Source: an uncultured Amylibacter sp. (lineage in GTDB: Bacteria > Pseudomonadota > Alphaproteobacteria > Rhodobacterales > Rhodobacteraceae). From it: a stretch of 54,526 nt of DNA. Positions 1-54,526 of the stretch are shown here, one piece after another (within the stretch, counting starts at the first letter, position 1; each line of letters starts with the position of its first letter). Made by a program: the position numbers and the translations under genes. Where the stretch lies: NCBI GenBank assembly GCA_905182285.1, contig CAJJAY010000009.1, positions 1 to 54,526 on the forward strand, written 5' to 3'. The notes beneath the pieces were generated by a model, which was given only the letters and a program-made list of their open reading frames with translations, made no database searches and had not been told where the DNA came from.

Positions 1-147
1 CCCTGCTGCATGCCAAGATGAACCACTTGTTAATTCAGATCTTTCAATAAGGACAATGTCTTTCCAACCAGCTTTAGCTAAGTGAAACAATACAGAGCAG
101 CCAACTACTCCTCCTCCAATAACTACAACTTTAGCATGAGTAATCAT
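1..147 (-). CDS. FAD-dependent oxidoreductase, dimethylglycine/sarcosine dehydrogenase-like, N-terminal fragment
   Basis: This is the first 49 codons of a gene that continues past the left edge of the window; the ATG is at 147 on the minus strand. The translation begins [19 protein letters not shown] and continues to an acidic residue (IERSE) and a [10 protein letters not shown] segment. The GxGxxG dinucleotide fold followed by SGSSWHAAG is characteristic of the DAO-fold flavoproteins related to dimethylglycine and sarcosine dehydrogenases, in which the His near the SSWHAAG motif is typically the covalent FAD site. Family members oxidatively demethylate N-methylglycines and often carry a C-terminal GcvT-like folate domain, which would lie outside this window. 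The substrate cannot be decided from 49 residues. Confidence 0.8.
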
Positions 148-223
148 CAGTTAATACTTTCCAGATATTAATTTATTAGTAATAAAAATTAAAATGAGTT
201 TAAAGATATCTGCATGTACATTA

Positions 224-240
224 ACGACATAAGATGTCGT
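224..240 (-). terminator. Short hairpin downstream of rfbA
   Basis: A perfect 7-bp inverted repeat, ACGACAT/ATGTCGT with a 3-nt loop, lies 8 nt beyond the rfbA stop codon. There is no strong T-tract on the minus strand, so it is a weak terminator or an RNA 3'-end stabiliser for the rfb operon rather than a classic intrinsic terminator. Confidence 0.35.
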
Positions 241-248
241 AACCTAAA

Positions 249-1118
249 TCAATCTATAGCTTTTAAATAATCACCATAAGCATTCTTAGAAAATTTTTCT
301 GAACGAATTTTGAGCTCTGATTTTGATATCCAATCATTTTCAAACGCTACAATATCAGGACTCCCAATTTGTAAGCCTTGGCGCTTTTGTAGTGTTTTAA
401 CAAAATTACCTGCATCTAATAAGCTTTCGTGTGTGCCAGTATCTAACCAAGCATAACCACGGTTCATCTTATTTATTGTAAGAGAATTATCATTTAAATA
501 ACTATTCAAAAGAGATGTTATTTCTAACTCTCCACGCTTTGAAGGCTTAAGGGCTTTTGCTCTCTTGGGCGCTGTCTCATCCAAGAAATATAAACCAACA
601 ACAGCATAATTCGATGGAGGTATTTTTGGTTTCTCAATAATTGATATTACATTATTGCTTTTATCAAATTCTACGACTCCATATCTTTCTGGATCTGAAA
701 CATGATATCCAAAAATACTTGCCCCAAAATCACTGTCATTTGCCTGCTTCAACAAATCACGAATTCCATCCCCATGAAATATGTTATCCCCTAATATTAG
801 TGCTGATTTGGATCCATTTAGAAAATCTTCAGCAAGAATAAATGCTTGCGCAAGTCCTTCAGGTTTTGGCTGAACTATAAAAGTAAGAGAAATGCCCCAT
901 TGAGAGCCATCACCTAATAATTCCATATATTGATTCTTATCATTTGGAGTTGTTATGATTGCAATTTCGCGTATTCCAGAAAGCATCAATATACTCAAAG
1001 GATAATAAACCATTGGCTTATCATATATTGGCAAAAGCTGTTTAGAGATCCCCATAGTAATAGGATATAGGCGTGTTCCGGTTCCACCTGCTAAAAGAAT
1101 ACCTTTACGTTTTTCCAT
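249..1118 (-). CDS. rfbA: Glucose-1-phosphate thymidylyltransferase
   Basis: The enzyme makes dTDP-glucose from dTTP and glucose 1-phosphate, the first step of dTDP-L-rhamnose synthesis in the cytoplasm. The 289-aa length is normal for RmlA. The nucleotide-binding signature GGTGTRLYPIT is near residue 11, KQLLPIYDKPMVYYP follows, and the metal-site LGDNIFHG and sugar-binding IIEKPKIPPSNYAVVGLY regions are present. It is the last gene of a minus-strand rfbC-rfbB-rfbD-rfbA operon and starts 8 bp after rfbD. An AGGAAT sequence sits just upstream of the ATG as ribosome-binding site. Nothing looks degraded. Confidence 0.96.
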   Translation of the reverse strand: MEKRKGILLAGGTGTRLYPITMGISKQLLPIYDKPMVYYPLSILMLSGIREIAIITTPNDKNQYMELLGDGSQWGISLTFIVQPKPEGLAQAFILAEDFLNGSKSALILGDNIFHGDGIRDLLKQANDSDFGASIFGYHVSDPERYGVVEFDKSNNVISIIEKPKIPPSNYAVVGLYFLDETAPKRAKALKPSKRGELEITSLLNSYLNDNSLTINKMNRGYAWLDTGTHESLLDAGNFVKTLQKRQGLQIGSPDIVAFENDWISKSELKIRSEKFSKNAYGDYLKAID

Positions 1119-1126
1119 TATAATTC

Positions 1127-1969
1127 CTATTTTAAATCTTCAAGTACAGTTGATAAGCTTTTACGCCAGTCAGGTTGTTTTATGCCATAATCTTTTTCTA
1201 AAGATGTACAATCTAAACGAGAGTTTAATGGTCGTTTTGCTCTTGTTAAAAAATCTTTAGACAAAATATGATTAATTTTTATTTTATTTTCTGTTTGAGA
1301 GAAAATTTCTGATGCAAATTCTGCCCAAGAAGAATTCGGCTTTCCCGAAAAATGATATATACCAGTTTTACCATTTCCTGCATAAAAATCAGATGCTATT
1401 TTCCAAAGTGTATCTGCGATATCTTTTGACCATGTTGGTCCGCCAATTTGATCTTTAACAATGCTTAGTTCTTGATTGTTTGAAGCAAGGCGCAACATGG
1501 TTTTAACAAAATTATTTCCATGAGACGAAAACACCCAAGATGTTCTTAAAATTACATATGGCCCAGCTGCTGCAATAACACCTTGCTCACCAATTAATTT
1601 AGACCGCCCATAAGTGTTTTGAGGGTTTGTCGCATCACCAATTTTCCAATTTAAATTCCCATTACCCTTAAATACATAATCAGTGGAAATATGTAAGAAT
1701 GGAATATCACGCTTTGCAGCAAGTTGCGCTATTTCAGTAACTGTAGTTCCATTAATTATATTGGCCAAGCGTACGTTATCTTCAGCCTGATCTACTGCAG
1801 TATATGCAACTGTATTTATTATTATATCTGCATCTGTAGATTGTATTATTTCAAGTACCTTTTTGTGATCTGTAAAATCAGCTGTATTTCGATCAATTGC
1901 CGTAACATTAGGTCTATCACAAAGCTCCCTAGCGACCTGCCCTGTTTTACCAAATAAAAGAACTTTCAT
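1127..1969 (-). CDS. rfbD: dTDP-4-dehydrorhamnose reductase
   Basis: NAD(P)H-dependent reductase for the last step of dTDP-L-rhamnose synthesis. It is an extended SDR with the N-terminal MKVLLFGKTGQVAREL dinucleotide-binding motif, ISTDYVFKG and the catalytic YGRSK (YxxxK) motif. The open frame extends 12 codons further upstream, into rfbB, but the family normally begins exactly at MKVLLFGKTGQ, so I place the start at 1969. This gives 280 aa and a 1-bp gap after the rfbB stop. It is part of the rfb operon and looks intact. Confidence 0.94.
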   Translation of the reverse strand: MKVLLFGKTGQVARELCDRPNVTAIDRNTADFTDHKKVLEIIQSTDADIIINTVAYTAVDQAEDNVRLANIINGTTVTEIAQLAAKRDIPFLHISTDYVFKGNGNLNWKIGDATNPQNTYGRSKLIGEQGVIAAAGPYVILRTSWVFSSHGNNFVKTMLRLASNNQELSIVKDQIGGPTWSKDIADTLWKIASDFYAGNGKTGIYHFSGKPNSSWAEFASEIFSQTENKIKINHILSKDFLTRAKRPLNSRLDCTSLEKDYGIKQPDWRKSLSTVLEDLK

Positions 1970-1970
1970 C

Positions 1971-3008
1971 TTATATTTTACCAAGCCGAGACCCGACACC
2001 TTCACGATCTTGCAAAGCTTTCCACCAGTCTTTATTTTCTAAATACCACAATACAGTTTTTCTTAGACCTTCATCTAGGGTTACTGATGGCTTCCAATTT
2101 AGTTCATTTATAATTCTTGAAGGATCGATTGCATATCTTTGATCATGGCCTGGTCGATCAGTTACAAATGTTATTTGATCTGCATATGGTGTTTTTTGAG
2201 GTTGTAAATTATCAAGAAGCACACAAATCTTTTGTACTAATTCTAAATTAGTCGCTTCATTTTTACCTCCAATATTATATGATCGCCCAATCTCACCATC
2301 CTTAATAACACTTAATAAAGCGTCTGCATGATCTTCAACATAAAGCCAATCACGGATATTATCTCCTGTGCCGTAAATTGGTATTTTCTCACCCGAAATA
2401 GCTTTTATAATTACAACAGGAATGAGTTTTTCTGGAAAATGAAATGGCCCATAATTATTCGAGCAATTAGTTAAAACAATAGGTAAACCATATGTTTCAT
2501 GCCAAGCGCGTACTAAATGATCAGATGATGCTTTAGAAGCAGAATAGGGGGATTTTGGATCATATGGAGTCTTTTCTGTAAACAACCCGGTTGCCCCTAA
2601 TGAGCCATAGACCTCATCTGTGGAAATATGGTGAAATCTAAAGCTTTCTGGCTGGCCCTCTTTTTTCCAAAAATGACGGGATGCTTCTAATATTTCATAT
2701 GTTCCAATAATATTTGTATAAATAAAAGTAGAGGGCGCATCTATGGATCTATCAACATGACTTTCTGCAGCTAAATGCATTATAGCATCTGGTTTAAATC
2801 TATTAAAACAATCAATTAAATCATCACGGTTGCACACATCAATTTTTTCAAAACTATAATTAGGATGATCACAAATTGAATCAAGACTTTCAAGACATGC
2901 CGCATAAGTCAATTTATCAATATTTTTTATAGTATGGCCTTCTTTGATAGCTTTTCTGACAACAGCTGATCCAATAAATCCAGCCCCGCCTGTAATTAAG
3001 ATTCTCAT
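1971..3008 (-). CDS. rfbB: dTDP-glucose 4,6-dehydratase
   Basis: NAD-dependent extended SDR that converts dTDP-glucose to dTDP-4-keto-6-deoxyglucose. The 345-aa length fits the family. Visible motifs are [16 protein letters not shown] at the N-terminus, [23 protein letters not shown], and the catalytic [10 protein letters not shown] (YxxxK). [14 protein letters not shown] near residue 285 is a strong RmlB signature. It overlaps the end of rfbC by 4 bp (ATGA type) and is followed directly by rfbD, so translation is probably coupled. Confidence 0.96.
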
Positions 3009-3574
3009 ATTTTATTCTCAAAAATAAAAGGGCTTTTAAAATCTTTAAATAAAGTGAGGTTTTTATCTTTTTGAGACAAGGTTATATTTGATGAATTTAT
3101 TCCCCAATTAACATTTAAATCTGGATCATTGTATTTTATGCCAGCCTCATGAATGGGAGAATAAAAATCAGAACATTTATAAAGTATTTCTGTATTATCT
3201 TCTAGAGTAATAAATCCATGTAAAAAACCCTTTGGAATTAATAATTGTTTACCATTTACTTTAGATAATAATATTGAAAACCATTCACCATATGTTGGAG
3301 AGCCATTTCTTATATCTACAACTACATCTGTAATACTTCCACTTAATACTCTTATTAATTTGTCCTGTGCAGCTGGTGGAGATTGAAAATGTAATCCCCG
3401 AACGGTATGCTTTGGTATTGATAGAGAATGATTGTCTTGTACAAATCGTATTCCTTTGGAAACAGCGTCTAAATGATTTTGATTCCAGGTTTCGCTAAAC
3501 CAACCACGATCATCCTCGAAACGTTTTGGCTCTATTATAAACACATCTTCTAATTTTGTTTTTTTACAGTACAT
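3005..3574 (-). CDS. rfbC: dTDP-4-dehydrorhamnose 3,5-epimerase
   Basis: Cupin-fold epimerase of the dTDP-L-rhamnose pathway, 189 aa, a normal length. Recognisable segments are [19 protein letters not shown], the substrate/catalytic region [19 protein letters not shown], and [16 protein letters not shown]. It is the first gene of the four-gene rfb operon, so the operon promoter should lie in the 86 bp between it and the enolase-superfamily gene. The C-terminal tail (after about residue 165) is Lys/Phe-rich and less conserved. The product supports rhamnose in a surface polysaccharide (inference). Confidence 0.94.
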
Positions 3575-3660
3575 AAAAACTTCTTGATATAAATTAACAC
3601 TTCAACTGCTTTTAACATTAAAAGTATTGCCTTCAATGGTGTAAATAATAAAAACATACT

Positions 3661-4890
3661 TCAATCTACCGCCCCACCAGAAAATGCATTTCCATTTTTA
3701 TAATCGCAGGGAGCATTTTGCATTTCTAAATGTAGTTTATTTTCAACATATTTATTACTTCGTGCAATATTTTCATCAAATTCAATACCAAGACCAGCAG
3801 ATGTAGGGGCAATAATATATCCATCGTCCCATTGTATTTTATTTTTGATAAGTTCCCCAGAAAAACCACCTCCTGTTAAAATGGTTTCAGCCATTAAAAT
3901 ATTGGGGATGTTAACTGCTAATTGAATATTAGCTGCCCACTCAACTGGGCCAGCATATAAATGGGGTGCGATATGAGCATTATATACTTCAGCAATGGCT
4001 GCTATTTTTTTTGTCTCAAGTATACCTCCTGCGCGCCCAAGGGCTGGTTGTAGAATGCTTGCTGCTCCTTCCTTTAATACCTGCGCAAATTCATTTTTAG
4101 TACTTAAGCGTTCACCAGTGGCAACTGGTATACGTATTGAATTTGCAACTTTTGCCATTGATGAAACATTATCTGGTGGAACTGGCTCTTCGTACCAGAG
4201 TGGATCATAAGGCTCTAATGCTCGGCCTAACCGAATAGCACCAGCTGTTGAAAATTGACCATGAGTTCCAAATAATAAGTCAGCTTTCGTGCCAACAGCA
4301 TCTCGAATTGCTGCACACATTTTAACTGATAAATCGATATCAGTCATAGCAGGCATGTGGCCACCACGCACAGTATAAGGTCCTGCAGGATCAAATTTTA
4401 TTGCGGTGAACCCTATATTTACCATTGCTAAAGCAGACTCAGCTTGCATGTCAGGAGAAACCCAAAATTTTTCATTATCATGATGATCCATGGGATAAAG
4501 ATATGTATATGATCTTATTCGATCATTTATTTTTCCGCCTAAGAGGGCATAAACAGGCCTATCATGGGCTTTTCCTAAAATATCCCAACAAGCAATTTCT
4601 AATCCTGAAAATGCACCGATTACACTCAAATCAGGTCGTTGAGTGAACCCTGAAGAATAAGCACGACGAAACATCAATTCTACATTTTCAGGATTTTCGT
4701 TCATCATATGACGTTCAAAAACATCGTTAATTATATTTTCCATGGCCTTAGGGCCAACGGATGCTGAATAAATTTCACCATATCCGGTAATGCCATTATC
4801 GGTTGTTAATTTAACGAAGATAAAATAGCGGCCACCCCAGCCTGGTGGAGGATTTTTGACAATAAAAATTTCTAAATCTTTTAGTTTCAT
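3661..4890 (-). CDS. Enolase-superfamily (mandelate racemase/galactonate dehydratase-like) protein with altered active site
   Basis: The closest family I recognise is the sugar-acid dehydratases of the mandelate-racemase subgroup (DgoD-like), 409 aa. Aligning by eye to DgoD keeps the spacing exactly: G208 stands where the first metal ligand Asp should be (motif GTHGQ), H210 matches the DgoD His, E234 (YEEP) and E260 (TGER) are the two Glu ligands, and H310 (APHLY) is the strand-7 His. A283 (QPALGRAGG) replaces the Asp of the His-Asp dyad. Two canonical acidic residues are therefore missing. It is the last gene of the five-gene operon facing the RdhA-like gene, 39 bp after the DUF3726 gene. 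It may be a subfamily with a different chemistry or an acid-sugar dehydratase with rearranged ligands; the substrate is unknown. Confidence 0.85.
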   Translation of the reverse strand: MKLKDLEIFIVKNPPPGWGGRYFIFVKLTTDNGITGYGEIYSASVGPKAMENIINDVFERHMMNENPENVELMFRRAYSSGFTQRPDLSVIGAFSGLEIACWDILGKAHDRPVYALLGGKINDRIRSYTYLYPMDHHDNEKFWVSPDMQAESALAMVNIGFTAIKFDPAGPYTVRGGHMPAMTDIDLSVKMCAAIRDAVGTKADLLFGTHGQFSTAGAIRLGRALEPYDPLWYEEPVPPDNVSSMAKVANSIRIPVATGERLSTKNEFAQVLKEGAASILQPALGRAGGILETKKIAAIAEVYNAHIAPHLYAGPVEWAANIQLAVNIPNILMAETILTGGGFSGELIKNKIQWDDGYIIAPTSAGLGIEFDENIARSNKYVENKLHLEMQNAPCDYKNGNAFSGGAVD

Positions 4891-4929
4891 AAAAGTATTG
4901 AAGCACCTTTTATGAAAAAAAACAATTGT

Positions 4930-5343
4930 TTATCCGGCTCCACGTAAGCGAGATTCTTCGCTATCTGGAACATATGTTCGGTGAGCAAATTGTTTTATAA
5001 TTTCAGGTGCGTCATTAGGAAATTTAGGTTTTCTAATACTTAAATCACCACAAAGTGATTGAAAGATATAATGGCCTATTACTTCTCTATTACCTGCATT
5101 CTTTTTAGAGTCAGCGTAAAATGTGCCCAACGTTAACCCACACGGAACTAATATACTGGTATCTAATGGTTGTTTTTCTCCATCAGCATTTTTTAATATA
5201 GGTATCAATTCTTCGAAACCATCATACCCCAACCTATAAAGTTTGAGTGTTGCCATTGCAGCTTCTTCGGCCATTCCCCAAGAAAATCCAGCTCCACGGG
5301 TTGCTTTTTTTGCGTACGCAGTAATTTCAGATTCTGTTAACAA
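4930..5343 (-). CDS. DUF3726 family protein
   Basis: A 137-aa protein of the DUF3726 type, recognised from the N-terminal pattern LTESEITAYAKKATRGAG followed by FSWGMAEEAA. The family has no assigned biochemical function that I know of. I chose the TTG at 5343 because a GGAG ribosome-binding site lies 7 nt upstream and the family starts close to this point; a longer frame exists to another TTG at 5364. The chosen start overlaps the end of the 552-aa gene by 7 bp, so translation is probably coupled. Two Cys (in VPCGLTLG and SLCGDL) could matter. There is no signal peptide and no membrane segment. Its job in the cluster is unknown. Confidence 0.75.
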   Translation of the reverse strand: MLTESEITAYAKKATRGAGFSWGMAEEAAMATLKLYRLGYDGFEELIPILKNADGEKQPLDTSILVPCGLTLGTFYADSKKNAGNREVIGHYIFQSLCGDLSIRKPKFPNDAPEIIKQFAHRTYVPDSEESRLRGAG

Positions 5344-6995
5344 GCTTGGACTCCATAAGACCAATTATCTTCATCTGTTAACTCATTAGGAAATGGTGCA
5401 TCTTTAAACATACATATTCTTACCCATCTATCTGACCTTGGGTCAAATTTAGTAGCTCCAAAAAATGATAACTTACAACGCAACATATCAATTGGTAGCA
5501 TTTTACTATTTAGTAAGTTGTCGCGTATTTCTGAGTATGGAAATTTTTCACTCAACTGTATTCGTCTAACGATATGACGATGTGCAGGATGTGATAGTAA
5601 GTATTCAGCTAAAATTTGGTTACTTGTCAAATTTGAATATAATAATGAAATATCTCGCGCAATAGCTAAAGGTTGTTCAAGCTCAGAACCGTTTTCTTCA
5701 AAGCGTTCACCCAATCGGGGTTCAAGCTTTGACTCAGAAACGTACCAAAATCTTGCCTGATTTTTTTTTGTAGAATAATCGGTATCAAGAGCCCAAGCGT
5801 AATTAGTTTCAATTTGTTTTTTTAATTCGTCTGTTGTTTTAGTAGCATCTATTTTGAAATATTTAGCTTCATCAATATACATGCAGTCAGATAATTCATC
5901 TACTAGCTCAGAATAAGGTTCAAACAATGTTGAAACAATTTGTTCTTGTGTATCTTCTCCAACCGTATCCTTTGACCAAAGATAAAGAATATCCCAAGGA
6001 TAGTTTGCTTTGTCTAAGGTTTCAAATTTTAAAAGTGTCTTAGATAATTCGTTGCGAAGTTTTTCTATTTTAGGTTTTTGAATATTATGCTGACTTTTCC
6101 AATTCTGAGCGTTTTTTAAAGCGTTTGTTAGATGTCCTCGCATTTTATCAAATGTTACGTCTGGAACATCTTTTATGGCCCTTACACGTGCAAGGGCAGT
6201 TTCCCTTGCGTAAATCCACGTACTTAAAAGAGCGGGGTGATTAACTAAAAATGGTGCCATTCCCAATCCTGTTGAATTCCCAATCCCCATAGATCTACGT
6301 AATTCTGGATCTAATTTTACTGCACTATCCTTGCCTTTTTTAAATGCAACATGTTCTACTAAATCCATAACAAAGCATCTTATTAAATATACAGTTAACA
6401 TTTCTGCTTGAAACGGAGTGCGCATTTCTTTCCTATCGGAAATTTTTACTCTGTCAGATGCACCAAATTTACCAGATCCGTAAACAGCAGTCGTGCGCAT
6501 CAAATAGCCAACCTCATTTAGCTTCTTTAAGTCAGGCTGTTTTCCAGATGCTAAAGAATTCACAACATAATCCCATAATCTTACGGATCTGTTTGCTCTG
6601 GAAAGAGTAAGTTCACTTGTAGATATTCTACCAGCTTCTTGAAAGGGAACATTATTTTTAAGTCTAATAATATCCGCATCTGAGGGTACGCCATCATGTA
6701 GAGTAAATGTGCAATCCCAAGCTTCTGCAATTACGCGGTCAGATCGTGCTTCAGCAGGTAAGTCATGTGCAAAAGCTACTAATGAATAGCTGCGTTTTGG
6801 GCCATGGACACTATACACTGCGTGTCCAAAACCATCGTTATCTATATTCCAGTCTGGTTTATCAAATTGCCAATTTTCTGAAGCTAAACGACGTAATAAG
6901 ACACGCATAAAACTAATGCGGGATAGATGAAGGCTTCCCAGTCGAGATAATTTCATTACCTCTTCAGGCTCTCGTAGTTTTACTTGGGGTATCAT
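5337..6995 (-). CDS. Conserved-looking protein of unknown function, 552 aa
   Basis: I do not recognise this family. The product is a soluble, charged protein with no signal peptide and no obvious transmembrane segment. Notable pieces are an early DGFGHAVYSVHG segment (residues 54-65), AFAHDLPAEARSDRVIAEAWD (about 75-94), and a glycine-rich loop GIGNSTGLGMAPFLVNHP (237-254) followed by a Trp-Ile-Tyr helix. A charged, probably helical region covers about 290-330. The codon and base use match the neighbours. It overlaps the upstream M19 gene by 4 bp (ATGA) and the downstream DUF3726 gene by 7 bp, so it is made together with both and probably acts with them. Confidence 0.8.
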   Translation of the reverse strand: MIPQVKLREPEEVMKLSRLGSLHLSRISFMRVLLRRLASENWQFDKPDWNIDNDGFGHAVYSVHGPKRSYSLVAFAHDLPAEARSDRVIAEAWDCTFTLHDGVPSDADIIRLKNNVPFQEAGRISTSELTLSRANRSVRLWDYVVNSLASGKQPDLKKLNEVGYLMRTTAVYGSGKFGASDRVKISDRKEMRTPFQAEMLTVYLIRCFVMDLVEHVAFKKGKDSAVKLDPELRRSMGIGNSTGLGMAPFLVNHPALLSTWIYARETALARVRAIKDVPDVTFDKMRGHLTNALKNAQNWKSQHNIQKPKIEKLRNELSKTLLKFETLDKANYPWDILYLWSKDTVGEDTQEQIVSTLFEPYSELVDELSDCMYIDEAKYFKIDATKTTDELKKQIETNYAWALDTDYSTKKNQARFWYVSESKLEPRLGERFEENGSELEQPLAIARDISLLYSNLTSNQILAEYLLSHPAHRHIVRRIQLSEKFPYSEIRDNLLNSKMLPIDMLRCKLSFFGATKFDPRSDRWVRICMFKDAPFPNELTDEDNWSYGVQAC

Positions 6996-7975
6996 TTCAT
7001 ATCACCAAAGCTGTTATCAAAGAATTTTAACCAATTATTTCCCATAACTTTTGTTATTTCTGTTTTAGACATACCTATTATATTTAGCCCATTTGCAATA
7101 TTTGAAAAGTCCCTATTATCTTTGTACCACGAAGGCATAGGAGGAAATCCAGCATTTGATACAGATCCCTCACCAAAATCTATACCCTTTGTCCAGCGGC
7201 CAACCCTCATCCATTCAACAATACTATCTGGTTGATTTTGACACAAATCAGTTCCTATACCAATATTATCAATTCCCATAATATTAGCCGTATTAGCAAT
7301 CATTTCGCAGAAACTAGAAATAGTACAATCTGTTCCATTTTTTAGATGATGAGGATAGATGGAGAAGCCTAACATTCCACCTGAGTCAGCCAATTCTCGC
7401 ATGACTGTTGTTGATTTATTTCTAAGTGCTGCATGCCAATTGTGGGGATTGGCGTGGGTAATAGCTATTGGCCGCTGAGAATGCTCAATGGCATCTAGCG
7501 TAGATTTTTCTCCGGAATGACTCATATCAACAACCATACCAACACGATTCATTTCTGTGACAACTTCGCGCCCCATTCTAGTAAGTCCAGAATCATAACT
7601 TTCATAACAGCCTGTGGCTAATAAAGATTGGTTATTATATGTTAGCTGCATAAAACGTGCGCCAAGTTGATATAAAATTTGTACTAGTCCAATATCATCT
7701 TCAATTGGTGAAGGGTTTTGAAAGCCAAAGAAAATTGCTGTTCTATTTGTCTCTCTGGCTAAGCGAACATCATCTCCTGAGTTTCCATGAAATATTAAAT
7801 TTGGGAACATTTCGAACCAACGGTTCCATTGTTCCATATTTAAAATAGTTTCTCTAAAAGTCTCATGATAAGCTATGGTGACATGCACTGCATCAAGGCC
7901 ACCTTCTCTCATTTCCTTAAAAACGCTTTCAGACCAATTTGCATATTGCAAACAATCAATATGATAATTTGTCAT
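6992..7975 (-). CDS. Membrane-dipeptidase-like (peptidase M19) protein with Glu-to-Gln change
   Basis: Amidohydrolase-fold protein of the M19 (renal dipeptidase) family, 327 aa. The expected metal ligands H5 and D7 (NYHID, very close to the N-terminus), H153 (DMSH), H174 (ITHAN) and D243 (GIGTD) are present. The segment GFQNPSPIEDDIGLVQILYQLG aligns without gaps to the human IEGGHS...LYQLG segment, and the bridging metal ligand Glu is Gln at position 86. Dipeptide hydrolysis is therefore doubtful. There is no signal peptide, so it is cytoplasmic. It overlaps the Ldh-family gene and the 552-aa gene by 4 bp each. It may hydrolyse an amide or a lactone-like intermediate of the cluster's pathway (inference). 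Confidence 0.85.
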   Translation of the reverse strand: MTNYHIDCLQYANWSESVFKEMREGGLDAVHVTIAYHETFRETILNMEQWNRWFEMFPNLIFHGNSGDDVRLARETNRTAIFFGFQNPSPIEDDIGLVQILYQLGARFMQLTYNNQSLLATGCYESYDSGLTRMGREVVTEMNRVGMVVDMSHSGEKSTLDAIEHSQRPIAITHANPHNWHAALRNKSTTVMRELADSGGMLGFSIYPHHLKNGTDCTISSFCEMIANTANIMGIDNIGIGTDLCQNQPDSIVEWMRVGRWTKGIDFGEGSVSNAGFPPMPSWYKDNRDFSNIANGLNIIGMSKTEITKVMGNNWLKFFDNSFGDMK

Positions 7976-8970
7976 TTTGTTGGGCCTTTTGAAAGTTTAT
8001 TTAATTGATCGAGAATTTTTCTTTCGATTTTAACAAATTCTGGCATAATAAAATTTGAGCCAGGTAATCTTGTTCCTTCTTGTTCAGCAACTGCGTTAAT
8101 AATTCTGTCAATACGATCAAAAAAAGAATTCCCATGTGTGTTTGGGTCCAGAATTAAATAACATTGACCCAAATTATGAGGTTTTCCTTCTGGAAGTTTT
8201 AATCCTTTAACATCTAATGAATTTACAGAACCTGTGAAAGCAGCTGCCAAAACCTCTGTCATCAACCCAAAACCCCAACCCTTGTAGTCACCAGAAGACT
8301 TTAAGGATCCTTTAAGTGCTTTGTTTGGATCAGTTGTGTCATTTCCATTGCTATCAACAGCCCAACCTAATGGAATTGCTTCTCCAGCTGAAGCAGCCAT
8401 TGTTATTTTACCTAATGCAATTGCGGAAGTGCTTTGGTCAAATTGAAAAGCAATGTCACCATTCTTTGAAGGTATTGCCATTGCAATTGGATTTGTTCCT
8501 AATATAGCTTTATTGCCACCTGGAGGAGAGACAACAGCACTCGCATTAGTAAAGCCAATACCAATAAAGCCAGATTTAGCAATTTGTTCAGTAAAATATC
8601 CTAGAGATGTGCATGTATGAGAATGAGAAATTGCCAAAGAGCATGTGCCAGTTTTTACAGCTGTTTCTATTGTTAAAGGCATTGCGCGCTCAAAAGCTGC
8701 TTGAGCAAAACCAAATTTCGCATCAACATGAATAGATGCAGCTTTTGGTAGGGTTACAATTGGCTCAACTGTGCCATTTACTCTTCCAGTAATTAATTGA
8801 CTACAATAGCTTTCTAAATAGTATAAACCGCATATTAAATTACCTTTAGCCTCTGCTGTTCTAACCGCCCTTGCTACTGATTTAGCTATCCAAACCGAAG
8901 CACCATGGCTTGTTAAGGCTTTTTCTGTTAAAGCCTCAACCTCAGATAAATTAACTTCTATTTTTTCCAT
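7972..8970 (-). CDS. Malate/L-lactate dehydrogenase (Ldh) family oxidoreductase
   Basis: A 332-aa NAD(P)-dependent dehydrogenase of the family that includes ureidoglycolate, 2,3-diketogulonate and sulfolactate dehydrogenases; it is unrelated to classical Rossmann LDH. The typical segments are SHSHTCTSLGYFTEQIAKSG, GFTNASAVVSPPGG, LGTNPIAMAIP and KGWGFGLMTEVLAAAFTG. It is the first gene of the five-gene minus-strand operon; a candidate promoter lies at 9018-9046. It would oxidise a 2-hydroxy acid or reduce a 2-keto acid in the pathway; the substrate is unknown. Its start ATG follows an AAGG sequence 12 nt upstream, a rather distant ribosome-binding site. Confidence 0.88.
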   Translation of the reverse strand: MEKIEVNLSEVEALTEKALTSHGASVWIAKSVARAVRTAEAKGNLICGLYYLESYCSQLITGRVNGTVEPIVTLPKAASIHVDAKFGFAQAAFERAMPLTIETAVKTGTCSLAISHSHTCTSLGYFTEQIAKSGFIGIGFTNASAVVSPPGGNKAILGTNPIAMAIPSKNGDIAFQFDQSTSAIALGKITMAASAGEAIPLGWAVDSNGNDTTDPNKALKGSLKSSGDYKGWGFGLMTEVLAAAFTGSVNSLDVKGLKLPEGKPHNLGQCYLILDPNTHGNSFFDRIDRIINAVAEQEGTRLPGSNFIMPEFVKIERKILDQLNKLSKGPTK

Positions 8971-9017
8971 TAAAGTATTTTGCCTTAAATAAAATTTTAT
9001 GTCTTCAAAAAAACGAC

Positions 9018-9046
9018 ATCGTAATGAGAGAAATCGAACGTATCAA
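9018..9046 (-). promoter_or_regulatory. Candidate sigma-70 promoter for the five-gene operon
   Basis: On the minus strand TTGATA (9041-9046) is followed after exactly 17 nt by TACGAT (9018-9023), upstream of the Ldh-family gene. It lies in the 114-bp region shared with the divergent RdhA-like gene, so the two transcription units could be co-regulated. No clear operator palindrome was seen. Confidence 0.4.
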
Positions 9047-9084
9047 TATAGCCTTTCTAAATTAATTTTGTTTAAAGTAACACA

Positions 9085-12000
9085 ATGACCAGATTTTTTT
9101 CAGAAAAAAACAGATTACCTCATTTAGGTCCATATCCAATGGAGCGATTAAAACGCAATACTGGGCCAATTGAAAAAGTTCCTGAAATGAAAGCAATAAA
9201 CTTTAATTGTGAGAAAAAGCCTCATTCAATAATAAATTCAATGCGAGACTATCAAGCAATGATGGATGCATTACGAATTGGTTTAATTAATAAAGGCCGC
9301 TGCAATATTCCAAGTGATTTAAATGAACGTTCAAACCATTTAAAATCTTTTGCTTATTTCCAAGACTGTTCTGTCGTAGGAATTACTAAAATTGACACTG
9401 ATTGCCATCTTAAAATGCCTATTCATAATCCAGATATTGAAAGACTATCTGAGGATTTGCGTACAAAACAAACTAAAACCTTTGCAGCTGGTATGGACGT
9501 ATTAATGGCAGAATTGCGCGAAGCAGTAGATGCGCCCAATTCTGGAGTACTTGACCATTCACATGCTATTACTTTTATATATGAATACCCAAGAGACCCT
9601 TTATCAGATGAGATAGGGTGTGAATGGATTCAAAATGCACAATTAGAACGTTCAACGCTTTTAGGAACAGAAACAGCTAATGTAATATCTAATTATATTA
9701 GATTGCTTGGTTATGATGCGCGATCACACTCAGCATCATGTAGTGATGTAGACCTAAATCGTCTTGCAGTATTGTCAGGTTTGGCAACAGTAGAGAATGG
9801 AGTTCTTTCAAATCCATATATTGGAAAGCGCTTTGGTATTACTGCCGTAACAACAAATTTAGAATTAAGTATAGATTTACCATTAGCAAAATATAGAGAT
9901 CAACCAAAGGCATACACACATGGTATTAAGTGGATTGTTGGCAAAGGTTTATCTAAAAATAAATTTAATCGAGAGCCATATAAAAAGCGCCGTTTTGTCG
10001 ATGGTGCAATGCCTTTTGAGAAAATAAAAAGGACTGAAAATCCCACTACATATTTGGATGAAAAAAACATTCCTCGCGTACCAAAACGAACTGATTTATT
10101 TGCTCGAGCACAATTTGGAGATCTTGGAAAAGCAGTTGAGAATGGTTCTAGAAATGGATTTTATGTTCGCAAAACAGCACCGTCTATGGCGCAAAGAAAG
10201 CCAATGAGTGCATTTGTTTTATTGCAAAATAAACCACCAAATGAGAAAATATCAAATACAGCTCTTGATGCAGCAAGAAATGCAGAAAATATAAAAGCTG
10301 CATGCTACTTTTTAGGAATTGATGCAGTAGGAATTTCTCGATGCCCTGACTGGGCTTATTATTCACATGATGCCGCTGGCGAAGAGATAATTCCAACACA
10401 GAATCAAGCAATTTCTATGATTGTAGATCAACGTTTTGATACAATGGATGGATCTTCTGGTGATGATTGGATTTCAGTTGCTTTATCAATGCGTGCATAT
10501 TTGCGGTTTTCTTTATTAGGTGGAGTTATAGCTGAGCATATACGTTCTTTAGGTTATGAAGCAAAAGCTCATACAGCTACTGATAGTGATGTAATACACC
10601 CACCATTGCTTTTACTATCAGGTCTTGGAGAGGTTAGTCGAATTGGTGAAGTAATATTAAATCCATATTTAGGACCTAGATTAAAGTCTGGAATAGTGAC
10701 TACAAATATGCCTATGGCACATGATAAACCTATTGATTTTGGTATGCAAAAATTTTGTGAAAGTTGTAATAAGTGTGCCCGTGAGTGCCCTGCTGGCGCA
10801 ATTACTGCGGGCCCAAAAAAAATGTTTAATGGTTATGAAATTTGGAAATCAGATAGTCAGCGTTGTGCCACTTATCGAATAACAACGGCAGCAGGTGCAA
10901 TGTGTGGAAGGTGTATGAAAACATGCCCATGGAATCTAGAGGGCTTATTTTCAGAGAAGCCTTTCCGCTGGATTGCAACAAACATTCCCAGTGCGGCACC
11001 TTTTTTAGCAAAATTAGACGATTGGGTCGGTAACGGTGAACGCAACATAATAAAAAAATGGTGGTGGGATTTAGAAATACAAGCTGATGAAGGCTATCGC
11101 CCAACTACCAACGGTACAAATGAAAGAAACTTACAAAAAAAACTTAGAGTAAATTATGCGGATCAAACTTTAGCTGTTTATCCTGCAGATCAGGCCCCAC
11201 ATCCTTACCCATTCCCTTTTCCTATTGATAGAGAGGCGGGAATAAAAGCGTATTCAAAAATGTTAGATGTGGATGAATATAAGAAACGTTTAGCTAATGG
11301 TAATACAAAAGATTTATTTCATCGTTATTCTATAAAGAAAAATATAGATATATTACATTTAGAAATTATAAAAATTGAAAGATCAGCCACTGATATAATA
11401 GAATATAGTTTTTCATTACCTTCAAATAAAGATCTTCCACTTTGGATTGCTGGAGCACATATTGACGTTGTGGTTGCTCCAGGGTTTATCCGGCAATATT
11501 CATTAACTGGAAACCCATCTAACCGAAAAATATATCAAATTGCAGTTCTCCGTGAAGAAAATGGAACAGGAGGATCAGTTTTGATGCATAAAATTTTTAC
11601 ACTAGGCCGTAAAATTTTTATTTCGCATCCAATCAACCATTTTTCATTAAAAAAGAACCCTTTAAAAACCTTTCTTATTGGTGGGGGTATTGGAATAACG
11701 CCACTTATTTCGATGGCACATGAATTATACACAAAAAACCAAGACTTTATACTTTGTTATTGTGCTTCAAGTAAAAATAAGGCTGCATTATTAAAACACC
11801 TTTCAAATGTTCCTTGGAAAGAAAAAATACTTTTCTTTTTTTCTGATGAGGGTGCGCGAGCAAGCTTTAATAACATATATGATAGTTATGAAAATGGGTA
11901 TCATACTTTTATTTGTGGTCCTGATAAGTTTATGGTTGCTGTAAAAGAAAGTGCAAAATTTAAGGGTTTCCCTGACAACGCTATAAATTTTGAATATTTC

Positions 12001-12297
12001 ACACCTCCAGAAACTACTGATTACAAAAATTATAAATTTAAAGTTAAATTATTGAAGTCAAATAAGGAATTTGATATTAAGTCAGATCAGACAGTAACAG
12101 ATGTATTGTTGGAAAATGGCATTCATGTAGATATGAAATGTACAAATGGTATATGTGGTGTTTGCCGCTGTGGGTTGATTGCTGGTGATGTAGAACATAG
12201 AGATTTTGTGCTATCTGACAAACAGCGGGAAGATACAATTATCCTTTGTCAATCTAGAGCTTTAGATGCAAATGGTATAATTGAAATTGACCTTTGA
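9085..12297 (+). CDS. Fused reductive-dehalogenase-like corrinoid/iron-sulfur protein with C-terminal FNR and 2Fe-2S domains
   Basis: A 1070-aa multidomain protein. Residues about 390-620 form an RdhA-type core: FLGIDAVGIS, a YYSHD segment that could hold the proton-donor Tyr, LRFSLLGG, SGLGEV, NPYLGPR and VTTN. It ends in two ferredoxin motifs that match the RdhA consensus: CX2CX2CX3CP (C558, C561, C564, C568) and CX12CX2CX3CP (C594, C607, C610, C614). Residues about 196-266 repeat the core pattern (YIRLLGYDARSH, SGLATV, NPYIGKR, VTTN) without cysteines, so the corrinoid-fold half is duplicated. Residues about 750-960 are an FAD/NAD reductase (RQYSLTGNP; GGGIGITP), and 985-1070 a plant-type ferredoxin (C1019, C1024, C1027, C1055). 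There is no Tat signal and no RdhB-like anchor gene, so it is cytoplasmic and catabolic rather than respiratory. Fusions of this order are known from aerobic dehalogenases such as BhbA; the substrate here is unknown. Confidence 0.88.
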   Translation: MTRFFSEKNRLPHLGPYPMERLKRNTGPIEKVPEMKAINFNCEKKPHSIINSMRDYQAMMDALRIGLINKGRCNIPSDLNERSNHLKSFAYFQDCSVVGITKIDTDCHLKMPIHNPDIERLSEDLRTKQTKTFAAGMDVLMAELREAVDAPNSGVLDHSHAITFIYEYPRDPLSDEIGCEWIQNAQLERSTLLGTETANVISNYIRLLGYDARSHSASCSDVDLNRLAVLSGLATVENGVLSNPYIGKRFGITAVTTNLELSIDLPLAKYRDQPKAYTHGIKWIVGKGLSKNKFNREPYKKRRFVDGAMPFEKIKRTENPTTYLDEKNIPRVPKRTDLFARAQFGDLGKAVENGSRNGFYVRKTAPSMAQRKPMSAFVLLQNKPPNEKISNTALDAARNAENIKAACYFLGIDAVGISRCPDWAYYSHDAAGEEIIPTQNQAISMIVDQRFDTMDGSSGDDWISVALSMRAYLRFSLLGGVIAEHIRSLGYEAKAHTATDSDVIHPPLLLLSGLGEVSRIGEVILNPYLGPRLKSGIVTTNMPMAHDKPIDFGMQKFCESCNKCARECPAGAITAGPKKMFNGYEIWKSDSQRCATYRITTAAGAMCGRCMKTCPWNLEGLFSEKPFRWIATNIPSAAPFLAKLDDWVGNGERNIIKKWWWDLEIQADEGYRPTTNGTNERNLQKKLRVNYADQTLAVYPADQAPHPYPFPFPIDREAGIKAYSKMLDVDEYKKRLANGNTKDLFHRYSIKKNIDILHLEIIKIERSATDIIEYSFSLPSNKDLPLWIAGAHIDVVVAPGFIRQYSLTGNPSNRKIYQIAVLREENGTGGSVLMHKIFTLGRKIFISHPINHFSLKKNPLKTFLIGGGIGITPLISMAHELYTKNQDFILCYCASSKNKAALLKHLSNVPWKEKILFFFSDEGARASFNNIYDSYENGYHTFICGPDKFMVAVKESAKFKGFPDNAINFEYFTPPETTDYKNYKFKVKLLKSNKEFDIKSDQTVTDVLLENGIHVDMKCTNGICGVCRCGLIAGDVEHRDFVLSDKQREDTIILCQSRALDANGIIEIDL

Positions 12298-12375
12298 TTA
12301 ATAAGCATTAAATACTTCTCTTTTACTGCATTCACCCCTATTTATGTCATATGTAATAAAGTTTAAGGACTGGTC

Positions 12376-13416
12376 ATGATTATTCCTGGATCACCAGAGA
12401 TGAAATCTCAACTAGAAGCGGTCTTCGATTTGGAGTGCAGCACAGCAATGTTTAAAGAGACATCGCTACAATATAGTCGTGTGGATCGCGTAATTCCAGA
12501 AGTTGAATGGATGAAGCGTGCTCCTTATGTTTATGCCATAAATAAACTAAAAAAAGAAAAAGATGCAGTAATATTAGCACATAATTATATGACACCTGAT
12601 ATATACCATGGGGTAGCAGATATTGTTGGGGATAGTTTGCAGCTTGCAATAGAGGCAACAAGAGTTAAGCAAAGTGTTATTATTCAAGGTGGTGTGCACT
12701 TTATGGCTGAAACTTCGAAAATTTTAAGTCCAGAAAAAACAGTAATTATTCCTGACAGTCGTGCAGGCTGCTCACTAGCTGAAAGTATAACAGCAAACGA
12801 TGTTGCTAAAATGCGAGAAAAATATCCAGGTGCACCAGTCGTATCATATGTAAATACTACCGCTGAGGTAAAAGCTGCATCAGATATTTGCTGCACATCG
12901 TCAAATGCTGTGGAAGTAATAAATTCCATGGATAGTGACTTGGTTATTATGACACCAGATGGTCATTTGGCTCAAAATGTTGCTAAACAAACTAATAAAA
13001 AAATTGTTTATTGGGAAGGAGCCTGTGAGGTTCATATCGAATTTAAAGCCGATGAATTGCGCGAATATCGTAAATATGAACCAGATGCTGTAATTATAGC
13101 CCACCCAGAATGTCCAACGGATGTCGTTGATGAGGCAGATTTCAGTGGATCAACTTCAGGAATGATTGATTTTGTTAGAAAAAACAAACCAGAAAAGGTT
13201 TTATTAATAACAGAATGCTCCATGGGCTCTAATATTGCTGATGAAGTGCCTGAAGTTAATTTTTTGGGGCCATGTAATTTATGTCCACATATGCAGCGAA
13301 TTACGTTAGAAAAAATACTATGGTCACTACATACAGGAAATGAAGAAGTCATAGTTGATGAAGAGCTGGCTTTTAAAGCTAGGCAATCGGTTCAACGAAT
13401 GATTGATTTGAAATAA
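12376..13416 (+). CDS. nadA: Quinolinate synthase
   Basis: Condenses iminoaspartate with dihydroxyacetone phosphate to quinolinate in NAD synthesis, using an oxygen-sensitive 4Fe-4S cluster. The 346-aa product has [26 protein letters not shown], and likely cluster cysteines at C132 (AGCSLAES), C217 (GACEVH) and C303 (CNLCPH; C300 is also there). It is the first gene of nadA-nadB-nadC. The 78 bp before it, after the RdhA-like gene, show no hairpin, so read-through from that gene is possible. Confidence 0.96.
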
Positions 13417-13420
13417 AACT

Positions 13421-14971
13421 GTGGAAGAAAAACAACATAACGTTTTGATAATTGGAGCTGGTTTGGCGGGTTTGTATGCTGCACTGAGCCTTGCTCCAAG
13501 ACCAGTTACAATTGTCTCGCCTAAGCCTTTAGGTTTTGATGCTTCAAGTGCATGGGCCCAAGGTGGTGTGGCAGCTGCAATGGATGAGCGTGATACGCCT
13601 GAAGCGCACGCACAAGATACTGTTATGGCAGGTGATGGAATTGTTGATTCTGATATAGCAACATTTGTTACATCAGCAGCAAAAGAGCATGTGCTTGAAT
13701 TGGTTGATGTAGGCACACCATTTGATCGAAATATAGATGGTGACTTTTTAATGTCTAAAGAAGCGGCCCATAGTTTTGCCCGTGTTGTTAGGGTTAAGGG
13801 TGATCAAGCAGGTGCTGCTATTATGAGAACATTGGTTAAGGAAGTATTAAGCACTCCATCAATTACAGTTCTACAAGGAGCAACTGCGTTAGATTTAATT
13901 GTTAAAAATAATGAAATGTGTGGTGTTGTAATACTAGAAAATGCAAAGAATCCATATATAATACAAGCTAAATCATATTTGATGGCTGCTGGAGGTGCAG
14001 GAAGTTTATTTATGAAGACTACTAACCCACCCACTGTAAGGGGGTTAGCATTAGGAATGGCGGCTAGAGCTGGAGCTCAAATTGCTGATGCAGAGTTTGT
14101 TCAATTCCATCCTACTGCTATTGATTTAGGATTAGATCCAGCGCCTCTAGCAACAGAAGCATTGCGTGGAGAAGGCGCTATCTTAGTAAATAAAGATGGT
14201 GTTCAATTTATGAAAAATATACATAAAGATGCTGAGTTAGCGCCAAGAGATATTGTTGCTAGAGCTATCTTTCACGAACATCAAAATGGAAATAAACCAG
14301 TATTAGACACTAGAAATGCAATTGGATCTAACATTATCAGTCAATTTCCTTCAGTTTCTGAGGCGTGCCTAAAAAGTGGGATTGACCCTGTTAAACAAAC
14401 AATTCCTGTGGTTCCTGCAGCACATTATCATATGGGTGGTGTTGCTACAGATATTAATGGAAAATCTTCTATAAAAGGCCTTTGGATTTCTGGTGAAGCA
14501 TCATCAACTGGATTGCATGGAGCTAATAGATTAGCGTCAAACGGATTATTGGAAGCATTGGTTTATGCAGCAACAGCAGCAAATGGAATAATTCAAGCAA
14601 TCGAAAATAAGGAATATCATGAGTATGATAAAACCTTAATTGCCCCTAAAATTGGATCTGAAAATATTGATGAGAAAATTATATTGGATTTGCGTAAAGC
14701 AATGTCTGATTGGGTTGGTGTTATTAGAACAGGGAAAGATATTACAAAAGCACTAAGGTTTATTAAGCAACTGGATATAAAATATGGTGGAAAATCTACT
14801 AATTTTGACAACATGCTCGCTGCTGCTACTTTAATCGCAGCAGCAGCATATATACGTGAAGAATCCCGTGGAGGACATTATAGAAAAGATTTCCCTAATA
14901 AAAATGATAATTTCCGGAAACGAAGCAAAATGACTTTGGTTGATGCATTAGCCTTAAGAAATACTTTATAG
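13421..14971 (+). CDS. nadB: L-aspartate oxidase
   Basis: Flavoenzyme that oxidises L-aspartate to iminoaspartate for quinolinate synthase. The 516-aa protein belongs to the succinate dehydrogenase/fumarate reductase flavoprotein family. It shows the FAD-binding IIGAGLAGLYAAL near the N-terminus, SSAWAQGGVAAAM, QFHPTAI, ATEALRGEGAIL, and the C-terminal RGGHYRKDFP segment. The start is GTG at 13421, 4 bp after the nadA stop. The gene is intact. Confidence 0.95.
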   Translation: MEEKQHNVLIIGAGLAGLYAALSLAPRPVTIVSPKPLGFDASSAWAQGGVAAAMDERDTPEAHAQDTVMAGDGIVDSDIATFVTSAAKEHVLELVDVGTPFDRNIDGDFLMSKEAAHSFARVVRVKGDQAGAAIMRTLVKEVLSTPSITVLQGATALDLIVKNNEMCGVVILENAKNPYIIQAKSYLMAAGGAGSLFMKTTNPPTVRGLALGMAARAGAQIADAEFVQFHPTAIDLGLDPAPLATEALRGEGAILVNKDGVQFMKNIHKDAELAPRDIVARAIFHEHQNGNKPVLDTRNAIGSNIISQFPSVSEACLKSGIDPVKQTIPVVPAAHYHMGGVATDINGKSSIKGLWISGEASSTGLHGANRLASNGLLEALVYAATAANGIIQAIENKEYHEYDKTLIAPKIGSENIDEKIILDLRKAMSDWVGVIRTGKDITKALRFIKQLDIKYGGKSTNFDNMLAAATLIAAAAYIREESRGGHYRKDFPNKNDNFRKRSKMTLVDALALRNTL

Positions 14972-14979
14972 GAGTGAAT

Positions 14980-15828
14980 ATGGACAATTCTACTATTCCT
15001 GATTTTTTTTTAAATGACATCATTAAACGTGCGCTAGATGAGGATTTAGGTGGTGTTGGAGATATAACAAGCAGGGCAGTTATTCCCAATGGCACTAAAT
15101 ATAAGGCTAAGATAAATAGCCGAAGCACAGGTGTTATATCAGGCATGCAAATTGCTCAGATGGCATTTTTAATGATCGACAGAAAACTAGAGATTAATAC
15201 TTTGATAAAAGATGGATCAAGGGTAAGCCCAAAAGATACTTGTATGACTATTGAAGGAGATGCAAAATCAATTTTGATGGCTGAAAGAGTTGCACTTAAT
15301 TTTGCAGGTAGATTATCCGCTATTTCGACAATGACATCAAATTTTGTTAGTGAAACAGAGGGAACTAAGGCGAAAATTACTTGCACTAGAAAAACAACCC
15401 CTGGATTAAGGCTGGTTGAAAAAGAAGCAGTTAGGCATGGCGGCGGTTCAAATCATCGATATGGCTTGAACGATGCAATAATGATCAAAGATAACCATAT
15501 TGCTGCGGCTGGCAGTATCAAAGAAGTTCTAGAAAGAGCACGTAAATTTGCTTCACATATGTCTGCTATAGAAATTGAGGTTGATACATTAAATCAACTT
15601 GAAATGGTATTGAGTTGTGGTGGTGCTAATGTGGTATTATTGGATAACATGACAAATAAAGATATGACTACAGCTGTTGAAATGGTCGATGGATTAATGC
15701 TTGTTGAAGCATCTGGAAATATGACTTTGGATCGTATTTCATCAGTTGCTTCAACTGGTGTTGATTTTATTTCAGTAGGTGGACTAACACATAGTGTTAC
15801 TAATTTCGATTTAGGCTTGGACTTTTAA
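14980..15828 (+). CDS. nadC: Nicotinate-nucleotide pyrophosphorylase (carboxylating)
   Basis: Converts quinolinate and PRPP to nicotinate mononucleotide. The product has the DLGGVGDITS N-terminal signature, the basic TCTRKTTPGLRLVEKEAV segment, RHGGGSNHRYGLNDAIMIKDNH, EIEVDTLNQ and VLLDNM. A GTG lies at 14974 in frame, but the ATG at 14980 has a GGAG ribosome-binding site 5 nt upstream that overlaps the nadB stop, so I start there (282 aa). It is the last gene of the nad operon and converges on trxA. Confidence 0.95.
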   Translation: MDNSTIPDFFLNDIIKRALDEDLGGVGDITSRAVIPNGTKYKAKINSRSTGVISGMQIAQMAFLMIDRKLEINTLIKDGSRVSPKDTCMTIEGDAKSILMAERVALNFAGRLSAISTMTSNFVSETEGTKAKITCTRKTTPGLRLVEKEAVRHGGGSNHRYGLNDAIMIKDNHIAAAGSIKEVLERARKFASHMSAIEIEVDTLNQLEMVLSCGGANVVLLDNMTNKDMTTAVEMVDGLMLVEASGNMTLDRISSVASTGVDFISVGGLTHSVTNFDLGLDF

Positions 15829-15860
15829 GTTTCACTTTTATAAATTTAGCCAATATTTTA

Positions 15861-16181
15861 TTAAATACTTGATGTAATCCAGTCAGCCAAAGCAGCTTTT
15901 GGAGCTGCGCCAGTTTTATTTGCAATAGCCTGTCCATCTTTAAACAAAAATAATGCTGGAATTCCCCTTACACCCATTTGCGCAGGTGAATTTGGGTTTT
16001 CATCAACATTTATTTTCACTATTTTTACCTTACCTTCATATTCATCGGATAGCTCTTCTAATGCAGGGCCAATTTGTTTACATGGCCCACACCACTCTGC
16101 CCAAAAATCAACTACAACAGGTATGTTTGAATTAGTTACTTCAGCTGTGAATGTATCGTCAGTTACTTTTACGGTTGCCAT
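15861..16181 (-). CDS. trxA: Thioredoxin
   Basis: Cytoplasmic disulfide reductase of 106 aa. The WCGPCK active site sits in [12 protein letters not shown], the cis-Pro lies in [11 protein letters not shown], and the length is normal. A good GGAGAAG ribosome-binding site precedes the ATG. It is the last gene of the minus-strand tsaE-amgK-murU-addB-addA-trxA cluster, a gene neighbourhood that is common in Alphaproteobacteria. Confidence 0.96.
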
Positions 16182-16214
16182 TGGGCTTCTCCAGAAATTT
16201 TCGTTAAATTGAAC

Positions 16215-19200
16215 CTAAGAACGATCTATTGAATCGTCAAGATGTAGTGATGCTTCTAATGTATTAATCGCGATGTTGTGAGGTATTTTCATAATCTCAC
16301 CAGTTTTCGTCCATAAAATAGCTATTTCAATGCTAAGTTTTGGATAGATTTTTTGTAATGCAAGTAAATAAACAGCCTGTTGAGCTAGAATTCCCTTAGG
16401 TATTTCTTCAGCTGAATTGGGAATGCCTTCATTACTTTTAAAATCTATAGCTGTAATTGTATTTTCACCTATTATTAATCTATCAATATATCCAAGAATA
16501 TCATTATTAAGTTGTGATATATGACTAGTTATACCAACTTCAGATAAGCTGTTTGAACCAAAAAATATATAAGACAATTTTGGATCTTCTAACAAAACAA
16601 TAGCTTCTGAAATGAGAATATTTTTTTCTTTATTACTCAAGTTGTTGTTATCATTTTTTATGAAATTACCTAAAAATATATCCCATTCAGATTTAGGCAT
16701 TTTAGGAAGATCTTCTAAAATTTTATGTAATATTCTCCCTATTTCTTTTGCTTCAGCTTCATACTTACTGGATGTATTTTGGAGTACTTTTTCTCCTACT
16801 AAATTTGATGGAGCTAATGCTTGATTTGGTCTACTAAGTTTTTTTGCCTTTGTCTTTAACCACTTGGGATTTGTATTTATCTCGATATCTAATTTTGGCT
16901 TATTGTCTATTGTTTGGAGATCATCCCAGTTTTCGTCTTTTAATACCAAGCCTGTGTCTTTTTGGTTAAACATATATTCTGATGCATTGAGTTCAATCAT
17001 AGACTCTTTAATTATATTATACCAAGAGCTTTCCTTTTTATAATTGCCAGCACCACATATAATGAGCCAACTTTCAGCTCGTGTTAATGCAACATATAGT
17101 AGACGCATTTTCTCTTCTGATTGTTTTTCTTTTATCGTATTTTCAGTTAAATTTTGTATCTCGCTACCTTCATTACCAGTACTTCTCCAAACGGCTGTAT
17201 TTTTTGAGAGTGTTATTTGTGAAGTTTGAGGTAAATTTTTATCTCCTGTGTCTGGTAGAATAACTATTGGTGATTCAAGTCCTTTTGAACCATGAACAGT
17301 CATTACACGAATTTGATTTACCTTGCCCATATCGCGTTTTATTTCAACTTCGCCAGAAACAAACCATTGTAAAAAACCTGATAGAGTTGGGGCTTCTAAT
17401 GTTTCATATTGTAATGATTGGGAAAGTAACTCATCGATACCATCTTCTACTTCTAAACCTAGTCTTGCTAATAATTTTTTTCGACCATTATGTTTTGTTA
17501 ATATACGCTCTATTAATTCATAGGGTCGTAGATAACCAACTTGATTTCTAATATCTGTTAAAATTTCAAGGGCTTTAACATGATGATTTTGCTCCCTTAA
17601 AGACTGCCATAATGTTCCTTTCCTTTCATAAGCAACCTTAAATAAGTCTTTTTCTGATAGCCCTAGTAATGGTGAACGCATTGCTTCAGCTAATGACAAA
17701 TCATCATTTGCCATATTGGCAAATTTTAAAATTGATAAAATATCCCTTACAGCTAATTCATCTCCAACATTAAGTCTGTCTGCACCTGCAACAGGAATAT
17801 CCAAAGATTTTAATTCTCTTAAAATCTCTTTGAACAACGAGGATGAACTGTGTGTCTCACGACCTTGAACTAAGATTAATATATCACCTGGAGTAATTTT
17901 TCTAAAACTATTATCTACATTTATTGTTTGATTACTTTGAAGTAATTCTTTGATATTTTGTGAAATGAGGCGCGCAAGCTCTTTTTTAGGATCATTTGGT
18001 GCGGGCATATCAATAGGCCTATACCATACTTCTTTTTCTGGGTGACTTTGCTTCTCAATAAATGGCCAAAGATCTACTCTTCCTGGTTTAGAATTATGGA
18101 AAGCTTTATGCTTGGACTTTGGACGCTTTTCATTAGCAAAAATTTGATCAACTAATTTTAATATTTGTGGTGCTGAGCGAAAGGAATGTAGTAATTCACA
18201 ATTTTCCATATTTTGATTTATATGCTGTAATAAGTTTGTAAATTCAGATTTTTTTTCGCTAAATATATCTGGATCGGCGCCCTGAAAAGAATAAATAGAT
18301 TGCTTCTCATCACCAACTATAAATAGGCTTCTTGGTCTATCATTAGCCGAGATACCATATGTAAACTCACGAGCTAGACAATCTATTACAGCCCATTGAG
18401 CGGGGCTGGTGTCTTGAGCTTCATCTACTAAAATGTGATCTAAACCACCATCTAGTCTGTATAATACCCATTGAGCCATTGAGCTAGAAGTCAGCAATTT
18501 TGAGGAAAGATTAATTAAATCATCGTAATCAAGAAACGCATTAAAAGCCTTTCTCTTATCATATGCTTTTAGAAAAGAACGTGCAAAACTATGTAATACT
18601 AGTGATCGATTGTATGCATTAATAGCCAAGCGACTTCTGCGTGCAGTTTCAATATCTTTAGATATTATCAACTGTGCTTTGTACAAGGGGTTAGATTTAG
18701 GAATTAATTTTAACGTAGCAATATTTTCTTTAGCTGAATATGAACCTGCTTTTGCTACTTTTCCATTTAAGAAAACTTTTTCTAATATTTTGAGTTTTAT
18801 ATTATTTGAAGTAGTTAAAAAATATTCTTTTAGTTTATCTGCTGCTTTTATGTCATTTTTTGAGCCAGTTTCTAAAGTTGTCATTAATACTTTTATTATA
18901 TCTTCATGTTTGCTGATTGTTTGATCAAACATTTTCTCAAGCGAAATATCTTCAGAAATACCAAAGTTTTTGCGTGTTGGTTTAACGTTAAAGCCTGTTC
19001 TTTTTTTTACAATTTCATTTGTTAAATCATCCGTATCAAGACGTGTAAAATGTTTGGCTAACATGTCAATTTCTGAAGTGTCAGATTGTTGAGCCATTTT
19101 TTCAACGACTTCTATTCGTAATTGTTTTGCCTGACGCTCCTCCAGCATATTAAATTGAGGTGATACACCAGCTTCTAATGGGAAGCGTCGTAATAATGCA

Positions 19201-19589
19201 TCACAAAATGAGTGTATTGTTTGAACTTTTAACCCACCTGGTGTTTCAAGAGCAGCTGCAAATAAAGTTCGAGCTTGTTTAATTTTACTTGGGCTTAAAA
19301 TACTATCGTTTTCACCTAAATTTTTTAATTCTGCTCTTAGCTCTTTGTCTGGCAACATTGCCCATTGACCTAGACGTTTAAATAAACGGTTTTGCATTTC
19401 AGCTGCGGCTGCCTTTGTATAAGTGAGGCATAAAATCTTTTGTGGATCTGTGCTGTTTAGTAATAATCTAGCAACTCTATCAGTTAAAACTCTTGTTTTA
19501 CCTGAGCCAGCATTTGCTGATACCCATGTATTTTTGGTTGGGTCAGCAGCAAATATTTGCGCTAATGTTGCTTCATTAAAACTTGTCAT
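16215..19589 (-). CDS. addA: Double-strand break repair helicase-nuclease, AddA subunit
   Basis: UvrD-family helicase with a C-terminal RecB-like nuclease; together with AddB it processes double-strand ends for RecA loading. The 1124-aa protein shows Walker A NAGSGKTRVLTDR at about residue 24, CLTYTKAAAAEM, the helicase motif II DEAQDTSPAQW, GDEKQSIYSFQGADP, VMTVHGSKGLESP, LLYVALTRAE, and the nuclease motif AIDFKSNEG near the C-terminus. It overlaps addB by 4 bp. All expected motifs are present. Confidence 0.95.
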   Translation of the reverse strand: MTSFNEATLAQIFAADPTKNTWVSANAGSGKTRVLTDRVARLLLNSTDPQKILCLTYTKAAAAEMQNRLFKRLGQWAMLPDKELRAELKNLGENDSILSPSKIKQARTLFAAALETPGGLKVQTIHSFCDALLRRFPLEAGVSPQFNMLEERQAKQLRIEVVEKMAQQSDTSEIDMLAKHFTRLDTDDLTNEIVKKRTGFNVKPTRKNFGISEDISLEKMFDQTISKHEDIIKVLMTTLETGSKNDIKAADKLKEYFLTTSNNIKLKILEKVFLNGKVAKAGSYSAKENIATLKLIPKSNPLYKAQLIISKDIETARRSRLAINAYNRSLVLHSFARSFLKAYDKRKAFNAFLDYDDLINLSSKLLTSSSMAQWVLYRLDGGLDHILVDEAQDTSPAQWAVIDCLAREFTYGISANDRPRSLFIVGDEKQSIYSFQGADPDIFSEKKSEFTNLLQHINQNMENCELLHSFRSAPQILKLVDQIFANEKRPKSKHKAFHNSKPGRVDLWPFIEKQSHPEKEVWYRPIDMPAPNDPKKELARLISQNIKELLQSNQTINVDNSFRKITPGDILILVQGRETHSSSSLFKEILRELKSLDIPVAGADRLNVGDELAVRDILSILKFANMANDDLSLAEAMRSPLLGLSEKDLFKVAYERKGTLWQSLREQNHHVKALEILTDIRNQVGYLRPYELIERILTKHNGRKKLLARLGLEVEDGIDELLSQSLQYETLEAPTLSGFLQWFVSGEVEIKRDMGKVNQIRVMTVHGSKGLESPIVILPDTGDKNLPQTSQITLSKNTAVWRSTGNEGSEIQNLTENTIKEKQSEEKMRLLYVALTRAESWLIICGAGNYKKESSWYNIIKESMIELNASEYMFNQKDTGLVLKDENWDDLQTIDNKPKLDIEINTNPKWLKTKAKKLSRPNQALAPSNLVGEKVLQNTSSKYEAEAKEIGRILHKILEDLPKMPKSEWDIFLGNFIKNDNNNLSNKEKNILISEAIVLLEDPKLSYIFFGSNSLSEVGITSHISQLNNDILGYIDRLIIGENTITAIDFKSNEGIPNSAEEIPKGILAQQAVYLLALQKIYPKLSIEIAILWTKTGEIMKIPHNIAINTLEASLHLDDSIDRS

Positions 19590-22540
19590 TCAACAACTTT
19601 CGGAATTGGCTTATCACTATCTTGCCATTCGCCTTTACGTGATAATTGATCATAATCTGATATGTGATTTAGAAATTGAATTTTATCTCTAGCAGTAAAC
19701 CCTTTCTGAGGATTATTATAAGCTAAAATTAAACTTCTAAAATCTTTTAATATTTCATTCAGTTCTTGAGCATCAATATTAACAGATTGTTTTTTTAACT
19801 CTGGCCCTAAGCTTATATATTCTAAATGTTCAATTGATTGTTTCTGAATTTTATTAAATCCATTATGAAATGCAATCATTGCTTCTAATTGTAATTGTTT
19901 ATCAAAATATTCAATATCACCTAAAGATGGGGGCTTACTAGCTTTGTAATCATATAGGCGAAGTCCATTCTTACCTTGATCAATACGATCTGCTTTTGCC
20001 GTTAATTTAAAGTTTAAATCTTGAAAATCCATTTCTCCCTTACGTTCAAGTGCTACGTTTACACCCTTGATACGACGCTCAATTTCTTGATTTATAAAGG
20101 AAGATGAAATAGCTTGCATTCTAGCAAGCCATAAACGTTGAGCAGCTGGCCATGGAACTTCTTTTTTTAAAACTTCATCAGTGATTTTGATAAATAAATT
20201 TGATGCATCATCAGGTAATTCATTTTTAGTTTGTTTTATAAACTCTTCTAAAATTGTGTGAATAATATTCCCACGTTCAATTGCATCAGCTTGTTTTCCC
20301 AACGGCTCTAATTTTTTTAATTTTAAAATAACTGATGCGTAAATTTTATATGGATCACGAATTAAGTCTTTAATTTGGGTTACTGATAATTTTTTCAACC
20401 GTGCGTTTATTGGGGGAATTGGTGAAGGGCGTTTTTCCAGAGGAATTTTTTTATCTATTTCAATTTTATCTAAATTTCGAGCTAAAGCTAACCAATAGTT
20501 ACCTCTATTGCGCATATTACTTAATGCAGCAGGTCCCTCACTTTTAAGCCCTTCCATTAAATTAGTAATTCTTATTATCCAACGTGATGGTGTTGAAGGT
20601 GTATCTCCGTCTCTTAATGAACGTGATAAAACAACATTACTTGCAGATATAGCTTGTTGAAAATCATGTGCTGACAGACCTATACGCCTTTCTGGCAAAA
20701 GTAGTGATAATTGCTTGCGCATGTCACGATTAAGCCACATATCGTGACTAGACTTTGTTGGCCATGTGTCTTCATTTAGTCCACCGAGAATAACTAAATC
20801 TTTTGATTGCACCCTTGCTTCTAGTGTGCCCCAAATTGAAATTAATGGACTTGCAGATTGTTTTTCTGATCGCAACTCTTGAGACAATATGGATCTCAAA
20901 AATGCATTAAATTCTATATTTGACATTAATCCGCTAGAGGCTGATTGGTTTGCTAACTGATCTAAAGTATTTAAAGCAGCAATCCCTGAATCTTTTTCCC
21001 AAACTGTACCGTTATTATTATTCTCAGGATTATCAGATAGTATTTCAGCTGTTTTTTTTAATAAATTAAGCCAGTCAGATAGCTCCATTTCTTTTACGTA
21101 TTGTAATGGCTGGAAAATAGTTGAAAGCCATTTAATCCAAACTATTTTGTCAGTATCTTTTGTGGCCCAATTTGACAAAAGCTCAAAGTCAATGAATGGT
21201 GGCCCTCCACGTAACATTTTTGTACCATTAAATTGGCCTACTTCTATTTCCATAACCATCAAATTATGAAGGTTTCTACCATTAGCAGAATGGGTTAATG
21301 GATGCTTTAATAAGGCTAAAAAATCATGTGTTAATATAGAATTACCAAAACATTGAGCTATGGATCTAAGGAATATGCCTGTAGTCGACAACTGAAGAGG
21401 AGTGCCAGCTGAGTCATCTGCTTCAATATCCCATCTTGAAAGATTTGCGTTAACTCGCCTGGTTAAATTACGACTTGGGGATATAAGAACGGCTTCTTGC
21501 CCTTGTTCTGTAGCGTAACGTAATCGAGTTGCAATTGTGAGAGCTTCCTCCTTAATTGTGTCTGCTTCAATTAATTCAAGGTTCTGTGTAGCTTTGTTTA
21601 AATATGGTTTTAATGATGGGCCATATTCCAGCCACTGATTGGTTATTGGTGCGGGCCTCAGTGCTAATGATATTAATTTATTCCGATCAACATTTCTTAT
21701 ATTTGTTTTATGCCATTCATCAACATCATTAAAATCTATATTTAAAAAATTAAATAATTTTGCAAACCCAGCCTGTGGATGATCTAAAGTAAACTTCTTT
21801 TTTTTAAATGATTCCCATATATCTTTTGGTAATTCATCATCTATTCCTGGCAAAATAACTGCACCGTTTGGAAGCTTAGCAACTGCCTTCATAAATAATG
21901 CAGTTGCTCCCCTAGAGCCTGTTGATCCTGCTATTAAAATTGTTTGATTTGTTGGGATCCTATCCCAATGATTAGCATATGTTTCTACCACGTGCCGCAT
22001 ACGATCTTGAGGATCTGTTAGTGAATTTTGCTCCCAATGATTTGCTAAAATTGAAAGAAATTTTTTGCTTCTATCCCAGTGAGCTGAATGTTCACCAACG
22101 TCCAAATTCATGACGTTTGCCATATCAACCCCTTCACCTTGTGCTTCATCCATTAAAGCTTCTAAACTTTGGGCTAAATCATATGTTGCTGAAACAGGTG
22201 CTAAATCTGGTTCAGCCAGTAAGAGTTTTCGAATTAATTGACCCAGACTGATCATGCGCTGATGTGTGGGTGCTGGTGTAGGTAAATTGCAAAGCTTTAG
22301 TGGGTCTTCAGAAAGGTCAGCAATTAAATGAAATTCAGGAAGTAAACTAGGACCTGACTTTACAAACAACTCTTTAAGTTTTCGTTCTGCTCTTCTTGTA
22401 TTAACAAATATAATTATACGGGCTAATTCATGAGGTTGCTTACCAATTAAACGCTGTTTTAAACCGTCTAAAAATACTTGAGAAAAATCTATACCAATAG
22501 GTAATTTAAAAACTCTTGATTTTTTTGTTGGGTCAAACAT
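19586..22540 (-). CDS. addB: Double-strand break repair protein AddB (alphaproteobacterial type)
   Basis: Partner of AddA, 984 aa. It has an N-terminal helicase-like region with a Walker-A-like IAGSTGSRGAT segment at about residue 180, a conserved ILGGLNEDTWP segment, and a C-terminal PD-(D/E)XK nuclease with ERGNIIHTILEEF and LYDYKASKPPS. I did not find the four-cysteine iron-sulfur arrangement of Bacillus AddB. It overlaps addA (4 bp) and murU (8 bp), so the genes form one transcription unit. Confidence 0.92.
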   Translation of the reverse strand: MFDPTKKSRVFKLPIGIDFSQVFLDGLKQRLIGKQPHELARIIIFVNTRRAERKLKELFVKSGPSLLPEFHLIADLSEDPLKLCNLPTPAPTHQRMISLGQLIRKLLLAEPDLAPVSATYDLAQSLEALMDEAQGEGVDMANVMNLDVGEHSAHWDRSKKFLSILANHWEQNSLTDPQDRMRHVVETYANHWDRIPTNQTILIAGSTGSRGATALFMKAVAKLPNGAVILPGIDDELPKDIWESFKKKKFTLDHPQAGFAKLFNFLNIDFNDVDEWHKTNIRNVDRNKLISLALRPAPITNQWLEYGPSLKPYLNKATQNLELIEADTIKEEALTIATRLRYATEQGQEAVLISPSRNLTRRVNANLSRWDIEADDSAGTPLQLSTTGIFLRSIAQCFGNSILTHDFLALLKHPLTHSANGRNLHNLMVMEIEVGQFNGTKMLRGGPPFIDFELLSNWATKDTDKIVWIKWLSTIFQPLQYVKEMELSDWLNLLKKTAEILSDNPENNNNGTVWEKDSGIAALNTLDQLANQSASSGLMSNIEFNAFLRSILSQELRSEKQSASPLISIWGTLEARVQSKDLVILGGLNEDTWPTKSSHDMWLNRDMRKQLSLLLPERRIGLSAHDFQQAISASNVVLSRSLRDGDTPSTPSRWIIRITNLMEGLKSEGPAALSNMRNRGNYWLALARNLDKIEIDKKIPLEKRPSPIPPINARLKKLSVTQIKDLIRDPYKIYASVILKLKKLEPLGKQADAIERGNIIHTILEEFIKQTKNELPDDASNLFIKITDEVLKKEVPWPAAQRLWLARMQAISSSFINQEIERRIKGVNVALERKGEMDFQDLNFKLTAKADRIDQGKNGLRLYDYKASKPPSLGDIEYFDKQLQLEAMIAFHNGFNKIQKQSIEHLEYISLGPELKKQSVNIDAQELNEILKDFRSLILAYNNPQKGFTARDKIQFLNHISDYDQLSRKGEWQDSDKPIPKVVE

Positions 22541-23240
22541 TTTTTATATTTAACAACTTATTTGTAGCTACATTTATGCCTTCAGGATGGCCAACATCTA
22601 CCCAAGTGCCATCATAAACAATACCAAATGCTTTTTTATTATCTAAAATTTTATCCCAGAGTAAATTTATAGAAAAACTTTTTTTATTAATATTTTTTAG
22701 TAAATCAGTTTTTATGATTTGAACTCCCGAGTAAACGTAAGGTGCATTTGTATGTTTTTTGCGACGTGTCAAACGTTTTGTATTATCCAAATAAAAATCG
22801 CCAGTTTTTTGATAAGCCTGAGCATTTTCAGTTTGGATAAGCATTAAAAGAGCGTCCATTTCTTGGGGATCCCAAGCTTTAAGTAGTGACTTTATTGGAT
22901 TATTTCCAATCCAAACTGTATCAGAATTTAGTGTAATAACGGGCTCTTCACCAAGTATTGATAAGGCATTTTTTAATCCACCGCCTGTTTCAAGTATAGT
23001 AGGTATTTCTCGAATTATTTTAATTTTTTTAAACTTAGCTAAATGATCTTCGATTTGCTCTGGAAGATAATGTAAATTTACAACAATATTTTGAATATTG
23101 GCATTTAAAGAAATATCAATAGCATAATCTATCAATGGTTTATTCAATATCGGAACCATAGGCTTGGGTGTTACTTTTGTAATTTCTCCCATCCTTGTGC
23201 CAAAGCCCGCACAAAATATTAACACACTATTAATACTCAT
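22533..23240 (-). CDS. murU: Nucleotidyltransferase, MurNAc-1-phosphate uridylyltransferase-like
   Basis: Sugar-1-phosphate nucleotidyltransferase of 235 aa. The signature FCAGFGTRMGEITKVTPKPM is followed by PILNKPLIDY, the metal-site TLNSDTVW and WVDVGHPEG near the end. Pairing with an upstream AmgK-like kinase matches the MurNAc/GlcNAc recycling pair amgK-murU that feeds UDP-MurNAc synthesis. The pairing is the main basis for the gene name, because the nucleotidyltransferase family alone is broad. It overlaps amgK by 4 bp and addB by 8 bp. Confidence 0.82.
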   Translation of the reverse strand: MSINSVLIFCAGFGTRMGEITKVTPKPMVPILNKPLIDYAIDISLNANIQNIVVNLHYLPEQIEDHLAKFKKIKIIREIPTILETGGGLKNALSILGEEPVITLNSDTVWIGNNPIKSLLKAWDPQEMDALLMLIQTENAQAYQKTGDFYLDNTKRLTRRKKHTNAPYVYSGVQIIKTDLLKNINKKSFSINLLWDKILDNKKAFGIVYDGTWVDVGHPEGINVATNKLLNIKNV

Positions 23241-24244
23241 GTAATATTCTTTAATTTATGGCGTATTGTGATATTCGGCGGTGGTACATTTATATTTATC
23301 CATTTCTTTAATTCTAAACATTCAGAATGATTTAAATTATTCATTAAATGTTTCCAGACACGAGGAATTAAATTTATATATTCTGATTTTTTATCACGAA
23401 CTGATAATCGTGCAAAAATTCCCATAATTTTTATATTTCTTTGAGCCCCTAGTAAATTATAAGCTGATATAAATTCTTCAGAGTTAATATTTGATTTTGA
23501 TAAATATCTTTTAAACATTTTGTCTTGTAGTTCTCGTGTTGTATCACGCCTAGCATCCTCTAAAAGTGAAACTAAATCATAAGCTGGGTGACCTACTAAA
23601 GCATCCTGATAGTCTAAAAGACCTACCTTGTTTACATTTAAACGTTTAGGTAACCATATAAGATTTTCTGCGTGATAATCACGCATAACTAAAACAGGAT
23701 TTTTAGATGGTATTTTTGAAAAAGTTGTATTCAAAATAATGTCAAATTCTTTAATTATTTCTTTAGAAATAGGCCTACCTAATGCAAAAGGTAAATACCA
23801 TTCTATTAGAAGTTTAGCCTCTCTAACATAAACCTTTAGATCATATTTTGATAAGCTAGGGGGCGTTGGCTTTTCATGTAAATATAATAATAAATCAACT
23901 GCAGCACTGTAGATTAAATTTTCCATTTCTGGAGATTTTTTGCATATACTTGCAAAAAGATCATTTCCTAAATCCTCAAGTAATAAAAATCCATTTTGTA
24001 TATCTTGATGATAAATTACGGGTGCAGATAAATTTAAGTCATTTAATATATTTGTGACGGTGATAAACGGTCTCACGTCTTCACCTGTAGCGTAAGGCGC
24101 ATTCATTAAAATGGCACAGTTTGAGTCTAAAGATAATCGTTCATACGTTCTTCCCGAAGCATCAGATGCTAAAGGTATTCTTGTTGCTTTTTTCCAATTC
24201 GTTTTAGATAAAAAAGATTGCAATAAATGCTCACGGCTTTCCAT
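23237..24244 (-). CDS. amgK: Aminoglycoside-phosphotransferase-fold kinase, cell-wall amino-sugar kinase-like
   Basis: Kinase-fold protein of 335 aa. It has LASDASGRTYERL at the N-terminus, LLLEDLGNDLF in the hinge, the catalytic loop VMRDYHAENLIWL (HxxN-type), and the metal motif LLDYQDALVGHPAYDL. By family and by pairing with murU it likely phosphorylates the anomeric position of MurNAc/GlcNAc for peptidoglycan recycling. The frame extends 17 codons further upstream inside tsaE, but MESREHLLQSFL is the natural start; that gives a 14-bp overlap with tsaE. Confidence 0.8.
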   Translation of the reverse strand: MESREHLLQSFLSKTNWKKATRIPLASDASGRTYERLSLDSNCAILMNAPYATGEDVRPFITVTNILNDLNLSAPVIYHQDIQNGFLLLEDLGNDLFASICKKSPEMENLIYSAAVDLLLYLHEKPTPPSLSKYDLKVYVREAKLLIEWYLPFALGRPISKEIIKEFDIILNTTFSKIPSKNPVLVMRDYHAENLIWLPKRLNVNKVGLLDYQDALVGHPAYDLVSLLEDARRDTTRELQDKMFKRYLSKSNINSEEFISAYNLLGAQRNIKIMGIFARLSVRDKKSEYINLIPRVWKHLMNNLNHSECLELKKWININVPPPNITIRHKLKNIT

Positions 24245-24722
24245 TATTAAATACCTCAAGAGCAGCTGTAATAATAGGGTTCCACATTGCATCATCCCAG
24301 GATAAAGTTATTTCTCTGTAATCTTCTTCTGTAATATTAAAATTCAATGATAATGCATTTTTTGGAAGGAGTTCACCCAACCTTTCAGGCCATTCCAATA
24401 AACAAATAGCTGTATCAAATGCCGTGTCTAAACCTAACTCGTAAATTTCAGATAAATTTGATAACCTATATAGATCGGCATGCCATATATCTACATCGTT
24501 TAATTCATATGTTTGAACTAGAGTGAAGGTTGGACTTGGGATATCTTCGAGAGCATCTATATTTTTTAAACAAGTTGAAATTAATTCACGTGCAAAATGT
24601 GTTTTTCCTGCGCCAACAGTACCGCTTAGTAGAATTGTATTGCCCGCAGACAGAAGTGGTGCAAAAGCTGCTGCTAGCACGGCTGTTTCATTTGCTGATT
24701 TTAGTAAACTTTTCTTAATCAT
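24231..24722 (-). CDS. tsaE: tRNA threonylcarbamoyladenosine biosynthesis ATPase TsaE
   Basis: ATPase subunit of the TsaB-TsaD-TsaE complex that makes t6A37 in tRNA. The 163-aa product has the Walker A SGTVGAGKTHFARE, SPTFTLVQTYE, WHADLYRL and LLEWPERLGE, all typical. It opens the minus-strand cluster that runs to trxA. Its partner tsaD lies elsewhere in this window (31278-32369). The 89-bp upstream gap must hold the promoter, but I could not place it convincingly. Confidence 0.94.
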   Translation of the reverse strand: MIKKSLLKSANETAVLAAAFAPLLSAGNTILLSGTVGAGKTHFARELISTCLKNIDALEDIPSPTFTLVQTYELNDVDIWHADLYRLSNLSEIYELGLDTAFDTAICLLEWPERLGELLPKNALSLNFNITEEDYREITLSWDDAMWNPIITAALEVFNNGKP

Positions 24723-24811
24723 TTATATTTTTATCTACTGTTTAAATATTTGATACTGTAATCTGATGTATAATTTATAAGGCACGATTTATCTTGTTAA
24801 TTAACATAATT

Positions 24812-26200
24812 CTAAATTTGCATTCTGATATTCTCATGACCTATTTGGGTGTCAAAAGTTATATTTTTTCGGTCCCAAATAACACTTACAACTGCGCCTT
24901 TTGCAAACTCAAGAGCCGGTTTAGTAGCATAAGTTGAATTGCCATTTGCAAATATTAATTTTGCCCTTGTTCGTTCTAATAATGTTTTTGCAATAAATAA
25001 CCCTAAACCCATTCCCTCATATTCTGGTCGATCAGGATCTTTTTTTGTTTTTTGGCGTCGTAAAAATGGATCACCTATTCTCCCAAAAAAATCTGGTGGA
25101 TAGCCTTTCCCATCATCTGCAACCAATATACGTATGGTTTCTTCAGTCCATGTTATGTCAATCCATACATCTTGATCTGCAAAATCCACTGCATTTTGGA
25201 TTAAATTTCTCAAACCATGTAATATTTCAGGCTGACGAGGCAGATTGGGTACATCCTCAATAATTTCTAACCCTGGAATTCCGTTTACCAATGTTGTAAT
25301 ATTTTTTCCTCTATTTATATGTGGTTCAGCGGCTTCTCTAACAACTTCGGTTACAGGTGCGTTTTTTAAGTGCAAATCATCTTTACCAGTTCGCCCCATA
25401 TCTTTTAAAATTTCAGAAAGGCGCATTGCTTGTTCTCGAATTAAACGAGCGTCTTCTTGCAGTTCCTGATTAAATTTCAACTCATCTTCTAATTCAGTTG
25501 CAACCATTTTAATTGTTGCCAGTGGAGTGCCCATCTCGTGAGCAGCAGCTGCTACCACGCCCCCTAAAGCAGTCAATTTGTGCTCTCGATCTAGTGCCAT
25601 TTGTGTTGCTGCTAATGCTTGAGACATTGAAAAAGTTTCTATAGTTACACGCCGTGCATATCCTGATAAAAAAATAGTTCCTATTAATAATGCCGTCCAA
25701 TTACCCCATATAAAAAGTGGTTCAAGTATTGCCACATTACCATTTTTAAATGTAAACGGTATGTAAAAATATGTAAGCAAAGTGGTCATTGCTATTGCAT
25801 AACCACCTAAAAAGAACGTTGCTTTTAATGTGAGAGCAGTTGCAGATATTGTTACTGGAGCTAGTAATAACAAAGAGAATGGATTGCTTAATCCACCAGT
25901 CAAATACAATAATATACCCAATTGAGTGAGATCAAAAAGTAATGAGAAAATTGTAGCCTTTTGTGATAATCGTTTGTTGGATGGTACTAAAAAACTTGCC
26001 AATAAATTAAATAAAATTGAAGCACCTATTGCTATTGAGCAATATCCAATTTCAAGATTTAAACCTAAAAAACTTTGAGCAGATACTATAGCTACAATTT
26101 GGCCAACAATTGCCATCCATCGCAAAACAATAAGTGTTTGTAAGCGAACCCACTCACTACGAATTTGATTAGTAAAAAGATTTATTGGTTTTTTATTCAT
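24812..26200 (-). CDS. regB: RegB/PrrB/ActS-family sensor histidine kinase, redox cysteine absent
   Basis: Membrane histidine kinase that phosphorylates RegA according to the redox state of the quinone pool. The N-terminal half holds about six hydrophobic segments and the quinone-site motif GGLSNPF (residues 102-108 from the ATG at 26200). The H-box AAAHEMGTPLATIK has the phosphorylated His at 221, and the N and G boxes (NLIQNAVDFA, DDGKGYP, GMGLGLFIAKTLLERT) are complete. At the position 40 residues after the His, where Rhodobacter RegB has the redox-active Cys265 (in RCRDIL), this protein has Leu (RLSEIL). A GTG start at 26230 is possible but less likely. The gene is divergent from senC-regA, the classical alphaproteobacterial layout. 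Confidence 0.93.
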   Translation of the reverse strand: MNKKPINLFTNQIRSEWVRLQTLIVLRWMAIVGQIVAIVSAQSFLGLNLEIGYCSIAIGASILFNLLASFLVPSNKRLSQKATIFSLLFDLTQLGILLYLTGGLSNPFSLLLLAPVTISATALTLKATFFLGGYAIAMTTLLTYFYIPFTFKNGNVAILEPLFIWGNWTALLIGTIFLSGYARRVTIETFSMSQALAATQMALDREHKLTALGGVVAAAAHEMGTPLATIKMVATELEDELKFNQELQEDARLIREQAMRLSEILKDMGRTGKDDLHLKNAPVTEVVREAAEPHINRGKNITTLVNGIPGLEIIEDVPNLPRQPEILHGLRNLIQNAVDFADQDVWIDITWTEETIRILVADDGKGYPPDFFGRIGDPFLRRQKTKKDPDRPEYEGMGLGLFIAKTLLERTRAKLIFANGNSTYATKPALEFAKGAVVSVIWDRKNITFDTQIGHENIRMQI

Positions 26201-26291
26201 AAAAGCTTCTTGTCTGTGACATCTTCTCACGTGTAATTTAATAATTAATAAAGTAGAGCAACATATGTAATATGACCAGATAGGAAAAGCA

Positions 26292-26891
26292 GTGACAAAA
26301 TACTTTACGATTCTTTTTTCTGCTACAGCTATTCTTTCATTAGCGGTAATGAGTTACTTTGCGTTTTGGTCTGATGGTAAATCCTGTGGAACATCAGTAA
26401 TTGCAGGTGGGCAAGGGTCAATTGGTGGGTCTTTCAATCTTATAGACCATAATGGAATGAATGTTTCAGAAAAAGATATAATCAATGGTTTAACCTTGAT
26501 ATATTTTGGGTACACATATTGCCCAGACATTTGTCCATTAGACACACAAAGAAATCTTACCACAATTGATATTCTGGATGAGCAAGGTATTAATATTAAA
26601 CCAGTTTTTATAACAATCGACCCAGAACGAGATACAGTTCAAGCATTAAATGATTATGTCCAAGCTTCACATGAGCGATTAATTGGTTTGACTGGTTCAA
26701 TTGAGCAAATCCAAATAGCTTCAAGAGCCTATAAAACGTTTTTTAGAAAAAATGGTGAGGGTGAAGATTACTTGTTGGATCATTCTACTTTTAGTTATCT
26801 AATGGATGAATCAGGGTTTTTACAGTTTTTTAGACGTGATATTAAACCGGAAGAAGTAGCTAAAACAATATCATGCTTTGCAAATGTTTGA
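26292..26891 (+). CDS. senC: SCO1/SenC/PrrC-family copper-binding protein
   Basis: Membrane-anchored thioredoxin-fold protein involved in copper delivery to cytochrome oxidase and linked to the Reg redox system. The 199-aa product has an N-terminal hydrophobic anchor (residues 5-26), the Cu motif YCPDICP with C77 and C81, and the distal His in LDHSTFSY (H164). The start is GTG with an AGGAAA ribosome-binding site. It sits between divergent regB and downstream regA. Confidence 0.94.
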   Translation: MTKYFTILFSATAILSLAVMSYFAFWSDGKSCGTSVIAGGQGSIGGSFNLIDHNGMNVSEKDIINGLTLIYFGYTYCPDICPLDTQRNLTTIDILDEQGINIKPVFITIDPERDTVQALNDYVQASHERLIGLTGSIEQIQIASRAYKTFFRKNGEGEDYLLDHSTFSYLMDESGFLQFFRRDIKPEEVAKTISCFANV

Positions 26892-26936
26892 CCCAATCAA
26901 TATTTAGCACTAAGTATTCTCCATGAAGGAATAATC

Positions 26937-27497
26937 ATGACAAATACACCAAAAGAACTAAAAAGTATTGGGCCAGACAATACTCTGCTTATATTAGATG
27001 ACGATGAACCTTTTCGCCGTCGCTTAGCGCGGGCTATGGAAAAACGTGGTTTTGCACCCACTGCATTAGAGACTGTTGTTGCTGGGCGTGCATTTTGTAC
27101 GGCAACTCCGCCTGCATATGCTGTTATTGATTTACGCTTAGGTGATGGAAATGGTTTAGATGTTGTTGAGGTTTTAAGAGATAAACGGCCTGATTCCAGA
27201 ATAATTGTTCTCACAGGTTATGGGGCAATTGCAACTGCTGTTGCTGCAGTTAAGATAGGTGCAACAGATTACTTATCAAAACCCGCAGATGCAAATGATG
27301 TTACAAATGCCTTATTAGCTCAAGAAGGTGATTTGCCATTGCCACCAGATAACCCTATGTCAGCTGACCGTGTTAGGTGGGAACATATTCAACGTGTATA
27401 TGAACTTTGTGATAGAAATGTGTCTGAAACAGCACGGCGTTTAAGTATGCACCGAAGAACCTTACAAAGAATATTAGCTAAACGCAGCCCTCGATAA
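26937..27497 (+). CDS. regA: RegA/PrrA/ActR-family response regulator
   Basis: Response regulator of the redox two-component system. The receiver domain has the acidic triad DDD near residue 21, the phospho-acceptor D65 in VIDLRLGDGNGLDV, T in VLTGYG and K in LSKPAD. The C-terminal Fis-type helix-turn-helix ends in SETARRLSMHRRTLQRILAKRSPR, diagnostic of the RegA family. The protein looks fully functional, in contrast to the altered sensor. It converges on the GST gene with an 11-bp gap. Confidence 0.96.
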   Translation: MTNTPKELKSIGPDNTLLILDDDEPFRRRLARAMEKRGFAPTALETVVAGRAFCTATPPAYAVIDLRLGDGNGLDVVEVLRDKRPDSRIIVLTGYGAIATAVAAVKIGATDYLSKPADANDVTNALLAQEGDLPLPPDNPMSADRVRWEHIQRVYELCDRNVSETARRLSMHRRTLQRILAKRSPR

Positions 27498-27508
27498 GAA
27501 GCATTTTT

Positions 27509-28129
27509 TTAATCTTGTGATACCCAAGGGTTAGGCACGGTTTGTGCAAAGCTGTCACCTGATGACAGTTCTTCAACTATACGAGTAATTTTTGGATGCT
27601 TGCGCCAGTCAACAGGACTTCTGCTATCTGACCATAATAATAAGCATGCTAAAGCATAATCACAAACACTAACCTTTTCATTAACCAACCATTTTTCACA
27701 TTGCTTTTCTAACCAAGCCAAAGTGTGATCAATCCGCATTTTATTTCTTTCTAAGATATCAATACCATATGTATTTTTATCTGTCTGTCTTAACCCAGAT
27801 TTATTAATTGCATTCGATGCAATCATTGCATCACCCATTGATAATATAGTTATTAATAATTGGCGGTCAGCTAGAGGATCAAAATATGGGGCAAGTGGTT
27901 CTACGGTCATTGCTAATAACTGTTCAGTGATTTGTGAGGTTGGAAAAATAGTTTCGCCAATCGTTTTTAATGTTGGTACTTGCCCTAAGGGGTTTTCTTC
28001 AAAAATACTTTCACTTAAGGGCCAGTCTAATTCAATTGTTTCTACAGGCAATTCCCAATCAATTATTAAGGTCCGACATAGGCGTGAAAATGGAGATCCA
28101 TCTTCATAATAAAGTTTAGCAGATTCCAT
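27509..28129 (-). CDS. Glutathione S-transferase family protein
   Basis: A 206-aa protein with a thioredoxin-like N-terminal domain (KLYYEDGSPFSRLCRTLI, then LGQVPTLKTIGETIFPTSQI) and an all-helical C-terminal domain containing VCDYALACLLLWSD. This is the general GST layout; the particular class and substrate cannot be told. Its start overlaps the stop of the HD-hydrolase gene (TAATG), so the two are translationally coupled. Confidence 0.85.
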   Translation of the reverse strand: MESAKLYYEDGSPFSRLCRTLIIDWELPVETIELDWPLSESIFEENPLGQVPTLKTIGETIFPTSQITEQLLAMTVEPLAPYFDPLADRQLLITILSMGDAMIASNAINKSGLRQTDKNTYGIDILERNKMRIDHTLAWLEKQCEKWLVNEKVSVCDYALACLLLWSDSRSPVDWRKHPKITRIVEELSSGDSFAQTVPNPWVSQD

Positions 28130-28725
28130 TATATTAATTCCATTAATTCATTGAAAATTTGTAAAAATTGGTTTTTTACGTGAGTTGGTTCATTAGGGCA
28201 TAATGATAAATTCTTTAAATCTGATAATATAGGTTTACCAAATAAGCTGTTTGCTTCTTTTTCATTAAAACCCGCAAGCTGTATGGCTTCTAGCCACGCA
28301 GAAGCCGTATCAGCTCGCTTTATTTGTTTTTTTATTACATTTGGTATTTTTGAAGGTAATCCAAACCTTTGATGTATTGCAGCAGTTAGTCTTTCGTCCA
28401 TGTCGCTATAGCCTTGACCGACTGAAGATTTAACAGGGCTTATCATATCACCGATTACATATTCAGGAGCATCATGAAGTAATGCTGCTAATCGCCATTT
28501 AGGATCTATTTGTGGATTAATCTTAAAAAAAAGTTTTTCTACAAATACAGAATGTTCTGCAACAGAATATGGAAATTTTCCAAATGTTTGTCCATTCCAG
28601 CGAGCAACAAATGAAAGACCATGAGCTATATCTTCGATTTCAATATCCATAGGAGATGGGTTCAACAAATCTAAACGCCTACCAGACAACATCCGTTGCC
28701 ATGCGCGTGTTTTTAGATCTGTCAA
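28129..28725 (-). CDS. HD-domain hydrolase, YfbR/YedJ-like nucleotidase type
   Basis: A 198-aa protein with [20 protein letters not shown] at the N-terminus, [12 protein letters not shown] (metal His) and [21 protein letters not shown] (the HD pair). This N-terminal arrangement is seen in alphaproteobacterial proteins annotated as phosphohydrolases or 5'-deoxynucleotidase-like enzymes. The metal ligands are intact; the exact nucleotide substrate is not determined. It is the first gene of a two-gene unit with the GST. Confidence 0.83.
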
Positions 28726-28762
28726 TTTTAAACTCCAATTTAATCTTAAAATAGTATTTCTT

Positions 28763-28768
28763 TATAAT
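28763..28768 (+). promoter_or_regulatory. Candidate -10 element upstream of sahH
   Basis: A perfect TATAAT lies 72 bp before the sahH start. The -35 region at the expected distance (TTAATC) is poor, so this is a guess based on the -10 box. No recognisable SAM- or SAH-riboswitch pairing was found between it and the start codon. Confidence 0.35.
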
Positions 28769-28840
28769 ACTTGTCTAAAGCAATTACCAATGCTAGATGC
28801 AAAAAATAAACACTCTTATAAGATACAGGAGCCTGAACAG

Positions 28841-30232
28841 ATGGCAACAGACTATATTGTAAAAGACATTTCACTTGCTGAATTTGGACGCAAGGAGTTA
28901 GATATTGCTGAAACAGAAATGCCAGGCCTAATGGCACTTCGTGAAGAGTTTGGCAGTCAACAGCCTCTAAAAGGTTCAAGAATTGTTGGTTCATTACATA
29001 TGACAATTCAGACAGCAGTTTTAATAGAAACATTAACTGCCTTAGGTGCAGATGTTCGATGGGCATCATGTAATATCTATTCAACCCAAGATCATGCTGC
29101 CGCTGCAATAGCAAAAGCTGGAGTTCCTGTCTTTGCAATAAAAGGACAAAATCTGGTTGAGCATTGGGACTATCTTGATAAATCATTTATGTTTGAACAT
29201 GGTGCAAATATGATTTTAGATGATGGTGGTGATGCAACGCTGTATGTTCTATTGGGTGCTCGTGTAGAAGCAGGTGAAACACATTTACTAGATGTTCCAA
29301 CATCAGAAGAAGAAGAAGCTGTTTTTGCTCAAATTAAGAAGAGAATGGCAGAAAGTCCTGGGTGGTTTACTAAAACACGTGATGCAATTCAGGGTGTTTC
29401 TGAAGAAACAACAACTGGGGTTCATCGTCTATATGAACTAATGCAAAACGGTCAATTGCCTTTTCCAGCAATCAATGTGAACGATTCCGTAACAAAATCA
29501 AAATTTGATAATAAATATGGTTGTAAAGAATCCCTTGTAGATGGGATACGTCGTGCGACTGATACCATGATGGCTGGCAAAACAGCTGTTGTTTGTGGTT
29601 ATGGTGATGTTGGCAAAGGATCTGCAGCTTCATTACGTGGCGCTGGAGCGCGCGTAAAAGTTACTGAAATTGATCCAATTTGTGCCTTGCAAGCAGCGAT
29701 GGACGGATTTGAAGTAACAACATTAGAAGATACTATTTCAGATGCTGATATCTTTATCACAACGACTGGTAATAAAGATATTATTCGAATTGAGCATATG
29801 CGCGAAATGAAAGATATGGCAATTGTTGGTAACATTGGCCATTTTGATAATGAGATACAAGTTGCTAACTTGCGTAATTTGAAAATGACAAATATCAAAG
29901 ACCAAGTCGACATGTATGAAATGCCATCTGGTAATAGAATGATTTTATTATCACAAGGAAGATTATTAAATCTTGGCAATGCAACAGGACATCCTTCATT
30001 TGTAATGTCAGCATCATTTACTAATCAAGTATTAGCTCAAATTGAATTGTGGACAAAAGGCGATGAATATAAAAATGAAGTTTATATTTTACCAAAACAT
30101 CTTGATGAAAAAGTTGCTCGATTACATTTAGCAAAAATTGGCGTTAAATTAACAGAGCTTTCAAAAGATCAAGCTGATTACATTGGAGTAACTACATCAG
30201 GGCCGTTTAAGCCTGAGCATTATCGTTACTAA
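28841..30232 (+). CDS. sahH: Adenosylhomocysteinase
   Basis: NAD-dependent enzyme that splits S-adenosylhomocysteine to adenosine and homocysteine, relieving product inhibition of methyltransferases. The 463-aa product has the [14 protein letters not shown] and [19 protein letters not shown] signatures, the NAD-binding [31 protein letters not shown] and the C-terminal [10 protein letters not shown]. The frame is open 17 codons further upstream, but ATG 28841 has an AGGAG site about 9 nt ahead and matches the family start. A strong terminator follows. Confidence 0.96.
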
Positions 30233-30256
30233 TAAATACAATTATATAAAACTTTT

Positions 30257-30280
30257 ACACCCACATTAAATTGTGGGTGT
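30257..30280. terminator. Intrinsic terminator between sahH and gpsA
   Basis: A perfect 9-bp stem ACACCCACA/TGTGGGTGT with a 6-nt loop (TTAAAT) lies 24 bp after the sahH stop, flanked by A/T-rich sequence on both sides. It sits between two convergent genes and probably works in both directions. Confidence 0.8.
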
Positions 30281-30303
30281 TATAAATATTAATATAATTT
30301 TTA

Positions 30304-31281
30304 TTAAATTATATTTTCTTTTTTAAGCGGTCGTCGCATAAGTTCTTTTAATGCAGTGCCTATAGTTGTTTTTCCACTCAGAACCAAAGCAACTTGAGAT
30401 GCAATGGGCATTTCCACATTATAATCTTCAGCCAATTTAATTGTAGCCAATGCAGTAGAAATACCTTCAACTGTTTGGTTGGGCTGTAAATTGCCAGATT
30501 TAGCCAACTGTTGCCCATATGAAAAGTTGCGAGACAATTGTGATGTGCAAGATAAAGCCAAATCACCAAACCCAGATAAGCCGTTTAAAGTGTTTATATT
30601 TCCACCCATTGCATGTGCTAGTCTAGATAATTCAGCAAAACCTCGAGTAATGACCGCAGCGCGTGCACTTTCACCAAGGTTTGACCCAACAATAATACCA
30701 CACGCGATTGCATACACATTTTTAAGGGATCCACCAAGTTGAACGCCTCGTAAATCGTTTGAAAGGTATAATCTGAGTGTCTCTGAGCTGAGCATAGACT
30801 GTAATTTTTTACCTAAATCTAAATCGTCGGCCGCAAGTGTTAATGCAGTGGGCATTCCTTTAGCTAATTCAATTGCAAAACCTGGTCCACTAATGGCTGC
30901 ACAATCAATATTCCCAAGAACGTCTTTGACAATTTCAGACTGAAGTTTTCCAGTTTTACTTTCAATACCTTTTGAACAAACAATTATTGGGCATTTGAGG
31001 TTTTTTATTTTGAAACTGTTTAATGTTTCTCGCAAATGCTGAGCAGGTGTAACCATTAGAAGAACATTTATATTGTTCAAATCTTGAAAATCTGAGGTTG
31101 CAAAAATACTTTTAGGGATTTTTATATTTGGCAAGTAATGTTGATTGGTGTTTTTTGAATTGATATATTTTGCATTATTAGAATTACGCCCCCATAAGAT
31201 TATTTTATTATCTGCGTTAGATAAAGCTGAAGCTAGACCTGTCCCAAATGCACCAGAACCCATTATTCCAATTTTATTCAT
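30304..31281 (-). CDS. gpsA: Glycerol-3-phosphate dehydrogenase [NAD(P)+]
   Basis: Reduces dihydroxyacetone phosphate to sn-glycerol 3-phosphate for phospholipid synthesis. The 325-aa product has the Rossmann motif [42 protein letters not shown], the catalytic-Lys region [13 protein letters not shown], and [13 protein letters not shown]. It overlaps tsaD by 4 bp, so it is the second gene of tsaD-gpsA. Confidence 0.96.
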
Positions 31282-32369
31282 GCTTTAGCACCTTTTTTAC
31301 CTGAACCTAACATCGGTTCTGCCTTTTGATCTATTGGCCATCTTGGGCGGGCAGCTAGTGTCATATTATCTACTAAACCTGCAGAATATTGCTCTATGCC
31401 AGCCCAAGCGATCATAGCTGCATTATCAGTGCAGAACTTCAAAGGAGGAGTAAAAGTTGTAAAATTATGTTGTTGAGATACAGCGCCAAGTTTTTCGCTA
31501 ATTAATGTATTTGCAGCTACACCACCAGCAATTGCAAAATACTTTGAATTAGCCATTTTTTTATACACATCTAATGCACGATTTGTTTTTTCAGCTAGAG
31601 TATCTGCAACTGCCATTTGAAAACTTGCACATAAATCATTGCGATCTTGCTCAGTAATCCCACCTTTTTCTAAAACTAATAAATCACGTGCTCTTCGCAA
31701 GGCCGTTTTTAAACCCGAAAAAGACATATTACAATCTGGTCGATCTAATAATGGACGGGGAAATTTAAATCGCATTGGATCACCCTTTTTACCAGCCTTT
31801 TCAACCAATGGACCTCCAGGATACCCAAGGCCTAACAGTTTTGCTGTCTTATCAAATGCTTCACCTGGAGCATCATCAATAGTCCCCCCAATTCTGTGAA
31901 ACTCAGTTTCAGAAAAGACTGCTAAAAACTGACAATGACCACCACTCACCAATAGCATCAAATAAGGATATGGAATTGAATCTGTCATTCGTGGGGTTAA
32001 AGCATGTCCAACTAAATGATTTATGCCAATTAAAGGTTTGTTTATTCCAGCAGCAATGCCTTTTGCACACATAACTCCGCTAACCACACCGCCAATTAGA
32101 CCTGGTCCGGCAGTTACTGAAACTGCATCAATTTGATCAAGTTTTATTCCAGATTGAATAAGGGCGGTTTCAACGGCTATATCTAACTGTTCAGCATGGG
32201 CTCGAGCAGCAATTTCTGGGACAACACCACCATATGCAGCATGTAAAATTTCTTGACCAACAACTACCGACGATAAAATATTTGCTTTACCATTAATACG
32301 CTGAACTACAGCAGCAGCTGTATCATCACAGCTACTTTCTATACCAAGCATTGTTATAATATCAGTCAT
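31278..32369 (-). CDS. tsaD: tRNA N6-adenosine threonylcarbamoyltransferase TsaD
   Basis: Catalytic subunit of the t6A37 tRNA modification complex. It has [15 protein letters not shown], the metal motif [14 protein letters not shown] (HxxxH), [38 protein letters not shown], and the late [13 protein letters not shown]. The frame is open to 32411; I place the start at 32369, the first Met of [13 protein letters not shown], with an AAGG site 12 nt ahead. A second Met at 32351 is also possible. It is divergent from hemD. Confidence 0.95.
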
Positions 32370-32429
32370 TGTATTTAATTTGCCTTCATGGTTGTCTAAA
32401 TCAAATAGCACTGGAATTCATAGCAAGCA

Positions 32430-33104
32430 ATGACTGAGAAAAAACCTTTATTAATTATAACACGACCACAAAAACAGTCAGAACAATTGCTAGATGCTTT
32501 GACCAAACGCCTTCGCAGGGTTCCTAGATCAATAATTAATCCATTAATAAATATAAAAGACTTAAAAGTTGATTTACCAAAAAGCTTAATGAATCCTTTT
32601 ATTTTTACTTCTCAAAATGCTGTAAGTATTTTAGCTCAAAGAACTAGCCAAAGGGGAGATGTGTATTGTGTTGGTTTGAAAGTAGCTGATTTAGCTAAAG
32701 CTAATGGATTTAATGTTATTTCAATCTCTGAAACAGTTGAAAAAATGATAAATACAGGATTACCTAAAAAGTGTAGTTATTTTAGAGGTAAGCAAATAAC
32801 TGTTGATATTGCCTCCCAGCCTTCAATAAAAATGGATGAGTATATTTTATATGCTCAAGAATTATTAGAAATAAATAATGATATTGAATTTCAAATTGAT
32901 AAAGGCTGTATTATACCTGTTTATTCAGAAAATATGGCCAATCATTTAGTTAATTGTTTGAATAGTAATAATGATCATATCATTGTAGTTTGTATAAGTA
33001 ATAAAGTTAGTAAACCGTTTGAAAAATTAGGCTTTAAAAATATAATTGTTTCACCTGAACCCAGTAGTGATGCTATGATAGAAACGTTAGCAACAAAAGT
33101 ATAA
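32430..33104 (+). CDS. hemD: Uroporphyrinogen-III synthase
   Basis: Cyclises hydroxymethylbilane to uroporphyrinogen III for heme and corrinoid synthesis. This family is weakly conserved. The 224-aa protein begins with LLIITRPQKQSEQL, has PFIFTSQNAVSIL, YCVGLKVADLAKANGF, and a late IVVCISNKVSKPFEKLGFKNIIVSPEPSSDAMIETL, which is the usual HemD tail. The position between tsaD and the mic60-hemY pair is the alphaproteobacterial arrangement. hemC, which usually precedes hemD, is absent here. Confidence 0.85.
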   Translation: MTEKKPLLIITRPQKQSEQLLDALTKRLRRVPRSIINPLINIKDLKVDLPKSLMNPFIFTSQNAVSILAQRTSQRGDVYCVGLKVADLAKANGFNVISISETVEKMINTGLPKKCSYFRGKQITVDIASQPSIKMDEYILYAQELLEINNDIEFQIDKGCIIPVYSENMANHLVNCLNSNNDHIIVVCISNKVSKPFEKLGFKNIIVSPEPSSDAMIETLATKV

Positions 33105-33134
33105 GTTTACACTGAAGTATTAAGGATCTTTAGA

Positions 33135-34274
33135 ATGGCAAAAAAGCCTGCAAAAAAAATCTCACAAGAACCAAATGCTGATGAGCAGTTAGAAGATGAA
33201 GTTCTAAACGATGCTATTTTGAGTAGTCAAAAACTAAAACAGAATAATATTTTAAAGTATCTTGTTATCATAATTTTATTATTATTATGTGGTGGCTTAA
33301 TTGCGCTTTCTTTAAGTACAAAGATTTCTTCTATTTTGCCTAAAGGAATGGCACCTATAGCAAAATTTTTATCACCGAGTGAAGCCTTGGCAATAGAAAA
33401 AATTACGATATATAAATCAGAAACTGACAAACGTTTTAAGGATTTAGAAAATATTGAGTACCCAGATATTGATGAAAAAATCAAAGAATTAAGAAACGAG
33501 CTTAGCGTAGATATTTTAAACATTTCAAAAGAATTATCAAAAATTGACAAGCCAAATATCATTAACCGCTTAGGTAATATAGAGAAAAAAATATCTATTA
33601 TTTTAAAACAAGTTGATGATTTAATTTTTAGTTCGACAGAGAATACTCCAACAAATGTTAGGCCTAACGATAGAAATTATGATTTAATAATTAAAAAACT
33701 AAAATCTGAAATAGATACTTTAACTAACACTCAAGAACTCATACTTCAGCGGTTCAATAGCTTGCAGAACGAAAATTTAGTTAACTTGCAAAAAAATAAT
33801 ACAGAGTATTCACAATACTTTGATGAGATAGAAGAAGCACTAAGTTCTGGAAAGCCATACAATAAACCAATAGAAATATTATCAAAAAAAGAAATTATTA
33901 TTCCTAAAGCACTTGCGGAAAGTTCCGATGGTGTTGTCACATTAAATTACTTAAAAACAAAGTTTCCTGCAGTAGCCCATGCTAGTTTAAAGTCATCAAT
34001 CAAACAGGAGGCAGAGCCAGGTATCAAAGGAAAATTATTAGGATTTTTAAAGTCTCAAGTTACTGTTAGATCTTTAGAACCCCAAAAGGGTGACTCTTCT
34101 AATGCGATTCTGTCTCGTATCCAGTTGGCTCTAGATAAGAATGATTTATCTGAAGCAATTCAAATTGCATCTGAATTAAATAATGCTGCAAAGCTTGAAA
34201 TAGAAAATTGGTTATCATCTGCCGTAAAAAGACAAGCTGCAGTAGATGCTTTTTATAAAATATCGAAAAATTAA
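33135..34274 (+). CDS. Mitofilin/Mic60-like inner-membrane coiled-coil protein
   Basis: Alphaproteobacterial homologue of the MICOS protein Mic60. The 379-aa product has a charged N-terminus, one transmembrane segment at about residues 40-60, a long predicted coiled coil (about 85-220, rich in Lys, Glu, Leu, Ile), and a C-terminal mitofilin-like part with IQLALDKNDLSEAIQIASEL and SSAVKRQAAVDAFYKI. The order hemD-mic60-hemY is the known alphaproteobacterial context, which strengthens the call because coiled-coil similarity alone is weak. It probably shapes or tethers the inner membrane. Confidence 0.85.
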   Translation: MAKKPAKKISQEPNADEQLEDEVLNDAILSSQKLKQNNILKYLVIIILLLLCGGLIALSLSTKISSILPKGMAPIAKFLSPSEALAIEKITIYKSETDKRFKDLENIEYPDIDEKIKELRNELSVDILNISKELSKIDKPNIINRLGNIEKKISIILKQVDDLIFSSTENTPTNVRPNDRNYDLIIKKLKSEIDTLTNTQELILQRFNSLQNENLVNLQKNNTEYSQYFDEIEEALSSGKPYNKPIEILSKKEIIIPKALAESSDGVVTLNYLKTKFPAVAHASLKSSIKQEAEPGIKGKLLGFLKSQVTVRSLEPQKGDSSNAILSRIQLALDKNDLSEAIQIASELNNAAKLEIENWLSSAVKRQAAVDAFYKISKN

Positions 34275-34283
34275 GGAACTGTT

Positions 34284-35720
34284 ATGATCTGGTCTTTAAT
34301 CAAAATAATAACTTTTATTATAGTTATTTCTATAGTCACCTTTGCAGCTGGAGCGATTATTGACGCAGGTGGCATAATAACAATGCAATTTTCAATTTAT
34401 GAAATATCATTGACACCTATCCAAGGTATAATTTTAATTACTTTATTTATGGCTATTCTATTAATGGCCAAATGGCTTTTGGGAATAATAGGTGCTGTAA
34501 TAAGATTCTTTAATGGGGATGAAACTGCTATAACACGCTACTTCAATAGAAATAAAGAAGAGCGGGGCTTTAAAGCGCTTGCGGATAGCATGGTCTCAAT
34601 GGCAGCTGGTGAAGGTAAAGGTGCCATTAATAATGCTAATCGAGCAGAGCGTTTATTAAAACGCCCACAACTGACTAATCTTGTAAGTGCTCAAGCAGCT
34701 GAAAAGTTTGGAGATAACAAGCGAGCAATTAAATACTATAAACGCCTTCTTAAAAATGACCAAACCAGATTTGTAGGGTTGCAAGGTTTACTTAAACAGA
34801 AGCTTTTAGAAGGTGATACTAAAACTGCATTGCTGTTAGCAGAAAAAGCATTCTCAATAAGACCAAATCATGATCAAACACTAAATATTTTGTTCGACTT
34901 GCAAACAGAAAAACAAGATTGGAAAGGTGCTCAAAAAACCATAAAGGCAAACGTTAAATTGGGCAAACTTCCTAAAGATGTTGGCCTACGCCGAGAAGCT
35001 ATATTACTGCTTGCTGATGCAAAAAAAATGCTTGAGACAGGGGAAATAGAAAATGGTAAAGCAGCTGCAATTGCAGCAAATAAATCTTCACCTGGTTTAA
35101 TACCAGCAGCAATTTTAGCAGCTGAAATGCATATGCTAGACAATAACAAGCGCGCCTCTTCAAGAATTTTAAAAAAGACGTGGGGTATAAATCCACATCC
35201 TGATTTAGCAACTGCTTTTGCTGAAATTGACTCAAATGAAACAAGTAGTGAGCGGCGTAAACGTTTTAACTCATTAACAAAAATAAAAAGTGAACATTAC
35301 GAAACTAAATTACTCATAGCAGAACTAGCTATAGGTGATGAAGACTTTCCTGCTGCCAGGCGGGCAGTAAAAGAATTAACATCAATAAATCCAACAGTTA
35401 GGTCTCTTGCGTTAATGGCAGCAATAGAAAAAGGCGAGGGTGCGGAAGAAAAAACAATTAGAGCTTGGTTAAATAAAGCCTTAACAGCATCACGAGGGCC
35501 TCAATGGGTATGTGAAAAATGTTCTAATATTCACTCTACTTGGCAACCTCGATGTGAAAATTGTGAAACTTTTGATAGTTTATCATGGAAAACACCCTCA
35601 ACAGATAACACAAAGGTAACCAACGAAATGTTAGATTTTACGGCGGGTATTTTAACAGATGTAGGAAACTCTTCTTCTATTGTTTCTGATATAGATGAAG
35701 CTGAAGTTGTTAAAAATTAA
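34284..35720 (+). CDS. hemY: HemY-like tetratricopeptide inner-membrane protein with C-terminal zinc ribbon
   Basis: A 478-aa protein with two N-terminal membrane segments (about residues 3-25 and 36-63), a HemY_N-like linker, then TPR-type helices (AAEKFGDNKRAIKYYKRLL and similar). A C-terminal rubredoxin-like ribbon has C410, C413, C424 and C427 (WVCEKC and PRCENC). The family is linked by gene order to heme synthesis, but the name hemY is historical and says nothing of protoporphyrinogen oxidase. It follows mic60 by 9 bp and ends 2 bp from the convergent DUF188 gene. Confidence 0.88.
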   Translation: MIWSLIKIITFIIVISIVTFAAGAIIDAGGIITMQFSIYEISLTPIQGIILITLFMAILLMAKWLLGIIGAVIRFFNGDETAITRYFNRNKEERGFKALADSMVSMAAGEGKGAINNANRAERLLKRPQLTNLVSAQAAEKFGDNKRAIKYYKRLLKNDQTRFVGLQGLLKQKLLEGDTKTALLLAEKAFSIRPNHDQTLNILFDLQTEKQDWKGAQKTIKANVKLGKLPKDVGLRREAILLLADAKKMLETGEIENGKAAAIAANKSSPGLIPAAILAAEMHMLDNNKRASSRILKKTWGINPHPDLATAFAEIDSNETSSERRKRFNSLTKIKSEHYETKLLIAELAIGDEDFPAARRAVKELTSINPTVRSLALMAAIEKGEGAEEKTIRAWLNKALTASRGPQWVCEKCSNIHSTWQPRCENCETFDSLSWKTPSTDNTKVTNEMLDFTAGILTDVGNSSSIVSDIDEAEVVKN

Positions 35721-35722
35721 AA

Positions 35723-36181
35723 CTATAATACCTCTTTTTTTGCTGCACGCACCTCACGCTCTAAAGAGTTTAAAAAGTTGGAGCGATCAATTTTAGAAAA
35801 TGGCTTTCCAGATCCTTGCATAAATGGATTAGCCCCACGTAAATCCGCCATGAGGTCTCGTGTTGCAAGTTGATTACCTATATTTGATGGCGTAAACATA
35901 TCACCATTATGGCGAATTGTTCGAGCACCTGCTGCCACTGTTTTTGCGGCTAAAGGAATATCACCAGTTATAACTAAATCACCTTTATGAGCTCGATCTG
36001 CTATCCACATATCTGCAATATCTGGTCCATCTGGCACGATTATATTTTCAACTAATGGATGAAGATTTGGGCGTAATCCCCCATTAGATACTATGAAAAC
36101 TTTTACATTATGGCGCTCAGCTACGCGTACAGTTTCTTCTTTGACGGGACATGCATCTGCATCAATGTATATATCTGTCAT
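35723..36181 (-). CDS. YaiI/YqxD family (DUF188) protein
   Basis: A 152-aa protein of the UPF0178/DUF188 family, a PIN-like fold with no firm function. Diagnostic segments are MTDIYIDADACPVKEE, FIVSNGG, DIADMWIADRAHKGDLVITGDIPLA and the closing SFLNSLERE-type region (here NFLNSLEREV). It follows the S-formylglutathione hydrolase gene by 4 bp and is likely its operon partner. Confidence 0.9.
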   Translation of the reverse strand: MTDIYIDADACPVKEETVRVAERHNVKVFIVSNGGLRPNLHPLVENIIVPDGPDIADMWIADRAHKGDLVITGDIPLAAKTVAAGARTIRHNGDMFTPSNIGNQLATRDLMADLRGANPFMQGSGKPFSKIDRSNFLNSLEREVRAAKKEVL

Positions 36182-36185
36182 TTTT

Positions 36186-37028
36186 TTAATCTATATGTAA
36201 ATTATTTAAAATATTTGCATGATGTTCAATATGATTTTTAATAAAACTCATTATGAAAAAGTAACTATGGTCATACCCATTAGACATATTATATTTTCCG
36301 TCTTGATTTCTTTTTTCCATAGCATTTTTTAATGACTCTGGTTTTAAAAGATCTAAAAAATTATCATCATTACCTTGATCGATAAGTACACTTGAGTGGA
36401 AACCTAAATCTTGCATTAAAATTGTTGAATCATATTTTTCCCAAGCGGCTATGTCTGGACCTAAGTATTCATGAAATTGTTTTTTGCCCCATTCAGATTT
36501 TGTTGGATTTGCGATTGGTGCAAACGCAGAAACTGACTGATACTGATTGGGCAAAGTCATTGCCATTGTTAATGCTCCATGCCCACCCATTGAATGACCA
36601 GTAATACCCTGGGCATTTTTTATAAGAGGAAATTTTTTAAATATTAAGCTTGGCAATTCAGTTGTTATGTAATCCCACATTTGAAAATTTTCAGCCCATT
36701 TACCATGAGTAGCATTCACATAAAAACCAGCACCTTGGCCTAAATCGTAGTCATCATGATTTGGCACATTTTCTCCACGAGGTGATGTATCTGGAAAAAT
36801 TAAAGCTATTCCATTTTCAGCAGCCCAACCTTGCGCAGCAGCTTTTACCATTGCATTTTCGTGAGTACAGGTAAGTCCTGATAAGTACCACAAAACAGGA
36901 ACGCTTTTAACTTTTGCTTGAGGGGGAAGGTAAACTGCAAAAATCATATCACATTTGCAGCATTCTGAGTAATGCTTATAGACACCTTGAGTGCCGTCAA
37001 AACAAAAGTTTTCTGATAAAATTTCCAT
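36186..37028 (-). CDS. S-formylglutathione hydrolase
   Basis: Esterase-D-type alpha/beta hydrolase that releases formate and glutathione from S-formylglutathione. The 280-aa product has LWYLSGLTCTHENAMVKAA, FPDTSPRGENVPN, the nucleophile elbow GHSMGGHGAL, and the late catalytic His in GYDHSYFFI. It follows the glutathione-dependent formaldehyde dehydrogenase gene by 26 bp, so the two complete the formaldehyde-to-formate path. Cytoplasmic. Confidence 0.95.
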   Translation of the reverse strand: MEILSENFCFDGTQGVYKHYSECCKCDMIFAVYLPPQAKVKSVPVLWYLSGLTCTHENAMVKAAAQGWAAENGIALIFPDTSPRGENVPNHDDYDLGQGAGFYVNATHGKWAENFQMWDYITTELPSLIFKKFPLIKNAQGITGHSMGGHGALTMAMTLPNQYQSVSAFAPIANPTKSEWGKKQFHEYLGPDIAAWEKYDSTILMQDLGFHSSVLIDQGNDDNFLDLLKPESLKNAMEKRNQDGKYNMSNGYDHSYFFIMSFIKNHIEHHANILNNLHID

Positions 37029-37054
37029 CTAAACTTATTTATCCAATGTAATAA

Positions 37055-38167
37055 TTAAAATTCAACAACAGCGCGTATAGATTTACCTTCATGCATTAAA
37101 TCAAAGCCTTTATTAATATCTTCCAGTTTAAGTTTATGTGTAATCATAGAATCAATTTCTATTTTTCCATCCATGTACCAATCTACAATTTTAGGGACAT
37201 CAGTTCTACCACTAGCTCCTCCAAAAGCAGTTCCACGCCAAACGCGTCCAGTTACTAATTGGAAAGGTCGAGTTGAAATTTCTGCTCCAGCAGCTGCAAC
37301 ACCAATAATTATACTTTCTCCCCAACCTTTGTGCGCGGCCTCAAGTGCTGTTCGCATTACTCCAGTGTTTCCAGTTGCATCAAAGGTATAGTCAGCACCC
37401 CCATTTGTAATTTCAACTAGATGCGCAACTAAATCACCCTCAATATCTTTTGGATTTACAAAATGTGTCATACCAAACTTTTTGGCTAAATCTTCCTTAC
37501 TATTATTAAGATCAACACCAACTATTTGGTCAGCACCAGCTAAACGTAAACCTTGCACAACGTTTAGGCCTATGCCACCTAACCCAAATACAATTGCAGT
37601 TGAACCAATTTCAACTTTGGCAGTATTTATGACTGCTCCTATGCCTGTCGTTACGCCACATCCAATGTAGCAAATTTTGTCAAATGGAGCATCTTTTCTC
37701 ACTTTAGCCAAGGCAATTTCTGGCATTACTGTATGGTTTGAAAAAGTAGAACAACCCATATAATGAAGTATTGGTGTTCCATCCAGCATAGAAAAACGAG
37801 ATGTCCCATCTGGCATTACCCCAGCACCTTGTGTGGTGCGAATTTTTTGACATAAGTTTGTTTTTGGATTTAAACAATATTCACACTCTCTACATTCAGG
37901 AGTGTATAATGGGATAACATGATCGCCTATTTCAAGACTTGTAACGCCTTCTCCAAGCTCAATTACTATTCCCGCACCTTCATGCCCTAAAATTGCTGGA
38001 AAAGCACCTTCTGGATCGTCGCCAGAGCGTGTAAATTCATCAGTATGACAAATACCAGTAGCTTTAATTTCAATTAAAACTTCACCAAATTTTGGGCCTT
38101 CTAGATTTACATCCATTACTTCAAGAGGTTGTCCTGCGGCTAATGCAACAGCTGCACGTGTAATCAT
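37055..38167 (-). CDS. S-(hydroxymethyl)glutathione dehydrogenase / class III alcohol dehydrogenase
   Basis: Zinc-dependent dehydrogenase that oxidises the glutathione adduct of formaldehyde to S-formylglutathione with NAD. The 370-aa length is typical. Visible are the catalytic-zinc ligands in KATGICHTDEF and LGHEGAG, the four-Cys structural zinc site CRECEYCLNPKTNLC, the cofactor motif VFGLGGIGLNVVQG, and GTAFGGASGRTDVP, a class III signature. A GGGAG ribosome-binding site precedes the ATG. It pairs with the downstream S-formylglutathione hydrolase. Confidence 0.96.
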   Translation of the reverse strand: MITRAAVALAAGQPLEVMDVNLEGPKFGEVLIEIKATGICHTDEFTRSGDDPEGAFPAILGHEGAGIVIELGEGVTSLEIGDHVIPLYTPECRECEYCLNPKTNLCQKIRTTQGAGVMPDGTSRFSMLDGTPILHYMGCSTFSNHTVMPEIALAKVRKDAPFDKICYIGCGVTTGIGAVINTAKVEIGSTAIVFGLGGIGLNVVQGLRLAGADQIVGVDLNNSKEDLAKKFGMTHFVNPKDIEGDLVAHLVEITNGGADYTFDATGNTGVMRTALEAAHKGWGESIIIGVAAAGAEISTRPFQLVTGRVWRGTAFGGASGRTDVPKIVDWYMDGKIEIDSMITHKLKLEDINKGFDLMHEGKSIRAVVEF

Positions 38168-38284
38168 GATATTCTCCCTAGATTCTTAAATATTTATTCA
38201 GATGGTTAAATTATTGGGTATATTTTTTCCATTTAGCTTATCAATAAAAATGGATTTAACAAATACAGTTATTTTTGATTTATA

Positions 38285-39040
38285 CTATTCGATACCAATC
38301 CTTTTTCGAATATCATTACTGCGCAATGATACAGTTTGTCCTAACCACTCATCTGAATCAGAAGTAGCCATCCAAGCTAATGCCATTGCAGGCCAATGTG
38401 CAGGAATATGGTTTTCCCAAGGAATTTCACTTACTGAATTAATACCTGATAAAGCTATACTTTTTTGCATTCCAGTAGCAACTGTGCCGGGAGATAAAGT
38501 CAAAGCTCTGATGCCATTTCTCATCTCTTCTTTGTGAAGGCATGATGTCAAATGATGAACAGCAGCTTTGGAAGAACAGTAATGTGACCATCCTTCTAAT
38601 GGGGTTGATGCAGCTCCAGAACCAACGTTTAAAATAGTTCCACCATTGTTAGATTTCATAAATGGTAAAGCATAACGAATACCATAATAAAGACCCTTTA
38701 AATTGATATCAATTAATCTGCCCCATAATATTGGATCAGAATCTTCTATTCGCTGTATTGGATCAATGGTGCCTGCATTGTTTATCAAAACATCAATAGT
38801 GTTGAAAGCCTTAGAGGCCTTCATCATTAAATCATTTACTTGATTTGGATCAGCTATATCACATTCAACAGCAAGTGCATTTTTACCAATTGTCCTTGCT
38901 ATTGTTGAAATTTTATCTTTTGAGCGTGCTGCCAAAACAACATTTGCATTTAAATTTGCAAAATGATGTGCAGTTGCTTCTCCTATACCTCGAGAAGCAC
39001 CAGTAATTATAATTGTTTTATTTTTAAACTCTAACACCAT
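38285..39040 (-). CDS. Short-chain dehydrogenase/reductase
   Basis: Classical SDR of 251 aa with the cofactor motif TGASRGIGEATAHH, the NNAG motif (LINNAGTID), Ser in NVGSGAAS and the catalytic YCSSK (YxxxK) motif. The substrate is not known. It follows the amidinotransferase-like gene by 22 bp on the same strand. A 117-bp gap separates it from the formaldehyde dehydrogenase gene; that gap should contain the promoter of the latter. Confidence 0.9.
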   Translation of the reverse strand: MVLEFKNKTIIITGASRGIGEATAHHFANLNANVVLAARSKDKISTIARTIGKNALAVECDIADPNQVNDLMMKASKAFNTIDVLINNAGTIDPIQRIEDSDPILWGRLIDINLKGLYYGIRYALPFMKSNNGGTILNVGSGAASTPLEGWSHYCSSKAAVHHLTSCLHKEEMRNGIRALTLSPGTVATGMQKSIALSGINSVSEIPWENHIPAHWPAMALAWMATSDSDEWLGQTVSLRSNDIRKRIGIE

Positions 39041-39062
39041 TAGTTATCTTTACTTTTAAAAA

Positions 39063-40184
39063 TTACATTTTAGGAAAGTAATCTTCACAGTTTCCTTCAC
39101 GATATACATCTGCAGTGCAGCAATGAAGACCACCGCCAAAAGCATACGCATCTCGCAATTCTACTTCAACTACCTCCATTCCAAGTTTATCCATTTGTTC
39201 AGCTTGATAAACTTCTGACTTTTCTACACAGACAGTCTTTGGATCTAATACTAAAACATTCATAGATAACCAAGTTGAAGAGTAACATAATGGTGGTGGA
39301 GCATTATGAGAAGGTTGAGCAGAATCTACTATATCCCACCCATTATCATTAAACATTTTTCGCTGTTCTTCAGGAAGTCTACGCTGTGGATTGTTTAATA
39401 TTAATCCGGGGCGAAGAGGCGTAAACGTTGCATCAATATGAATTGGATACGGGTCTCCTGGAAAATTAACTGAATGAACTCGATGCTCAGGAAAATGACG
39501 ACGAAGCCATTCAATCCCTTTTTCATTTGTTGTAAATCCATGTTGTACTACTAAGTCGCGGCCAAACCTTAAAACATCAGCTGCATCAAATAGAGGCTCT
39601 TCTTCAGTTGTTACGAAAAACTTTTCTTCAGCCCATTTTAAGCGTTGCTCGTTTCCAATTTTATCAGATAAATAATCGGGGTGGTAATCTGCATCAGTTA
39701 GGCGCGGTTTTGGCGCTGACTCATGGCGAAATTTTGGATCTTCATTAAAATATGCTTGCATTAATGGGCGGTAATTTAAATATTCAAACCAACGACACCG
39801 ATATGACATCGTTGCTTCTAATATTTCTGATCCAACTGTTAAGAGAACGTCACGAGGTGGCATGCAACCAAATTGGCTTTCAGTTTTAAAATCTGGAGTA
39901 ATTGCTGGTTGGCTATGATCAATTGAAGTTGGCCGATCAACTTTAATTCCACGGTTTTTCAGTTGGTTGGCGAAGTTATCAAGTAGTTCATTTGCACGAT
40001 CTATGGTTTCTTGTGGGCGACGGCCCCATTGGCCACGCATATCGCTGTCTTCAGGAACCTTTGCGTCTAATGCAGGCTCTTCTGGAGGGATATGACAATC
40101 ATCAGCTCTGCCAACTATTACATGTTTTAATGGATCCCATTCGTTCCAGCTATTAACGATTGTTTTTTCAGGCGACCAAGTCAT
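39063..40184 (-). CDS. Arginine:glycine amidinotransferase-like protein
   Basis: Amidinotransferase of 373 aa that is strikingly similar by eye to vertebrate L-arginine:glycine amidinotransferase, which makes guanidinoacetate and ornithine. The N-terminal VNSWNEWDPLKHVIVGRADD, DAADVLRFGRDLVVQ, IHIDATFTPLRPGL and GGGLHCCTADVYREG align directly; the catalytic Asp (GRD), His (HID) and Cys (C355, in HCC) are all conserved. A good GGAGAG site precedes ATG 40184; the frame is open 18 codons further. The physiological acceptor amine is not shown by the sequence. Confidence 0.9.
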   Translation of the reverse strand: MTWSPEKTIVNSWNEWDPLKHVIVGRADDCHIPPEEPALDAKVPEDSDMRGQWGRRPQETIDRANELLDNFANQLKNRGIKVDRPTSIDHSQPAITPDFKTESQFGCMPPRDVLLTVGSEILEATMSYRCRWFEYLNYRPLMQAYFNEDPKFRHESAPKPRLTDADYHPDYLSDKIGNEQRLKWAEEKFFVTTEEEPLFDAADVLRFGRDLVVQHGFTTNEKGIEWLRRHFPEHRVHSVNFPGDPYPIHIDATFTPLRPGLILNNPQRRLPEEQRKMFNDNGWDIVDSAQPSHNAPPPLCYSSTWLSMNVLVLDPKTVCVEKSEVYQAEQMDKLGMEVVEVELRDAYAFGGGLHCCTADVYREGNCEDYFPKM

Positions 40185-40342
40185 TTTTCTCTCCAAATTT
40201 ATCATTTTGACAGAACTGTATCTAAGATATTTTTGCAACTAAATTATTCTTATTTAAATGATAAATTTATTAATTTCAGGTTACTTTGATGATTGTTAAT
40301 TTTGCTCATAGGTTTAAAGTTATAAAAAAAATAGGTATAGAT

Positions 40343-41689
40343 ATGAAACAAAGCTTATCCCAATCAGCTCAGCAATTATTAGAAATTGCAAAACGCGCGG
40401 GTGCCCAATCAGCAGATGTTTTGGTAGTAGATGGAACGTCTATATCAATTGATGTTCGTGAAGGTGAGCTTGAGCATGCTGAAAGAGCCGAAGGGGTTGA
40501 TATTGGGCTTCGTGTTATACAAGGAGATAGACAAGCATCTGTATCTATTTCTAACTTAAGTAAAAGCTCAATGGTGGAAATGTCAGAGCGTTGTATTGCC
40601 ATGGCAAATGAAGCTCCTCGAGATCCGTATTGTTGTCTAGCCACATCTGAAGAATTTGTTACTGATTGGGATTCTGGTAAATTAGATTTATATGATTCTT
40701 CACAAGCTCCATCAGCTAAATATTTGCAAGAAGTGGCTATACGCGCAGAATCATCTGCCCTAGAAATAAAAGGTGTTGCAAAAGCTCAAGGTGCATCTTC
40801 TGCATTAAGTGATGTATCTATTCATTTGGCTACAAGTAATGGATTTTCTGGAGGTTACCGGCGTACATCGCACTCAATTTCTTGTGTTGCTATATCTGGT
40901 GAAGGGCTAAATATGGAGCGAGATTGGTGTGGAGAATCCCACAGCCATTATGCATCTGTTCCAAGTCCTGAAGAAATAGGTAGATTGGCTGGTGAAAGAG
41001 CTGTTGCACGCGCTGGAGCTGTTCGGCCCCCGACTGGATTTTACCCAGTTTTATTTGATGAACGTATTTCTTCTAGCCTTATTGGTCATTTGGTTGCTGC
41101 TGTAAATGGTGCGTCAATTGTAAGAGGTTCTAGTTGGTTAAAGAACTATCTTGGGAAACAAATATTACCTGCAGGTGTTTCATTATTAGAGGATCCAACT
41201 AGAAAATCCATGGCTGGGTCTAAGCCTTTTGATGCTGAGGGGTTAGCTGCTGAACCACGGCATATAATCAAAAATGGTTTTTTAGAAGGCTGGACATTAG
41301 ATTTAAGTACAGCAAAACAACTAGACATGATAAGTACAGGTAATGCATCACGTGGCGTGGGTTCTGTTCCATCACCCAGTAGTGGTAATTTACAACTTTC
41401 AGAAGGATCTAAAACACGAGATGATTTAATATCTCAGATGGGAACTGGCTTGATAGTTACATCTATGATTGGATCAACAATTAACCCCAATACGGGTGAT
41501 TATTCTCGAGGGGCTTCTGGGCTTTGGGTGGAAAATGGTCAAATAATTGGTCCAGTAAACGAATGCACAATTGCTGGTAATTTATTAGATATGTTGAAAA
41601 ATATGATACCTGCAAATGATGCGAGAAAAAATCTATCACGCGTAGTTCCAAGTATATTAATTGATGGATTAACAATTGCTGGAAAATGA
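40343..41689 (+). CDS. pmbA: TldD/PmbA-family metallopeptidase, PmbA (TldE) type
   Basis: Subunit-type protein of the TldD/TldE protease system, 448 aa. Features include DVLVVDGTSISIDVREGELEHAE, GVDIGLRVIQGDRQA, GFYPVLFDERISSSLIGH, GLAAEPRHIIKNGFLEGW and NPNTGDYSRGASGLWVENG. No HExxxH metal motif is visible, as expected for the TldE partner; tldD is not in this window. The frame opens 19 codons upstream, but ATG 40343 fits the family better. It heads the operon that runs to lpxK. Confidence 0.92.
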   Translation: MKQSLSQSAQQLLEIAKRAGAQSADVLVVDGTSISIDVREGELEHAERAEGVDIGLRVIQGDRQASVSISNLSKSSMVEMSERCIAMANEAPRDPYCCLATSEEFVTDWDSGKLDLYDSSQAPSAKYLQEVAIRAESSALEIKGVAKAQGASSALSDVSIHLATSNGFSGGYRRTSHSISCVAISGEGLNMERDWCGESHSHYASVPSPEEIGRLAGERAVARAGAVRPPTGFYPVLFDERISSSLIGHLVAAVNGASIVRGSSWLKNYLGKQILPAGVSLLEDPTRKSMAGSKPFDAEGLAAEPRHIIKNGFLEGWTLDLSTAKQLDMISTGNASRGVGSVPSPSSGNLQLSEGSKTRDDLISQMGTGLIVTSMIGSTINPNTGDYSRGASGLWVENGQIIGPVNECTIAGNLLDMLKNMIPANDARKNLSRVVPSILIDGLTIAGK

Positions 41690-42449
41690 TCTTGATTTAA
41701 TATGCAAAGCAGCCACTGAAGCTGGTAAGATTGCAATGAGATTTTACCGCAACAATCCAACCCATTGGGAAAAAGGAGATGGACAAGGGCCTGTAAGTGA
41801 AGCTGACTTAGAAATAGATAAGATGCTTTTTAAATTTTTATCAACTTATCGACCCAATTATGGATTTTTGTCTGAGGAGTCTGAATACAACAATGACCGA
41901 TTTGATTTAAAAGATATTTTTATTATCGATCCAATTGATGGAACTAGATCTTTTATAAATGGACATGAAAATTTTGCTATATCGATAGCTATTGCCAAAA
42001 ATGGCATTATTAATGATGCAGTCGTGTTTTTACCTGCTAAAAATTTACTTTATGATGCAACAAAAGACAAAGGCTCACGGTTAAATGGAAATAAAATCCA
42101 GACTGGGAATAATACTATTGTAAATGGCTCTCGTATTTTAGCATCAGAATCACAGAATAGTTCTAAATTGTGGAGAAATACGCCACCAGCAATAGAGCGG
42201 CATTTTAGATCTTCGTTAGCATATAGGTTGTGTTTAGTGGCTGAGGGAAGATTTGATGGGATGATGACATTACGCCCAACATGGGAGTGGGACGTTGCAG
42301 CTGGTAATTTAATATGTACAGAAGCTGGGTGTGATGTAAAAACACAAGATGGAGGAAATCCCTTATATAATGAGAAGATTCCAAAAATGAATGGTATGAT
42401 TGCAGGCAATCCAATACTTGTAGATAATCTTCTGAGCTATATTAAATAA
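41676..42449 (+). CDS. Inositol monophosphatase/CysQ-like phosphatase
   Basis: Lithium-sensitive-phosphatase superfamily member of 257 aa, with metal motifs FLSEES, IIDPIDGTRSFINGHENFA and WEWDVAAGNLICTEAGC. The family covers inositol monophosphatase, histidinol-phosphatase and 3'(2'),5'-bisphosphate nucleotidase; the WEWDVAAG variant leans toward CysQ-like members, but this is not certain. The start is TTG at 41676, overlapping pmbA by 14 bp. Confidence 0.88.
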   Translation: MLENDLDLICKAATEAGKIAMRFYRNNPTHWEKGDGQGPVSEADLEIDKMLFKFLSTYRPNYGFLSEESEYNNDRFDLKDIFIIDPIDGTRSFINGHENFAISIAIAKNGIINDAVVFLPAKNLLYDATKDKGSRLNGNKIQTGNNTIVNGSRILASESQNSSKLWRNTPPAIERHFRSSLAYRLCLVAEGRFDGMMTLRPTWEWDVAAGNLICTEAGCDVKTQDGGNPLYNEKIPKMNGMIAGNPILVDNLLSYIK

Positions 42450-42498
42450 GTTATTAAAATTTAGCTAAAAAGCTGATTGTAAATAAAAGGATAATGAT

Positions 42499-42741
42499 AT
42501 GACGCAAAGGTTGCATATGGTATTTGGTGGTGAACTTAAGAATCCAACTACAAAAGAATTTCGAAATAGTGAAGAAATTGATATTGTTGGAATATTTCCA
42601 AACTATGAAATGGCCTATAGTGCATGGAAAGCTAAAGCCCACCAAACTGTAGATAACGCTCATACAAGATATTTTATAGCACATTTGCATCGTTTGCGAG
42701 ATGAAGATTATGCTGCGAGTCCAACTGAAGAATTAGGGTGA
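42499..42741 (+). CDS. DUF4170 family protein
   Basis: Small protein of 80 aa with HMVFGGELKNPTTKEFR, VGIFPNYEMAYSAWKAKAH and ARYFIAHLHRL-like text (TRYFIAHLHRLRDE). DUF4170 genes commonly sit in the alphaproteobacterial lipid A/KDO operon next to lpxK and kdtA. Function unknown. An AGGA site precedes the ATG. Confidence 0.88.
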   Translation: MTQRLHMVFGGELKNPTTKEFRNSEEIDIVGIFPNYEMAYSAWKAKAHQTVDNAHTRYFIAHLHRLRDEDYAASPTEELG

Positions 42742-42745
42742 TTTT

Positions 42746-44035
42746 TTGAGAAACTTTTCACTTGGTATACTTATAAATTACGTACTTGCATATTTATGGC
42801 AACCTATTGAAAAATCAAAGTTATTACAGTCATTGGAAAAAGACATAATATCAAAGGAGCTTTTCAATCAATTACAGGGTATTACTCACCAAAATAATAA
42901 AACTAAAACCCTTATTTGGTTGCATGCTAAGACATTATTAATTGCTGAAAATTTTAGTGAAATAATTTCTCACTTTGAAAATAAAAAGGACATTCAATTT
43001 TTACTAACAACAGAAAGAAGTGAGCTAGATAAAGAATTCACTCTGCCTGGTATCCACCAAGTTATCCCCCTAGATCATCCATCATTTGTGAATCAATTTA
43101 TAAAGTATTGGAAGCCTGACTCCTTAGTTTGGTTGTCTGACACAATCAGACCTATTCTATTACATAAAGTCTCTAAATCTAACATCCCTGCCATATATGC
43201 TAATGCCAGTTTAACATCAAAAAAAACAAAAACTTTTTTACCATTTCGGGCATTTATAAAAGTATACCTATCATACTTTGATCGCATTCTTGCTAAATCA
43301 GATGATGCAGCAAAAGATTTGAGACGTTTAAAGGGTGTTCGCTCAAAACTTGAAGTTCTAGGTATTATGCAAACAAGTGCTCGTGCCTTACCTTATGATG
43401 AAGGGTTGAGGTCTAAGTTTTCAGTGATACAAGACAATCGTTTTTTATGGTTTGCAGCACATGTTGTCCCAGGTGAAATAGCTGCTCTAGGGAAGGCCCA
43501 AAGGCGGGTTTCTAGAAATTTGCAGGGTTTATTGCTTATTCTCCATATGGATGATGCAGAGCAAGCAAAGGTAGCAAAAACTAAACTTTCCGCATTAAGT
43601 TTAAAAGTAGAGTTACATAAAGAAGATATTATTCCTGATTTAAATACAGACATACTAATTGTTAGCGGTTCAGATAATCTAGGAATGTGGTTTAGGTTAG
43701 CATCTGTTTGTTTTTTAGGGGGTTCTTTAGTCCAAAGTGGTGGTGCTGATCCGTTTGAGGCTGCTGCACTAGGCTCAGCTATACTTCATGGACCTTTCAC
43801 ACAAAATTATCAAAATGATTATGACCGTTTACTTGATGCCGGTGGAGCTCGTCTGGTATACAATTCAGAAATGTTATCAAATGCACTTGTTGATACAATG
43901 TCGCCTGACCAAGCAGCGTTAATGGCACACGCAGCTTGGGAGGTCTGTTCTGCTGGGGCTGAAGTGAATGACAGAATAATTGAATTGTTAGATGGATATT
44001 TAGATAAGGAAAAATCTTTTGAATCACCCACCTAA
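42746..44035 (+). CDS. KdtA/WaaA-like glycosyltransferase, divergent
   Basis: A 429-aa protein in the usual slot of KDO transferase, between DUF4170 and lpxK. The C-terminal half resembles KdtA (CFLGGSLVQSGGADPFEAAALG and GPFTQNYQND). Several signatures are changed. After WLHA (58-61) the canonical SxGE with the catalytic Glu is replaced by TLLIAEN; the expected ETELWPN is LSDTIRPI; the NARLS-type motif is NASLT; and the HNP-type segment is ADP. It may be a paralogue with changed donor or acceptor, or a fast-evolving KdtA. The start is TTG at 42746, 4 bp after the DUF4170 stop. Confidence 0.75.
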   Translation: MRNFSLGILINYVLAYLWQPIEKSKLLQSLEKDIISKELFNQLQGITHQNNKTKTLIWLHAKTLLIAENFSEIISHFENKKDIQFLLTTERSELDKEFTLPGIHQVIPLDHPSFVNQFIKYWKPDSLVWLSDTIRPILLHKVSKSNIPAIYANASLTSKKTKTFLPFRAFIKVYLSYFDRILAKSDDAAKDLRRLKGVRSKLEVLGIMQTSARALPYDEGLRSKFSVIQDNRFLWFAAHVVPGEIAALGKAQRRVSRNLQGLLLILHMDDAEQAKVAKTKLSALSLKVELHKEDIIPDLNTDILIVSGSDNLGMWFRLASVCFLGGSLVQSGGADPFEAAALGSAILHGPFTQNYQNDYDRLLDAGGARLVYNSEMLSNALVDTMSPDQAALMAHAAWEVCSAGAEVNDRIIELLDGYLDKEKSFESPT

Positions 44036-44975
44036 ATTTTGGTATAAAAGGAATAGTTTTAGGTCCACGTTATTATTACCACTTTCATGGTTATATGGTG
44101 GCGCCACAATGTTGCGTTTATATTTAGGCACCCATAAGAAAATTGATGTTCCAGTAATATGTGTTGGAAATATTAATATGGGGGGTACAGGAAAAACACC
44201 GGTAGTTATTGATTTAGTTTTGCGATTATTAGAAATGGGAAAAAAACCTATCGTTGTTAGCCGAGGATATGGAGGTTCATATCAAGGCCCTATTATGGTA
44301 TCTTCAGAACATACTGCAGATGATGTTGGTGATGAACCAATTCTATTAACTGGCTTTAGTGAAGTATGTGTTTCCAGAAATAGAATAGACGGTGCTAATA
44401 TGGCCCTCAGCCAAGGTGCTGATATTATTATATTGGATGATGGTTTGCAAAATCCTGACCTTTTATACGATTTAACCATAACCGTTGTTGATAAAAAAAT
44501 AGGGTTTGGTAATCACCGTGTTTTTCCAGCGGGTCCATTAAGAGAGAGTGTTACTCGCGGCTTAGCTCGAACAGATTTAATTATTGGTATTGGTGAAAAT
44601 TATATTGATATTGAAAATAACTTGCCATTTATTGATGGGTTTTTAAAGCCATTAGAAACTGGTATGGAATGGGGTGGCTTGCGCTCACTTGCTTTTGCAG
44701 GAATTGGTCAGCCAAAAAAGTTTTTTTCAACATTAAAAACTTTAGGAGCCGAAATAGTAGCCACACGAGAGTTTGGGGATCATCAGAAAATTCCAACATC
44801 AATGTTAAAAAGATTAGAAGCTGAAGCTTTAGCAAATAATGCTCAACTGGTTACAACTGAAAAAGATGCAGCTAGATTACCAAAAGAATGGCAACAAAAA
44901 GTTCTTACTTTACCAGTAAGGTTAGAATTAAATGATGATAAGGTGTTAACTGGTTTCTTAAATAAGTTATTTTAA
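44019..44975 (+). CDS. lpxK: Tetraacyldisaccharide 4'-kinase
   Basis: Phosphorylates the lipid A precursor at the inner membrane. The 318-aa product has the P-loop VGNINMGGTGKTPVV, VVSRGYGGSYQGP, DEPILLTG, IILDDGLQNPDL and PAGPLRES, all typical. The start is TTG at 44019 with a 17-bp overlap with the KdtA-like gene, so translation is coupled. The gene ends 9 bp inside the convergent CoA-transferase gene. Its presence implies that lipid A is made. Confidence 0.95.
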   Translation: MNHPPKFWYKRNSFRSTLLLPLSWLYGGATMLRLYLGTHKKIDVPVICVGNINMGGTGKTPVVIDLVLRLLEMGKKPIVVSRGYGGSYQGPIMVSSEHTADDVGDEPILLTGFSEVCVSRNRIDGANMALSQGADIIILDDGLQNPDLLYDLTITVVDKKIGFGNHRVFPAGPLRESVTRGLARTDLIIGIGENYIDIENNLPFIDGFLKPLETGMEWGGLRSLAFAGIGQPKKFFSTLKTLGAEIVATREFGDHQKIPTSMLKRLEAEALANNAQLVTTEKDAARLPKEWQQKVLTLPVRLELNDDKVLTGFLNKLF

Positions 44976-46094
44976 AAACTTTTTATTAGCCTCTCCTAAA
45001 TTGGGAGAAGGCCGATCATAAGACATTTCTATATCAGAAAATATAATAGGGTTTTTAACAGAAGGCACACCGTTTAAATCAATTTTCATGCCTCTGTGTA
45101 AAATTTGCGGGTCATTAAATACATCTTCTATTGTATTTATTGGCCCTGCAGGGACACCAAAATTTTCGCATTGAGATAATAAATCTATAGATGAAATATT
45201 AGTAGTATTTTCTTCAATTAAACTTAAAAGCTCATCACGATTTTTTAATCTTGCAGGATTTGTTTTGTATTTATCTTCTTTATACCAATTAGCATTAAAT
45301 ATTTTACTGAAATTTTCAAATTGACTATCATTTCCTACAGCTAAAATAATATGTCCATCAGATGTGGGTACTGCGCAGTAGGGAACAATATTTGGGTGAT
45401 TGTTTCCTTTGCGGTTTGGCGAAATCCCAGTTGTTAGGTAGTTCATTGCTTGATTTGCTGTTGTTGCTGTTGCAACATCAAGGAGTGATAAATCAATATG
45501 TTGCCCAAATCCTGTGGTATCTCTTGTTCGAAGAGCTGCTTGAACTGCAATAACAGCATATAATCCAGTAAAAATATCTGTAACTGCAACACCCACTTTT
45601 TGAGGTTGCCCCTCTGGTTCTCCAGTAATTGACATTAAACCAGACATACCTTGCATTAAGAAGTCATATCCTGCCCTTTTTGCATAAGGACCAGTTTGCC
45701 CAAAGCCCGTAATTGAGCAGTAAATTAGTGATGGGTATTTGGTGCGTAGATTAGTATAATCTAACCCATACTTATCTAGTCCACCCACTTTAAAGTTTTC
45801 AATTAAAATATCTGCTGTGGCGATTAAAGTTTTTAATTTTAGTAAATCATCCTCATCATTAAAATCTAGGGAAACTGAGTGCTTTCCTCTGTTACAGCTA
45901 TGATAATATGCTGCATTTGATTCATCTTCTGTTTTGATGAAAGGTGGTCCCCAAGTGCGCGTATCATCGCCAGTTTTACTTTCTATTTTAATAACCTCAG
46001 CCCCTAAATCAGCCAGTGTTTGACCAGCCCATGGACCTGCCAAAATACGCGCTAATTCTATAACGCGTATACCTTTTAAAGGCATCTCAGTCAT
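44967..46094 (-). CDS. CaiB/BaiF family CoA-transferase
   Basis: Class III CoA-transferase of 375 aa. The N-terminal GIRVIELARILAGPWAGQTLADLGAEVIKIE is diagnostic; NRGKHSVSLDF, CSITGFGQTGPYAKRAGYD, and VGVAVTDIFTGLYA (with the Asp expected to bind CoA covalently) follow. The acyl substrate is not known. Its start overlaps the stop of the DsbA-like gene by 1 bp. Confidence 0.93.
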   Translation of the reverse strand: MTEMPLKGIRVIELARILAGPWAGQTLADLGAEVIKIESKTGDDTRTWGPPFIKTEDESNAAYYHSCNRGKHSVSLDFNDEDDLLKLKTLIATADILIENFKVGGLDKYGLDYTNLRTKYPSLIYCSITGFGQTGPYAKRAGYDFLMQGMSGLMSITGEPEGQPQKVGVAVTDIFTGLYAVIAVQAALRTRDTTGFGQHIDLSLLDVATATTANQAMNYLTTGISPNRKGNNHPNIVPYCAVPTSDGHIILAVGNDSQFENFSKIFNANWYKEDKYKTNPARLKNRDELLSLIEENTTNISSIDLLSQCENFGVPAGPINTIEDVFNDPQILHRGMKIDLNGVPSVKNPIIFSDIEMSYDRPSPNLGEANKKFLK

Positions 46095-46711
46095 TAAGAC
46101 ATAGCTTCATCAATGAGTGCAGCTAGTTCAGTATAAGACATATTACCTATATTTTTACCGTTCAATACAAGCGTTGGTGTGGAGCTTATATTATCAGCTT
46201 TTGTAGTTTCTTGAAAACGAGCAACCATAGCTGTAGCAACATCTTTATTTTGTAAACATGTTTCCATATCTTTTTGCTGTAACCCTGCAATTCTACCAAT
46301 TTTATATAAGTTTTGTGCTATTGCTGCACCGCCATCACCTTTGGTCCATTCACGTTGTTTTGAATAAAGAAGATCTGAAATTCCAAAGTACTTTTTATCC
46401 CCACCACATCTGGCAAGGAGTGCGGCCCAAAGTCCTGGTCCATCAAAATAAACTTCACGGTATATAAATTTTACTTTTCCTGAATCTATGTAATTTTTGC
46501 GTAAACTTGGAAAAACATTCTTATGAAAATTAGCACAATGTGGACATGTAAATGAAGCATATTCGATTATAGTAATAGGTGCATCTTCAGATCCCATAAT
46601 CATATCGGGAATATCAATAGGATTTGATGTCGTATTTTCAGCAAAAATAGGTGCTGTGCTAGCACTTATTGCTCCCACTGAGAGAAGGCCTGTAAATGTT
46701 CTGCGGTCCAT
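46094..46711 (-). CDS. DsbA-family thiol oxidoreductase with Tat-like signal
   Basis: Thioredoxin-fold protein of 205 aa. The N-terminus DRRTFTGLLSVGAIS resembles a twin-arginine signal (RRxF) with an Ala-rich cleavage region near residue 24, so export by Tat is likely. The active site is C56-P-H-C59, in ASFTCPHCANFH, and the cis-Pro motif is SSTPTLVLNG. It probably acts in periplasmic disulfide formation or reduction. It precedes the CoA-transferase with a 1-bp overlap. Confidence 0.9.
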   Translation of the reverse strand: MDRRTFTGLLSVGAISASTAPIFAENTTSNPIDIPDMIMGSEDAPITIIEYASFTCPHCANFHKNVFPSLRKNYIDSGKVKFIYREVYFDGPGLWAALLARCGGDKKYFGISDLLYSKQREWTKGDGGAAIAQNLYKIGRIAGLQQKDMETCLQNKDVATAMVARFQETTKADNISSTPTLVLNGKNIGNMSYTELAALIDEAMS

Positions 46712-46714
46712 AAT

Positions 46715-47218
46715 TTAATCCTTATTATTGCGTATTATTATATTTTCGCCCAATCTTGATAGCGCATCTTTTAATTTATTATCAGACACACTTTTAACAG
46801 AGGTTTCAACGTGAATTCGTTGTTTTTCAGATAAGATTTTTTTAGTTGGTTTTTGTTTTAAATCGTTTATGTCGTCATCAAAATCAATTGGTGATGTTTG
46901 CGTTATCTTAATTTTGCTGATTGCGTTGTAACCATAAATTGAATTTACTTTCAACAATATCTTTGGCAATTGCATTTGTAGGACTGGTGCATTTGCTCCA
47001 GTTGTTAAAAGAGTAAGTGTTGCTCCAAACCCTTGTTTTCCGTAGCTAACTTTAACTGGCCTGCATAGGCTTGCAGTTGAAGGGCCAGCAATATCTTTCC
47101 AATTCGTTAATAATCGTGTTTCTGCAAAGCCTCGTGATTCAGTTGCTGTTCGAATTTTTGCTTTTAACAACCCACCAGTTTGCATAAATCCGCGTGACTT
47201 ATATGCCATTTGCGCCAT
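46715..47218 (-). CDS. DUF721 (DciA-like) protein
   Basis: A 167-aa protein with NWKDIAGPSTASLCRPVKVSY and LTLLTTGANAPVLQMQLPKILLKVNSIYGYNAI, the pattern of DUF721. Members include DciA, a loader of the replicative helicase DnaB; in Alphaproteobacteria the protein often lies next to mutY, as here (divergent, 86 bp). The C-terminal part is charged and poorly conserved. Its role in helicase loading is an inference. Confidence 0.85.
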   Translation of the reverse strand: MAQMAYKSRGFMQTGGLLKAKIRTATESRGFAETRLLTNWKDIAGPSTASLCRPVKVSYGKQGFGATLTLLTTGANAPVLQMQLPKILLKVNSIYGYNAISKIKITQTSPIDFDDDINDLKQKPTKKILSEKQRIHVETSVKSVSDNKLKDALSRLGENIIIRNNKD

Positions 47219-47304
47219 TTCCTATATTCAGTGGTTACAACAGTTTATATCAGTGGTTAATAATAAACCTAAAACAGTAGCTATTGCAAAGGGCATATGT
47301 ATTG

Positions 47305-48351
47305 ATGAGTGAAAATAACATGGCAGAAGATTTACTCTCTTGGTACGATGTAAACGCTCGCGATTTGCCTTGGCGTATTTCTCCTGGTGATGGAAAAAAA
47401 GATATTTCCCCTAATCCTTATTATATTTGGATGTCTGAAATTATGCTTCAGCAAACAACAGTTGCTGCTGTTAAAGAGTATTTTATAAAGTTCACCACTT
47501 TATGGCCAACAGTATTTGATATGGCAGAGGCTAATGATGAAGATGTAATGGCTGCTTGGGCTGGGTTGGGCTATTATGCTAGAGCTAGAAATTTATTGAA
47601 ATGTGCTCGTATTATTAAAGATCAATATAATGGAAAATTTCCATGCAATGAAAAAGATTTATTATCATTGCCAGGAATTGGCCCTTACACAGCAGCAGCG
47701 ATAATGAGTATAGCTTTTGATGAAAAAGCAATTGTGCTTGATGGAAATATTGAACGCGTTATGTCGCGTATTTACGCAGTGGAAGAACCTTTGCCTAATT
47801 CAAAGAAAAGCCTTTGGCTATTAGCTGCTGGCTTAACTCCTGACAATCGTCCTGGAGATTATGCTCAAGCTGCCATGGATTTAGGTGCAACAGTATGTAC
47901 GCCTCGCTCACCTAAGTGTGATTTATGTCCATGGAATTTGAATTGCTTAGGTTTAATTAAAGGTATAGCTCGTGATTTACCATTTAAAGTTCCTAAACTA
48001 AAAAAACCCACAAGAGTGGGCATAGCTTATGTAGCAATAAATGGTGATCAATCACTGTTATTAGAGAGACGTCCTGACAAAGGTTTACTTGGTGGAATGT
48101 TAGGTTGGCCTGGAAGTGATTGGGCAATTACTCAGGCACAACATTTGGAACCTTTGGATGCTGATTGGATTACACTTAATAATATTATTCGGCATACTTT
48201 TACGCATTTTCATTTAGAGTTAACTGTCAAATTTGCTTCGAATGTTAAAACGAAACCCAGAATTGGTGAGTTTTTAAGTATGGAAGATTTTAACCCACAA
48301 GATCTACCGACTGTAATGCGTAAAGTTTGGAGTATGGTGTCTAAACTTTAG
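47305..48351 (+). CDS. mutY: A/G-specific adenine glycosylase
   Basis: Base-excision enzyme that removes adenine opposite 8-oxoguanine. The 348-aa product has the catalytic Glu45 in WMSEIMLQQTTV, the helix-hairpin-helix LPGIGPYTAAAIMSIAF, Asp145 in VLDGNIERVMSR, and the 4Fe-4S site C-x6-C-x2-C-x5-C (C197, C204, C207, C213). The C-terminal NUDIX-like part has GGMLGWPGSDW. A TTG lies in frame at 47284, but the ATG at 47305 starts at the conserved region. Confidence 0.95.
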   Translation: MSENNMAEDLLSWYDVNARDLPWRISPGDGKKDISPNPYYIWMSEIMLQQTTVAAVKEYFIKFTTLWPTVFDMAEANDEDVMAAWAGLGYYARARNLLKCARIIKDQYNGKFPCNEKDLLSLPGIGPYTAAAIMSIAFDEKAIVLDGNIERVMSRIYAVEEPLPNSKKSLWLLAAGLTPDNRPGDYAQAAMDLGATVCTPRSPKCDLCPWNLNCLGLIKGIARDLPFKVPKLKKPTRVGIAYVAINGDQSLLLERRPDKGLLGGMLGWPGSDWAITQAQHLEPLDADWITLNNIIRHTFTHFHLELTVKFASNVKTKPRIGEFLSMEDFNPQDLPTVMRKVWSMVSKL

Positions 48352-48368
48352 AAAAATTCAAATAAAAA

Positions 48369-48389
48369 ACCCCGCCACAAGGGCGGGGT
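48369..48389 (-). terminator. GC-rich intrinsic terminator for ccrM
   Basis: An 8-bp stem ACCCCGCC/GGCGGGGT with a 5-nt loop is followed on the minus strand by a TTTTTT run, so the polarity fits the ccrM transcript. On the plus strand no T-tract follows, so it is less clear for mutY. Confidence 0.8.
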
Positions 48390-48400
48390 GAGTTGGCAAT

Positions 48401-48423
48401 GTTTAGAACGAGCGGTTCTAAAC
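48401..48423. repeat. 9-bp perfect inverted repeat next to the ccrM terminator
   Basis: GTTTAGAAC/GTTCTAAAC with a 5-nt loop (GAGCG) lies 11 bp from the terminator hairpin. Neither side has a T-run, so it may be an RNA 3'-end stabiliser or part of a bidirectional terminator between the convergent mutY and ccrM. Confidence 0.65.
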
Positions 48424-48483
48424 GGTAGTTAATTCTTGGCTTTCACCAAATGACTAAAAGTAATATTTATTTAATCAAAATTC

Positions 48484-49620
<1,137 letters not shown>

Positions 49621-49633
49621 TTATCGCTAAAAT

Positions 49634-49673
49634 GATTCAAATAGAGGTCAACGTCAATTTATTTTTATGAATC
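49634..49673. promoter_or_regulatory. Two GANTC sites in the ccrM upstream region
   Basis: GATTC at 49634-49638 and GAATC at 49669-49673 lie in the 85-bp space between ccrM and rnhB. GANTC sites in the ccrM promoter control ccrM expression by methylation state in Caulobacter, so a similar feedback is possible here. Confidence 0.4.
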
Positions 49674-49675
49674 AG

Positions 49676-50302
49676 TTACTTACGAGGTGAAGCGGAATAC
49701 AACATATTGTGTATAGGTTTGAAAGAACGTCTATGGTGAGGGGTTACCCCATTATTTAGCAGTCCTAACTGATGCATTTTTGTACCATATCCAGCATTTT
49801 TTTCCCAACCATACCCAGGATATTCTAATGATAAATTCGCCATTAACTGGTCACGGGTAACTTTTGCTATAATAGATGCAGCTGCAATAGAAGCAGATTT
49901 AGTATCTCCTTTAATAATTGCTGTGGCTGGGCTTGGGAGATTAGGTGGTAATTTGTTACCATCTATTAATATATGATCAGGAATAGGTAATTTTAGTATA
50001 GAGCGTTCCATTGCCCTAAAGGTGGCTTGTAAAATATTTATTTTGTCAATTTCTTCTACATCTACATGCACACAAGAAACCAATGAGCTTTCCATAATTT
50101 TAAGGAATAGCTCATTTCTACGAACTACATTTAATTTTTTTGAGTCATTTAAGCCATGGGGAATATTATCTGGGTTAAGAATAACTGCACAGGCAGTAAC
50201 TGGACCAGCCCAAGGGCCTCGCCCAACTTCATCTACTCCTATTATGACTTCATTTCCTTTGAGGCGAAACGAAGCTTCTATATTGTAAGTTACATCAGAC
50301 AT
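49676..50302 (-). CDS. rnhB: Ribonuclease HII
   Basis: Removes RNA from RNA-DNA hybrids, including single misincorporated ribonucleotides. The 208-aa product has the first catalytic residues D24 and E25 in IGVDEVGRGPWAGPV, then LNDSKKL, LIDGNKLP, and AAASIIAKVTRDQLM, followed by GYGTKMH. The gene lies upstream of ccrM on the same strand, a frequent alphaproteobacterial order, so they may share transcription. Confidence 0.95.
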   Translation of the reverse strand: MSDVTYNIEASFRLKGNEVIIGVDEVGRGPWAGPVTACAVILNPDNIPHGLNDSKKLNVVRRNELFLKIMESSLVSCVHVDVEEIDKINILQATFRAMERSILKLPIPDHILIDGNKLPPNLPSPATAIIKGDTKSASIAAASIIAKVTRDQLMANLSLEYPGYGWEKNAGYGTKMHQLGLLNNGVTPHHRRSFKPIHNMLYSASPRK

Positions 50303-50311
50303 ATATTAGGT

Positions 50312-50354
50312 AAATGTAAGGCATATTTTACTGTACTTTCTATGCCTTACATTT
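50312..50354. repeat. 14-bp perfect inverted repeat between proV and rnhB
   Basis: AAATGTAAGGCATA and its exact reverse complement TATGCCTTACATTT are separated by a 15-nt loop. It begins 16 bp after the proV stop. No T-tract follows on the minus strand, so it can be a terminator without U-tract, an RNA-stabilising structure or a protein-binding palindrome. Confidence 0.75.
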
Positions 50355-50370
50355 CAATTATTGATCTATT

Positions 50371-51420
50371 TTATCGGTAAGTTACAGCTTCTCCAGCTGT
50401 TTCTGATGATCTTGTTGCGGCGTGCACAATATCATGCATTGAAACACTTCCGAGTTTTTTGTCACCTTTAACAACTATTACACTGTCCTTCTTTGCATCT
50501 ACCAATGCTTTCATTGCATTTTCTAGGGATGTATTATTTGAAAGCGCGATACCTTTAGTAGAAGCCTTTTTAAGGGGTAGCGTTCCAAGGGTTAATACAC
50601 GTGCACGGTTAATATCTTTTATGAAGTCTCCTACGTAGTCATCTGCAGGGTTTAAAACGATATCTTGAGATGACCCTTGTTGTACTAAGCGACCATCACG
50701 TAATATTGCAATATCATCCCCTATTCTTAGAGCTTCATCTAGATCATGCGTAATAAATACAATTGTCTTGTGTAATTCTTCTTGTAGCTCAAGAAGAATT
50801 TCTTGCATATCTGACCTTATAAGTGGATCCAATGCTGAAAATGCTTCATCCATTAAAAGAATATCTGCATCTGTAGCTAAAGCTCTCGCTAAGCCTACGC
50901 GTTGCTGCATTCCACCAGAAAGTTGAGCTGGATAACGATCTTCAAATCCCTCTAAACCAACACGCTTTAACCAATGAGCTGCACGTTCTTCAGCTTCCTT
51001 AACCTCAAGACCCTGCATAGTTAAGCCATAAATAGTATTCGCTAAAACAGTTCTGTGAGGGAGGAGGGCAAATTTTTGAAAAACCATGGATGCTTTAAAT
51101 CTTCTGAAGTTCATTAGCTCTTCATCAGACATAGCAAGCACATCTGTGTCATCAATAAAGATTTGTCCTGCGGTTGGCTCTATTAATCTATTAATATGGC
51201 GAATTAACGTAGATTTTCCTGACCCTGATAAACCCATAATAACTTGGATTTTACCTTCTATAATATCAAGATTAATATTCTGAAGGCCTAAAACATGGCT
51301 ATGTTTTTCAAGAAGTTCTGGTTTTCCCATGCCTGACTTAACTTTTTCAACATGGGATTCTCCTTTGGGACCAAAGATTTTGTATAAATCATTAATTTTA
51401 ATTTTTACTTTAGACACCAT
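50371..51420 (-). CDS. proV: Glycine betaine/proline-type ABC transporter, ATP-binding protein
   Basis: Energising subunit of an osmolyte importer, 349 aa. Walker A is IMGLSGSGKSTLIRH, the Q-loop FQKFALLPHRTV, the ABC signature SGGMQQRVGLARALATD, and Walker B ILLMDEAFSALDP. A C-terminal CBS-like portion follows (about residue 270 on), with VVKGDKKLGSVSMHDIVHA, which in this family senses ionic strength. The ATG at 51420 overlaps proW by 11 bp; the frame opens 12 codons further. It is the last gene of proX-proW-proV. Confidence 0.94.
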   Translation of the reverse strand: MVSKVKIKINDLYKIFGPKGESHVEKVKSGMGKPELLEKHSHVLGLQNINLDIIEGKIQVIMGLSGSGKSTLIRHINRLIEPTAGQIFIDDTDVLAMSDEELMNFRRFKASMVFQKFALLPHRTVLANTIYGLTMQGLEVKEAEERAAHWLKRVGLEGFEDRYPAQLSGGMQQRVGLARALATDADILLMDEAFSALDPLIRSDMQEILLELQEELHKTIVFITHDLDEALRIGDDIAILRDGRLVQQGSSQDIVLNPADDYVGDFIKDINRARVLTLGTLPLKKASTKGIALSNNTSLENAMKALVDAKKDSVIVVKGDKKLGSVSMHDIVHAATRSSETAGEAVTYR

Positions 51421-52321
51421 GATCTCCTTCGCGATGTTTTTGTAATCTTTTGCCATACGCTTGAGATACGCGGTCGAAAATTATAGCGATTGCAACAATT
51501 GCAAGACCATTCATGAGGCCTAATGCTAGATATTGATTAGATACGGCTCTTAAAACTGGAACTCCTAGGCCAGGAACACCAATCATTGCTGCAATAACAA
51601 CCATTGAAAGAGACATCATAATTGTCTGGTTAACGCCTGCAAATATATTTGGAAGTGCAAGTGGAATTTGTACTTGGAATAATTTTTGTCGATAATTTGA
51701 TCCAAAAGCATCTGCAGCTTCTAAAACTTCAGCATCAACCAAACGAATTCCTAAATTTGTTAATCTAATGATTGGGGGGCTTGCGTAAATCATTACGGCT
51801 AATAATCCTGGAACTTTACCAATTCCAAGCAGCATAACAACAGGTATAAGATACACGAAAGAAGGAATAGTTTGCATAACATCAAGTACAGGTGTGATTA
51901 TTCTTTGCACACGATCACTTCGAGACATCCAAATTCCTATCGGAATTCCAATTGCTATGCATAAAAGAGTAGCTACAGATACGATTGCTAAAGTCGCCAT
52001 TGTATCTTCCCACATATCCATCCAGCCAATTGCAACAAATGCTAAAATAGCTCCCAGAGACATTTTCCAACTGCGAGACCCAACCCATGAAAGTCCACCA
52101 ATGATTAGAAGGATTATTGGCCAAGGAGTTGAAACTAATAGATCCTGAAACCATTTCAAAAACATTAATAATGGATTAAAGAAATCTTCTAATGCTTCAC
52201 CATAGGATCTTGAAAAATCTCTAAATGTGCCATCAAGTCCTTTTTTGAAATTCCTAAGAAGCTCCCGAGGTAATACAGGGGGTTCAGTTATAGTGAGTTT
52301 ATTCCAATCAATAAGAGACAT
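51410..52321 (-). CDS. proW: Glycine betaine/proline-type ABC transporter, permease
   Basis: Membrane permease of 303 aa with about six hydrophobic helices, and the BPD-type cytoplasmic loop AADAFGSNYRQKLFQVQIPLALPNIFAGVNQ. VMQTIPSFVYLIPVVMLLGIG is typical of the ProW/OpuAB group. It starts after a strong hairpin that separates it from proX and overlaps proV by 11 bp. Confidence 0.94.
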   Translation of the reverse strand: MSLIDWNKLTITEPPVLPRELLRNFKKGLDGTFRDFSRSYGEALEDFFNPLLMFLKWFQDLLVSTPWPIILLIIGGLSWVGSRSWKMSLGAILAFVAIGWMDMWEDTMATLAIVSVATLLCIAIGIPIGIWMSRSDRVQRIITPVLDVMQTIPSFVYLIPVVMLLGIGKVPGLLAVMIYASPPIIRLTNLGIRLVDAEVLEAADAFGSNYRQKLFQVQIPLALPNIFAGVNQTIMMSLSMVVIAAMIGVPGLGVPVLRAVSNQYLALGLMNGLAIVAIAIIFDRVSQAYGKRLQKHREGDHGV

Positions 52322-52347
52322 TAAACAATTCCATTTTTACATAAATA

Positions 52348-52383
52348 AAAACACCGGCTAGAAATCAATCTAGCCGGTGTTTT
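52348..52383 (-). terminator. Strong hairpin between proX and proW (attenuator type)
   Basis: A 15-bp perfect stem (AAAACACCGGCTAGA and its complement) with a 6-nt loop lies 13 nt after the proX stop. On the minus strand the stem ends in TTTT, followed by ATTTATG. It would end most transcripts after the binding-protein gene and let a fraction continue into proW-proV. Confidence 0.85.
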
Positions 52384-52396
52384 GTGTTTTAATTAA

Positions 52397-53404
52397 TTAT
52401 AATCCAGCTTTGATTTTTGCAGCAGCGTCTGCAGAAACCCAAGATGTCCATAAGTCTTCATGCTGAGATAGGAATTCAATAGCTGCATCTTCGCCGCCAG
52501 CCTGCTCTTCACCCATGTATACTAACATAGCATTCATAATCGGGCCTGGGTAAGTGCGTGCTTCTAAATACTCAACAGCAATGCCACCTTTAGTTTTCAT
52601 TTTATCAGTGATAACTGTATGTACTTCTGATACTGTCCATGCACTTGGTTTTGGATCAGCACAATCTTGCTCTGCTAAAGCAACACAACCATCCCAGTTA
52701 TCACTGCCTGCAAAAGGTACACCCCAATCCATTGGAACTAGACCGTATTTTCCAACCATTGCTGTTGGAGACCAATAGTAGCCAAACCAATTTTCACCAC
52801 GATCACCAGCTTTAGCAATTGAACCGTCTAAACCAGCAGCTGAGCCTGGATCTACAAGTGTCCAACCCTTTGCTTCCATATCAAATGCTCTAAAAAGGTT
52901 TGCGTTTGCCAATTGGCAACCCCAACCCGCTGGGCATCCAACAAAAGCACCTTTGCTTGAATCTTCTGCGTCTGGGAACAGGTCTGGACGCTCTAAGATT
53001 TTTACAACTGTATCTAGCTCAGGATGAGCTGCTTGAAATGCTGGAGTAACCCACCAACCTTCACCTAGTTGAGTGATTGGTCCATCGTTTGTTGAGTGTA
53101 ATCTTCCCTCTGCCATTGCAGCATTTAAAGTATCACGAAATGCGTTAACCCATAATTCTGGAGCAACATCTGGTTGGCCTTTTTCATTCATAGATGCAAA
53201 TGACGTCATTGTTGCACCTGGAACTAGCTCCACGTTACATCCATAACCATTTTCTAGAATGATTTTATCAACATTTGCCATTAATTCAGCTGATGCCCAG
53301 TTCATTTCTGCAATTTGCACATCACCACAATCAGCAAATGCAGCTGTTCCAGCTGTCGCAAGTGTTGCTGCGATTGCTAATTTAGTAAAAGTTTTTTTAA
53401 TCAT
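52397..53404 (-). CDS. proX: Glycine betaine/proline-type ABC transporter, substrate-binding protein
   Basis: Periplasmic binding protein of 335 aa with a clear Sec signal peptide (IKKTFTKLAIAATLATAG, cleavage after AAFA at about residue 24). The mature part has DVQIAEMNWASAELMANV, QPDVAPELWVNAF, GEGWWVTPAF, and ENWFGYYWSPTAM, the aromatic-rich pattern of betaine-binding proteins. Six or more Cys in the mature protein (for example CPAGWGC) could form disulfides. A GGGAG ribosome-binding site precedes the ATG. It is the first gene of the transporter operon. Confidence 0.9.
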   Translation of the reverse strand: MIKKTFTKLAIAATLATAGTAAFADCGDVQIAEMNWASAELMANVDKIILENGYGCNVELVPGATMTSFASMNEKGQPDVAPELWVNAFRDTLNAAMAEGRLHSTNDGPITQLGEGWWVTPAFQAAHPELDTVVKILERPDLFPDAEDSSKGAFVGCPAGWGCQLANANLFRAFDMEAKGWTLVDPGSAAGLDGSIAKAGDRGENWFGYYWSPTAMVGKYGLVPMDWGVPFAGSDNWDGCVALAEQDCADPKPSAWTVSEVHTVITDKMKTKGGIAVEYLEARTYPGPIMNAMLVYMGEEQAGGEDAAIEFLSQHEDLWTSWVSADAAAKIKAGL

Positions 53405-53702
53405 ATTATTCTCCCGGTTAGGTTAAAATTATAAACAGCTTTAACCAATTATTTGATGAATTCAGCATTACATAATTTACGCAATTCGTCCACCTTATGG
53501 TTATTATTGATGATTCTTACTTAAATTCAAGGACGTATATCGACAAGAATTATGAAAAACACGACGCACGTTTTTCTTTAACGTAGGGTAAAACGTATAC
53601 TTTTTAAAAAGATATATGATGATAAAGATTAAATTATATATTTTAGATCAAGGCACCTTTGTTTCAAAAAGTTATTATATTTTATGAAACTAATGGTTTG
53701 TT
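53405..53702. other. Intergenic region between proX and gcdH
   Basis: A 298-bp gap without a convincing gene. On the minus strand a TATAAT lies at 53428-53433, inside an imperfectly placed hairpin GGTTAAA/TTTAACC (53421-53446), so it may be the proX -10 or a 5'-leader structure; no good -35 was found. A 12-bp palindrome CTTTTTAAAAAG lies near 53599. GTTTCA/TGAAAC (53661-53690) with an A/T extension could be a weak gcdH terminator. No tRNA or riboswitch pattern was seen. Confidence 0.5.
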
Positions 53703-54526
53703 TTAGAAAAACGCTTGTAGACCTGTTTGAGCGCGACCAAGTATTAACGCATGAATATCATGTGTACCCTCATATGTATTTACAGCTTCTAAATTCATAA
53801 CATGACGTATTACACCATATTCATCAGAAACGCCGTTACCGCCGTGCATATCGCGCGCGGTACGTGCAATATCGAGTGCTTTTCCGCAATTGTTTCGTTT
53901 CATTAAGCTAATTAATTCAGCTGGGACTTTATGCTCATCAAACAATCGTCCCATGCGTAAACATCCTTGTAGCCCAAGGGAAATTTCAGTTTGCATATCT
54001 GCTAATTTTTTCTGAATAAGTTGTGTTTGTGCCAGTGGGCGGCCAAATTGCTTTCTCTCAAGTGTATATTGCCTTGCAGCATGCCAGCAAAATTCTGCAG
54101 CACCCATTGTGCCCCAAGCAATGCCGTAGCGAGCACGGTTCAAGCATCCGAATGGACCAGCTAATCCAGATACGTTTGGAAGGATGTTCTCTTCTGGAAC
54201 AAAAACTTCATCCATTTGAATCATACCAGTTGTTGAGGCGCGCAGAGAAAATTTACCTTCAATCTTAGGAGATTCTAGCCCTTTCATCCCACGTTCTAGA
54301 ATAAATCCTTTGATTTTATTATCGTGAGCATCAGATTTCGCCCAAATTATAAATACATCTGCAATTGGTGAATTTGTAATCCAGTTCTTAGCTCCAGAAA
54401 TTAAATATCCACCATCGACTTGTTTTGCTCGAGTTAACATTCCTCCAGGATCAGAGCCATGATCTGGCTCAGTGAGGCCAAAGCATCCAACTAACTCACC
54501 TGATGCTAATTTTGGTAAATATTTAG
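53703..54526 (-). CDS. gcdH: Glutaryl-CoA dehydrogenase, 5' end outside the window
   Basis: Flavin-dependent dehydrogenase that oxidises and decarboxylates glutaryl-CoA to crotonyl-CoA in lysine and tryptophan degradation. The frame stays open to the right edge, so the gene is cut at its 5' end; the visible part is about 274 aa. The first visible part reads [20 protein letters not shown], a strong GcdH signature, then KNWITNSP, and [19 protein letters not shown]. The catalytic Glu lies in [17 protein letters not shown]. An internal Met at 54440 is not the start. Confidence 0.95.

Follow-up and report, generated by a model that had tools for sequence, protein, structure and literature searches.

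A predicted self-sufficient reductive dehalogenase and a probable betaine-type catabolic operon lie back to back in a marine Amylibacter lineage

The window analysed here, a 54,526-nucleotide stretch of the genome of an uncultured Amylibacter sp., probably carries two independent catabolic units lying back to back, namely a gene for a reductive dehalogenase (rdhA) and a four-gene operon of betaine type with homarine as the best substrate candidate, together with an unrelated third gene of the enolase superfamily. The dehalogenase and the operon look like neighbours by location and not like parts of one six-gene pathway, as the original prediction had it. Among marine Rhodobacteraceae, such a dehalogenase is nothing unusual. 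The operon gives a context to two families whose function is unknown, namely U552, for which no solved relative was found, and DUF3726, which is likely a shortened Ldh_2 fold, and its M19, U552 and DUF3726 genes offer a testable core of what would be a system for betaine-type catabolism in bacteria of the ocean.

All six genes are real and intact, and purifying selection acts on them. The open reading frame (ORF) list, Pfam and NCBIfam agree on the positions and families that had been claimed for them (Table 1), and the coordinates confirm both the 114-bp divergent region and the tight packing of the minus-strand genes, which overlap by 4, 4 and 28 bases and leave a single gap of 39 bases, before the enolase gene. 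Against HTCC2255, dN/dS is 0.04–0.14 and dS 1.05–1.69 for all six genes; against UBA7416 (L136) dS is saturated, so that pair gives no dN/dS ratio. The genome to which the window belongs (G000) is a 1.9-Mb draft in 56 contigs, 84% complete, and among the matches listed the nearest named relatives of its U552 are those of HTCC2255 (82% identity), two metagenome-assembled genomes (MAGs; 75–76%) and UBA7416 (70%), on which grounds the organism is taken for a streamlined, HTCC2255-like representative of the marine Rhodobacterales. After the enolase gene, at positions 249–3574, the window holds a set of genes identified by eye as those for dTDP-rhamnose (rfb), as does UBA7416; at that place no such set was found in HTCC2255 or in locus L138, which marks a synteny break point.

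Table 1. Positions of the genes and intergenic features in the window
Feature	Position	Strand	Length and basis
Enolase-superfamily (MR_MLE) dehydratase-like gene	3661..4890	-	409 aa; ORF list, Pfam, NCBIfam
DUF3726 protein	4930..5364	-	144 aa, TTG start; Pfam DUF3726 52.8 bits, cut-off 22.1
U552	5337..6995	-	552 aa; nothing above threshold in Pfam or NCBIfam, no solved fold found
Peptidase M19 / amidohydrolase-like enzyme	6992..7975	-	327 aa; Pfam Peptidase_M19, closest structure 2i5g
Ldh_2-family NAD(P)-dependent reductase/dehydrogenase	7972..8970	-	332 aa; Pfam Ldh_2, closest structure 1wtj, 3uoe tied
Divergent intergenic region, operon / rdhA	8971..9084		114 bases in the window
Conserved block CGACA-N8-AGAGAAATCG	9014..9036	+	Middle of the divergent region; alignment of five lineage members
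rdhA	9085..12297	+	1070 aa; TIGR02486, 4ras and 2pia matches

The independence of the two units is seen in their distribution across the order, for which 149 genomes were sampled and U552 was divided, for this order only, into type A (at least 52% identity) and type B (at most 50%). Full-length RdhA relatives (49–60% identity) are found in 90 of these genomes, the window's own included, U552 type A in 67, type B in 30, and RdhA together with type A in 49. Among those 49, RdhA and type A lie within 20 kb of each other in the window only; the next-nearest pair is 71 kb apart, and one pair of RdhA and type B is separated by 17 kb. None of the 60 RdhA- or U552-centred neighbourhoods fetched, of 14–20 kb, contains both genes, and RdhA is absent from the flanks of 76 of 80 named U552 loci, these being the best 80 of 576 confirmed, with flanks of up to 7 kb, some of them cut by contig ends. 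These counts speak against the single six-gene pathway, and they are the outcome that the original prediction had itself named as its refutation. The remaining four of the best 80 loci, all HTCC2255-like, hold the six-gene block with RdhA and the enolase gene in the same order, with nadA/nadB after RdhA.

Among the genomes seen, the gene order, whose conservation across distant strains had been put forward as a check, is kept solely in HTCC2255-like ones (HTCC2255, UBA7416 and two other MAGs; 70–89% identity, DUF3726 62–78%). The window and HTCC2255 are collinear over about 50 kb, in which 43 consecutive window ORFs of at least 120 aa, from the enolase gene to position 53404, keep their order, so the six-gene block is part of a conserved chromosome arm and carries no special linkage. 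For the four rfb genes before the enolase gene and one ORF after the collinear stretch, the 80 kb of HTCC2255 fetched showed no counterpart. The expected co-occurrence of the families holds in part: with kinship uncorrected, RdhA and U552 type A are found together in the 149 genomes slightly more often than by chance (odds ratio 2.7, p 0.004), and RdhA and U552 of either type with an odds ratio of 6.3 (p 4e-7).

The enolase gene is unrelated to both units; in this lineage it has ended up behind the operon, directly downstream of it in all five members. It is set apart by its 39-base separation and by its different genomic context in relatives. Matches to it occur in 123 of the 149 genomes, and among the 64 that have both this gene and U552 type A the two are within 20 kb in the window alone; in seven other genomes they are 45–63 kb apart. 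Twelve neighbourhoods of the gene, with families named from one representative each, contain an alcohol dehydrogenase family (9/12), an MFS transporter (9/12) and tmpA/tmpB (3/12), and the closest structures, 3t4w, 3rcy and 4j3z, have no function named. Of the five-gene operon proposed earlier, four genes stand as a real and widely conserved catabolic module, and the enolase gene, whose genomic context in relatives is another, does not. In loci L276, L277 and L280, the enolase orthologue adjoins tmpA/tmpB-like (trimethylaminoethylphosphonate) genes, and one other genome (G097) has a relative of the gene, 52% identical, at a distance of 11 kb from RdhA.

Judged by its sequence, RdhA is a self-sufficient dehalogenase of the BhbA/JtRdhA type, which is already known. 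It matches NCBIfam TIGR02486 with 197.5 bits, above the cut-off of 160.35, and the NpRdhA structure 4ras with an E-value of 4e-150, and its full-length identity is 44.1% to BhbA and 59% to TM1040. In frame at its C-terminus follows an FMN/NAD/2Fe-2S reductase resembling phthalate dioxygenase reductase (2pia match at residues 756–1066, Fer2 at 991–1059). Y472, K534, R598 and eight 4Fe-4S cysteines are invariant in all 34 sequences of an alignment made of 29 fetched loci, the window, BhbA, TM1040 and two lineage members; in the 2Fe-2S region, four of five cysteines are invariant and the fifth is kept in 32 of the 34. From the work on NpRdhA, we take Tyr472, Lys534 and Arg598 to be residues of the substrate site and the eight cysteines to form the two 4Fe-4S motifs. 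A CobS homologue, the member of the cobalamin pathway that was looked at, is present in all seven genomes searched, including G000. The domain and residue matches bear out the earlier claim of a self-sufficient dehalogenase, an RdhA-like fusion, in a marine lineage. The neighbours of RdhA vary, no other family being found near it in more than three of the 29 loci compared.

Among characterised proteins, JtRdhA of the moderately thermophilic marine bacterium Jhaorihella thermophila has the same architecture, as have other Rhodobacteraceae RdhAs, in that an RdhA part is joined to a C-terminus like phthalate dioxygenase reductase (PMC10463259). According to that report, JtRdhA is driven by NADPH and converts brominated and iodinated phenols whether or not air is present, the catabolic RdhAs characterised by then all prefer ortho-halophenols, fused RdhAs require no redox partner, and the tree of RdhAs includes Ruegeria pomeroyi DSS-3 (PMC10463259). 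A separate Roseobacter debrominase loses its activity in oxygen, as another report states (PMC13101508). The architecture shared with JtRdhA, together with the match to BhbA, places the window's RdhA in this already known type, and its product would be a reductive dehalogenase that is complete in itself, depends on cobalamin, draws on NAD(P)H and works alone. Its most likely reaction is the removal of bromine or iodine in ortho position from phenolic compounds. BhbA, encoded on plasmid pBHB of Comamonas sp. 7D-2, resembles it over its full length and keeps the Tyr/Lys/Arg residues, but bhbA adjoins genes for a tripartite transporter binding protein and a transhydrogenase in a transposon-rich region of the plasmid, with no Ldh/M19 operon.

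The other unit, the operon, is a cut-down form of a catabolic system that is itself widespread. In the same 80 loci, the best of 576 confirmed ones, in which contig ends lower the gene counts, U552 and DUF3726 are found together in every case, M19 in 76 (in one of them as a weak match on the opposite strand), an aldehyde dehydrogenase (ALDH) in 57 (in two as a weak match, at 30–39%), LysR in 47, Ldh in 25, RidA in 16, and two kinds of BCCT transporters in 18 and 15. M19, U552 and DUF3726 are adjacent on one strand in the window. An annotated Phaeobacter record has the order LysR/ALDH/M19/U552/DUF3726; Aminobacter and Pararhizobium have the operon plus Ldh and a glycine-betaine-type ABC transporter, Sulfitobacter and another Phaeobacter have it with a BCCT transporter, and in a 1.4-Mb alphaproteobacterial genome ProW/ProV-like genes stand directly before ALDH/M19/U552/DUF3726, with the Ldh gene divergent. 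Betaine/choline-type transporters are thus found beside the operon in named or streamlined genomes. Across the class, U552 occurs in 53 of 385 genomes, four of which are 1.2–1.4 Mb in size.

The plasmids of Phaeobacter inhibens (pPGA1_262), Aminobacter and Pararhizobium share the M19-U552-DUF3726 core with the window, their U552 being 47–57% identical. Their operons include ALDH and LysR, whereas that of the window has neither; on the Aminobacter and Pararhizobium plasmids Ldh comes after DUF3726 and a ProU-type transporter is present, whereas in the window Ldh comes first and there is no transporter. The ALDHs fit best, below the cut-offs, to models of 2,5-dioxovalerate or alpha-ketoglutarate semialdehyde dehydrogenase. 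The best solved match of the window's M19 is the amidohydrolase 2i5g, and that of its Ldh is the delta1-piperideine-2-carboxylate reductase 1wtj. The match to this reductase makes the hydroxy-acid oxidation first suggested for Ldh doubtful, although the unnamed dehydrogenase 3uoe is tied with it. Plasmid pPGA1_262 has two places that match U552, and on it the LysR/ALDH/M19/U552/DUF3726 operon has DMSP demethylation genes as its immediate neighbours (L122 14873–18497); DMSP demethylase-like genes lie near U552 in the streamlined genomes L233 (below cut-off) and L235 as well.

U552 matches nothing above the cut-off in Pfam and nothing in NCBIfam up to an E-value of 0.1, and its predicted shape, in which residues 36–272 and 273–545 make up two parts, found no counterpart among solved structures in the fold searches run. 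Among the matches listed, it occurs in Rhodobacterales, SAR116, streamlined Alphaproteobacteria (1.2–1.4 Mb) and MAGs labelled Gammaproteobacteria and Acidimicrobiales. A relative at 31% is encoded on a plasmid of the haloarchaeon Natrinema versiforme (L127 9001–11621) with ALDH and BCCT genes; the protein that follows it has a weak Ldh_2 match, below cut-off. DUF3726 counts 144 residues in the window, mostly 200–223 in 79 relatives and 240 in the longest, and the model of a longer relative shows the Ldh_2 fold with much of the family length missing, so that DUF3726 is likely a shortened Ldh_2 fold. Compared with the Ldh_2 family (malate/L-lactate dehydrogenase type 2; 1wtj, 3uoe, 4fjs), whose NAD(P)-binding catalytic proteins have about 330 residues, DUF3726 is some 110–140 residues shorter, and about 190 in the window; it is therefore not a full-length protein of this kind, and a large part of the fold is missing. 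U552 and DUF3726 may be a new kind of enzyme pair that jointly opens or dearomatises an N-methylated heterocycle such as homarine or a relative, a proposal that is advanced with considerable doubt. In type B loci (L072, L079, L081, L102, L106, L114), a second U552 paralogue, about 45–50% identical, has a DUF3726-like gene of its own, and in several of them it lies near a truA-like gene, named by eye, and two other recurring families. The Alloyangia and Neorhizobium plasmids (L129, L130) carry U552 relatives at 30–33% in an operon of IclR, U552, a protein of 230–240 aa, M19, an ABC transporter and RidA.

By analogy with these matches, the operon probably breaks down a nitrogen-containing algal osmolyte. 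The betaine-type transporters, the ALDH models and the best matches of Ldh and M19 point to a zwitterionic substrate, a quaternary or, more probably, a cyclic N-methyl compound. Homarine (N-methylpicolinate) is tentatively named as the best candidate, at somewhat less than even confidence, since it agrees with the chemistry, in which a C5 semialdehyde, an amide step and an imine step occur, and with the distribution of the published homarine operon. Ferrer-Gonzalez et al., in Nat Microbiol in 2026, reportedly described a six-gene homarine operon, homABCDER, with N-methylglutamate as product, in Rhodobacterales, SAR11 and SAR116; the U552 operon resembles it in taxon range (Rhodobacterales, SAR116 and alphaproteobacterial genomes of 1.2–1.4 Mb). 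According to a 2026 paper, homarine catabolism involves N-methylglutamate dehydrogenase (PMC13390433), and diatoms are reported to contain homarine as an osmolyte (PMC9723723, PMC9038784). Should homarine or a comparable osmolyte of algae prove to be the substrate, the genes of the operon would track its turnover in the sea.

In the proposed scheme, Ldh-M19-U552-DUF3726 would be the reduced version of a widespread operon of LysR, ALDH, M19, U552, DUF3726, Ldh and a BCCT or ProU transporter. U552, with DUF3726 as its Ldh_2-like partner, would act on the ring, the Ldh-family enzyme would reduce a cyclic imine or iminium, and M19 would hydrolyse an amide, for example an N-formyl group. The semialdehyde dehydrogenase would then supply the C1/glutamate pathway with a product of N-methylglutamate type; the specific ALDH gene, not found here, is perhaps replaced by a general one. 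When a GXGXG proxy stands in for the N-methylglutamate genes, their link with U552 is only weak (odds ratio 3.0, p 0.006, kinship uncorrected). A 4.1-kb contig of the window's genome (G000:C35, L289, positions 3–3507) holds mgsABC-like genes and the start of a gmaS-type synthetase, named by eye.

The divergent region between the operon and rdhA measures 114–115 bp in all five lineage members, and its central block, CGACA-N8-AGAGAAATCG, is kept in all five, with one mismatch in one, while the flanks diverge; the genome has a single exact site for it and three sites with 2 mismatches, whereas the reversed pattern, used as control, gives 12. Such a shared region, the gene order of HTCC2255, UBA7416 and the two MAGs, and the slight co-occurrence of RdhA and U552 would suit one pathway in which RdhA removes the halogen from a brominated acid or amide, leaving the five-gene operon to process what remains. 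This is very unlikely: the order lies within 43 collinear ORFs and is thus no selective evidence, RdhA and U552 type A lie within 20 kb of each other in one genome of 49, the enolase gene is normally elsewhere, and, as reported with JtRdhA, the catabolic RdhAs that have been characterised take ortho-halophenols as substrates, those of fused type working without a redox partner (PMC10463259). It is also unlikely, if less so, that streamlining in this lineage put both units under one divergent promoter, which would give co-expression without common chemistry, for example in phytoplankton blooms. The conserved block with its one exact genomic site and the lack of a LysR gene beside the window operon favour this shared regulation, but the block, known from five sequences, could be the promoter or operator of just one gene.

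The preferred reading, of an independent betaine-type operon next to a dehalogenase, has a further competitor, in which the operon changed its substrate in this lineage. A specific 2,5-dioxovalerate-like ALDH was not found in any of the five HTCC2255-like genomes at an E-value of 1e-90, nor in genomes G142 and G008; it is present at 72–74% in the other four genomes tested, and the best ALDH of G000, which is 84% complete, is 33% identical. Ten Ldh proteins were compared with that of the window, of which two from the same genus are 69–70% identical, one other 56% and seven 34–40%, the last being also the range of the Ldh of canonical operons. With no specific ALDH found in the lineage at this threshold, the pathway may have changed substrate, and an Ldh of another subfamily and an enolase-type dehydratase, encoded directly downstream in all five lineage members, would then serve a sugar-acid or hydroxy-acid amide pathway. 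That such a switch took place is improbable, for the enolase gene is found across the order without U552, M19 and DUF3726, and these three are still homologous in order and constrained.
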